Positions 1 through 36,373 of a stretch of DNA of 36,373 nt are shown here, in pieces (within the stretch, counting starts at the first letter, position 1; each line of letters begins with the position of its first letter). The stretch is from a virus. A program made the translations under genes and the position numbers. The DNA lies in the IMG/VR virus record IMGVR_UViG_3300035698_014057, positions 1 to 36,373 of that record. One strand, written 5' to 3'. The notes under the pieces are model-generated. The model saw only the letters and a program-made list of their open reading frames with translations, was not told where the DNA came from and ran no database searches.

Positions 1-86
1 AAATTATTGCAATCCATCCAATGCTGAATTTCTGCATCTACTGCATTTCTACCAACCATCCTTTCTATATATATATTTTGTTTCAT
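1..86 (-). CDS. Partial gene, N-terminus of unknown protein
   Basis: An open frame starts at an ATG whose last bases form the TGA of the upstream SbcC-like gene (ATGA overlap), and it runs off the window edge after about 28 codons. An AAGGGG stretch lies at Shine-Dalgarno distance inside the preceding gene. The first residues are MKQNIYIERMVGRNAVDAEI. I do not recognise the family. The position, last in an operon with a ligase-like protein and an SbcC-like ATPase, suggests a DNA-metabolism gene, but that is context only. Confidence 0.55.
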   Translation of the reverse strand, partial: MKQNIYIERMVGRNAVDAEIQHWMDCNN

Positions 87-1150
87 CTCACTTTCCCCTT
101 ACATAATGGACAAACATCTAGTCCTTCTTTGAATCTATCAAAAGCCCCTACCGCTCCCTCCACTGCTAGGCTCATATCCTTAATTGCCCGGGCCAGACTT
201 TGAAGATTAGAAACACAAATCACCAATTCGCTTTTCTGTTGTTTCTTTTCTTGGAGGAGTTTTATTTTCTTCCTTAGTTCTGTGAAGTCTGGTAGTTTTT
301 TTAGTATAGTTAGTTTTGCCTCAATAGACAAGAGCTGTTCCTTTTCGTCATAGATTTTATCCGACAAATCTATCTTATCATCAATCAATTTAATGTTAGT
401 GTTTATTTTCTTTTGAAGTTCTTTAATAGGAGCCAGTTTAGCAAATACAAGCAATCTCTTTTTAACATTACCTAGACAAGCAAGCAAATCCTTAATTCTG
501 CTTAGTTCTTGTCTCTTTCGTTTTGTTTTCTGTGTCAAAGCTTCTATATCTTCAACAAGCCCTTCAAGTCCCTCTAATGCTTTATATTTTATGAGCTGTG
601 ATTTTTTTGCTTTTAAAGAGAAATTGACTAAATCTAGTTCCTTATCAACTTTTCTCTGCCGTTTGTTTGCAATGTCTATGGCTTTGTTGATTGTCTGCAA
701 ATCAAGAATGGAGTTTAGTTCTTTTGCAACTTCTCCAGGAGACATAGAAAGCAAGTAATAAGGTAAGTGCTGTTTCTGTATATTGACATCGCCTATATTA
801 CAAATATCTGAAACAGCTTGAGGAGGGTCACCCTTGCCAAAACCTGTAAGTGGTGTTTCTGAATCATCAATACGGTAATAGTTCTTTCCTTTTCTGTCTT
901 TATAGCGTTCTATCTTGTGGTCATTAATCCAAAGTGCTACTTGTGCAAATTCATGTTTAGGGCCAGCTTTGTTTTTGTTTGATATGAAAGAATCACCACT
1001 AGGTCTATTTGTTATGCACCACATAATAGCACGGAGAGCAGAACTTTTACCTGTGTCGCTTGCTCCCGTGAAGGCATTTACTCCTTGGGTGAAAATGTAC
1101 TCGGCGTCTCTTGCTCTCTGGAAGCCAATTATTTTTACTTTTTCAATCAT
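83..1150 (-). CDS. SbcC/Rad50-like AAA ATPase, half-length, ending at the zinc hook
   Basis: The 355-residue protein begins like SbcC/Rad50: a short beta start, then a Walker A motif GASDTGKS at residues 29-36, a globular lobe to about 150, and a long charged coiled coil (about 165-335). It ends in CPLC, the zinc-hook motif, only six residues before the stop. The returning coiled coil and the C-terminal lobe with ABC signature and Walker B are absent. I recall similar short ATPases of roughly this size ending at a CPxC motif in other Gram-positive phages, so this may be a natural form rather than a truncation. The ATG overlaps the stop of the ligase-like gene (ATGA), showing translational coupling. 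Probable role: DNA end handling in recombination or replication, perhaps as a non-hydrolysing or partner-dependent ATP-binding protein. Confidence is high for family, low for function. Confidence 0.8.
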   Translation of the reverse strand: MIEKVKIIGFQRARDAEYIFTQGVNAFTGASDTGKSSALRAIMWCITNRPSGDSFISNKNKAGPKHEFAQVALWINDHKIERYKDRKGKNYYRIDDSETPLTGFGKGDPPQAVSDICNIGDVNIQKQHLPYYLLSMSPGEVAKELNSILDLQTINKAIDIANKRQRKVDKELDLVNFSLKAKKSQLIKYKALEGLEGLVEDIEALTQKTKRKRQELSRIKDLLACLGNVKKRLLVFAKLAPIKELQKKINTNIKLIDDKIDLSDKIYDEKEQLLSIEAKLTILKKLPDFTELRKKIKLLQEKKQQKSELVICVSNLQSLARAIKDMSLAVEGAVGAFDRFKEGLDVCPLCKGKVR

Positions 1151-2214
1151 TGTTTTTCCTCTTTCTTTTTCGGAGCTAGTTGGGTTTCACGAATCACATT
1201 CATTTTGGTTCCTTCTTCCAAATCTAAAAGCAAACACTCCCGCTTGCTCCGTTCTTCAAACTTCTTCACAATGTGGAATCCTTTTACCACCCGATTGTTC
1301 AGAGTAAGAAGTATCCCTTTATAATCTTTATCCTGGCACTTTCTTTTGTAGTTCATAGCGGCTACATGAGTAGGAACAGGAACCCAAGCAGTTTTCTTTA
1401 ACCAATCAGGAACCCAATGAAACTGAACAAATAAATCCATTAGTCTATCCTGTCTTGTTACAAAGTCTCGGACAGCTTTTACATCATTTGCTCGTACAGC
1501 TTCGTCCAAAGAATAGTAATCATCTACATACAAAACGAATTTTAGAGGCTGTCCTTTTATCTCTTTGACGAGAATACGGCAATTAAATATGTAGTCGCCT
1601 AATTTTAAATCTGTGAAATAGTCTACTATCTCAGGAATACAATTTATCCTTTCACCATTAGATAGTGTGAGCAATACTTCCTTATTTCGGATTGAGACTA
1701 TGACATCAGAACTTGGAAGCTCAGGTGTGGCATACCAATCTTGGTTTTTGTTCCACATACTCTCATATACTGTTTTGTATTTTTTCTTGTATAGGAAATA
1801 ACAATATTCCTGTCCAAGCCAATCAGAAAGCAATACATCAAAATCATCACCGAATTTAAAATCGTTATCAAGTATGCACCAACAAATATCTTTTTCATCA
1901 GGATTTTCTTCTATATAGGATTTGACATAGTTTAGGGCTTCTTTTAAGGTGATACTTCTTTCTATTATCCAGGAAAGTATTTCAACAAAAGCAAGGTCAG
2001 CCACATCAACACGATTCCAGCGTTTATATTGATAGACACTTGTAAGAAAAGAAAGTCTCCATGGAGAAGCTACCATACGGAATATGTTTTTGACTCCATT
2101 GTCCTCCTTGTAGTCTTTCAGTACCATTTCTTTTTCTTCAAGCGTTTCCGTGTCTTTAAGAATAGCATACAATTCCGCCCCACGCTCTAGGTCTTGTTTT
2201 GATATGGTTTTCAT
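1147..2214 (-). CDS. DNA-ligase-like protein lacking the catalytic lysine motif (putative)
   Basis: The 355-residue protein resembles phage ATP-dependent DNA ligases in overall order. An N-terminal helical part carries a KDYKEDNGVKNIFRMVASPW segment like the start of small ligases. A middle region around 190-235 looks like the strands of the nucleotidyltransferase fold, ending in GDYIFNCRILV where ligases have a DGEL-type motif III. A later YKGILLTLNNRVVKGFHIVK segment matches in position the ligase YEGIMLK...W.K.K motifs IV-V. The KxDG motif I that carries the AMP-lysine is not visible; the equivalent stretch reads ATPELPSSDVIVSIRN. If the match is right, this is a non-catalytic paralogue, perhaps a nick binder or decoy. 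The similarity is weak and by eye; it could be an unrelated protein. It sits between a small protein and an SbcC-like ATPase. Confidence 0.4.
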   Translation of the reverse strand: MKTISKQDLERGAELYAILKDTETLEEKEMVLKDYKEDNGVKNIFRMVASPWRLSFLTSVYQYKRWNRVDVADLAFVEILSWIIERSITLKEALNYVKSYIEENPDEKDICWCILDNDFKFGDDFDVLLSDWLGQEYCYFLYKKKYKTVYESMWNKNQDWYATPELPSSDVIVSIRNKEVLLTLSNGERINCIPEIVDYFTDLKLGDYIFNCRILVKEIKGQPLKFVLYVDDYYSLDEAVRANDVKAVRDFVTRQDRLMDLFVQFHWVPDWLKKTAWVPVPTHVAAMNYKRKCQDKDYKGILLTLNNRVVKGFHIVKKFEERSKRECLLLDLEEGTKMNVIRETQLAPKKKEEKQ

Positions 2215-2217
2215 TTT

Positions 2218-2376
2218 TTACTTACCCTTAAAGTCTTTAATATATATCTTGTTCTCGGCTTTCTGGTAATAAACACCAACAGGCGACCAATCGAAACAAG
2301 CACCTTTTTCTTTTATCCTGATTTCTGCGTTATCTGGACAATTTTTCAGCTTAGTTATAAGTTCTTTTTTTGTCAT
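2218..2376 (-). CDS. 52-aa small hypothetical protein
   Basis: A 52-codon frame starts at ATG with AGGAAA eight or so bases upstream and ends TAA just before the next ATG. The sequence begins MTKKELITKLKNCPDNAEIR and ends in a beta-rich IYIKDFKGK. The opening (short helix, then P-D-N/D-A-E-I/V strand) is a pattern I have seen in many short phage proteins of unknown role. It is the first gene after the promoter at 2573-2602, and it heads the operon with the ligase-like and SbcC-like genes. No function is claimed. Confidence 0.65.
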   Translation of the reverse strand: MTKKELITKLKNCPDNAEIRIKEKGACFDWSPVGVYYQKAENKIYIKDFKGK

Positions 2377-2572
2377 TTATAGTTTCCTGTTTTTTATCTC
2401 ATCTTTGTTGCCTGCAAAAAAGTTAAAGGTTAACCTAACTTACTATTGGCCTGATAGCCTATTTATCACATCTGCCAAGGGCTAGCAATTTCCCACTAGA
2501 TACACAAGAAGAATAAACAGAACACCTTTTTTACAAACAACAAAGATAAGACAAATGTTTCTTATCTACTAT

Positions 2573-2602
2573 ATTATAGAATTGGAGAGAGACAATTTAC
2601 AA
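2573..2602 (-). promoter_or_regulatory. Promoter for the 2376-1 operon
   Basis: Read on the minus strand there is a perfect -10 TATAAT (2573-2578) and a -35 TTGTAA (2597-2602) with an 18-bp spacer; the -35 overlaps the stop codon of the RuvC-like gene. The spacer carries CTCTCCAATTC directly before the -10, an element shared with promoters near 19143, 22987 and 31833. The transcribed leader of about 190 nt has no gene. It includes a GATAAG...CTTATC inverted repeat (2545-2566) with a 10-nt loop just after the predicted start. Confidence 0.7.
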
Positions 2603-3094
2603 TTTCACCATATAAGCCCAATGTGCTATGAGTATACCGTCGGCGTCTTTCTGTTTCAGTATCTTATCTGTGAATTGTGGATACAATCTCTTGCCTATAT
2701 CCAAGCTTGCTTTCTTGAGTTCTGGGGAACCTTTAATTCCACCAGGCAATACAACTTTCTGCCATTGTTTAGAATCAACATACATATGGGCCATTCCATT
2801 TACTTCAAGAAAACACAAAGTAGCTTCCAAAGCTCTCATAGCCGACATAGTGGTTTTGAATCTTCCAGGATTAACACAGGGTCTTTCAAGAACCACAAGA
2901 ACATCATGTCCTATTAAATGCTCAAGGGCTTCCTCAAGCTTTATCATATCAATCCTGGTGATGTTGGCTTTCTTTTTTGTGTAGCTCTGCTCACTCTTTG
3001 TTGGTGTCTTAAAGAATTGAGTTTCGTAGCCATCGCCAATAACCGCAATACTTCCTGAGATTCCGTTATCTATGCCAACATATACATCGTGCAT
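2597..3094 (-). CDS. RuvC-like Holliday junction resolvase
   Basis: The 165-residue protein has the RNase-H-fold resolvase pattern. The N-terminal strand GIDNGISGSIAVI carries the first Asp, VVLERP around residue 92 carries the Glu, and KDADGILIAHWA near the C-terminus carries the last two acidic positions. Length agrees with RuvC. Such enzymes cut four-way junctions and branched replication intermediates before packaging. The start has an AAAGGAG site at good spacing. It is the last gene of the long replication operon, following the SLOG and 5'-3' exonuclease genes, which fits a role in recombination-dependent replication. Confidence 0.85.
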   Translation of the reverse strand: MHDVYVGIDNGISGSIAVIGDGYETQFFKTPTKSEQSYTKKKANITRIDMIKLEEALEHLIGHDVLVVLERPCVNPGRFKTTMSAMRALEATLCFLEVNGMAHMYVDSKQWQKVVLPGGIKGSPELKKASLDIGKRLYPQFTDKILKQKDADGILIAHWAYMVKL

Positions 3095-3095
3095 T

Positions 3096-3491
3096 TTAAA
3101 TCTCCTTTACATGTATTTTTATGTTATTTGCTTTAGCTCGTCTTATCATATCCCTGGTCCCTGGACTTTTACCACTCACGATAGCTACTAGAGCCTCGGC
3201 ATAATCTGCCATTTTTTGGTTCCTGTTAATACCAGCTAGTGAGTTATACATTCCTTTTGCATTCCTTTTTAGCCTTACTTTGTTTGGTGGTAAGCCACTC
3301 CAGTCTGTCCAATTAGCAGGGAATCCTCTCCAAGGAATGTTGTTCACGATACAGTATTGTTTCCCACACTCATCAACACCTCTTGCTTCACCGCAAACAC
3401 CTTCCGTTATATCAAATCCTGATTCCTTAATAGCTTCTGTTACTGCTTTAATATTGGTAATAGTTCTTGAGCCAGCTATTATAACTTTCAT
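3096..3491 (-). CDS. SLOG/DUF2493-family (DprA/LOG-like fold) protein
   Basis: The 131-residue protein shows the SLOG-type Rossmann pattern: MKVIIAGSRTI at the N-terminus, EGVCGEARGVDECGKQYC around residues 31-48 (the GGARGVD nucleotide-binding loop), FPANWTDW, then RNQKMADYAEALVAIVSGKSPGTRDM, the typical R-N-x-x-M-x-x-x-A-D-A signature. Family members bind nucleotide-like ligands; their enzymatic role in phages is not settled. It is placed between 5'-3' exonuclease and RuvC. The start has GAGG at good spacing. DprA itself loads RecA, but this is the shorter DUF2493 type, so that role should not be assumed. Confidence 0.8.
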   Translation of the reverse strand: MKVIIAGSRTITNIKAVTEAIKESGFDITEGVCGEARGVDECGKQYCIVNNIPWRGFPANWTDWSGLPPNKVRLKRNAKGMYNSLAGINRNQKMADYAEALVAIVSGKSPGTRDMIRRAKANNIKIHVKEI

Positions 3492-3492
3492 T

Positions 3493-4374
3493 TTAAAACC
3501 TCACTTCTTTTTGTTGTCTTTGTCTTGGGTAGCCTTTAAAGAAATTTCTCCATCTTTGAAAGGTCTCTCCGTCGAGGGAATCGTAAAGCTCATATTCCTC
3601 ACAAGCTTCAATAAACCCTTCCTTGCTAAATTTATTTGGAGTATATGCCATGGGGGGCGTGTCTGGGTGTGGTAGCAATACAAGTCTTTCATTCCTTTTT
3701 GCTATTCGTCTGCCCTCGGGTGATTCTATGCTCTGATAGGTAATATAATGCTTAGGGAGAACACCTCTCAAGTATTTAATAGCAGTTCCTTTACCTACTC
3801 CTGTAATCCCTTTAACTTCATCAGTATCACAGCCTGCAATGCAAAGCACTTCGCCATATTGTGGAGGTACTATTTTATAATCATCAACAAATGTATTATA
3901 GGTGATTAGTTTTTCTGTTGTCGGATTGTAAATTTCTGCATTTATGGAAAGTAATTGTAGCATATCGTGGTCAGTCGTTACCATGATTATCTTTCCTTCA
4001 AAAGTCTCACATGCTTGTCCTAACCAATCGTCTCCTTCAAATCCTTTTGCAAAGAAGATGTTTTTAAAACCAACTCTCGGAAGAAAGTCGTCCTTTAAAT
4101 CCAGCATCTGTTTAAATAGATGATTCCTTTCTTCTTCTGTAATAGACGGCTTCTTCTTCCGTTTTTCTTTATAAGAGGGATACTCCAGGAAACGAATATT
4201 GTCCTTTGCTGGAGAATCCCAAACAAAAACAAAATCATTGGAGGCAAACTTTTCACCTAGAAGAAGCATTCCATATAAGAACTGTCCTATGATTCCGTCT
4301 CCTTGAGTTCTATCACTAGGACTTATCTGATGAAATGCTCTCCTGATGAAATAGTTGCCATCCAATAAAATCAT
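3493..4374 (-). CDS. 5'-3' exonuclease / flap endonuclease (PolI-N, T5 D15-like)
   Basis: The 293-residue protein matches the FEN-type nuclease fold. MILLDGNYFIRRAFH holds the first metal Asp. VFVWDSPAKDNIRFLEYPSYK forms the Asp plus arch and Lys/Arg region. FAKGFEGDDWLGQA holds the E-G-D-D cluster, and IIMVTTDHDMLQLL holds the T-D-x-D pair. IAGCDTDEVKGITGVGKGTA is the helix-3turn-helix DNA-binding motif. Expected role: removal of RNA primers and 5' flaps, and possibly host DNA breakdown. The ATG overlaps the preceding gene's TGA (ATGA). The polymerase in this window lacks its own 5' nuclease domain, so this protein supplies it separately. Confidence 0.9.
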   Translation of the reverse strand: MILLDGNYFIRRAFHQISPSDRTQGDGIIGQFLYGMLLLGEKFASNDFVFVWDSPAKDNIRFLEYPSYKEKRKKKPSITEEERNHLFKQMLDLKDDFLPRVGFKNIFFAKGFEGDDWLGQACETFEGKIIMVTTDHDMLQLLSINAEIYNPTTEKLITYNTFVDDYKIVPPQYGEVLCIAGCDTDEVKGITGVGKGTAIKYLRGVLPKHYITYQSIESPEGRRIAKRNERLVLLPHPDTPPMAYTPNKFSKEGFIEACEEYELYDSLDGETFQRWRNFFKGYPRQRQQKEVRF

Positions 4375-4595
4375 TTTACCTGTTCCTTTGCTTCTTCCAT
4401 TTCGATTAAGTGGTCATTTATCTTGTCCATAACAAAACAATCAACTGTTTTGTGAAGATGCCCCATTTTCTTTTCCAGGTCAGCAGGACTTTCGATTTTG
4501 TCCAATACTATTTCAGCTTCCATTGCTAATTCATAAGGTTCAAACTGCTCATCTTGTATTGCTTTCCTTACTGTACATTTAATTTTGCCGTGCAT
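4371..4595 (-). CDS. 74-aa hypothetical protein between RecA and exonuclease
   Basis: I place the start at the ATG at 4595, which has TAGGAG seven bases upstream; a longer frame to 4676 would overlap the recA-like gene by about 70 bases and has no such site. The protein opens MHGKIKCTVRKAIQDEQFEP, then becomes an acidic helical stretch ending EEAKEQVK. I do not recognise a family. It is translationally coupled to the exonuclease (ATGA). The RecA-like gene ends in TAG inside this gene's Shine-Dalgarno sequence. Confidence 0.7.
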   Translation of the reverse strand: MHGKIKCTVRKAIQDEQFEPYELAMEAEIVLDKIESPADLEKKMGHLHKTVDCFVMDKINDHLIEMEEAKEQVK

Positions 4596-4605
4596 GGTAC
4601 TTCTC

Positions 4606-5643
4606 CTATTTTGCAAATTTTGGTTTACGATTTGGCTCCAGAGCTTTTTCAACTTCATTCCAAACACCCTGGACAATGAGGTCTAAATCCTCTTCCAAGT
4701 CGTTTTCTTCAATGTAGTCTATAAGCTCCACCTGTTTCATTTCCACACCCCACTCTGGGACAGTTACTTTCTTTGTCTTATCCCAAGGTTTACCTCCCCA
4801 GTGTGATTCCGTGATTAGATAGTTTATGCTACATTCAATATTATCTACACCATAATTGTAGTAGATAGGTATTTCAATGTCCATATATTTTCCAGTTATC
4901 TTATTTTTCTTTACCCTGCAACGAGCAATAATACCAATATCTCTATCAATACCTCTCACTCGTTTTGTTATCTTCTTCCATGGAGCAAACCAAAGGGACA
5001 AAGAAGAATAGAACTCAAGAGCATCACCTCCCGCTGTGGTCTTTGCTTTGAACGTTACACCCATCATTTGTCTAGTTTGTGATATGAGAATAAGCCCACT
5101 ATTAGTCTTTCTCAAACGCCCTACAACTTTGCGTAAGTGTTCGGAATTCTTTTTAGCTTTGCCATCCGTTTGAGAGCCTTTCTCTTTTGTGCCATCTGCA
5201 TGTGATTTTTTCTGTTCCTTAAACTTCTTTTGTTCTTGATTACTAGACAAGGCATCCATTGAATCCTCAACATAGAGGAATGGGGTTCCGTCGTTTAACA
5301 AGTCGTCCATGTTAAAATAGAACTCGTCTACTGTATCACATGGACAAGGACCATCATCATCTTCCATAGCAGGAAGAATCTCTTTAACATATCTACCAAA
5401 GAGTTTTTCCTTATCAAAAGAATCGCCACTTTCAGCATCATCATAATACTTTTCATATTTTTTAAAAGCAGGAATGGAAGCCGCCGTAGCCAAAGCAGTC
5501 AAAGCAATAAATGACTTGCCACTAGACTTATCCCCTACTAAGCGAATTACTTTGCCTAATTTAAACCCCCCTGCAACGAGACCGCTACAGAGAAGGTTCA
5601 AGACAGAGCAACCTGTGTTCCAATATCCAACAGTATGATTCAT
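4606..5643 (-). CDS. RecA/UvsX-like recombinase
   Basis: The 345-residue protein has the RecA core. Walker A GDKSSGKS sits at residues 37-44, Walker B appears as TPFLYVEDSMDAL, and LILISQTRQ carries the end-of-strand Gln used for ATP sensing. After Walker B there is a long Lys-rich insertion (around 135-165, KEQKKSHADGTKEKGSQTDG) in the position of the DNA-binding L1 region. It probably forms filaments on single-stranded DNA for strand exchange. It lies directly downstream of the gp32-like SSB gene, mirroring the SSB-recombinase pairing of T4-like systems. The ribosome binding site is weak, so translation is likely coupled to SSB. The C-terminal tail is acidic then basic. Confidence 0.88.
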   Translation of the reverse strand: MNHTVGYWNTGCSVLNLLCSGLVAGGFKLGKVIRLVGDKSSGKSFIALTALATAASIPAFKKYEKYYDDAESGDSFDKEKLFGRYVKEILPAMEDDDGPCPCDTVDEFYFNMDDLLNDGTPFLYVEDSMDALSSNQEQKKFKEQKKSHADGTKEKGSQTDGKAKKNSEHLRKVVGRLRKTNSGLILISQTRQMMGVTFKAKTTAGGDALEFYSSLSLWFAPWKKITKRVRGIDRDIGIIARCRVKKNKITGKYMDIEIPIYYNYGVDNIECSINYLITESHWGGKPWDKTKKVTVPEWGVEMKQVELIDYIEENDLEEDLDLIVQGVWNEVEKALEPNRKPKFAK

Positions 5644-5648
5644 AATGA

Positions 5649-6710
5649 TTAATCCCAGTCGGAAGAAGCTTCAAAACCTGTATCTAACTCTGATTTGTCC
5701 TTAGGTTCTTCCTTAGGTTCTTCCTTATTAGAGGTACGAGTGCGGCGAGTAGTAGTAACTCCTTTTTCCACTTTATCTTTTGGCTCTTCCTTGGGTTCTT
5801 CCCTAGGAGCACGACTACGGCGACGAGTAGATTCTTTTTTCTCTGCTGGAGCATCGTCCTCTTTTGGTTCTTCTTTCAGTTCAGGATTGTCGTCTGCTTC
5901 CTTGGCTGGTGTTCTTCCCCGACGACGAGTAGATGTTTTTTGCTCTCCTGTAGTTTCACCAGCAGGTCCTTCTTCCGCTCCGTAGAACAAAGCATATATT
6001 TCATCATAAGAAAGACAAGGCAAGCAATCATCAAGTTTTGGCGCTTCATCTACAATAGCCTCACCAAGAGCATCTTTCGCAGAATAAAAGTCTATTCTTC
6101 CAGCTACTACAAAATCATGCCCATCATAAGAATCCTTGTCAAAACGAACCTCAACATCCTGTCCTTCATCAGGAAGAGCAAAGCCAGCAACTTTTGGGTC
6201 CTTCGCAGAGGCTATTTCTTTTTCAAGAGCATCGGCAAAGTTCCGTTTAGAGAAATCAAATATCTCCAAATCGTCCTGTCCTTCTCTCAGGATAACCATT
6301 GCAACTTTACGAGAAGCACGGAGAGGGTCTGTTTTCTTTTCGGGAGCTCCAATATCAAACAGTCTTTTCCGTTCTTCACAAGTAGGACAAGGCAGCCCAT
6401 AAGTGAAATTTGGACAAACAATGGTTACATTGTTCTCACCTATATTCCCGTGAGTTGCGTAAGGCCTCCGATAGGCAATTTCTCCAACACCAGGTACGCC
6501 ATCATTGTCTGAGGCATCTGGGTGTCCTGTTTTTGTTACGACATAAGGAATAATACGAAATGTATGTTTTGCTTCCTTGTCTTTTGCTGGTCTCCAGATT
6601 TTAAAACCTTCAGGGACTTCAAGACCAAAAGTCTTAAATTCCGCCGAAGCTTTTTTTGCCTGTGTCATTGTTCTTTTTGCAAAACCTGCAAAGCGATTTG
6701 TTTTACCCAT
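5649..6710 (-). CDS. gp32-like single-stranded DNA-binding protein with repeated charged tail
   Basis: The 353-residue protein has a basic N-terminus (KTNRFAGFAKRTMTQAKK), then a core around 30-235 with CPNFTYGLPCPTCEERKRLF, a Cys-rich zinc site as in T4 gp32-type proteins, and strands suited to an OB fold. Residues 250-340 form a low-complexity tail with three copies of a unit made of TRRR/TRRT followed by KEEPKEEPKD-type runs. The last residues, DTGFEASSDWD, are acidic, as in SSB tails that recruit partners. Role: coating ssDNA and organising polymerase, RecA and loader. A strong AGGAGG site precedes the ATG. The alternating basic and acidic tail is longer and more repetitive than usual for this family. 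Confidence 0.82.
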   Translation of the reverse strand: MGKTNRFAGFAKRTMTQAKKASAEFKTFGLEVPEGFKIWRPAKDKEAKHTFRIIPYVVTKTGHPDASDNDGVPGVGEIAYRRPYATHGNIGENNVTIVCPNFTYGLPCPTCEERKRLFDIGAPEKKTDPLRASRKVAMVILREGQDDLEIFDFSKRNFADALEKEIASAKDPKVAGFALPDEGQDVEVRFDKDSYDGHDFVVAGRIDFYSAKDALGEAIVDEAPKLDDCLPCLSYDEIYALFYGAEEGPAGETTGEQKTSTRRRGRTPAKEADDNPELKEEPKEDDAPAEKKESTRRRSRAPREEPKEEPKDKVEKGVTTTRRTRTSNKEEPKEEPKDKSELDTGFEASSDWD

Positions 6711-6714
6711 CTTA

Positions 6715-7227
6715 CTAATCCTCCTTTTTAGGATTTAGTGCATTATGCACATTATTTCTTGTTCTGCGTTTACGAACTGTTTGTACTCCTTCTTCCGTGT
6801 CTCCTTTAGCTTTCGGTTCAGAGAAGTATTGTTGGGAATACAATGTAACGAGGTGCTCCAAAGCACGTCTTTTCACATCAAGAGCTTTTACCCAGCCCTC
6901 TACTTCACGACTGATTCCTTGTATTTGTAGTAAAGCACTTTTTCTTTTCTTGACACCAGGCTGTAAAGCGATGATTTGTTTGCCTGCTGTTTCCGTAAAC
7001 TTATCAATACCATATGCCGCAGGATTAGCTCGTAAATCAGCATAGACTTCCGCTTCTTCTTTTTCGAGTTCCCATTTAGCGGCATCTGTTTCATTCCTTA
7101 CTTCGGAGAACAGGTCGGCTACATCACAAGCAATGACTGCAATCCCTTCCCATTCTTCCTCAAGATTATATCGGTCGGTCTTGACCCATATTTTAATCTT
7201 TTCTTTGTACTCTTGGTACTTGCTCAC
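6715..7227 (-). CDS. 170-aa helical protein upstream of SSB; function unknown
   Basis: This mostly alpha-helical protein begins MSKYQEYKEKIKIWVKTDRY and has long charged helices (residues 40-130), then a basic tail VRKRRTRNNVHNALNPKKED. The start is GTG with GGAGG six bases upstream, and the same leader pattern precedes the GTG-started gene at 8511. It ends in TAG directly followed by TAA. The position between clamp loader and SSB/RecA would suit a recombination mediator of the UvsY kind, but I see no sequence support for that beyond size and helical content. Confidence 0.75.
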   Translation of the reverse strand: MSKYQEYKEKIKIWVKTDRYNLEEEWEGIAVIACDVADLFSEVRNETDAAKWELEKEEAEVYADLRANPAAYGIDKFTETAGKQIIALQPGVKKRKSALLQIQGISREVEGWVKALDVKRRALEHLVTLYSQQYFSEPKAKGDTEEGVQTVRKRRTRNNVHNALNPKKED

Positions 7228-7239
7228 TTAAAACCTCCG

Positions 7240-8163
7240 TTATTTTTTTGTATACACACTTGCAACGCTCAAACAAAGCCCTGCTTTAGCTGTATCATAG
7301 TAATTCTCCGAGAAACATTCGATTACATGACAAGAATATAGGTCACCTCTGCTAAGGAATACGGAAGTGGCATAACCTAGCACCGCTCGTCTTATTGATT
7401 CAGGTTCTCCTGTTATTCCCCTTAAAATTTCTCTAGCCTGTTTCAAAGTGCTTCCGTTCTTAAAGAGAATACGACACAGCCCCAAGCCTTGTGTTTCAAC
7501 ATCAACTGTTCCTTTGATAGCTTCTTCCATTTCAACTTCGTTGAGCCCTAAGATTTGATTCAAGAATACAAGAGCATTTCGGCAACTGCCTAAACAATCT
7601 CTTGCAATAATTTCTCCAATCTTTTCAGGAAGATGTGGATGCCCTTCTTTTACACAGATAGGATTAAGAAGTTTATGTACTATTTCCTTTTCACTTAATG
7701 GTGATACTTCAAAAACAGTACATCTGGAACGAACTGTAGGAATCAGTTTTCCTGGTTCTGTTGTTGCTAAAATAAAATAAGCATGGGGAGGGGGTTCTTC
7801 CAGCATTTTTAGCAAACAATTCTGTCCTGCTTTAGTGAGCATGTGAGCCTCATCAAAAAAGAAAACAGACACTTTACCTTTACGGGGCTTGTAGAAACTT
7901 TGTTTCCTCTTATCTCTCACCATGTCAATCCCACCCATATCAACAGAATCCATCTCCGAAAAGTCTGCTCTTGAGCAACCAAGCTTTCTTGCAACTATAC
8001 GAGCAAGTGTTGTCTTGCCTCCCCCTGCAAGCCCTGTGAATAACAGAGCATGAGGGAAATTCTCCTTATTAGATAATAAAGATTTTACGGAAGAAACCAC
8101 TCCAGAGTTCCCTATAAAAGTAGAGAAATCCTTAGGCCTGTGTTTTATTCTTAGTTCCGCCAT
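7240..8163 (-). CDS. Clamp loader AAA+ subunit (DnaX/RFC-like)
   Basis: The 307-residue protein starts with RIKHRPKDFSTFIGN, the typical opening of DnaX/RFC small subunits. It carries Walker A GLAGGGKTT (about 44-52), Walker B FFFDEAHML (about 101-109), sensor 1 in YFILATTEP, and SRC, the arginine-finger motif of clamp loaders (about 146-148). The C-terminal part looks like a collar domain. It lacks the Cys-rich zinc module of bacterial DnaX and the tau extension. Together with the sliding clamp at 11860-12879 it makes a phage-encoded processivity system. Its ATG lies inside the end of a 32-codon reading frame. Confidence 0.9.
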   Translation of the reverse strand: MAELRIKHRPKDFSTFIGNSGVVSSVKSLLSNKENFPHALLFTGLAGGGKTTLARIVARKLGCSRADFSEMDSVDMGGIDMVRDKRKQSFYKPRKGKVSVFFFDEAHMLTKAGQNCLLKMLEEPPPHAYFILATTEPGKLIPTVRSRCTVFEVSPLSEKEIVHKLLNPICVKEGHPHLPEKIGEIIARDCLGSCRNALVFLNQILGLNEVEMEEAIKGTVDVETQGLGLCRILFKNGSTLKQAREILRGITGEPESIRRAVLGYATSVFLSRGDLYSCHVIECFSENYYDTAKAGLCLSVASVYTKK

Positions 8164-8230
8164 CTTTTTTTCCTTTTTTGTTTTTTGTTTTTTCTTTCGG
8201 CTTGATATTCGATATAAATTTCTTAGCCAT
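8132..8230 (-). CDS. 32-aa lysine-rich peptide overlapping the clamp-loader start
   Basis: This very short frame has a strong AAGGAGG site six bases before ATG. It encodes MAKKFISNIKPKEKTKNKKG followed by KKDGGTKNKTQA; over a third of residues are lysine. It ends TAA inside the clamp-loader gene, overlapping it by 32 bases in another frame. It may be a real small basic protein or a leader that couples translation into the clamp loader. Runs of six and seven adenines precede the overlap, so frameshifting into the loader frame is imaginable but not shown. Confidence 0.5.
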   Translation of the reverse strand: MAKKFISNIKPKEKTKNKKGKKDGGTKNKTQA

Positions 8231-8241
8231 CTGATACCTCC

Positions 8242-8511
8242 TTATTCATTTGATAGAGTTATTTCTCCAACGTAGTCCATATATCGAGTATGAATGTTCC
8301 ACGTTCCTGTAGAATCTCCTACTTTGTTACCAGCTTTATTTCTGTTTTCTGAATAAATAACAACACCTACGCCGTTCTTTCTTTCGTTTATCTCGTTATG
8401 TTCTTCTCCTGTCATTAAGATAAGCGTACCACTTTGCTCGTCCCGCATGAGTTTAGGATAAGGTTTTGTGTTTAGTTGTGTTGCTAATTCTCCCATTTTA
8501 CCTTTAATCAC
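8242..8511 (-). CDS. 89-aa hypothetical protein
   Basis: I choose the GTG at 8511 because GGAGG lies six bases upstream, a better site than that before the internal ATG at 8496. The protein begins MIKGKMGELATQLNTKPYPK, has a beta-rich middle (GTLILMTGEEHNEI, GVGVVIYSENRN), and ends YVGEITLSNE. I do not recognise the family. It overlaps the MazG-like gene by 8 bases and is followed by the 32-aa lysine-rich frame. Confidence 0.65.
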   Translation of the reverse strand: MIKGKMGELATQLNTKPYPKLMRDEQSGTLILMTGEEHNEINERKNGVGVVIYSENRNKAGNKVGDSTGTWNIHTRYMDYVGEITLSNE

Positions 8512-8980
8512 CTAAAACCTCCGTTCTGTTAATTATTTTTAGCTCCGGCTTGTCCACTACTTCCGCTTTATCATCAATTAATCTTTTAGCAACATCACCT
8601 AAATCTGTTCCAATATCATTACAGAACAAAGCGAGGCAATATAAAACCTCTCCCACAAACGATTCTAGCATTTTTCCATCTTCTTTATTTCCTAGTCGTG
8701 TTCTCATTTCTTCTACATGAGAAAGAAGTCCCATAGATTGCTTGGCTATTCTATCTACTGAATAAACAATACTTTTGCTTGCCTCAGGACGAGGGAAATA
8801 CTCCGATACAATAATTTGAAAAGTCTCCAAAGCATTTAAAGGATACATCAAAGTTGCCCCACAAAGGGAACAACAAAATGTCCCGTGAGGAGTAGTAATA
8901 AAATTCTCTGCTTGAACATCAATTACTAATTCGCCTACACTTTCTTTATGACAAGCACCACACTTCAACTTTTTGAACAT
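8504..8980 (-). CDS. Zinc-ribbon plus MazG-like protein
   Basis: The 158-residue protein joins two parts. The N-terminus (residues 8-42) has CGACH...CCSLC, a four-Cys zinc ribbon. The C-terminal half contains ESFVGEVLYCLALFCNDIG followed by TDLGDVAKRLIDDK, the helix pattern of MazG-type nucleotide pyrophosphohydrolases (metal-binding acidic positions, then GxDL and a Lys). MazG proteins hydrolyse NTPs or dNTPs, and phage versions are linked to nucleotide pools or ppGpp. In a genome that may carry modified guanine, a house-cleaning role is attractive but speculative. A strong AAAGGAG site precedes the ATG. The E-x-x-E motif of canonical MazG is only partly visible. Confidence 0.6.
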   Translation of the reverse strand: MFKKLKCGACHKESVGELVIDVQAENFITTPHGTFCCSLCGATLMYPLNALETFQIIVSEYFPRPEASKSIVYSVDRIAKQSMGLLSHVEEMRTRLGNKEDGKMLESFVGEVLYCLALFCNDIGTDLGDVAKRLIDDKAEVVDKPELKIINRTEVLGD

Positions 8981-9252
8981 ACCACTCCTTTTAATAATGT
9001 TAGATTAGCTGTTAATAGCCCTGTTATGGTTTTACAAGATTCCTTTGTTGTATGCACCATGGTAAACATAAGAACATCAATACAAAAACAAGATATATGG
9101 AAAAGTAAATCTTCTTTTTCTTCAATATGAGGAGTGGAAGAATCAACTATCTTTTTAAGTCCCATAAGTAGTTTTTCGTCTGCCCCGTTGTCTTTCAGAA
9201 TTTCTATTGTAAGGTCTGACCACTTTTTGAATCGTTTTTTATTGTTTATCAT
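8965..9252 (-). CDS. Helical hypothetical protein downstream of polymerase
   Basis: The start is uncertain: ATG at 9252 overlaps the polymerase end by 14 bases and ATG at 9276 by 38; neither has a strong ribosome site, so translation is probably coupled to polymerase. The protein (95 or 103 residues) begins MINNKKRFKKWSDLTIEILK. It continues with helices including DLLFHISCFCIDVLMFTMVH, which could be an amphipathic or buried helix. No family recognised. It overlaps the MazG-like gene by 16 bases. Confidence 0.6.
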   Translation of the reverse strand: MINNKKRFKKWSDLTIEILKDNGADEKLLMGLKKIVDSSTPHIEEKEDLLFHISCFCIDVLMFTMVHTTKESCKTITGLLTANLTLLKGVVCSKS

Positions 9253-11860
9253 ATTTCTCAAACCAATCCTTTTCATCCATCTTTTCGTGCCAGCTTCCTC
9301 CTGGCGGGGTTACCTCTGCTTCGACTTCAAGAGGGACTATAATCCAATCAAATTCTTCTGTCAGCTCTTTACTCATTATAGTTTTTGCTCTCTCTAAATA
9401 ACGTGGCACATCTTCTACGGCGACATCGGCTAATATTGAATCGTGGACTTCTATTGGGAGCCAGGCATCCAATCCTTCTTTGTATGGACCACCTATACAT
9501 TCCTTTTCAACTTCAATATAACCCCAGAGTAAACAATGGAAAGCATCACCTTGTATATCTATATTCACCGATTGATTTCTACTATACATTCCTGCATAGC
9601 GAAAGTTTGTTTTTGAAGTAAATTCACCTGTATTTAGATATTCTTCCCACTTATCAATTTTATATTGCTTGTATTCTGGAAAGAGATTCCAAAAATCCTT
9701 TTCAACTTGTTTGATATGATGGAAGAAAGTCCCTTTGCCTGTATCTACTTCTACAAGCCTCCCTCTGCCATCTTTTTGAATCTCTCCTTTGCGGTCTACA
9801 CCTGCCTTGCGTAGCACTTCAAGGAGCTGGTCTTTGTATTTCTTCACCGTAGGGTCTTTCAAAGCTTTCCATATGTCTGGACCTACTTGTGCCCAGTAAC
9901 TTCCATAGAACTCTGGGAATACAAATTTGTTCTTGGAGTAGTATCTCAAGCGTTTCATTAGTTTGGGCCACTTCTCTTTCCATTTATCCCAAAGACTTCT
10001 TGTCATAGCCCAAACACCTGCTCCCTGGTCTGTGTGCATATCGTAGTCATCCTTTAAATACTGAATCATTGTTTGGTCTTTGTGGTAGCAACAAGCAATA
10101 CGAACTTCTAAGGACTTTTCGTCAATCTCAACTAAGCATCTGCCAGGAGTAGTCTTAATCAAGGAACGAATCATCTTGCCTTGTTCAGGGTCTCGTATAG
10201 GCATGTTTTGAAAATTAGGGTCAGTAGATGAGCCACGATAGGAGATTGCAGTATGGAGAGGAAACTCGGGGCGTATTCTTCCATCGTCATTAACCTCTCT
10301 TAGTATTCCTCCAAGAAAAGTGCTTGCTGTTGTTTGCCACTTTGTCCATTCTGCAAGTGCATCCGCCAAAGGGTGCTCCATTTCTTCAAGAGCTTCCTTG
10401 TCTGTACTTCTTTCTCCTGTCTCTGTTTTATGCAGAACAGGCATTTTTAATTTATCATACAGAACCCAAAGTTTATGAGTAGAACTACCACAATCAATTT
10501 TACCAAACTTCTTCTTCCAAGCCTTTCCTATTTTCTTGCTAAGTATAAGTTCTTCAATTTCCTTCATTCGTGTATTGCAGAAAGCCAAAGATTCCTCTGC
10601 TTTTTCTTTGTCAATCAAAACACCTCTTTGTCCTTGTCGAGCAAAGGCAAGTAAAGCTCTATGGAATAACTTGTAGGCTTCTATTCGTTCATTGTCCATT
10701 TCCTTCATTTGGTCAAAGCAAACAGCCAACTCAAGCATACTATCCACAGCATTGTATCGGAGCAGTTTGTTCTTAGGTGCTTTGTGTATTCTATTAAATC
10801 CATTTGCATCTTTGCCTACCAAGTATTGTTTCATATCGGAATCATAATCTTCCATTCCATATCTCAAGAATCCCTGTGTTTTAATTGAGCTTATACTTCC
10901 GCAGTTGTTTAAGATGTGAGCCGCAAGCATCGTATCCCAATACCAGCCTTGTACTTCTATTCCATATATGACTGAACTCCAAACATGCTCAAATCTCATA
11001 TTTGAAGCCACTTTCTTGATTTTCTTTTCTTCTAATACTTTTTTAAGGTATGGGACAAATATTGGTTTCATAAAGAAAGCAAATCCTTCATCCACTCTTT
11101 CAGCAAACGAAACGGATACAACTTGGTGCCCTTTGTTATAAGGCTTTAATCCTGTTGTTTCATAGTCAAAAGCTAAGATTTTAGGCTTTCTATAATAAAG
11201 ACTTTTGAGGTACTCTATGATTTCATTATCATCTTTGAGTATATGCACATTAGAGAAGTCTCTATATGCCCTAGAACTCCCTGCAAATTGCGAATCAATC
11301 ACAGTTCTAATATCTTTACAGAAGTATAGATTTTGAGGGGTGTTTTTCTTGTTGTTTAAATACTCTGGAGAAACGACTGGACACACAAAAGTATCGTACT
11401 TGTGAAGTGGAATGTGCCACCCTCTCCACTTTTCAATTTCAAATTTAGTTTTCTTCCATCTGTCGCCTAAGACTGCAAACGTAGCTTGCCCTCCAAGAGT
11501 AATAACAGCTCTCGGTTTCAATCTGTCAATAACTTTATTTAGATTTGTACGACAAGCAGGAATAGCATCTTTATTTTTGTCGCCGTAGCAAATAGTAGCA
11601 GGGACGTACCAAAAGTCCTCTTCCAAGCTATATCCCATGTCTGCAAGAAATTCTGATAAGATGGAACCATAGTGGCTGTCGAGTAGTTCTCCACTCTCAT
11701 CTTCCGTTTTAGATACTTTACTCCCAACGAGCAGTATCCTTTCTTTGCCTTGTCCTACAGCTTTAAACTTAGGGGACTTGCAAGAAAGATACCTCCCACA
11801 TCTGGAGCAGGAAGAAGTGTGTTGCATTTTCCCTGAACTAGAAAGGAATCCCTTCCCCAT
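9239..11860 (-). CDS. DNA polymerase, family A, with N-terminal UDG-like domain and 3'-5' exonuclease
   Basis: The 873-residue protein has three parts. Residues 1-190 look like a family-4-type uracil-DNA glycosylase: Cys18, Cys21, Cys91 and Cys103 match the 4Fe-4S ligand spacing, with a LGGQAT strand. The catalytic GEAPG-like motif reads GSKVS and the HPS-like motif reads VVSPEYL, so the glycosylase may be inactive. Next comes a DnaQ-like proofreading domain (LAFDYETTGLKPY, ASNMRFEH, Y-N-A-V-D). The polymerase has motif A VEIDEKSLEVRI, an O-helix-like RYYSKNKFVFPEFYG and motif C VHDSIL, where the usual Glu after Asp is Ser. I recall UDG-like domains on some phage PolA proteins such as SPO1-type. 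Start: ATG overlapping the clamp gene's stop (TAATG). Confidence 0.93.
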   Translation of the reverse strand: MGKGFLSSSGKMQHTSSCSRCGRYLSCKSPKFKAVGQGKERILLVGSKVSKTEDESGELLDSHYGSILSEFLADMGYSLEEDFWYVPATICYGDKNKDAIPACRTNLNKVIDRLKPRAVITLGGQATFAVLGDRWKKTKFEIEKWRGWHIPLHKYDTFVCPVVSPEYLNNKKNTPQNLYFCKDIRTVIDSQFAGSSRAYRDFSNVHILKDDNEIIEYLKSLYYRKPKILAFDYETTGLKPYNKGHQVVSVSFAERVDEGFAFFMKPIFVPYLKKVLEEKKIKKVASNMRFEHVWSSVIYGIEVQGWYWDTMLAAHILNNCGSISSIKTQGFLRYGMEDYDSDMKQYLVGKDANGFNRIHKAPKNKLLRYNAVDSMLELAVCFDQMKEMDNERIEAYKLFHRALLAFARQGQRGVLIDKEKAEESLAFCNTRMKEIEELILSKKIGKAWKKKFGKIDCGSSTHKLWVLYDKLKMPVLHKTETGERSTDKEALEEMEHPLADALAEWTKWQTTASTFLGGILREVNDDGRIRPEFPLHTAISYRGSSTDPNFQNMPIRDPEQGKMIRSLIKTTPGRCLVEIDEKSLEVRIACCYHKDQTMIQYLKDDYDMHTDQGAGVWAMTRSLWDKWKEKWPKLMKRLRYYSKNKFVFPEFYGSYWAQVGPDIWKALKDPTVKKYKDQLLEVLRKAGVDRKGEIQKDGRGRLVEVDTGKGTFFHHIKQVEKDFWNLFPEYKQYKIDKWEEYLNTGEFTSKTNFRYAGMYSRNQSVNIDIQGDAFHCLLWGYIEVEKECIGGPYKEGLDAWLPIEVHDSILADVAVEDVPRYLERAKTIMSKELTEEFDWIIVPLEVEAEVTPPGGSWHEKMDEKDWFEKYDKQ

Positions 11861-12879
11861 TAGATTTCCTCGCTATCATCATCCATACGCATACACGCCA
11901 TGTATTGATAGTCGTCTGTTTCAATTTTAACTGCCTTGTCACCAACAATTATGTCGGCTTCTATCTTTAAAGCGTCCAACACTATTTCACTTTCAATGTT
12001 GAATTTGAATGTCTCGGAACTTTTTACTTTGAATCGTTCTTTGTACCACCCTCCGTCGCCTTCTCCTATCAGCATCAGAGTTCCTTTACTCGCTTTGATT
12101 GTTATATACTCATCATTGCGGTTTTCCTTTGTGAAGATACGAGCGCCATCAATAGCATCTTTCATTTCCGGTGGTAGTTTAACAATGATTCCATCAAAAT
12201 CAAAATGCTCATCGGCTACATCAAGTTCTTCCCGTTCGTCAATAGTACGAATTGCCATTATGACATCTTTCTTATTCTTAAAGAAAATCCAACCTTTGTC
12301 AATGTGAAGATGGGTTGGGTCCATTTCAGCTAAGATAGGAATATATCTTCCACAGATAAAGAAGCGAGGCATTCCTTCTTCTTTCAAGAAGTACCGCATT
12401 CCTTTAGTTTCGTCTCTCGCCATCACTACATCATTATCAACCAAGATATATTGGAACAGCTCGTTGGACAACGACTTGCCACAGCAGAAAGAAACAAAGC
12501 TCAAAATGGAAACAAAGTCCTCTTGCAGTTCTGCCCAATCTTCTGGAATGTCTAAGCTGTCAAAAGGTAAACGAATATCAGAAGTCAGAGGAACACCAGC
12601 TCTTGATTTGTCATTAGAAATAACAATCTCACCTTCTTCAACATTGACATTAACCATCTTAGTTCTGAATTGCTTTAGTACAGCAAAGAACTCTTCCGCT
12701 TTAACTGCCCCATCAAGTCCAGGAGCTATAGGATGAAAGACGGCTACCTCATCGTTGTAGGTGATGACCTTATCATCCTTGAACACAAAGCAGTTTGCTT
12801 GGTCCGTTACTTCACGTTTGGACAATCCTGGAAGAACTCCCTCCAATGTGTCTCTAAATTCTTTTTTGTTTACTTGCAT
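11860..12879 (-). CDS. Sliding clamp (DnaN-like)
   Basis: The 339-residue protein is close to the length of bacterial beta clamps and lies directly upstream of the polymerase and near the clamp loader. It opens MQVNKKEFRDTLEGVLPGLS and is made of repeated helix-strand units, with an acidic surface-type composition and DNaN-like segments such as EEFFAVLKQF, SDIRLPFDSLD and FKFNIESEIVLDAL. Family assignment rests on pattern and context rather than a single motif. Role: a ring on DNA that tethers polymerase. The ribosome binding site is AAAGGAG, and the gene overlaps the upstream gene by 10 bases and polymerase by one. Confidence 0.8.
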   Translation of the reverse strand: MQVNKKEFRDTLEGVLPGLSKREVTDQANCFVFKDDKVITYNDEVAVFHPIAPGLDGAVKAEEFFAVLKQFRTKMVNVNVEEGEIVISNDKSRAGVPLTSDIRLPFDSLDIPEDWAELQEDFVSILSFVSFCCGKSLSNELFQYILVDNDVVMARDETKGMRYFLKEEGMPRFFICGRYIPILAEMDPTHLHIDKGWIFFKNKKDVIMAIRTIDEREELDVADEHFDFDGIIVKLPPEMKDAIDGARIFTKENRNDEYITIKASKGTLMLIGEGDGGWYKERFKVKSSETFKFNIESEIVLDALKIEADIIVGDKAVKIETDDYQYMACMRMDDDSEEI

Positions 12880-13187
12880 TTGTTACGCTCCTTTATTAGT
12901 TTAAATACATAATCATCATCACCATCAGTAACAACAATTAATTTATAGATACCACCATCAATACATTCAGAAAAATTAATCATCCTTTCGCACGAAATAG
13001 AATCTCTTAATTCATTATCGTCCAACCAACCACATTGCTCACAGCCTGGACAAGATTTTCTCCGAAGCAAACGAAGTCTTGAATCTCGTCTAATTTCCCG
13101 ATTATGTACATAATTGTATTCAGTATAACGGAACAACAATCCTTTGCACGAATCTCTTTCTTTTGCTGTTTTAATTAAAAAGTCCAT
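12870..13187 (-). CDS. 105-aa protein with CPGCEQCGW motif; unknown
   Basis: The ATG at 13187 is chosen because AAAGGA lies seven bases upstream; the longer frame to 13259 would run into dpdA. The protein begins MDFLIKTAKERDSCKGLLFR and has a basic stretch RRDSRLRLLRRKSCPGCEQC, then GWLDDNELRD. A clustered C-x2-C-x2-C arrangement suggests metal binding. A C-terminal beta hairpin (GGIYKLIVVTDGDDDYVFKL) follows. I do not recognise a named family. It lies between the DpdA-like gene and the sliding clamp. Confidence 0.7.
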   Translation of the reverse strand: MDFLIKTAKERDSCKGLLFRYTEYNYVHNREIRRDSRLRLLRRKSCPGCEQCGWLDDNELRDSISCERMINFSECIDGGIYKLIVVTDGDDDYVFKLIKERNKCK

Positions 13188-13203
13188 TTTGTTTTCCTTT
13201 GTA

Positions 13204-14265
13204 CTAAAATCTACAAGCTTTGATATATGATAGTGAGGACTCTGACAAATCAACGGCATTTCCTACTTTGTCCTTTGCATCTGCTAAATCCACTTTCTCA
13301 CTCCCAGCTTTTAGAGCTATGCAACGAGCAGAACGTTTCCCATTCTCACTTCCTTTTAAGCAGTCTCCTGCCGAAATAAGAACTCCTTTATACTTACTTT
13401 CATAATCTCGAAAATGGCTTGATAGTTCAATCTGTCTCCCTGCTCCTGCTAAGTATATGTTTAATCCTATTTGTTCTGCAAATCTCATGTAATATTTTCC
13501 GTTAAAATCATATCGCTGGACATCATTATTGCACAGACCATTTTCAACTATAATTTCCTTGCCATCTTCAATGATACTTTTACCCATCTTAAAACCCTGT
13601 TCCTCAATAAAACTTAATATCATTTCCTTTTCAAGATGGGTGTATTTGTTAAAGTGGTCAGATTTGTTTCGAGCTTTGCCAGCCTCCGATACTGCAACAA
13701 TGGAGGCTGGTTTTAGCAAGTCCCACTTACCATCTGTTCTTTTCGGTATGAGTATCTTTCCATAAGCTCCCAGCTTTACATACGAGGAGCTATCAACACT
13801 ATACCAATTATATCTTTGCATCAATCTAAAACTTGTCATTGCAAATCCATGAGTTTTCCAAGGACCTTTGTCAATCTCTTTGAATACTTTGTCGCCAAAA
13901 GTAGTGTACTCATCTGCCGATATATGCTGACCCAATCCACCAATCCCAATATACTCATACTCGTCCATGTACTTGTGTAACCACTTTATATCTTCTCCAA
14001 AGTGATACACAGGAATAGGGTGTACTCCATATTCTTTTTCAATTCGCTTCTGGACATTCCAAGTTTCTTGAGGATTGAAGATAATATCAAGAGTAGCCAA
14101 CACATCATAGAACTTACCGTACTTCTGTAAATATGTACAGTAGTTATGAAAAAACGTTTTGAAGTCGTCCTCTTCCATCCATTCATAAGTTGGTCGAGCT
14201 TTGCCTCTAATGTACTTGTTAAAGAACATATGGGCTCCACTATCAAGAAAGAGATTAAACTTCAT
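13204..14265 (-). CDS. dpdA: DpdA-like DNA 7-deazaguanine transglycosylase (TGT superfamily)
   Basis: The 353-residue protein matches the tRNA-guanine transglycosylase superfamily in its DNA-acting DpdA form. FLDSGAHMFF at residues 6-15 corresponds to the DSGGFQ base-pocket motif with Asp8. IPVYHFGEDIKWLHKYMDEY followed by YIGIGGLG, and HGFAMTSFRLMQRYNWYSVD followed by SSSY, are barrel strands typical of DpdA. The Asp in YSVDSSSY is a candidate catalytic nucleophile. The C-terminus (IYLAGAGRQIELSS, LISAGDCLKGSENGKRSARC) has no clear TGT zinc cluster. Known DpdA proteins exchange guanine in DNA for a 7-deazaguanine base. FolE, QueD and QueE in the same window supply a precursor. It follows the glycosyltransferase gene with an 11-base overlap. 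Confidence 0.8.
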   Translation of the reverse strand: MKFNLFLDSGAHMFFNKYIRGKARPTYEWMEEDDFKTFFHNYCTYLQKYGKFYDVLATLDIIFNPQETWNVQKRIEKEYGVHPIPVYHFGEDIKWLHKYMDEYEYIGIGGLGQHISADEYTTFGDKVFKEIDKGPWKTHGFAMTSFRLMQRYNWYSVDSSSYVKLGAYGKILIPKRTDGKWDLLKPASIVAVSEAGKARNKSDHFNKYTHLEKEMILSFIEEQGFKMGKSIIEDGKEIIVENGLCNNDVQRYDFNGKYYMRFAEQIGLNIYLAGAGRQIELSSHFRDYESKYKGVLISAGDCLKGSENGKRSARCIALKAGSEKVDLADAKDKVGNAVDLSESSLSYIKACRF

Positions 14266-15301
14266 ATAGCTCTCCTAGCTTCGCTTCCATATTAGAAATG
14301 GCAATAGTACCATTGTACTCAAAAGCTTGTTGTTGTCCTTTTAAAGCATACTGGGCTCCTTCCCAAGTACCTCCATCATATATAAGCCCTTTGAGGGTCC
14401 TGTCAAGGTCTTTATAATCTGTGTATCTGAAAGTAGAGCTATACATTTCCTCATAGCTTAATTTGTCGGGGACTAGCGGAATACAACCTGCGAATACAGC
14501 TTCCTGCATTGCAATACCCCAAGTTTCCTGGTCTGCAAATGATAGAGCAATTTTACTTCTAGCCAAGAGATTGTAATACTCCTCTTTAGTCTTGCAAACA
14601 TCTTTTGATTTAATCCACTGCCACCCTTCTCTTATTTCTGTAGGCATACGTTCTTTTAGATTGTCGAACAGAGCAGGATTCTTTTCAGGAGCAAGTCGGT
14701 GAGGAAATACAATTATGTTCTCCTTTGTAGGAGCTTCCAGTGCATCAGTTTCTTGTGGGAAAATAGGAAAAGGATTGACTACTATCTTCCTTTCATAGCA
14801 ATCACCTAAATAGTTTGTTATTAGTTGTTTGTGAAAATTTGTGGCAACAAAAACTGTATCGTATATCTCAAACCAGCTTTTTTCTATATCCTTTGCCCAA
14901 AACCCACAACCACTCCTTGAGAGAAAATCATAAGTGTCCCATGTCCCAGCATGTAAGCAGCCTGCTATCTTGAAATTGATTTTGGCTGTATCTCTAATGT
15001 AAGCCAGCATTTCAATCCCAGGGAACCACAGGTCGTGAAAGAAGATAACATCACCATCTTTAATCAAACCACTATATAAAAAATTAACCAAAGATTGTAA
15101 TTGATTTGCTTTATAATAATTAGTTCCAAAAGCATCCAAGAACTCTCCAGTCTGAATAGTAGAGGTGAGAGGTTTACCATAAATGAAGCCCCAATTTCTG
15201 TTATGCTTGTTTGAGTATTCTTTCCACCAATTAGTCCATTGAGTAGAGTATCTTTCCTCTAGTGGCTCAATAGGAACCATAAACATTCTATTCTTTTGCA
15301 T
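14255..15301 (-). CDS. GT-B (GT4-like) glycosyltransferase
   Basis: The 348-residue protein has two Rossmann-like halves. The N-terminal half contains VIFFHDLWFPGIEML and AGCLHAGTWDTYDFLSRSG. The C-terminal half starts at IIVFPHRLAPEKNPALFDNL (the sugar-nucleotide-binding R-x4-K type region) and carries ETWGIAMQEAVFAGCIPLVP, an EX7E motif followed by the G-C/T-P turn, as in GT4 enzymes. Between DpdA and the radical SAM/FolE genes it is well placed to glycosylate the deazaguanine base in DNA, a known job of phage glucosyltransferases on other modified bases. Cell-surface sugar modification is the alternative. The ATG overlaps the upstream stop (TAATG). Confidence 0.82.
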   Translation of the reverse strand: MQKNRMFMVPIEPLEERYSTQWTNWWKEYSNKHNRNWGFIYGKPLTSTIQTGEFLDAFGTNYYKANQLQSLVNFLYSGLIKDGDVIFFHDLWFPGIEMLAYIRDTAKINFKIAGCLHAGTWDTYDFLSRSGCGFWAKDIEKSWFEIYDTVFVATNFHKQLITNYLGDCYERKIVVNPFPIFPQETDALEAPTKENIIVFPHRLAPEKNPALFDNLKERMPTEIREGWQWIKSKDVCKTKEEYYNLLARSKIALSFADQETWGIAMQEAVFAGCIPLVPDKLSYEEMYSSTFRYTDYKDLDRTLKGLIYDGGTWEGAQYALKGQQQAFEYNGTIAISNMEAKLGELYEV

Positions 15302-15504
15302 TACACCACCTTTACTGAAAAGTCAAATATACCACAATAATAAAGAGAAACCCACAAACATCCGACAATAGCAGTAAACAGGATTCCTGCCGCTATACAA
15401 TCCTGTTTGTGTTTCGATTCTTTTATTTGGTCTTGAAGTGCTTTTATCATAAAGGTGGAAGTCATCACAATATTAAGGATTAGAACTATTTTGAAAAAAA
15501 TCAT
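15301..15504 (-). CDS. Small two-helix membrane protein
   Basis: The 67-residue protein has an N-terminal hydrophobic helix (MIFFKIVLILNIVMTSTFMI), a charged linker (KALQDQIKESKHKQD), and a second hydrophobic helix (AAGILFTAIVGCLWVSLYYC). It is coupled at both ends: its start overlaps the upstream gene's TGA and its TAA overlaps the glycosyltransferase ATG. No family is recognised. It could anchor a complex, act as a spanin- or inhibitor-like small membrane protein, or be unrelated to the modification genes around it. Confidence 0.65.
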   Translation of the reverse strand: MIFFKIVLILNIVMTSTFMIKALQDQIKESKHKQDCIAAGILFTAIVGCLWVSLYYCGIFDFSVKVV

Positions 15505-15749
15505 TTCTTTACTCCTCCTTTTAACTGTTTATGCTTCTTCGGGCTGTTCATTTTTCGCACTTCACAATAAGGACAAGGTACTTTCCTATTAGGAGCTATT
15601 TGATTTTCCTTTCTGTTCTTATCTTTGTACGAAAGATACCCTACCTTGTGCGGAGTTACTATGAATCCAGAACTACAACATTTTTTACATTTTGCTCTGT
15701 CTTGTTTTTGTCCACTTTTTCTTCTAATTATTAGTTTTTTAAGTGCCAT
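15501..15749 (-). CDS. 82-aa basic zinc-finger protein
   Basis: The protein begins MALKKLIIRRKSGQKQDRAK and has CKKCCSSGF around residue 21-29 and CPYC around residue 59-62, giving two Cys pairs able to bind one zinc ion, in the style of phage DnaJ-like zinc fingers. The rest is rich in Lys and Arg, suggesting nucleic-acid contact. It has AAGGA at correct spacing and sits directly after the radical SAM gene. Function unknown; a substrate-DNA or tRNA adaptor is possible but untested. Confidence 0.65.
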   Translation of the reverse strand: MALKKLIIRRKSGQKQDRAKCKKCCSSGFIVTPHKVGYLSYKDKNRKENQIAPNRKVPCPYCEVRKMNSPKKHKQLKGGVKK

Positions 15750-15759
15750 TTTATTTTCC

Positions 15760-17112
15760 TTATTTTTCCATAATTAAATTTAATCTAGCCAACAAGGCTA
15801 AAAAGATATAAGTTTTTTCTTGAGGAATATTGTATCTATTCATTCTTAGCATAAAAGTAAGGACATTGGTGACACCCATATTCCTATCTATGCAGTCCGA
15901 GAACCTACCAAGCAATGAAGCAGGTAAATTATATACTCCCATCCAATAGACGATTGACCCACTCCCATGAGGCTCCGGAAAATCTTCTACTACAAATTTA
16001 CTGTCCTTAAAAGACTGAGGAATAAATGATGGATACAATCTAATTCCATTTGGTGTTAAAATCTCGCCTTTCTGTTCAATATTATCATAAGCTTTAGTCC
16101 CAGGATATGGCAAGAAGAATTGCCCTAAGCCCCCAACTGTTCCATTTGTAATTACTCTAGGAGACATTTTCTCAGGTTTTTGTCCATATTTATTTAAAAA
16201 TGTTCCCATTATATTTAAACTTTTAATTGTTTCGCCAGGAAAGAAAGTAATACAGAGGAACAGAATCTCAACACTTGAGTCCTTCATAATTTCTTTCAAC
16301 CGTATGTAATCTTCTTCACCTTTCTTGCCCATCATTTTGTTTAAACTGACACTTTCAAGTCCTATTTCGAGCAATCGTACTCCTGCATTTTCAAGAGCTT
16401 CTACTCCGTACTCATCTATGAATGAAAGCACACCCCTCACAGTCCCTTGAATTATACTGTTAAAGTCATAGTCATTAAAAAATTTAAGCACTTCTGAGGC
16501 CCTGTGAATGTCTAAAAACAAATCTTCATCTATAAAGTGAATATTCGTTAAATTATGTATAGCATAGTATTTCACCTGTTCGTGTACTTGCCATAGTTCT
16601 AACTTAGCCATACAGTTCCTGGACCAAACAGGCACAGGACAAAATGTACAAGCATTTTGACAACCAAATGAAGTATAGAAAGGATACAGTTCATCACCAC
16701 AATCCATATCTTTTATATGTCCGTCGCAATCACACATTGCTCTTAGATGGTGGGCTGTTTGTGCTTCATAGTTTACTTGGAAAAACTTCATTCCTTCTTC
16801 TATTTCTTTTGTACTAACATCATAAAAATCATAACCAGCTTCATCAATGATTGGTTTGTAGCCAAAGACATAAATTGGTTTTTTCTTTTCAGGAAGAACT
16901 ACATTTACAAGAAAGCTTACTTGTCCCTCTTGTATTCTGCTTCCGAGAAAGACAAAGTATTCTTCCGCTTCGGGGAGTTCATTTGCTTTTGTAATTGCTT
17001 GATTCTCCACAAGATAATTATTATCATCAGCTCCTAAAAGTAGATAAGGCATATAAGATATACCTGCTCCGACGTAGTTTGCATTAGAAGTTATTATACA
17101 CCGTTTGTACAT
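15760..17112 (-). CDS. Radical SAM enzyme (Elp3/MiaB-type barrel, unassigned reaction)
   Basis: The 450-residue protein has the radical SAM cluster motif at Cys151, Cys155 and Cys158 (FGCQNACTFCPVP). Later barrel motifs are IHFIDEDLFLD, VRLLEIGLESVS, FFPGET (after an ILFLCITF strand) and LPYPGTKAY. The first 140 residues form an N-terminal domain of Rossmann-like strands (YEAQTA, VFLGSRIQEG) in the position of a cobalamin-binding domain, but the D-x-H-x2-G motif for B12 is not evident. Such enzymes install methyl groups or do other radical chemistry. In this cluster it could act on the deazaguanine base or its sugar. Its ATG overlaps the upstream TAA (TAATG) with AAAGGAG before it. Confidence 0.85.
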   Translation of the reverse strand: MYKRCIITSNANYVGAGISYMPYLLLGADDNNYLVENQAITKANELPEAEEYFVFLGSRIQEGQVSFLVNVVLPEKKKPIYVFGYKPIIDEAGYDFYDVSTKEIEEGMKFFQVNYEAQTAHHLRAMCDCDGHIKDMDCGDELYPFYTSFGCQNACTFCPVPVWSRNCMAKLELWQVHEQVKYYAIHNLTNIHFIDEDLFLDIHRASEVLKFFNDYDFNSIIQGTVRGVLSFIDEYGVEALENAGVRLLEIGLESVSLNKMMGKKGEEDYIRLKEIMKDSSVEILFLCITFFPGETIKSLNIMGTFLNKYGQKPEKMSPRVITNGTVGGLGQFFLPYPGTKAYDNIEQKGEILTPNGIRLYPSFIPQSFKDSKFVVEDFPEPHGSGSIVYWMGVYNLPASLLGRFSDCIDRNMGVTNVLTFMLRMNRYNIPQEKTYIFLALLARLNLIMEK

Positions 17113-17471
17113 TATTCAATCTCCTTTAATCCAAATTCATCTGTATTAATTAATTCAGCTTCATTTTCACCATCTTCGGAAACAATCACCCTACAAGCTT
17201 TCATTTGTCTCATTAGAATATCAGCTATTTCCTCACAACTCGTTTCATCTTCACCACGCATATAATTTTTCATTTTATCAAGAGCTTCTTGGAGTTTTCG
17301 CTTCTGCTGAAAAAACTCCAAATCTCTATTATTGTGAGACACCAACCAAGATACCTTTACTTTAAATAAATGTCTATGTCTGTTCCGCAGAAAAGCAACA
17401 TCATTAGGAGCATCCGCCCATTTGTGAAAGCCAACAAACTCGCCACTTATTGTAATGAATCGCTTAATCAT
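17112..17471 (-). CDS. T-fold protein, QueD/6-PTPS-like without catalytic Cys
   Basis: The 119-residue protein resembles QueD in layout: an N-terminal strand ITISGEFVGFHKW with the first His, RNRHRHLFKVKVSWLV with the H-x-H pair, then SCEEIADILMRQMK and VIVSEDGENEAEL near the end, matching the helix and last strands of the family. The zinc ligands are retained, but the Cys a few residues before H-x-H in QueD is missing, and the D-H and H-E catalytic pairs are not seen. It probably binds a pterin or deazaguanine-like compound without the QueD reaction. A real QueD lies at 21073-21477. Its start overlaps the upstream stop (ATGA). Confidence 0.6.
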   Translation of the reverse strand: MIKRFITISGEFVGFHKWADAPNDVAFLRNRHRHLFKVKVSWLVSHNNRDLEFFQQKRKLQEALDKMKNYMRGEDETSCEEIADILMRQMKACRVIVSEDGENEAELINTDEFGLKEIE

Positions 17472-17731
17472 TTCTTTTCCTCTAGAGGCTCAAACATTGC
17501 AGAAGAAAAACTCCATGGCTTACTCGTACCTTCTAGTTTGAAAAATTCAATTACTTTGTTTCTATGAATACCACTTCCTGTATGTTCAGTAACAAAACAA
17601 TTAGTAAGGTTTTTTAAATCCAGTTTCATTCCCTTATTTAAAGTAACCCCGCCATACTCTCTTCCACCTCTCAGATGTTTACGAGGAATTAGTTTTGTTC
17701 CAACAGGGTATTTTTGGTCTTTCTCTTCCAC
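17468..17731 (-). CDS. 87-aa hypothetical protein after FolE
   Basis: The start is a GTG at 17731 preceded by TAGGAGG at seven bases; the TAG of that site is also the FolE stop. The frame is the same as FolE's, so reading through one TAG would fuse the two proteins. The protein begins MEEKDQKYPVGTKLIPRKHL and looks like a small beta-barrel (VGTKLIPR, GGVTLNKGMKLDL), then SKPWSFSSAMFEPLEEKK. I do not recognise it. A base- or nucleotide-binding accessory protein is possible from context only. Confidence 0.65.
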   Translation of the reverse strand: MEEKDQKYPVGTKLIPRKHLRGGREYGGVTLNKGMKLDLKNLTNCFVTEHTGSGIHRNKVIEFFKLEGTSKPWSFSSAMFEPLEEKK

Positions 17732-17740
17732 AACAACCTC

Positions 17741-18289
17741 CTATTTGATTAAACTTAAAAATTCTTGCCGTGCTGTAGCATCCTCTTTAAACACACCCCT
17801 TAAAGAAGAAGTTACCATAATGGAGTTTTGTTTTTTCACTCCTCTTGAGGTCATGCAAAAATGCTGTGCTTGAATTATACAAGCCGCTCCTTTAGCATCA
17901 AGGTATCTCATTATTGCATCTGTTACTTGGATACCTATCCTTTCTTGTATTTGTGCCCGACGTGAGTAAGCTTCCAGTACTCTTGCCAGTTTGCTTATTC
18001 CTACTACTTGTTTATTTGGGATATAGGCAATATGTGCTTTTCCAAAAAAGGGTAACAGATGATGTTCACACGTGGAAAACATTTCAATATCTTTTAGGAC
18101 TACAATTTCATCACAAGCACCATCACTAAAAGTTTTAAAAAGCTTAAATACATCAATTTTGTATCCAGCATAAAGTTCATTCCAAGATTTAACAACTCTT
18201 GCAGGAGTTTCGAGTAATCCTTCTCTTTCTGTATTCTCTCCAATGTATTTGAGTTGCTTTTTTACTGTATCAAGTATTTCCTGATTCAT
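17741..18289 (-). CDS. folE: GTP cyclohydrolase I
   Basis: The 182-residue protein is full-length for FolE. It contains ENTEREGLLETPARVVKSW, MFSTCEHHLLPFFGKAHIAY with zinc ligands near Cys74 and His77, the long helix EAYSRRAQIQERIGIQVTDA, and AQHFCMTSRGVKKQNS with the third zinc Cys at about 145. It converts GTP to dihydroneopterin triphosphate, the first step of both folate and 7-deazaguanine synthesis. With QueD and QueE in this window it points to the latter. The start has AAGGAAG at good spacing. A 14-bp inverted repeat stands just upstream. Confidence 0.95.
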   Translation of the reverse strand: MNQEILDTVKKQLKYIGENTEREGLLETPARVVKSWNELYAGYKIDVFKLFKTFSDGACDEIVVLKDIEMFSTCEHHLLPFFGKAHIAYIPNKQVVGISKLARVLEAYSRRAQIQERIGIQVTDAIMRYLDAKGAACIIQAQHFCMTSRGVKKQNSIMVTSSLRGVFKEDATARQEFLSLIK

Positions 18290-18316
18290 TGTTCTGCTTC
18301 CTTATAAAGTGAGAAA

Positions 18317-18379
18317 GCTCTCCCACTGGCCTTTTAATTGCAAATTGGGGGAGAGTATAGAAGAAGCCAGTGGGAGAGC
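18317..18379 (-). terminator. 14-bp inverted repeat upstream of folE (terminator or attenuator)
   Basis: Perfect arms GCTCTCCCACTGGC and GCCAGTGGGAGAGC (18317-18330 and 18366-18379) flank a 35-base loop. In the minus-strand transcript the stem follows the SAP gene stop and precedes folE, with a weak U-rich run after it. The loop contains a second CTCTCCC that could pair with the same GGGAGAG arm, giving two exclusive structures, as in attenuators. It is reported as a terminator because of position; regulation is inferred. Confidence 0.5.
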
Positions 18380-18389
18380 AAGGTATTAT

Positions 18390-19082
18390 TTAGTTGCTTT
18401 TCTTGGCCCAACATTTGTAGGCTTTGGCACGTTTCTTGCACCATTTCTTGAAAGCTTCGTCCGTATCTTCAATTTTACTTGCAGACACCAAAGCTTCACG
18501 TTCGCCAGCGTAAATTTCAATATACGCTTTGTCCCATTCTTCCGCTGAGGCTTCTTTTGCAAAAAGCTCTTTCGCCACAGAATGTTTGTTAGGACCAGTT
18601 GATTTTGGTGAAGCAGTCTTTTTGACTTTCTTCACTTTGTCAGGAAGAGGAATTTCCAGAGCATTGAATATGGCAATGTCCTTTTTGTCAAAACAAGTAA
18701 GCTCTTTCAAGTCCGCTTCTGAAAGACCAATTCCGAAATGCTCAGGGTCAGTTCCCCCGCCGTTGTTTGCAGGGTCAAGTTCCAATTTCATGTCGGCAAT
18801 CAGTACAGAATCTTCGACCGTGGTGTCAAATTCAGCACTTAATCCGAGTACATCAAAAACTTTCTTTGCAAAAACTTTCAGGGTTTTGGAATCAACTGCA
18901 GGACTTGCAGGAGCTTTTTCTGCTTTTGGTTCAGCAGTCGCTTCTTCCTTTGGAGCTTTAGCTTTCGCTTTAGTTCCACCACTTTTTTCAGCAATCAGCT
19001 TTTCCAAAACTTCGGCTTTCTTCCCAACGGGGTTGATTCCAAGTTCTTTTGCTTCTGCTCTTAATTCTTTGTACGAGGCCAT
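18390..19082 (-). CDS. SAP-domain DNA-binding protein
   Basis: The 230-residue protein begins with a SAP-like helix-turn-helix, MASYKELRAEAKELGINPVG followed by KKAEVLEKLIAEK (residues 1-33). An Ala/Lys/Glu-rich linker follows. A middle part contains LKELTCFDKKDIAIFNALEI, and a basic linker KVKKVKKTASPKS and a C-terminal helical part with KKWCKKRAKAYKCWAKKSN complete it. SAP domains bind DNA, so a DNA-associated role in replication or modification is likely. It is the first gene after the promoter at 19143 and has AAGGAG at good spacing. The rest of the protein is not assigned. Confidence 0.7.
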   Translation of the reverse strand: MASYKELRAEAKELGINPVGKKAEVLEKLIAEKSGGTKAKAKAPKEEATAEPKAEKAPASPAVDSKTLKVFAKKVFDVLGLSAEFDTTVEDSVLIADMKLELDPANNGGGTDPEHFGIGLSEADLKELTCFDKKDIAIFNALEIPLPDKVKKVKKTASPKSTGPNKHSVAKELFAKEASAEEWDKAYIEIYAGEREALVSASKIEDTDEAFKKWCKKRAKAYKCWAKKSN

Positions 19083-19142
19083 TTGTCTGTCTCCTTGTTT
19101 GGGGTTTTTACATTTTTCTTGTTCTCGTAACTTCTATACTGT

Positions 19143-19171
19143 ATCATAGAGACGGAGTAAGCTAATTCCCG
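19143..19171 (-). promoter_or_regulatory. Promoter for the SAP-folE-dpdA-replisome operon
   Basis: On the minus strand TATGAT (19143-19148) follows a 17-bp spacer TTAGCTTACTCCGTCTC that closely matches the spacers of the promoters at 22987 and 31833. The -35 (19166-19171) is poor. The spacer match, not the -35, is the main support. Start of transcription would be near 19136, about 55 bases before the SAP start codon. The rest of the 118-base gap shows nothing else. Confidence 0.5.
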
Positions 19172-19200
19172 TCATTTCTGAAAACTATTTAATATTATAT

Positions 19201-20502
19201 TTATTTAGCTCTTTCATTTCCCCATAACATAACATGCAATCTTGGAAGTATTCTTACTCCATTTAAAGGGAATGTGTGGTCCTTCGATATTTTGTCTACT
19301 AATTCTTTGTAGTTGCTTTTATGACTAGTACTGTCTGGTTCGTTATCATCCATAGGAGTAACGATAAAGGAACAATGAACACCTTTGCTCTGAAAGAATT
19401 GTATTTGGTTTTTAGCTACATTATAACTAAAATCATCTTTCACAAGGAACTTTATTTCATCTTGTGGTCGAATTAAATCTAATGGAATAATGAACGGTAT
19501 CTTTTCTCTTGGGTCTTTAAAGTCTAAAGAATTTATAGAGGAGTTGGTTAATATGTGTTTTGTTTTTTCAGAATATATACCACCACTCAACTGTATGGTT
19601 ATGTTTGAATCATATCTGCTTTTAAGATAAGCCATAAGATATTTTATTCTTGATGGGTACCAATCTGGCGACCCTCCAGTTATTTCTATATGTTTTGTGT
19701 ATTTGATTTCCTCTATAACATTAGGGAAAGAAACGGCTGATTTGCTGGTTTTCTCTTGTTTGCATCCTTGGCTGTAAGAACTATCACAATAAGAACAATG
19801 AAATGGGCACCCTTTTATACGGACAAATGTTTTCCATTGTCCAGAGCTTATTCCCTCTCCTTCAATACTTTCAAAAATATCACTTATAGGTAAAGTCTTT
19901 GAACCATAAAGTTTATCCGTTTTAGTGTATTGGTCAGTAGCTCTTTGTTTCTTAAAGTGGTGTAGGCTATATAAACTCATCTTGTAACAGCAGATGTAAA
20001 TAGAATTTGCTGTGCATGTATGGCTCTTGTACGTTCTATCTATCCCAACATTTGTGAATTTATATTTTGGTTCTTCTGTAACCCACCCACCTATATTCAT
20101 TTTATCTAAATACTTCTTAATAAAAAGATGGAATGTTATATCATTATTTACAAAGAATATTGTGGCGTTTCCAGTAGCTTTTTCTATATCAATATTGCCA
20201 TCGCTGTCAATAAGACCAGCAAATACATTCCAAAATTCTGTATCTGTTAAATTCAATTCTAATACCTTCTTTTTCCATTTGTGAAATAAAGTAACAATCT
20301 CCATGCCTTCGTAAAAAAGAGTAGTGTGGGAGCTATCGGTGTGGTTGTATCTCAATTCCAGTCTTGTCGCTATTTCCTCTATCTCCTCTTTTTCCGTAGT
20401 GTTCCTGCTTATCTGTAAGCTGTTCCCTGTCTTAGCCCCGTCTCCTAGCCAACGACCAAACACATAATAAAGAAAAGGATTTATATTTTTTTCATCTATC
20501 AT
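19201..20502 (-). CDS. queE: LAGLIDADG homing-endonuclease domain fused to QueE radical SAM enzyme
   Basis: One open frame of 433 residues. Residues 1-200 look like a LAGLIDADG endonuclease with the two motif helices YYVFGRWLGDGA (13-23) and WNVFAGLIDSDGNIDI (91-106). From about 203 a complete QueE follows: LPISDIFESIEGEGISSGQW, the radical SAM cluster GCPFHCSYCD (Cys232, 236, 239), EITGGSPDW, and the family-type end LPRLHVMLWGNERAK. QueE makes 7-carboxy-7-deazaguanine from the QueD product. No internal start with a ribosome site precedes the QueE part. It might be a fused or intein-derived homing domain. The start has AAGGAGG and overlaps the upstream TGA (ATGA). Confidence 0.85.
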   Translation of the reverse strand: MIDEKNINPFLYYVFGRWLGDGAKTGNSLQISRNTTEKEEIEEIATRLELRYNHTDSSHTTLFYEGMEIVTLFHKWKKKVLELNLTDTEFWNVFAGLIDSDGNIDIEKATGNATIFFVNNDITFHLFIKKYLDKMNIGGWVTEEPKYKFTNVGIDRTYKSHTCTANSIYICCYKMSLYSLHHFKKQRATDQYTKTDKLYGSKTLPISDIFESIEGEGISSGQWKTFVRIKGCPFHCSYCDSSYSQGCKQEKTSKSAVSFPNVIEEIKYTKHIEITGGSPDWYPSRIKYLMAYLKSRYDSNITIQLSGGIYSEKTKHILTNSSINSLDFKDPREKIPFIIPLDLIRPQDEIKFLVKDDFSYNVAKNQIQFFQSKGVHCSFIVTPMDDNEPDSTSHKSNYKELVDKISKDHTFPLNGVRILPRLHVMLWGNERAK

Positions 20503-20636
20503 AGTTCCTCCTTAAACATTCTATCCTGGCATTTTTGGCACATACCAGATATTTCAAATTCTCTTTTATTTAGCTCATCTTTAAACTTGATAGCTTTTCC
20601 ATTACATACAGAACAAACCTTCTTTTTCTTTGACAT
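20499..20636 (-). CDS. 45-aa zinc-binding small protein
   Basis: The frame starts at an ATG with AAGGAAGGAAG just upstream and ends TGA overlapping the QueE-fusion ATG. It encodes MSKKKKVCSVCNGKAIKFKD followed by a short stretch and CQKC near the C-terminus, so two Cys pairs can bind one zinc. Its size and layout are typical of small phage zinc ribbons. Its start overlaps the end of the 78-aa gene by 35 bases. Function unknown. Confidence 0.65.
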   Translation of the reverse strand: MSKKKKVCSVCNGKAIKFKDELNKREFEISGMCQKCQDRMFKEEL

Positions 20637-20838
20637 TCTTCCTTCCTTTTTTACGAAGGCATCCACAACTTTTAGTATGCCCTCTGGTTAAATTATCACG
20701 GGCAACTTGAACTATTTTGCCACATTCACATTCACACGTCCAATGAGAAGTACGCCTAGTATCTACCCAACATCTCTCAATGACCAGTAACCTACCAAAC
20801 TTCTCTTTTGCTAGATTCCATTTGTGTTCTCTTTTCAT
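20602..20838 (-). CDS. AP2/HNH-associated zinc-finger-like phage protein
   Basis: The 78-residue protein carries FGRLLVIERCWVDTRRTSHW, CECECGKIVQVARDNLTRGH and TKSCGCLRKKGRK. This FGRLxV...W.C.C.CG...V....L..G.TKSCGC pattern is common in phage proteins, often next to an HNH or AP2 domain; only the zinc part is present here. Such proteins are associated with homing-type elements but are also found alone. It lies just after tRNA-Ala and before the LAGLIDADG-QueE fusion, so two mobile-element-like parts are near each other. Confidence 0.7.
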   Translation of the reverse strand: MKREHKWNLAKEKFGRLLVIERCWVDTRRTSHWTCECECGKIVQVARDNLTRGHTKSCGCLRKKGRKNVKEKEGLFCM

Positions 20839-20872
20839 TTGACAAGACCTTGGTTTTCCTTTATTTTAAAAA

Positions 20873-20949
20873 TGGTGGAGCCACTGAGATTCGAACCCAG
20901 GACATCCTGCTTGCAGGGCAGGTGCTCTATCCAACTGAGCTATGACCCC
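20873..20949 (-). tRNA. tRNA-Ala (anticodon UGC)
   Basis: The minus strand folds as a full cloverleaf of 77 nt. Acceptor arm GGGGTCA/TGGCTCC has the G3-U70 pair that marks alanine tRNAs. The D-arm is AGCTCAGTTGGATAGAGC. The anticodon stem CCTGC/GCAGG has loop CCTGCAA giving TGC. The T-arm carries GGTTCGAATCC. The CCA end is encoded. It is located between QueD and the zinc-finger genes in the same direction. It is the only tRNA I find in the window. Confidence 0.96.
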
Positions 20950-20963
20950 ATTTAAAATTAAAA

Positions 20964-21061
20964 TAGTTTGGTTGCCAGCATTTAGGAGTTTGCATGGTGT
21001 CCCTGTCGCAGATGCCGAATACCTATCCCATGATTATTATTGCGACATCACAACCAAACTA
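20964..21061 (-). ncRNA. Compact structured RNA between QueD and tRNA-Ala
   Basis: An 11-bp perfect outer stem (20964-20974 with 21051-21061) encloses a 7-bp hairpin TGTCGCA/TGCGACA (21004-21010 with 21041-21047) with a 30-nt loop. A second hairpin CCA(T)GCA...TGCTGG lies between that and the outer stem, giving a three-way junction. A CATGG in the first loop can instead pair with CCATG beyond the stem as a pseudoknot. On the minus strand it follows the QueD stop by about 11 nt and is followed by TTTTAATTTT. I do not recognise a known class; it may also act as a terminator or processing signal. Confidence 0.55.
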
Positions 21062-21072
21062 AAATTTATTTA

Positions 21073-21477
21073 TTATTCTGAATACTCCGCCCATCCTGTC
21101 GCTGTTTCATGTATGCGAATGATAAGCTTTTGCATTGATGGAACTAAGTTTATCCGTTCTATCGTTTTCTTTATTTCTTGATACAAATCCTTTGCCATAT
21201 TTTCTGCGGTAGGATTATAATCCACCCTGATACAAGTAAGCTTTATTTTATCCTCTGCGTGTAAAACTGTTTCGTGGTCAAATACTCCTATATGATATCC
21301 TATTTTCTCTTTTAGCAATTTAAAATCAACTACCATACCATCAGCATTAAGCTCTGTAGCAGAAATAAAAACCTCAACCAAGTACCGATGCCCATGTAAA
21401 TTCTGACAGGGCTTTGTATAACTGCTCATCAATCTGTGAGCTCCTTCAAATTTAAAAGTTTTCCGTATGGTATACAT
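21073..21477 (-). CDS. queD: 6-carboxy-5,6,7,8-tetrahydropterin synthase QueD
   Basis: The start is ATG at 21477, overlapping the upstream TAA (TAATG) with GGAG eight bases before, giving 134 residues. It shows the full QueD site: FEGAHRLM (first zinc His), TKPCQNLHGHRYLVEV (catalytic Cys and H-x-H), GMVVDFKLLK, GVFDHETVLH (D-H pair), NPTAENMAKDLY and RIHETATGWAEY (Glu near the end). The substrate is dihydroneopterin triphosphate from FolE; the product goes to QueE. It belongs to the 7-deazaguanine pathway although it is about 3.6 kb from folE. Confidence 0.93.
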   Translation of the reverse strand: MYTIRKTFKFEGAHRLMSSYTKPCQNLHGHRYLVEVFISATELNADGMVVDFKLLKEKIGYHIGVFDHETVLHAEDKIKLTCIRVDYNPTAENMAKDLYQEIKKTIERINLVPSMQKLIIRIHETATGWAEYSE

Positions 21478-21827
21478 TATTTTATCTCCGTTATTGTTAC
21501 GCTGTTTACTAAAGAACAAATACGAACTCCTGTTCCTTTCTTCTTTCTTTTGTATAATAGAACAGGCTCAAGTTTAAATTCATGGACTTCCTTTATTCTC
21601 TCGGGCAGTTCTGCAAAGCTGATGTATACTTCTTGCAATCCAGGAACAGCAAAACCTATTATCTTATCTGGAAAGTCTTTTTGTAGAGGCTTCTCTTTGC
21701 TTACATGTCCTTCTGCATCACAATAGTAAGGATAAGGCAAAGCCCCAGGAACAGATATAAGACCTTTAGAGGTTTTTACAATCCTGTTTTTTTGTTCTGC
21801 TGGTTGAATTTTGTATTTAATCTCCAT
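21477..21827 (-). CDS. 116-aa hypothetical protein upstream of QueD
   Basis: The ATG at 21827 has GGAG at seven bases and is chosen over the longer frame. The protein begins MEIKYKIQPAEQKNRIVKTS and contains KGLISVPGALPYPYYCDAEG and LEPVLLYKRKKKGTGVRICS. It looks like a small beta-rich domain with basic loops. I do not recognise it. It is coupled to QueD by TAATG and to the gene above by an 11-base overlap. Confidence 0.65.
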   Translation of the reverse strand: MEIKYKIQPAEQKNRIVKTSKGLISVPGALPYPYYCDAEGHVSKEKPLQKDFPDKIIGFAVPGLQEVYISFAELPERIKEVHEFKLEPVLLYKRKKKGTGVRICSLVNSVTITEIK

Positions 21828-22026
21828 CTTCTTTCTCCGTATGTCTTTCGCTAAATGAATCCATCCAATAGCCAACTACTGCTGAAACTTCCTTTTTGTC
21901 TAGTTCTGGAAATTCCTTCCGCACATAACTACCTGCACCAAACATATTACATAGTCCTGATTCTCGAAGTTCATCTAAAAACTCTAAATGCTCTTCCGTT
22001 ACAACTGTTGGTCTTTCAATAGCCAT
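21817..22026 (-). CDS. 69-aa conserved-type phage hypothetical protein
   Basis: The sequence begins MAIERPTVVTEEHLEFLDEL and continues RESGLCNMFGAGSYVRKEFP, then ELDKKEVSAVVGYWMDSFSE. This HLEFLDELRESG...NMFGA pattern is one I recall from many phage genomes, without known function. It is all-helical and acidic, perhaps a small regulator. The ATG overlaps the DUF932 stop (TAATG). Confidence 0.7.
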   Translation of the reverse strand: MAIERPTVVTEEHLEFLDELRESGLCNMFGAGSYVRKEFPELDKKEVSAVVGYWMDSFSERHTEKEDGD

Positions 22027-22931
22027 TATGCCACCTTCTCCAACGCTTTGTCGATGTTAACCAAAGACTTCTTCAAATCATTGTTGCCTTTACCAAACAG
22101 AATATTGAAACCTCTGTCTTTTATTCTGTTGCCACCTTGTACATGTTCAATGTATTCTGATGTAGCATGAAACGCACCATAAGCAGTATTCTTGATACCA
22201 AGCTCTTTATGCCCACTTGCTCCATCAAATAACATCTTACTTAAATCTTCCCGGTTGTTTTCTGCAATCGTCTTAGCCTTCCCTTCATCAACAACAACAG
22301 GGAAACAGATTTTAGCATAGAGTTCCAATTGATTGTCAGTCATTTTCACGTCCAACATCTTTTTGAGGTTCTCTTTCATTGTCAAGAAATTGTCCACCGA
22401 TTCTTGGTAGATACCTTGTATGGCTTCATACGTTGGAAGCATATTGATATTGTGCAGGATTCGTGAGGAGATTCCTTCTTTCTTTCCTTCAAGCAAAGCA
22501 GACTTTAAAGTATTAGTACACCACACCCGAATAGATGTAGGAGTAATGATGTTAGCTGTTTTTCCATTGTGCGACCAGCTGAACAATAAGAACTGTTTGT
22601 AAATGTCGCCAGGGATTACTTCCATTTCTTCTTGCTTTAATAAGCTGTAGCAGATTTCACCACCTTTAAAGCAGCCTTCTGTTTCTTTGCTCCAAAATCC
22701 TGTATCAGTTAGTTCGTTGACCCACTCCTTTGCCTTTTCATTTGGAAAGACTTGGTAGCGGTCTTTTACATCTCCGAGAAATGCTCCAGTATCTGTTCTG
22801 ACAATAGCAGACTTAGGAGCAAAGCGCGGACGATTCTCTCCGGGGATTCGATAAGACATTCTTACTTTTTCCACATCCCAATCAAGATTGCTGTCAGGCA
22901 TGATTGACCAACTTCTTCTTTCGATTGTCAT
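22026..22931 (-). CDS. DUF932 phage/plasmid-like protein
   Basis: I place the start at ATG 22931 with AGGG at eight bases; the upstream GTG at 22946 is part of this site. The 301-residue protein shows DUF932 features: VRTDTGAFLGDVKDRYQVFP near residue 45, GGEICYSLLK, FLLFSWSHNGKTANIITPTS followed by IRVWCTNTL, and NTAYGAFHATSEYIEHVQGG near the C-terminus. Members are found in phages and plasmids with unknown function. It is the first gene after the promoter at 22987. Confidence 0.82.
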   Translation of the reverse strand: MTIERRSWSIMPDSNLDWDVEKVRMSYRIPGENRPRFAPKSAIVRTDTGAFLGDVKDRYQVFPNEKAKEWVNELTDTGFWSKETEGCFKGGEICYSLLKQEEMEVIPGDIYKQFLLFSWSHNGKTANIITPTSIRVWCTNTLKSALLEGKKEGISSRILHNINMLPTYEAIQGIYQESVDNFLTMKENLKKMLDVKMTDNQLELYAKICFPVVVDEGKAKTIAENNREDLSKMLFDGASGHKELGIKNTAYGAFHATSEYIEHVQGGNRIKDRGFNILFGKGNNDLKKSLVNIDKALEKVA

Positions 22932-22986
22932 TTTAGATTCCCTCACTTTAAAACATTAAATTCTTTTTCTTTATTGCTTATACTCT

Positions 22987-23015
22987 ATTATAGAAAAGGA
23001 GAGTTCTAATATCAG
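22987..23015 (-). promoter_or_regulatory. Promoter for the DUF932-QueD-QueE operon
   Basis: Minus strand: -10 TATAAT (22987-22992), spacer of 17 bp TTAGAACTCTCCTTTTC, -35 CTGATA (23010-23015). About 64 bp (22986-23049) match 31832-31895 without gaps at most positions, including the A/T-rich upstream part CTTTTAATTATTTT. This indicates a duplicated promoter with a conserved spacer and possible UP element. Confidence 0.75.
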
Positions 23016-23167
23016 AGCTTTTGTAAAAATAATTAAAAGAAAGTTGTGGACCAAAAAAAGACCCTTCCCGACAGCCAGTACAAGAAGAGCCAAACCTTTT
23101 AAGGTTGTAGTTTGCATTATTAGTATAATACATTAAACTAGAAAAGTCAACCTTCCACAAAAGAAAT

Positions 23168-23196
23168 TTGACATTTTCTTAGGAATGAACTATAAT
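23168..23196 (+). promoter_or_regulatory. Perfect consensus promoter for the large RNA
   Basis: Plus strand TTGACA (23168-23173), a 17-bp spacer and TATAAT (23191-23196): every base fits the sigma70/sigmaA consensus. Nothing coding follows for 550 bases on this strand, and the nearest gene (helicase end) runs the opposite way. The 23050-23167 stretch before it holds a small dyad AACCTTTTAAGGTT and no gene. Confidence 0.85.
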
Positions 23197-23453
23197 AGAA
23201 AGATACAGCTAGAAAGACATCACAAATTTTCTAGTTCTTGGGCGGTAATTCAATCAGGTTACTTCGGTAAGTTATTTTGCTAGTAAATTGTTTGCACTTG
23301 AAGAACTCTCCGTTTCAGCAAAAGACAGGAGGCAAACAGCCAGGCTGACGAGTTGACAATACGAGTCCTTAATACAGCCCAACGGGACATTTTGATTATT
23401 CAAAAAAGTGTTGGTAAAGGTGAAAGTCCTTTAAGTTTTGAATCCTGAGGTCA

Positions 23454-23469
23454 AGGAAATAAAACAAAT
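23454..23469 (+). repeat. 16-base direct repeat, copy 1
   Basis: AGGAAATAAAACAAAT is identical at 23454-23469 and 23701-23716, once in the middle and once at the 3' side of the large RNA. Both copies follow a hairpin and look like single-stranded A-rich linkers, or loop-closing segments of a repeated module. Confidence 0.8.
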
Positions 23470-23700
23470 CAATGGTGATTGCTTCACCAAATTGTCGCAG
23501 GGACAAACACAACCATATGGCGGAACGCTCTCTTTAGCGGTAAAGAGAAAAACAACTAATGACAGATAGTTGGCGAGCTTAAACAAAGTAAGTGAGAAAG
23601 GCCCGACTTAGTACCACTGTTTAAGACTATATGGCGCAGATTTTAACTGAAAAACTTAGATGGTATAAGTTTGATAGGTTAGAGTTTCGTTCCTTCAGTT

Positions 23701-23716
23701 AGGAAATAAAACAAAT
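23701..23716 (+). repeat. 16-base direct repeat, copy 2
   Basis: Second copy of AGGAAATAAAACAAAT, directly after the TTCC...GGAA hairpin near the 3' end of the large RNA; it may mark the end of the folded region. Confidence 0.8.
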
Positions 23717-23752
23717 AAATAGATATACTATAGTAATGTAGTGTATTAGGAA

Positions 23753-24145
23753 TTACTCATCATTAGTAGGTGCTACAAATTCTTTTCTCCAATAACTATC
23801 AACATGAAAGTTACCAACATTCAGATTTTGTAAACAAACCGCTTGCCTATAAGGGTCATAACTGCCGTCCCTGTCGAGAAAGACATTTACCCGAATCAAC
23901 TTCTTCCTTTTTTCCTCATTACTTTGCATGATGCCAATAGCCGAAGTAACATGGTCCCACTTCATTCGTGTCTCCGAGAAATTTTCTGTTGTAATTGTTT
24001 CGTCTTTCATTGCTTTTGAATCGCCCTGTGTCCCTGCACAGAAGCACAAATCGAACTCTAAAGAGATAGAACGAGCTACAGCCCACTTCTCTGCTTCCGC
24101 TTCTCTAATCGCTTTATTTTCACTACAAGCCTTTGCTATATCTAA
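23753..24145 (-). pseudogene. C-terminal part of DnaB-like helicase, separated by an amber codon
   Basis: This stretch continues the helicase frame directly after the TAG at 24146-24148 for 130 codons without another stop. It holds normal C-terminal motifs: KWAVARSISLEFDLCFCAGT followed by Q (the strand ending in the sensing Gln), FSETRMKWDHVTSAIGIMQS and RVNVFLDRDGSYDPY (the RxxxFxRDG region). No internal start with a ribosome binding site was seen. It is either the second half of a recently broken gene, or part of a protein made by reading through or recoding TAG. Confidence 0.7.
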
Positions 24146-25330
24146 CTAGTCAAATACAATTAAGTCAGGAATCCAGCCTTCTTCCCTCCACATTAACAAG
24201 ATACTAAACAAATCCCCCATAGTGAAAGACTTAGTAGGATAAGATAATTGGCGAAACTCTCTGCCTTTAGTACGGAATTTGAAAATCTTTTGAGAGAGTA
24301 AAATGTCGTCTGTGGTGAGGGGTTCGTTGTAGCTCTCTTTTATATAGAATGGAGCACCTGTGAAGTCGCTATGAAGTTTAGCACAACGGGTACATGGTTC
24401 ATAGTCTGTTGTATCAATATCATCAAGAAGCTCATTGCTAGATAAATTTACAATAGGAAAGCCAATGGATTTTCGTTTACTTCTCATACATTCGTTCCGC
24501 TGATTGTTTAAGCAATCCATAATTGGAACAGTAAACTCACCACATTGAAAAGACTTAGAGGGTTTTCTCGCCATCCAAGTAAACAATCTTTCAAGCTGTT
24601 GAGCTTCGCTCAAGTCTCCTCCTTGTACAAGCAATACATTTTTTCTTGCCATTGTCCCCCTCATGTTTACTTCATCAAGAAGAAAAGTTTTACCAATCTT
24701 AGCTTTTCCCATGATTGCCACAAATGTCGATGGGCGAAACAAAGGACTAATCAGTTCACCCAAAGCCCCTTTCATGTGTATAAAACCTGGTTGGTTTGCC
24801 TTCATTATCTTACTTGCAATATCAGTATCCTCAAAAGGACGAATAAGAGGCAAATCTTTTACCGACTTTGTGGCTTCTTTTTGCTTTTGGATTAGCTCGT
24901 TGGCATATTCTACATCTTCTTGCTCAAGAGCCTCTGCCAATTCAGTTTTAAACTTCTGCAAATCTTTAATGGAGCCAACTTGAATTGCTCTATCCACAAG
25001 ATAGTCAACATTCAGCTCCTCACTTCTTTCAATGTCCTCTTTGTTTAAGCAACCAAGAATATCCTCAATCAATTCCAAGTAATCTTCGTGTATTTCCTTT
25101 GACCTTAGGGCTTCATTGTATATGTCCTCAATGTGAATACCAGGAGCTTCTGAATATTCATCGTAAAAATCAAAACACCAATTAGCAATGACAGAAGCAA
25201 ATCCCTCACGGAACAAACCAAACGTTGCCTCTTTCTCATATACTTTCTTGAGGAACTCTGTATTGGTTATAAGAGCCGTCAATATCTGTTTGATTTCGCC
25301 AGCATCTTTTGTAGTTCTAGTTATTTTCAT
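24146..25330 (-). CDS. Replicative DNA helicase, DnaB-like, ending at an in-frame TAG in Walker B
   Basis: The 394-residue product has a helical N-terminal domain (to about 165), then MKGALGELISPLFRPSTFVA followed by IMGKAKIGKTF with Walker A near residue 205, VLLVQGGDLSEAQQLERLFT, a Cys-rich insertion (CTRC plus CGEF, CLNN, perhaps zinc-binding), and PDLIVFD at the very end. Related helicases continue D-Y-x-D from here; in this sequence the Tyr position is TAG and the frame goes on for 130 sensible codons (23753-24145). The ATG overlaps the loader gene's TGA (ATGA). Loader, primase and helicase are adjacent, so the gene was clearly functional in descent. Without the C-terminal part the ATPase would be dead. 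Confidence 0.85.
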   Translation of the reverse strand: MKITRTTKDAGEIKQILTALITNTEFLKKVYEKEATFGLFREGFASVIANWCFDFYDEYSEAPGIHIEDIYNEALRSKEIHEDYLELIEDILGCLNKEDIERSEELNVDYLVDRAIQVGSIKDLQKFKTELAEALEQEDVEYANELIQKQKEATKSVKDLPLIRPFEDTDIASKIMKANQPGFIHMKGALGELISPLFRPSTFVAIMGKAKIGKTFLLDEVNMRGTMARKNVLLVQGGDLSEAQQLERLFTWMARKPSKSFQCGEFTVPIMDCLNNQRNECMRSKRKSIGFPIVNLSSNELLDDIDTTDYEPCTRCAKLHSDFTGAPFYIKESYNEPLTTDDILLSQKIFKFRTKGREFRQLSYPTKSFTMGDLFSILLMWREEGWIPDLIVFD

Positions 25331-25944
25331 GTGAGTTCCAATTTAGTATTCATATCTAAACTTCTTCGAGCAATTCGAGATTCAAGTTCCTCGTCCTTGC
25401 AGTTAGTTGTCAGGGTCGTGTAGAGATTGTTGCTGTATCTATAATTCAAAATCATGTAAAGTTGCTCACAAGCCCACTCTGTGCTTTTTTCAGTCCCTAC
25501 ATCATCTAATATAATACGTTCAGCATGACAAACCTTTACAAATAAATTTCTCAATGGGTGTGTATTGTATTCTTGGCGTATTTCATCAAGCAAAGCAGGT
25601 GTATTGTAAAAGAATATTTCTTTGCCTTGTTGTATAAAGTCATTAGCAATAGCACAAGCAAGGTGAGTTTTTCCAGTCCCAACTTTCCCTGTAATATGCA
25701 GTCCTTGATTAGGGAGAACTAAGTCCCCTATTTGGATATTGAAGTCCCCTAAATTTGCTTTCAAATATCGTTCAGGAATGCCAGCGTTCTTTTGAAGTAT
25801 TCTAGCGTTTTTCTCAAAGTCCATATCCTTATTTTTAGCAAGAACGCTCACCGTGCATAAATCACATATTCTCCAATCCTTATATGTTTCATTCCAAACA
25901 CAAGGCCATTCTTTGCAAATAGGACAAATTGGTCCGTTTTTCAT
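25327..25944 (-). CDS. Helicase loader, DnaC/IstB-like AAA+ ATPase
   Basis: The 205-residue protein has an N-terminal zinc site (CPICKEWPC, CDLC within residues 7-30). The AAA+ core follows: LHITGKVGTGKTHLACAIAN (Walker A), EIFFYNTPALLDEIR, RIILDDVGTEK (Walker B), YSNNLYTTLTTNCKDEEL (sensor 1), and RIARR as a candidate arginine finger. It loads the DnaB-type helicase encoded directly downstream, with which it overlaps by four bases. Confidence 0.9.
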   Translation of the reverse strand: MKNGPICPICKEWPCVWNETYKDWRICDLCTVSVLAKNKDMDFEKNARILQKNAGIPERYLKANLGDFNIQIGDLVLPNQGLHITGKVGTGKTHLACAIANDFIQQGKEIFFYNTPALLDEIRQEYNTHPLRNLFVKVCHAERIILDDVGTEKSTEWACEQLYMILNYRYSNNLYTTLTTNCKDEELESRIARRSLDMNTKLELT

Positions 25945-25945
25945 G

Positions 25946-26182
25946 TCAAATCCCCCTTGCTGATTCTAGTTCATCTATTAAATCATCAAAGTAATCCAAA
26001 GCTTCTGTCAAATGCTCCACAGCTTCTTCTCCTCTTTTATATCGTTGAAAGTGTATTTTATTCTTAGGTACTTTTCCAAAATAGACATCACGTTCTTTTG
26101 TTCCAAGAATACCTATCTCCTGCTCCGCGTCCCTCAGTATATCTATGAGTTTTGTAAGTTTGCTGTTTTCACAAATATTCAT
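25946..26182 (-). CDS. 78-aa hypothetical helical protein
   Basis: It begins MNICENSKLTKLIDILRDAE and continues with VYFGKVPKNKIHFQRYKRGE, then a helix EEAVEHLTEALDYFDDLIDE. It is acidic and mainly helical. AAGGAG precedes the ATG. It lies in the replication operon between a zinc ribbon and the loader. No family recognised. Confidence 0.65.
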   Translation of the reverse strand: MNICENSKLTKLIDILRDAEQEIGILGTKERDVYFGKVPKNKIHFQRYKRGEEAVEHLTEALDYFDDLIDELESARGI

Positions 26183-26193
26183 AACCCTACTCC

Positions 26194-26352
26194 TTACATA
26201 TATATTTTGTGATTTGGGTCATAACAGTTTATACATATTTCCCAGCTATTATCAGGTTTCTTTTTGCCAAAATATAATTCTTTTATTTTACTATTACATA
26301 TTGGGCAATAAAACACCCTTTCCCTTCTTTTTGCTTGTATCCGTTGTATCAT
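26194..26352 (-). CDS. 52-aa zinc-ribbon protein
   Basis: The ATG overlaps the preceding TAA (TAATG), and the frame ends TAA inside the next gene's Shine-Dalgarno region. It begins MIQRIQAKRRERVFYCPICN and carries CPIC at residues 16-19 and CINC at 40-43, so one four-Cys zinc ribbon, with basic flanks. Small zinc ribbons are frequent in this genome (also 15501, 20499, 25327 and 27935). Function unknown. Confidence 0.65.
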   Translation of the reverse strand: MIQRIQAKRRERVFYCPICNSKIKELYFGKKKPDNSWEICINCYDPNHKIYM

Positions 26353-26723
26353 TATTTGCTCCTGTGTAAGTAGTCATTTTTTACAGTATACGACGGTTTG
26401 TTCTTTGTCAATTTTTTTATTTGGTCTGGGTCAGAGACACCAAAGGTCTTTTTCTTTTCAAGCATAAAATCATAAAATCCTTCTTTAATCTTTGCAATCG
26501 TTTTATTATCTCGGAACACAAAATTGAAGTTGAACCAAGACTGCTTTACTAATTTTTGGTTGGCATCAATTAAAGTAAAGAGTTCCTCCCATTTCTTTCT
26601 GCTTGGCATGTCCCGTAGTCTGCACCGAATCATAGTTTGCCTTTCAGAAGATAAAGACTGAACTTTCTTTATTCCATCAATGGTATTCCACATTGAAAGT
26701 ATAGATTCCATTTGCTTGTTCAT
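26352..26723 (-). CDS. Replisome-organiser-like C-terminal domain protein
   Basis: The 123-residue protein contains RQTMIRCRLRDMPSRKKWEE followed by LFTLIDANQKLVKQSWFNFN and FVFRDNKTIAKIKEGFYDF. The pattern R-x-R...W...F..I......W.NF.F.FR....KI..G.Y resembles the C-terminus of phage replication initiators that contact the helicase loader. The N-terminal DNA-binding domain of such initiators is absent. It lies between primase and loader, consistent with helicase recruitment. GGAG at eight bases precedes the ATG. Confidence 0.55.
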   Translation of the reverse strand: MNKQMESILSMWNTIDGIKKVQSLSSERQTMIRCRLRDMPSRKKWEELFTLIDANQKLVKQSWFNFNFVFRDNKTIAKIKEGFYDFMLEKKKTFGVSDPDQIKKLTKNKPSYTVKNDYLHRSK

Positions 26724-27643
26724 TTTACATTCTCCGTTATTTGTTCCTTCAATTCTCCTGCTTGTTCAAGTGTCAATGCTCCTGCATCTTTGAACCACTC
26801 ATCTTCTACAGTTATTATTTCAGTATGACCTGGGAACATGTAAAGCTCGTCCCGTAGCTTTTCCGCTCTTTCCTTTTCTTTCTTTCCCTTATCAAACAAT
26901 ATAAATCGGTATTTCTTTTGGAGCATCAATTTAATCTGCTTCTTAGTAAATCCTAATCCGCAGACTGCCACACAACTATCTCCCATCTTCATCGCATCAA
27001 GTGGTCCTTCAACAATGATAATATAATCTTCTTGTACTGCGTTATCCCAGTTGAACAAAATGTCCTTGTGATGCACAAGCTCCTCATCTAGTCCCGCAGA
27101 AATGTACCTTTCCTCAACATCTTTCCCTGTTGCTCTTGTTGTCCAAGATACTATTTCTTCCTGATAAATAATTGGTATGAATATTCTATGAGACAACTTT
27201 CCACAATAGTCTGTCCCTTGCAGTTGATACTTTTCCACCAAGTGCTTTACGTCGTGAAATCCTCTGTTATATAGATATTCCTGCTGTCTGTCAGTAAGAG
27301 CTATTAAGTTATCAGGCAGAATAAGCTTTTTGTTCTGCTCTCTTGCTTTTTGTGCAAGAGTTTTGTGTGTTGTATACTTCTGATACACAGATTTGATACT
27401 AGGGCCTTTACGTCCCAGCAAAGCTTTGAGTAGCTTTGTCTTAGTGTGTCTGCCACACTTCCAACAAGAGTATGTATCTGAAACAAGATTAAAAGCTCCG
27501 TGTAGACCGTCATCTCCACCAAAAGGACAATCAATTTGTATCCAATCTTCTCTATTGGTTGCCCTGTTATGCTCAATTCCATAGTCTATACAGAACTGTT
27601 CAAAGTCAAACCGTTCCTTACTTCGTTTCCTTCTCTGCCTCAT
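26720..27643 (-). CDS. DnaG-like DNA primase
   Basis: The 307-residue protein has a zinc-binding N-terminus (CPFGG...YSCWKCGRHTK at about 38-66). A TOPRIM domain follows, with YIIIVEGPLDAMKMGDSCVA (the E-G-x-x-D type motif) and FILFDKGKKEKERAEKL (where the D-x-D pair is usual, one Asp is visible). It lacks a helicase domain, so it is a separate primase that works with the DnaB-like helicase. It is shorter than bacterial DnaG. GGGAGAAG precedes the ATG; the gene overlaps the upstream one by 26 bases. Confidence 0.88.
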   Translation of the reverse strand: MRQRRKRSKERFDFEQFCIDYGIEHNRATNREDWIQIDCPFGGDDGLHGAFNLVSDTYSCWKCGRHTKTKLLKALLGRKGPSIKSVYQKYTTHKTLAQKAREQNKKLILPDNLIALTDRQQEYLYNRGFHDVKHLVEKYQLQGTDYCGKLSHRIFIPIIYQEEIVSWTTRATGKDVEERYISAGLDEELVHHKDILFNWDNAVQEDYIIIVEGPLDAMKMGDSCVAVCGLGFTKKQIKLMLQKKYRFILFDKGKKEKERAEKLRDELYMFPGHTEIITVEDEWFKDAGALTLEQAGELKEQITENVK

Positions 27644-27920
27644 GCTTCTCCCATACTTCTGTGAAGAGGTTGGTTATCAGCTTTTTTAGTCCTATGTTTG
27701 ATTCACAAGCCACAACTTTCATTTTGATTCGGAGTTCAGAGCTAAAATTTTGAATACCAAAGAAACTACTTTGATTAAGTAAAGCCCCACTTTCAATTTC
27801 TTTTCGAGACTCCTTTGCTCTATTTTCGTAGGACTTTACTTTATCTTTAGGTAGTTTATAGTCTACTTTACCTTCCCGTGTAGGGCTGCCTGCTATGATT
27901 CTTCTGCGTTCTCTTGTCAT
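27618..27920 (-). CDS. 100-aa basic hypothetical protein before primase
   Basis: It begins MTRERRRIIAGSPTREGKVD, then KLPKDKVKSYENRAKESRKE. A helical part FSSELRIKMKVVACESNIGL and a charged tail VWEKHEAEKETK follow. The basic N-terminus suggests nucleic-acid binding. AAAAGGAG precedes the start. I do not recognise the family. Confidence 0.65.
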   Translation of the reverse strand: MTRERRRIIAGSPTREGKVDYKLPKDKVKSYENRAKESRKEIESGALLNQSSFFGIQNFSSELRIKMKVVACESNIGLKKLITNLFTEVWEKHEAEKETK

Positions 27921-27934
27921 AAACTCTTCTCCTT

Positions 27935-28210
27935 TTATTTAATACAGTAGTAATATTTACTACAATAGTGGTATATAAGAGCAAGAGCACCAATAGTAAT
28001 AAGAACTCTTATGAGGGTTCTTTTTATCCGTGCATCTAACTCACATTGTTTGTTGTACTCGTCCACACGCTCATTGAACTCGTCTATGTCCAAGTTATCA
28101 ACATCAACATGTCCGTTAAGTTCTTTTAGTATGCAACGTGCTTGGGAGCAAACAGTATCTCCTTTCTCTGTGAATCTCCCACAATACTTACATTTCCATT
28201 TGTTACCTAT
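27935..28210 (-). CDS. Zinc-ribbon membrane protein with probable AUA start
   Basis: A 92-codon frame follows the sigma-factor stop in the same frame. It encodes GNKWKCKYCGRFTEKGDTVC, then SQARC, a charged middle with HVDVDNLDIDEFNERVDEYN, and a C-terminal hydrophobic helix TLIRVLITIGALALIYHYC. No ATG, GTG or TTG precedes the zinc ribbon. An AAAGGAGG site stands six bases before an ATA codon (28208-28210), the ideal spacing for a start there. The two ATGs nearby are out of frame and hit a stop at once. A palindrome GTAGTAATATTTACTAC lies at 27947-27963 within the end. AUA starts are rare; alternatives are readthrough of the upstream TAA or a decayed start codon. Confidence 0.55.
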   Translation of the reverse strand: MGNKWKCKYCGRFTEKGDTVCSQARCILKELNGHVDVDNLDIDEFNERVDEYNKQCELDARIKRTLIRVLITIGALALIYHYCSKYYYCIK

Positions 28211-28222
28211 CCGTTGCCTCCT

Positions 28223-28732
28223 TTAGTAACTTTGTATAAACTCTCTCATTTCGCGGAAAGTCATGTCGATTACATGCCTTGTCCAATTTAAACTTTTTAG
28301 GTAATCCTTCAATGCTCTCCCCAGCTCTCTCTTTCCTTTTTCAGTTCCTTTGAAGATAAGCTGAGGTTGTTCCTTAATTACTCTGTAAATCTTTCTCGCC
28401 TGTGCTGACAGATGAGCCATGTCCGAATACTCAAAGCTTTTCTTTTCTTCTCTGTGTAAAGTCTCAGGAAGTTCATCATCATCTAAGAACACCAACCTTT
28501 TTTCTCTTTTTTGTAAAGCAATATAATGATTCTGCAATACCTTATAAAAGAACGTTGAAAATTTACTATAATCCGGTTCCCACTTATCTAAAGCATGGTA
28601 CATCATAATAAGGCCTTCTGACCTGAGGTCTTCAAATCTGTGTGGGTCATTGTACGAGAATTGATGAGCCAGTTTAAAAATTAGTTTTTTATGTTTTTCA
28701 TAGCTCTCCAAAAACATCTGCTCTTGTGTCAT
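28223..28732 (-). CDS. Phage sigma factor (sigma-70 region 2 type)
   Basis: The 169-residue protein has HKKLIFKLAHQFSYNDPHRF followed by EDLRSEGLIMMYHALDKWEP and FSTFFYKVLQNHYIALQKRE. This is the region 2 pattern: core-binding E-D-L-x-x-E-G, then the aromatic -10 recognition helix. Residues 120-169 may be a reduced region 4 (GKRELGRALKDYLKSLNWTR). It could direct transcription from the phage promoters in this window. A GAGGG site precedes the ATG and the promoter at 28773 is just upstream. Confidence 0.8.
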   Translation of the reverse strand: MTQEQMFLESYEKHKKLIFKLAHQFSYNDPHRFEDLRSEGLIMMYHALDKWEPDYSKFSTFFYKVLQNHYIALQKREKRLVFLDDDELPETLHREEKKSFEYSDMAHLSAQARKIYRVIKEQPQLIFKGTEKGKRELGRALKDYLKSLNWTRHVIDMTFREMREFIQSY

Positions 28733-28772
28733 TTTGTGTTCCCTCGTTGTAAAGTTTTAAATCTCTACTTAT

Positions 28773-28800
28773 ACTATACAACGTCAAAAACTTTATTCAA
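28773..28800 (-). promoter_or_regulatory. Promoter for the sigma-primase-helicase operon
   Basis: Minus strand: -35 TTGAAT (28795-28800), 16-bp spacer, -10 TATAGT (28773-28778). It lacks the CTCTCC spacer motif of the other phage promoters, so the sigma gene may be read by the host enzyme. Confidence 0.55.
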
Positions 28801-28819
28801 GTCTTTTTTGTATAAATAT

Positions 28820-30412
28820 TCAAATTTCTTTTTTACACATCTTATAAAGTTCGGTGAGCAGTTCTACCTTATCAGCTACTTTCCCATCAAGTAGTGCCAG
28901 GAATACTTTTCTCTTATCGTCAATAATTTTAATCAATTTGGATTCTACAGTACCTTCGCCATAGGTATAAAAGACATTCAAGCTATTACTGGTTTGTCCT
29001 ATGCGATGAAGTCTGTCCTGTACTTGGTCAACTTCCCCAGGAGTGAAAGGAAAATCAACATAGAGAATATTACTACAATGCCTTTGCAGACCGTCTACTC
29101 CTGTTCCCATTGCTCCTATACTACCAAACATTAATTGAGCCCCGTCTTTGCTCCCAAAGCTGTCTATACAATCTTGCCTCTTTCTTCCTGTTACATCACC
29201 ATTGACAAGAACAGCTTCCTCTCCAAAGTGTTTAGCCATATTGATTAAAGGGTCTCTATGAAAACCAACTACAAGCAACTTCTCCCCACTTTCTAAGAAC
29301 AAGTCAATCCACTTTCTTATGTTCGTGGTTTTACCAATAGCAGTAACCTTCTTGAGTTTTGCCATTTCAGCACCTCTCATGGCTTTAATTCCCTCAGTCG
29401 CCAATTTATTTAGAAAGTCTGCTTTCACTCTTGCATACTCGTCCTTGTTGTCAATCTCAATAGGAAGAAAGCTGAACTGCTTAGGAGGAAGCTGAACACC
29501 AACGTTCTTCTTCAATCTCCGCAACATGATGGTACTTGTGAGGATTTTGTGTAGCTCTTTAGTGTTGGATGCCCCTTTGTATTCAAGCTTCCCTGTGAAC
29601 CCTCGCTTTGGTCCACAATAGCGGTGCATGAAGTAGTGCTTGCTTTTGAACAGCCCAGGAGCAAGAAGTTGTATTGTAGGCCAAAACTGTGAAGTGTAAG
29701 AAGTAATGGGAGTTCCCGACAGAGCAATCTTATATGGTATATCTTCAATTACATCTTTGGAAGCTATGGTTGTTTTAGTATCAGGGTTGCCTATTCGTTG
29801 GCACTCATCAAATATAACCGTATTAAATTCTCTATCATAAAGAACGTCCACCCAATCTTTCATAATTTCATAATTGATTATAACTATCTTTTTAGTTTTA
29901 ATCTTATTCCTGTCGGCGAGACTAGGAGTTCTGCCATTTAGAATCATAATATTTGCTGTTGGGCTTAACCATTTGTGTAGCTCTCTCTCCCAGCCTAGTT
30001 TAACAGAACCCGGACAAATGATAAGACAAGGGGGATTAGGACTAAGTTTCATATAGCCAATAGCCTGTAGGCTTTTCCCAAGACCCATCTCATCTGCCAA
30101 TATGATATTAGCTTCTTTCTCTACTATCCAAGCAACTCCTTCCTTCTGAAAAGGATATGCGCCAGGAGTTCCTTTGTCTATTCTGTCAGATACAACAATC
30201 TCCATAGGACTTTCGTCTGCTTGAGGGGCAAGATTAAATCCTATGTACTCCAAGTCTTTCATGTTTGAAGAAGTCAGAGGCACCCGCCAGGTATCTTTAG
30301 TTTTCTTAGCTCCCGTGAGTATCTCAATACTTTGGTCAATTTGTTCATCATAAGGAAAAGTAAGATAGATACTCCGTTCCTTGATTTCAATGTTGGCATC
30401 AATGTTTACCAT
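28820..30412 (-). CDS. SNF2-family helicase (SMARCAL1/HARP-like ATPase)
   Basis: The 530-residue protein has a short N-terminal region (1-85), then YPFQKEGVAWIVEKEANIIL followed by ADEMGLGKSLQAIGYMKL (motifs Q and I), CLIICPGSVKLGWERELHKW (Ia), VIFDECQRIG (motif II, DECQ rather than DEAH), KIALSGTPI (III), MLRRLK (IV), LLVVGFHRDPL, MFGSIGAMGTGVDGLQ (V) and QVQDRLHRIGQT (VI). It fits single-protein SNF2 translocases that anneal or remodel forked DNA. AAGGAG precedes the ATG. Many phages carry such an enzyme near replication genes. Confidence 0.92.
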   Translation of the reverse strand: MVNIDANIEIKERSIYLTFPYDEQIDQSIEILTGAKKTKDTWRVPLTSSNMKDLEYIGFNLAPQADESPMEIVVSDRIDKGTPGAYPFQKEGVAWIVEKEANIILADEMGLGKSLQAIGYMKLSPNPPCLIICPGSVKLGWERELHKWLSPTANIMILNGRTPSLADRNKIKTKKIVIINYEIMKDWVDVLYDREFNTVIFDECQRIGNPDTKTTIASKDVIEDIPYKIALSGTPITSYTSQFWPTIQLLAPGLFKSKHYFMHRYCGPKRGFTGKLEYKGASNTKELHKILTSTIMLRRLKKNVGVQLPPKQFSFLPIEIDNKDEYARVKADFLNKLATEGIKAMRGAEMAKLKKVTAIGKTTNIRKWIDLFLESGEKLLVVGFHRDPLINMAKHFGEEAVLVNGDVTGRKRQDCIDSFGSKDGAQLMFGSIGAMGTGVDGLQRHCSNILYVDFPFTPGEVDQVQDRLHRIGQTSNSLNVFYTYGEGTVESKLIKIIDDKRKVFLALLDGKVADKVELLTELYKMCKKEI

Positions 30413-30581
30413 TCTTTCTCCTTGATTGGTTTCTATTATGTTTTCTTTTTCTTAGTTTATCCATAGGAAATGTATGGTGGTTATCCTTAAACCAAGTAGA
30501 TTGAGAAAAGAAACTCATTTTAGCAATCGTGGCTCCAGCGACGATTGCCATCATTCTATAAGCTAATCCTACTCCACCCAT
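30399..30581 (-). CDS. 60-aa small protein with hydrophobic N-terminus
   Basis: It begins MGGVGLAYRMMAIVAGATIA, a hydrophobic segment that may insert in the membrane, then FFSQSTWFKDNHHTFPMDKL and a very basic tail RKRKHNRNQSRRKNGK. AGGAG stands eight bases before the ATG. It overlaps the SNF2 gene by 14 bases and shares one base with the stop of the gene above. Function unknown. Confidence 0.6.
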   Translation of the reverse strand: MGGVGLAYRMMAIVAGATIAKMSFFSQSTWFKDNHHTFPMDKLRKRKHNRNQSRRKNGKH

Positions 30582-31087
30582 TATCCCATCTCCTGTTTTA
30601 TTTCCTCATATAGAGGATGATTAATTATAAACGTTTCCAGTTCTTCTTCGTCAACTCCCAGCAACCATAAATCATTGTACAGCTTGCATACGTTCACCAA
30701 GCTCTTGCCCCAAAGCTCTCCGTCTATTCTTTCCGCCCACCAAAGGTCATTTGAGTTTTTAGGATTAGCAAACCTCAACATAAAGCAAAACGACCGAGTC
30801 CGTGGATAATAGAAACATATTTTATTAACCTTGTATATTCCTGGTATAGGCCTCTTTCTATGCACTAAATATGTAATAGGCCACGCCTCAAAGAATTTCC
30901 TTGATATGTCAGAAAGCAAGGCACAGCACTTATACATCAATTCAATATCTCGTCCCGCGGCATATTTAATCTTAACAGTAACAGTCCCTATCCTCTTTCT
31001 TACAAAATGAGAACTAGGTCCTGTCCACTCATCAGGGAACTTAGTTAGTGGTTTGAACTCCTGCTCTGATTGAAATTCGCTGTCCAC
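30581..31087 (-). CDS. 168-aa hypothetical protein
   Basis: A longer frame reaches 31186 but would overlap the DUF2786 gene by 146 bases. I prefer GTG at 31087, which has AAGGA seven bases upstream and cuts the overlap to 47. The protein contains GTVTVKIKYAAGRDIELMYK, then CALLSDISRKFFEAWPITYL, FYYPRTRSFCFMLRFANPKN, and an acidic end. Aromatic residues are common. No family recognised. Confidence 0.6.
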   Translation of the reverse strand: MDSEFQSEQEFKPLTKFPDEWTGPSSHFVRKRIGTVTVKIKYAAGRDIELMYKCCALLSDISRKFFEAWPITYLVHRKRPIPGIYKVNKICFYYPRTRSFCFMLRFANPKNSNDLWWAERIDGELWGKSLVNVCKLYNDLWLLGVDEEELETFIINHPLYEEIKQEMG

Positions 31088-31772
31088 TATCAAGTCCTTC
31101 CTGACGAGCCTGTTGACTTCTCGTAATCGTTTTAGTCTTAGTCCTCGATGGACGTAACGCCAAATTGTTCTTGACCCACTCATCAACTGCTCCTTTTCGT
31201 TTCAACACTAAACCATATTCTTGTTCGTGTTCTTCATAGTATTGATTTAGCTCCGTTTCTACTTTTTTACCTACTGCTAAGGCACAACCCTCAAGCCACG
31301 ATATTCTGAACATTCGTTTTCTGTTGTTTGGAAGCCTGTGGTAATTAATATCAGCTTCTTTGTTATTTTTCCTAACAAACCATTCCTTCCAAATTGAATT
31401 GACAAGATGATGAAAGTAGTATTCCACTTGTTCCGTATCTTCTGTGTGCCCAACGAGTTTCATTTTATGAACCCACCCGGGACGGGGGTATTGTCGAGTT
31501 CTAAAAGTAATGGACACAACATCAAATGCCTCCGATACCCCAGCAAGTACATATTTCTCCCAATTTGCCAATGGAGTCTTTTTAGGATTTTCAATAAATA
31601 TGTACTTAATATCCGATGTCTTCTTAACTTTCACCTCGTCAAGAGAAATGTCATGTTCCAACATGAATTTTCTAGCCTTAACTAGACTTGCCATCGCTTC
31701 ATGCTTGTTTGGGTTGTCTGCAAGCCTTAGAAGCTTCTCAACCTTTTTAACTGCTTTATCCTTTGCCGTCAT
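31041..31772 (-). CDS. DUF2786 domain protein
   Basis: The 243-residue protein starts MTAKDKAVKKVEKLLRLADN followed by PNKHEAMASLVKARKFMLEH, the DUF2786 helical pattern (K-x-x-x-LL-x-LA...E-A-x-x-A...A-x-x-L-M). Residues 70-190 form an alpha/beta region (YFHHLVNSIWKEWFVRKNNK) seen together with it in phage and bacterial proteins, function unknown. The C-terminus is basic (RPSRTKTKTITRSQQARQEG). It is the first gene after the promoter at 31833, with GGGAG before the ATG. Confidence 0.8.
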   Translation of the reverse strand: MTAKDKAVKKVEKLLRLADNPNKHEAMASLVKARKFMLEHDISLDEVKVKKTSDIKYIFIENPKKTPLANWEKYVLAGVSEAFDVVSITFRTRQYPRPGWVHKMKLVGHTEDTEQVEYYFHHLVNSIWKEWFVRKNNKEADINYHRLPNNRKRMFRISWLEGCALAVGKKVETELNQYYEEHEQEYGLVLKRKGAVDEWVKNNLALRPSRTKTKTITRSQQARQEGLDSGQRISIRAGVQTTN

Positions 31773-31832
31773 TTTAACTCCCTCATGATTAAAAATTTAC
31801 TATCTATAAGATACAATATGTTTCTTTATTAT

Positions 31833-31861
31833 ATTATAGAAAAGGAGAGTGCTAAAATCAG
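31833..31861 (-). promoter_or_regulatory. Promoter for the DUF2786-SNF2 operon
   Basis: Minus strand: -10 TATAAT (31833-31838), a 17-bp spacer TTAGCACTCTCCTTTTC and -35 CTGATT (31856-31861). The 31832-31895 stretch is the near-copy of the promoter at 22986-23049. The rest of the gap to 31976 holds AAGGGAA and TTCCTTTTT arms that could form a weak terminator for the gene at 31977. Confidence 0.75.
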
Positions 31862-31976
31862 AACAAATTAGAAAATAATCAAAAGAAATTTGTAGGTTGT
31901 ATTCTTTGAGAATTGAGTTGAGTTGGATTCATATTGAAAAAGGAAGCCCCGTAGCCCCACAAAGATTTCCCTTTAG

Positions 31977-32519
31977 CTAATTAACGATGGTTCCCGCCGC
32001 CTTCTTCCGCAAAGCCTTTAGAAGTACTTGCTTTTCTTCTGTATCCATATCCGCTAAATTTAGTTTGAAGTTGTTTTGAATATTTGTTTGTGAGCCAATC
32101 ACCGCTGCCTTACTACTGCCAGCTCCATTTCCTTTTCCACCTGTCGGGTCAAAGAAAGCCATTTTAGTTTTGATTACCTCCAATGCTACACGATAGTCCG
32201 CATCATGTACACACTTTCCATATAAGTCCTCCAACTGCATATAAGCTTTGCCTAATTCCTTTTTAACATCTTTTCTAACAATTTCAAATAAATATCTGTC
32301 CGCTTCATTCACAATATTATTTAATGTAGCATCGTCCATTCCCCATTCAACAATCTCCTTGTCCTGTCGTATTTGTGATGAATTTTTACCAAGCAGGATA
32401 AGACTGATTATTGTGTCCACTTTGTTTTGTAGTAAGTTTCTTGGAGTAGGAGCCGAATCTTCATATTCTCTCTTTTCCGTATGTTCTTCTATGGCTCTTC
32501 TTTGTCGTTGCCTAGTCAT
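31977..32519 (-). CDS. Terminase-small-subunit-like DNA-binding protein (tentative)
   Basis: I choose ATG at 32519 (AGGA at about nine bases) because the promoter -10 at 32553 lies inside a longer frame. The 180-residue protein starts with a basic part MTRQRQRRAIEEHTEKREYE. A helix-turn-helix-like region VDTIISLILLGKNSSQIRQD is followed by helices (YLFEIVRKDVKKELGKAYMQ, then YRVALEVIKTKMAFFDPT) and an end LKALRKKAAGTIVN. The layout, an N-terminal HTH plus a helical oligomerisation part, resembles phage small terminases, but no large terminase is adjacent. Other DNA-binding regulators fit as well. It ends in TAG. Confidence 0.4.
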   Translation of the reverse strand: MTRQRQRRAIEEHTEKREYEDSAPTPRNLLQNKVDTIISLILLGKNSSQIRQDKEIVEWGMDDATLNNIVNEADRYLFEIVRKDVKKELGKAYMQLEDLYGKCVHDADYRVALEVIKTKMAFFDPTGGKGNGAGSSKAAVIGSQTNIQNNFKLNLADMDTEEKQVLLKALRKKAAGTIVN

Positions 32520-32552
32520 TGTCAGTATTCCTGTTTTGTTTCTCTGTCCTAT

Positions 32553-32581
32553 AATATACAAGCAAGAGCATGAAAAAGCAA
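32553..32581 (-). promoter_or_regulatory. Minus-strand promoter of the divergent region
   Basis: -35 TTGCTT (32576-32581), 17-bp spacer, -10 TATATT (32553-32558), read leftward, about 35 bases from the chosen start codon at 32519. Confidence 0.5.
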
Positions 32582-32804
32582 ATTTAAGGAATCCTTTGTA
32601 TTCAAATTGATACCCCTTTTGAGTATAAGCTAAAAACGATTTTAAGCAACTTTAAGAGCTATTTGAGCAGTTCTTTACTATTATAGCACTATTGAATCCG
32701 CTCTACTCACAAGTGCTTTGAATTGCTTTATTTGCTGTATTCAACTATAGAAAACATGATGCAAGAGCTTGAAAAACTTTATTTAAGTTTTTTTGCTTTA
32801 ACGC

Positions 32805-32833
32805 TTGTTTTTATCGCTTTTAAGCTGTATAAT
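32805..32833 (+). promoter_or_regulatory. Plus-strand promoter of the accessory operon
   Basis: -35 TTGTTT (32805-32810), 17-bp spacer, -10 TATAAT (32828-32833). The 32582-32804 stretch between the divergent promoters has no gene. It is A/T-rich with repeated words such as GCAAGAGCwTGAAAAA (twice), TTGAAT and ATTCAA, which may be binding sites for a regulator. Confidence 0.6.
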
Positions 32834-32855
32834 ATATATATAGTTTAATACTCTA

Positions 32856-32881
32856 CTGTACAGTATATAAAAATTGTACAG
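32856..32881 (+). promoter_or_regulatory. Two TGTACA operator-like sites
   Basis: CTGTACAG (32856-32863, perfect palindrome) and TTGTACAG (32874-32881) stand 18 bases apart in the leader just after the predicted start of transcription. Spacing of nearly two helix turns suits a dimeric repressor. No matching regulator is identified in this window. Confidence 0.4.
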
Positions 32882-32914
32882 TTCTTAAAAATCTGTTTCA
32901 TAAGGAGACAAAAA

Positions 32915-33340
32915 ATGAGTAACATGATTAAAATTGCTTTTCAGTTAGAAGCAAAAAAGCAAGCGGAGATTGAAGCTGACACAATAAGGGAAGCTTTAGT
33001 CATATTCTCGGAACACTCACTCAAACGGCATTTCTTTGCATTAAAACACAATGAGGAATCTTCAAAAAGGCTGAACTTCAATTATATGGAATTGGCTTTA
33101 TATTTTGAGGATACACGAAAGCAAGCTAAACTGGAAATCACAGATAAAACAAAAATAGGAATTGACACAGAAATACAAAAGGATATTTTTATTAGATTGG
33201 AACTATCTGCTAGGGTTCTTGATGAAGAAGATGATGAGGACAAAAAGTTAATAAGGAAAGGAACATATTTTTTCTTCAATGTTGTTGTTTTTGATTGTAC
33301 AAAGGAAGAGTACAATAACAGCAGAGGAGGATTATTATGA
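32915..33340 (+). CDS. 141-aa hypothetical protein, first of the plus operon
   Basis: It begins MSNMIKIAFQLEAKKQAEIE and continues with helices and strands; LIRKGTYFFFNVVVFDCTKE near the end looks like a beta sheet. The pattern of a helical N-terminus followed by a beta-rich part is common in phage accessory proteins, and I do not recognise it. AAGGAG precedes the ATG. The TGA overlaps the next ATG (ATGA). Confidence 0.75.
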   Translation: MSNMIKIAFQLEAKKQAEIEADTIREALVIFSEHSLKRHFFALKHNEESSKRLNFNYMELALYFEDTRKQAKLEITDKTKIGIDTEIQKDIFIRLELSARVLDEEDDEDKKLIRKGTYFFFNVVVFDCTKEEYNNSRGGLL

Positions 33341-33570
33341 GTAAAGTGGTAAAAGATGCAACAATAGCAGTTTATTCTCAAATGAACTGGCAGTACTTTC
33401 AAACGTTGGAAATCTTCAACGTGTCAGCAAATCGGAACAATCACAAGGGCATGGACCCAGCTCTATGCAAACGTACAAAATCTCGTGGCAGTTCTACAAA
33501 ACAAACAACTCGGAAAGAACAAGAAGTGGCAAGCGCATTGCATAAACTTCTTGGCTTTTCTACAAATTAA
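33337..33570 (+). CDS. 77-aa basic hypothetical protein
   Basis: The start has GGAGG at six bases and overlaps the upstream TGA. It begins MSKVVKDATIAVYSQMNWQY and then becomes Lys/Arg/Ser-rich (CKRTKSRGSSTKQTTRKEQE). It looks like a folded first half with a disordered basic tail. No family recognised. Confidence 0.55.
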   Translation: MSKVVKDATIAVYSQMNWQYFQTLEIFNVSANRNNHKGMDPALCKRTKSRGSSTKQTTRKEQEVASALHKLLGFSTN

Positions 33571-33583
33571 TGGAGAGTATCTA

Positions 33584-33871
33584 ATGGTTACTATTAATTC
33601 TTTAGATGGAAAAATGTTAGTAGAGTATGAAGTAGAAACAATCAAAGAGGCTGTAGAGCTAGCCATTAAGGAAGGAAAGAGTTTAGCTTTTGCTTGGTTA
33701 TATGATGCAGATTTACAGGATGCTGATTTACGTGATGGAGTTTTTGATAATGCTTGTTTATCAGAAGCAGATTTACGTGGAACTAATTTTGAAGGAGCTA
33801 GTATAAAAGGAACAGATTTTGAAGGAGCATTTTTAGAAAAAATAGATATTCATGGTAAATGTTTGGATTAA
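33584..33871 (+). CDS. Small pentapeptide-repeat protein
   Basis: ATG at 33584 is chosen (GGAG at eight bases) over a longer frame to 33485. The 95-residue protein has an N-terminal strand-helix domain (MVTINSLDGKMLVEYEVETI) and then about eight pentapeptide units: DADLQ DADLR DGVFD NACLS EADLR GTNFE GASIK GTDFE. Such repeats form a right-handed beta helix; large ones mimic DNA and inhibit gyrase, but this one is short, so its role is unknown. Confidence 0.75.
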   Translation: MVTINSLDGKMLVEYEVETIKEAVELAIKEGKSLAFAWLYDADLQDADLRDGVFDNACLSEADLRGTNFEGASIKGTDFEGAFLEKIDIHGKCLD

Positions 33872-33956
33872 AGACCTCAATGGATCTGCCAAAGGAAAGA
33901 CAGGCAGGCCTATGAAGTACAAGGATGTTTTTAATTTCTTTTTAATCAACAATTAA
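33852..33956 (+). CDS. 34-codon frame overlapping the pentapeptide gene end (possible remnant)
   Basis: The frame begins MVNVWIKDLNGSAKGKTGRP and ends in a hydrophobic YKDVFNFFLINN, a composition that looks protein-like. No ribosome site precedes the ATG, which lies inside the pentapeptide gene. It may be the tail of a decayed gene that merged with the pentapeptide protein, or chance. If rejected, 33872-33968 is an empty gap. Confidence 0.25.
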   Translation: MVNVWIKDLNGSAKGKTGRPMKYKDVFNFFLINN

Positions 33957-33968
33957 TATAACAAAGGA

Positions 33969-34148
33969 ATGGCTCATGCTAACAATTCTATATGTAGTTA
34001 TTGCTTATATCATTATGAATTGTCTAATCATGAGGCAGACTATTCTGGTGATTTGGAGAGTACATTTGATGCAGTTAAAGGCTTCGGCTACACAATGCAG
34101 GATGTGGAAAAGGTTTATAATTCAGCTAATAGAGAGAGGAGCTACTAA
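33969..34148 (+). CDS. 59-aa hypothetical protein (alternative frame to the membrane ORF)
   Basis: This frame starts MAHANNSICSYCLYHYELSN and ends in a soluble-looking FDAVKGFGYTMQDVEKVYNS. Its TAA overlaps the next gene's ATG (TAATG), a junction used elsewhere in this genome. Its ATG has AAGGA directly adjacent, too close for a normal site. It competes with the frame at 33976 over the same DNA. Confidence 0.4.
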   Translation: MAHANNSICSYCLYHYELSNHEADYSGDLESTFDAVKGFGYTMQDVEKVYNSANRERSY

Positions 34149-34164
34149 TGAAAAAGTTTACTGA
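33976..34164 (+). CDS. 62-aa ORF with membrane N-terminus similar to the 34457 gene
   Basis: This start has AAAGGA seven bases upstream, better than the alternative frame. The first 14 residues MLTILYVVIAYIIM are nearly the same as MWTLLYVIIAYIIL of the gene at 34457, with synonymous differences in the DNA, so this N-terminus was once coded in this frame. From about residue 35 the protein composition becomes odd (KASATQCRMWKRF). I suspect a truncated or frameshifted duplicate. Confidence 0.4.
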   Translation: MLTILYVVIAYIIMNCLIMRQTILVIWRVHLMQLKASATQCRMWKRFIIQLIERGATNEKVY

Positions 34165-34438
34165 AAAGGACATGAGATGTTGGAGAGGCTCAAAGAATGA
34201 GTTTTTTCGGGCTCTTGAGGCTAATAGCTTAGAGGAACTTGTGAATAAGCCTTTATGGTATCATAGCAGAGGATTGTTGCAGACAGCTACTGGTTATGGT
34301 AAGAAACTCACAACGGGAAATATGATTCACTTTGAAGGAAGGCTTTATCGTATATACTGCTGTATCTTCTCAAACAGTGGAACTCTTTATATCACTACTA
34401 AAAAATATGGTGATATTTTCATAAACATATTTTATTAA
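34148..34438 (+). CDS. 96-aa hypothetical protein
   Basis: It begins MKKFTEKDMRCWRGSKNEFF and has GLLQTATGYGKKLTTGNMIH and a beta-rich end GTLYITTKKYGDIFINIFY. AGGAG lies six bases before the ATG. The upstream soluble frame ends on this start. Looks like a small alpha/beta domain; family unknown. Confidence 0.7.
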   Translation: MKKFTEKDMRCWRGSKNEFFRALEANSLEELVNKPLWYHSRGLLQTATGYGKKLTTGNMIHFEGRLYRIYCCIFSNSGTLYITTKKYGDIFINIFY

Positions 34439-34456
34439 AAAGAAGGAAACAAAAAA

Positions 34457-34702
34457 ATGTGGACATTATTATATGTAATTATCGCTTATATCATTTTGGT
34501 CATTCTCTATCAGATTGCTAGGAAGATAAAACACTATCTAATGGAGCAAAAGATAAAGCGAGAAGATGGTAAACTACAACATTATTCGTGGGGAGAGATT
34601 TGGATATATGGCTTATTGCTTTTGTTCTCACTTCTCGCACTCGGAGCAGGAGCTTTGCTGTTCCTTGCTAGTAGTGCAACAAACGATAAGGAACTAACTT
34701 AA
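34457..34702 (+). CDS. 81-aa two-helix membrane protein
   Basis: Two hydrophobic helices (WTLLYVIIAYIILVILYQIA and IWIYGLLLLFSLLALGAGAL) flank a basic cytoplasmic-type loop (RKIKHYLMEQKIKREDGK). The N-terminal helix is nearly duplicated at 33976, and the partial gene at 36323 also starts with a hydrophobic helix. Possibly a small phage membrane protein for lysis, exclusion or host takeover; no specific family. Confidence 0.7.
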   Translation: MWTLLYVIIAYIILVILYQIARKIKHYLMEQKIKREDGKLQHYSWGEIWIYGLLLLFSLLALGAGALLFLASSATNDKELT

Positions 34703-34716
34703 AAGGAGGCAGTACA

Positions 34717-35097
34717 ATGGGTAACAGAGCAGTCATAGCAAGTGAAGGAAGTAAAATAGGAATCTATCTACATTGGAATGGGGGACGGGATTCGGTCGAA
34801 GCATTTTTAAAATATTGTGAATTGAAGAAATACAGAGGATTGCCAGATTCGTACGGATTTGCTTGTCTTTGTCAGGTCATACGAAACTATTTTGGTGATT
34901 CGGGTTTGTCTATTGGTGTTGATTCTTTAGATAAATTGGATTGCAATAATGGCGACAATGGGGTTTATCTTGTTACAGATTGGAAGATAGTTGGCAGGGC
35001 TGATTTCAATGGAGAAGAGCAATTAACTTATTCATTGGAAGAAATGCTAAAAGAAATTGACGAGAAACAGCCCATCTTGGGGAGATTATATGTATAA
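34717..35097 (+). CDS. 126-aa conserved-type phage hypothetical protein
   Basis: It starts MGNRAVIASEGSKIGIYLHW and continues NGGRDSVEAFLKYCELKKYR, SYGFACLCQVIRNYFGD and a later VYLVTDWKIVGRADF. I recall this MGNRAVI...LHWNGGRDSVEAFL pattern in many phages of Gram-positive hosts, without known function. AAAGGAGG precedes the ATG. It overlaps the next gene by 8 bases. Confidence 0.8.
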   Translation: MGNRAVIASEGSKIGIYLHWNGGRDSVEAFLKYCELKKYRGLPDSYGFACLCQVIRNYFGDSGLSIGVDSLDKLDCNNGDNGVYLVTDWKIVGRADFNGEEQLTYSLEEMLKEIDEKQPILGRLYV

Positions 35098-35479
35098 GCA
35101 CGGAACAATTAATGTGATTTGGCTATCTCGTCATAAATTGAATGACACAGCAAGAGCTACATTGATGGAAGCAATACACAGGGATTGGTATGATGATGCT
35201 AATTGTTGTCTTACTGTGGACATTGATTCTAAAAATCATTTCTGGTCAGCTACAGAAGATGAAGCGGTAGACACAGCAATCAATCGTGGTGCTTGGAAAG
35301 GCTTTGCTGAAAACTATGATGTAATTGCAGGAATATTTCCCCCTGTGGCAATTGCTTCTATGATTCGGTTTAAGAAGAAGATAGTGGCGTCCCCTGTGTC
35401 GGTTCAATCAGTAATTAAACGGACTGAAGGGAATAAGTTTATTAGTCGCTTTTTACGTTGGCAACAAATGAATAAATAA
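35090..35479 (+). CDS. 129-aa hypothetical protein
   Basis: I use ATG at 35090 (GGGGAG upstream) rather than the longer frame from 35057. It begins MYKHGTINVIWLSRHKLNDT and contains FWSATEDEAVDTAINRGAWK followed by GFAENYDVIAGIFPPVAIAS. The layout, strand-S-R-H-L then a middle and an ending in GIFPPVA, seems to define a phage family I have seen but cannot name. Function unknown. Confidence 0.7.
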   Translation: MYKHGTINVIWLSRHKLNDTARATLMEAIHRDWYDDANCCLTVDIDSKNHFWSATEDEAVDTAINRGAWKGFAENYDVIAGIFPPVAIASMIRFKKKIVASPVSVQSVIKRTEGNKFISRFLRWQQMNK

Positions 35480-35494
35480 CAAGGAGAAGAAGAA

Positions 35495-35911
35495 ATGAAA
35501 GATACAATATTTAAAATGTTTGGATATAAGTTTATTGTAAGGAAAGAACTTCATAATTGGACTGTTTATTTGGAAGAAACAATGCACGTTGTGGCGCATC
35601 ATAAAACAAAGAAAGAGGTGGTTGCTCATGCTAAGAAGAAGCTAACGCAAAGGAGTGAAGAAAAAACGTTGGACATCATTCATAACGCTATTCAGCAACG
35701 GCGAAAAGAAAAGATTGTGGATGATAGTCGTGAGGAATTTAAGAACATATTTGGTTTTGATGTTCCTCAGATGGTAGATGGTTCAATCAATCTGAAAGCA
35801 TTTGAACGAAGGATTTGTCCTCCTCGAGGATTAGAAGCATTGTCCATCAGAGCTTATTTAGAAAAAGAATATGGCAAAGAAACAATGTTAATAGTTGCAC
35901 AAATGATATAG
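35495..35911 (+). CDS. 138-aa hypothetical protein
   Basis: It starts MKDTIFKMFGYKFIVRKELH and shows a beta strand region, then a long basic helix HAKKKLTQRSEEKTLDIIHN with AIQQRRKEK, and a C-terminal helical part. AAGGAG precedes the ATG. Likely nucleic-acid related from charge; no family recognised. Confidence 0.7.
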   Translation: MKDTIFKMFGYKFIVRKELHNWTVYLEETMHVVAHHKTKKEVVAHAKKKLTQRSEEKTLDIIHNAIQQRRKEKIVDDSREEFKNIFGFDVPQMVDGSINLKAFERRICPPRGLEALSIRAYLEKEYGKETMLIVAQMI

Positions 35912-35919
35912 GAGGGATT

Positions 35920-36321
35920 ATGAAACACATAGGACATTTTAAGAAGTGGGAAAGTTCAGCTCTTATCGACAAAATCTTTGCTTGTAAGGAAGAGGACTAT
36001 TCAACATTCTACACAAAGGTTGGCTTTCTTACAACATACGGATTATTGTGCGGATACATTGAACGGTATGAGTATATGAAAGACAAAGAACTCACTATCG
36101 AGTTATGGTTAGAGCATGGTGTTTATCATGTTCGGGCTCACTATCATGGAGTTAAGGATATCAAAGAATATATTAACTTTGGAGGAAGGTTGTTCTGGGA
36201 ATCGTTTGAATATAAAGCCGATGCAATTCGTTTTCTAAAGGAAGCTTGTCAGGTGGATTGGTTTAATTACATTCCTTTTTCGTACAAAGAAAGATACAAA
36301 GAATGCCACAAGGAGGTATAA
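35920..36321 (+). CDS. 133-aa hypothetical protein
   Basis: ATG at 35920 follows AGGAGGG at good spacing and is chosen over a frame opening at 35815. The protein begins MKHIGHFKKWESSALIDKIF and is rich in aromatic residues (YERYEYMKDKELTIELWLEH, then GVYHVRAHYHG). Ends in a basic helix. No family recognised. Confidence 0.7.
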   Translation: MKHIGHFKKWESSALIDKIFACKEEDYSTFYTKVGFLTTYGLLCGYIERYEYMKDKELTIELWLEHGVYHVRAHYHGVKDIKEYINFGGRLFWESFEYKADAIRFLKEACQVDWFNYIPFSYKERYKECHKEV

Positions 36322-36322
36322 T

Positions 36323-36373
36323 ATGAGGTGGATAATACTATTTATTGTATATTCGCTTATCTTGTATGGACTT
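36323..36373 (+). CDS. Partial gene, membrane-type N-terminus
   Basis: An ATG with AAGGAGG at six bases opens a frame that leaves the window after 17 codons. Its residues MRWIILFIVYSLILYGL are a membrane helix, like the starts of the genes at 33976 and 34457. Confidence 0.6.
   Translation, partial: MRWIILFIVYSLILYGL

Follow-up and report, generated by a model that had tools for sequence, protein, structure and literature searches.

To our knowledge, only a few large RNAs encoded by phages have been described, and for none of them is there an agreed function. ROOL RNAs contain pseudoknots, are often located near tRNA islands in phage genomes and form an octameric nanocage with a conserved kissing loop; GOLLD RNAs comprise a conserved 3′-region and have either tRNA neighbours or a tRNA within a linker. 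Both build cages that consist of RNA only (PMC12286853). In addition, RNA sequencing of phage K (Kayvirus) revealed the large non-coding RNAs lnc001 and lnc002, one of which is transcribed from its own early promoter (PMC9241854; text and table of this paper disagree on which lnc number belongs to which place). The literature likens the phage K RNAs to ROOL and GOLLD on the grounds of their position and their abundance and, in one instance, of their sequence. As the ROOL model yielded no match to the phage K RNAs, large phage RNAs exist outside the named ROOL family.

Here, we analyzed a DNA of 36,373 bases, an IMG/VR record of an uncultured bacterial virus (phage), hereafter referred to as the window. 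On balance, we consider it probable that the stretch from position 23203 to 23757 on the + strand represents an independent, free-standing gene for a large (~555 nucleotides) structured non-coding phage RNA, the 5′-end of which we infer from a promoter and the 3′-end from a closing helix.

Results

Comparison with known large RNAs

Like ROOL (RF03087), the proposed RNA is phage-encoded, several hundred nucleotides in length (the ROOL model comprises 574 positions), rich in stems and non-coding, and with GOLLD (RF02032) it shares the character of a large, ornate RNA encoded by a phage. The first-pass annotation had suggested a ROOL- or GOLLD-type RNA or else a new class. The assignment to ROOL or GOLLD was not borne out. 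No Rfam family, including group I and group II introns and riboswitches, matched at the gathering threshold, which is 99.1 bits for ROOL and 150 bits for GOLLD. When a stretch of 1 kb was scanned by cmscan with lax filters, neither ROOL nor GOLLD was listed at E ≤ 5, and a match to sR19 (21.9 bits as compared to a cut-off of 45) was taken as chance. With the ROOL model, a direct search of the record was negative at E ≤ 10. Since no match was obtained in the control genomes either, very divergent ROOL RNAs could escape this search. The GOLLD model produced a single chance match of 4 bits at another place and on the other strand. Moreover, no tRNA island adjoins the stretch, the single tRNA-Ala being 2.2 kb away, and the RNA differs from GOLLD in that it is shorter and has no tRNA inside or next to it.

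The phage K RNAs lnc001 and lnc002 are likewise large orphan non-coding RNAs with an own promoter or an abundant transcript, and their fold z-scores (−1.7 and −2.9) compare with −2.7 for the RNA described here. However, they adjoin tRNA genes and are known from RNA sequencing, whereas the present RNA is predicted from the sequence; lnc001 has an annotated terminator, whereas no intrinsic terminator is found on the + strand between 22500 and 25000 here; and the hairpin excess of the present RNA is not seen in lnc001. Sequence similarity to the phage K RNAs does not go beyond short AT-rich words. A comparable size of about 600 nucleotides and a high degree of structure have also been described for OLE RNA (PMC12286853, PMC12054373), which, however, is found mainly in extremophilic bacteria rather than in phages, and the present RNA lacks any Rfam match. 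Two features looked for in a large phage non-coding RNA, the absence of coding capacity over several hundred nucleotides and an own promoter, the latter as judged by its sequence, were found at this locus.

Promoter and genomic context

All genes between positions 83 and 32561 of the window are located on the − strand. They include genes for an SbcC-like protein, UvsX/RecA, 5′-3′ exonuclease, DNA polymerase A, sliding clamp and clamp loader, genes for a DUF932 protein, a DnaB-like helicase, a DnaC-like loader, a primase, an SNF2 helicase and a sigma factor, and, on the deazaguanine side, genes for tRNA-guanine transglycosylase, GTP cyclohydrolase I, QueE and QueD. The 7-deazaguanine gene set (TGT-like, GTP cyclohydrolase I, QueE and QueD, with an extra radical SAM and a glycosyltransferase gene) spans positions 13204–21519 and suggests that the phage DNA is modified; several of these genes are present in related phages too. 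At the flip in gene direction, the divergent intergenic stretch 32611–32914 shows a strong fold for either strand, with z-scores of −4.4 and −3.2.

A gene-free interval of 800 bases separates the DUF932 gene (22026–22946, −) from the helicase gene (23753–25330, −). Within this interval, and opposite to all of these genes, a perfect sigma-70 promoter is located on the + strand (23168–23196), comprising TTGACA at 23168–23173, a spacer of 17 nucleotides and TATAAT at 23191–23196. The promoter had been described as flawless, and it does match at 12 of 12 positions. It is the only such site with 17-nucleotide spacing in the window, in which 0.055 perfect promoters are expected (dinucleotide shuffles, spacers of 16 to 18). 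A chance occurrence becomes even less likely because the site heads a gene-free stretch and points into it. The leftward promoters elsewhere in the phage look different: before the DUF932 gene (22960–23045) and at 31800–31895, the −35 region is poor and TATAAT forms the end of a longer conserved element. These two long promoter-like elements on the − strand are similar to each other (TTTCTTTTNATTATTTT ... CTGATNTTAGNACTCTCCTTTTCTATAATA) and are perhaps read by the phage's own sigma factor. Since the leftward promoters look different, the promoter of the RNA looks like one that is used by the main sigma factor of the host.

Between positions 22500 and 25000, no intrinsic terminator was found on the + strand, with loops of up to 20 nucleotides allowed. 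The 3′-end given for the RNA is thus conjectural, and transcription may extend into the helicase gene in antisense orientation. On the − strand, a strong leftward intrinsic terminator is located at 23091–23060 (11 bp followed by seven T), which may end either the helicase operon or a divergent small RNA of ~60 nucleotides with a promoter at 23150–23122. This candidate small RNA (23150–23053, −) combines TTGACT-17-TATACT, the hairpin AACCTTAAAAGGTT and the terminator, and its complementarity to the large RNA was no better than that of shuffled RNA (24 of 100).

In line with the first-pass annotation, the RNA converges on the 3′-end of the helicase operon: the helicase frame stops at TAA 23753–23755, provided that an in-frame TAG (24146–24148, −) is passed over. 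This TAG falls exactly on the tyrosine of the DYAD motif, a position occupied by Y in 17 of 17 aligned relatives, and beyond it the frame is open for 131 codons with homology. Because nine ORFs of more than 120 amino acids terminate in TAG, recoding of this codon is unlikely; the candidate explanations are an error in sequencing, suppression and a genuine nonsense change.

Coding capacity and folding

The longest stop-to-stop frame within 23203–23757 comprises 58 codons, and no start codon in this stretch was found to be preceded by a suitably spaced ribosome-binding site. Six-frame translation of positions 22947–23757 revealed no convincing protein relative among related phages. The claim that the promoter is followed by roughly 550 nucleotides without a gene thus holds for the ~555 nucleotides considered here. 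The G+C content is similar to that of the rest of the genome. The purine content of the + strand reaches 0.566 and ranks second among 640 sub-windows left of 32 kb, where the + strand averages 0.43; this bias is opposite to that of the flanking genes. Since a high purine content is expected for the product strand, the + strand appears to be the product here.

The + strand folds with −140.5 kcal/mol, which corresponds to a z-score of −2.7 (−2.71; 120 shuffles), or of −3.25 when 561 nucleotides were compared with 100 shuffles. For the − strand z is about −1.1, and the fold excess is thus strand-specific. When 66 sub-windows and strands were scanned coarsely, the + strand of this stretch gave the best value (z −5.3), which is noisy with only 20 shuffles. 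As segments of 150 nucleotides within the stretch fold in an ordinary manner, the signal resides in the whole molecule. The stretch contains eight perfect Watson-Crick hairpins of at least 5 bp as compared to 3.2 in shuffled sequences (2 of 300 shuffles reach eight), and, counted without overlap, six perfect hairpins of 6 bp or more as compared to 0.95, a number reached by none of the 300 shuffles. The count of perfect hairpins is the highest in the window, attained by one of 130 sub-windows, and bears out the abundance of local hairpins reported previously. It should be noted that a thermodynamic folding excess is weak evidence for an RNA, and that folding energy alone is no proof.

Predicted architecture of the RNA

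In the predicted fold, in which all elements are given for the + strand, many helices reach a probability of ~0.85 or higher; these are located in the 3′ two thirds and further include the closing helix. In the 5′ third (23256–23369), pairing is ill-defined, the outer helices showing probabilities of 0.2–0.3. The first-pass annotation had listed a UUCG tetraloop stem; the sequence UUAC-UUCG-GUAA is indeed present at 23259–23270, but the hairpin is absent from the minimum-energy fold. The 5′ hairpin (23207–23236) comprises 10 bp (AGCTAGAAAG / TTTTCTAGTT) and a loop of 10 nucleotides, with a mean pair probability of 0.88. The terminal closing helix of 8 bp (GGTAATTC / GAATTACT; 23244–23251 with 23750–23757; probability 0.85) overlaps with its 3′-side (23750–23757) the helicase stop codon TAA 23753–23755, read on the − strand.

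Perfect hairpins are predicted at 23415–23433 (6 bp, TAAAGG-TGAAAGT-CCTTTA; 0.94), 23473–23489 (6 bp, TGGTGA-TTGCT-TCACCA; 0.96) and 23492–23506 (5 bp, TTGTC-GCAGG-GACAA; 0.86). They are followed by a four-way-junction domain (23513–23634), closed by CCATATGG / CTATATGG (23513–23520 with 23627–23634; 0.87), which served as the basis of the covariance model R1. The 8-bp GCGG stem noticed on first inspection was recovered in this domain as the hairpin TCTCTTTA-GCGG-TAAAGAGA (23529–23548; 0.97), next to a 6-bp hairpin CAACTA-ATGACAGA-TAGTTG (23553–23572; 0.98) and an 8-bp stem CTTAAACA / TGTTTAAG (23578–23625; 0.93), the apical loop of which contains the palindrome GGCC at 23600–23603. The long arm (23638–23687) consists of an 11-bp helix (23638–23648 with 23677–23687; 0.99) and encloses a 7-bp hairpin AAACTTA-GATGGTA-TAAGTTT (23652–23672; 0.99), whose loop sequence TGGTA (23661–23665) could pair with TACCA at 23612–23616. 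The 3′ hairpin (23722–23747; 0.98) comprises 11 bp including G-U pairs.

In addition, the RNA contains a direct repeat of 20 nucleotides, present as AGGAAATAAAACAAATCAAT at 23454–23473 and, with 19 of 20 positions identical, as AGGAAATAAAACAAATAAAT at 23701–23720. Each copy is preceded by TCCT, which is able to pair with the AGGA of the copy (TCCT/AGGA, 0.6 in copy 1; TTCCT/AGGAA, 0.55 in copy 2). No occurrence of the repeat sequence AGGAAATAAAACAAATNAAT other than those at 23454 and 23701 was found, the expectation for the whole window being 0.08 matches. Beyond this repeat, a duplication between the two halves of the RNA was no better than in shuffles.

Search for relatives

BLAST searches of the RNA against phages and plasmids gave no match at 1e-2, and at E ≤ 10 only short chance matches. 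The exact 16-mer of the repeat was present in at least 119 stretches of viral contigs, and among those listed neither the TCCT arm nor a homologous flank was present; its occurrences in other phages, mostly inside apparently coding sequence, were attributed to chance. Likewise, two exact 16-mers of the junction domain yielded 6 and 13 matches in viral contigs, mostly in open frames and none of them homologous. Across 84,980 genomes of bacteria and archaea, the hairpin pattern TCCT-N4-9-AGGAAATAAAACAAA was matched 75 times; no match had a homologous flank, and by our estimate these matches look like chance.

When the helicase, primase and DUF932 proteins were used as baits on viral contigs, one distant phage was returned (29% in the helicase), and the phage appears to be without a close relative in the viral collection. 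A DNA polymerase profile retrieved 44 distant relatives (about 32–39%). Model R1 together with BLAST revealed nothing convincing, neither in 18–20 whole related records nor in 0.7 Mb of related loci. Perfect promoters in two distant relatives were dismissed, as they are located inside genes or have no RNA-like stretch downstream. One relative (L132, IMGVR_UViG_3300031227_000047) shares the gene order DnaC-DnaB-interval-DUF932. In its DnaB-DUF932 interval no counterpart of the RNA was found; it contains promoter-like and terminator-like sites and, by reading, a small ORF. Because the same gene order occurs there without the RNA, the RNA would be accessory, gained in the lineage of the window or lost in the other.

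Two observations in related phages concern other candidate RNAs. A gene-free interval at positions 12835–13275 of L134, also found in L135 and L136, folds very strongly (z −6.4) and comprises a T-arm and 3′ acceptor half (GGGTTCGAATCCCGTACGATGG) ahead of a 5′ half (CTATCGTTAGCTCAGTTGGTAGAGC), with a 7-bp acceptor stem possible by eye. It seems to hold a permuted tRNA, although neither ARAGORN nor Rfam reported a tRNA in this interval. At positions 1536–1880 of L159, bordering a QueD match, ARAGORN indicates a permuted tmRNA, which may be a false positive.

Discussion

The locus is best read as encoding a lineage-specific, independently transcribed large structured RNA that is comparable in kind to lnc001 and lnc002 of phage K. 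Transcription by the host RNA polymerase and its main sigma factor would start at ~23202–23204 and proceed rightwards early in infection. The product would fold compactly into the 5′ hairpin and a body shut by the 8-bp terminal helix, within which a chain of short hairpins, the four-way-junction domain and the long 3′ arm would be arranged. As has been proposed for the large phage RNAs ROOL, GOLLD and lnc001/lnc002, it would most likely act as a stable RNA, either by itself or together with proteins, serving as a scaffold or decoy, so that its shape would do the work and not a base-paired target or a peptide. Any particular mode of action is, however, far less certain than the RNA gene itself.

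Alternatively, an antisense or convergent transcript could restrain the helicase operon by reaching into the 3′-end of DnaB, acting through collision or through pairing with the helicase mRNA. The convergent orientation would suit such a role, and with no + strand terminator ahead of the helicase gene the transcript would probably enter it. Yet, a regulator of this kind has no need for a structured leader of 550 nucleotides, and the hairpin excess as well as the closing helix stop right at the helicase stop codon; we therefore regard this explanation as unlikely, albeit the strongest of the rivals. Next in plausibility, and quite unlikely as well, is a DNA element, namely a replication origin or initiation region beside the helicase, primase and loader genes, in which the inverted repeats act as DNA. 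The location, with the helicase operon on one side and a divergent promoter region on the other, the many inverted repeats and the direct repeat would be in keeping with an origin; the strand-specific fold excess, the presence of the direct repeat in two copies only and a G+C content like that of the remaining genome argue against it.

A further reading takes the stretch as a decayed gene or as the 3′-UTR of the leftward helicase operon, in which case the promoter on the + strand would have arisen by chance. The strong terminator at 23091–23060 could end this operon, and an RNA gene is without supporting homologues. Given how rarely a perfect promoter is expected in the window, the absence of protein similarity in all frames and a purine bias against the operon strand, we deem this improbable, more so than a DNA element. 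Least credible by far is an mRNA for a small peptide, such as the 21-codon ORF at ATG 23472 after AAGGA: the AGGA does lie upstream of this ATG, but the spacing of 14 nucleotides is too long, the second repeat copy has no start codon and every ORF is short.

Beyond an independent gene for a structured RNA, the locus might be the first representative of a new class of large ornate RNAs of phages, expressed early from a host-type promoter, forming a homo-oligomer or an RNP via apical loops (e.g., GGCC at 23600–23603), and gained and lost within one lineage. We consider this extended proposal doubtful. The RNA is short enough for synthesis in vitro, followed by probing or imaging. If the proposed RNA gene is real, an unrelated large RNA in a phage lineage with 7-deazaguanine-type genes would suggest that the curated families understate both the number of such RNAs and the ease with which they are gained.
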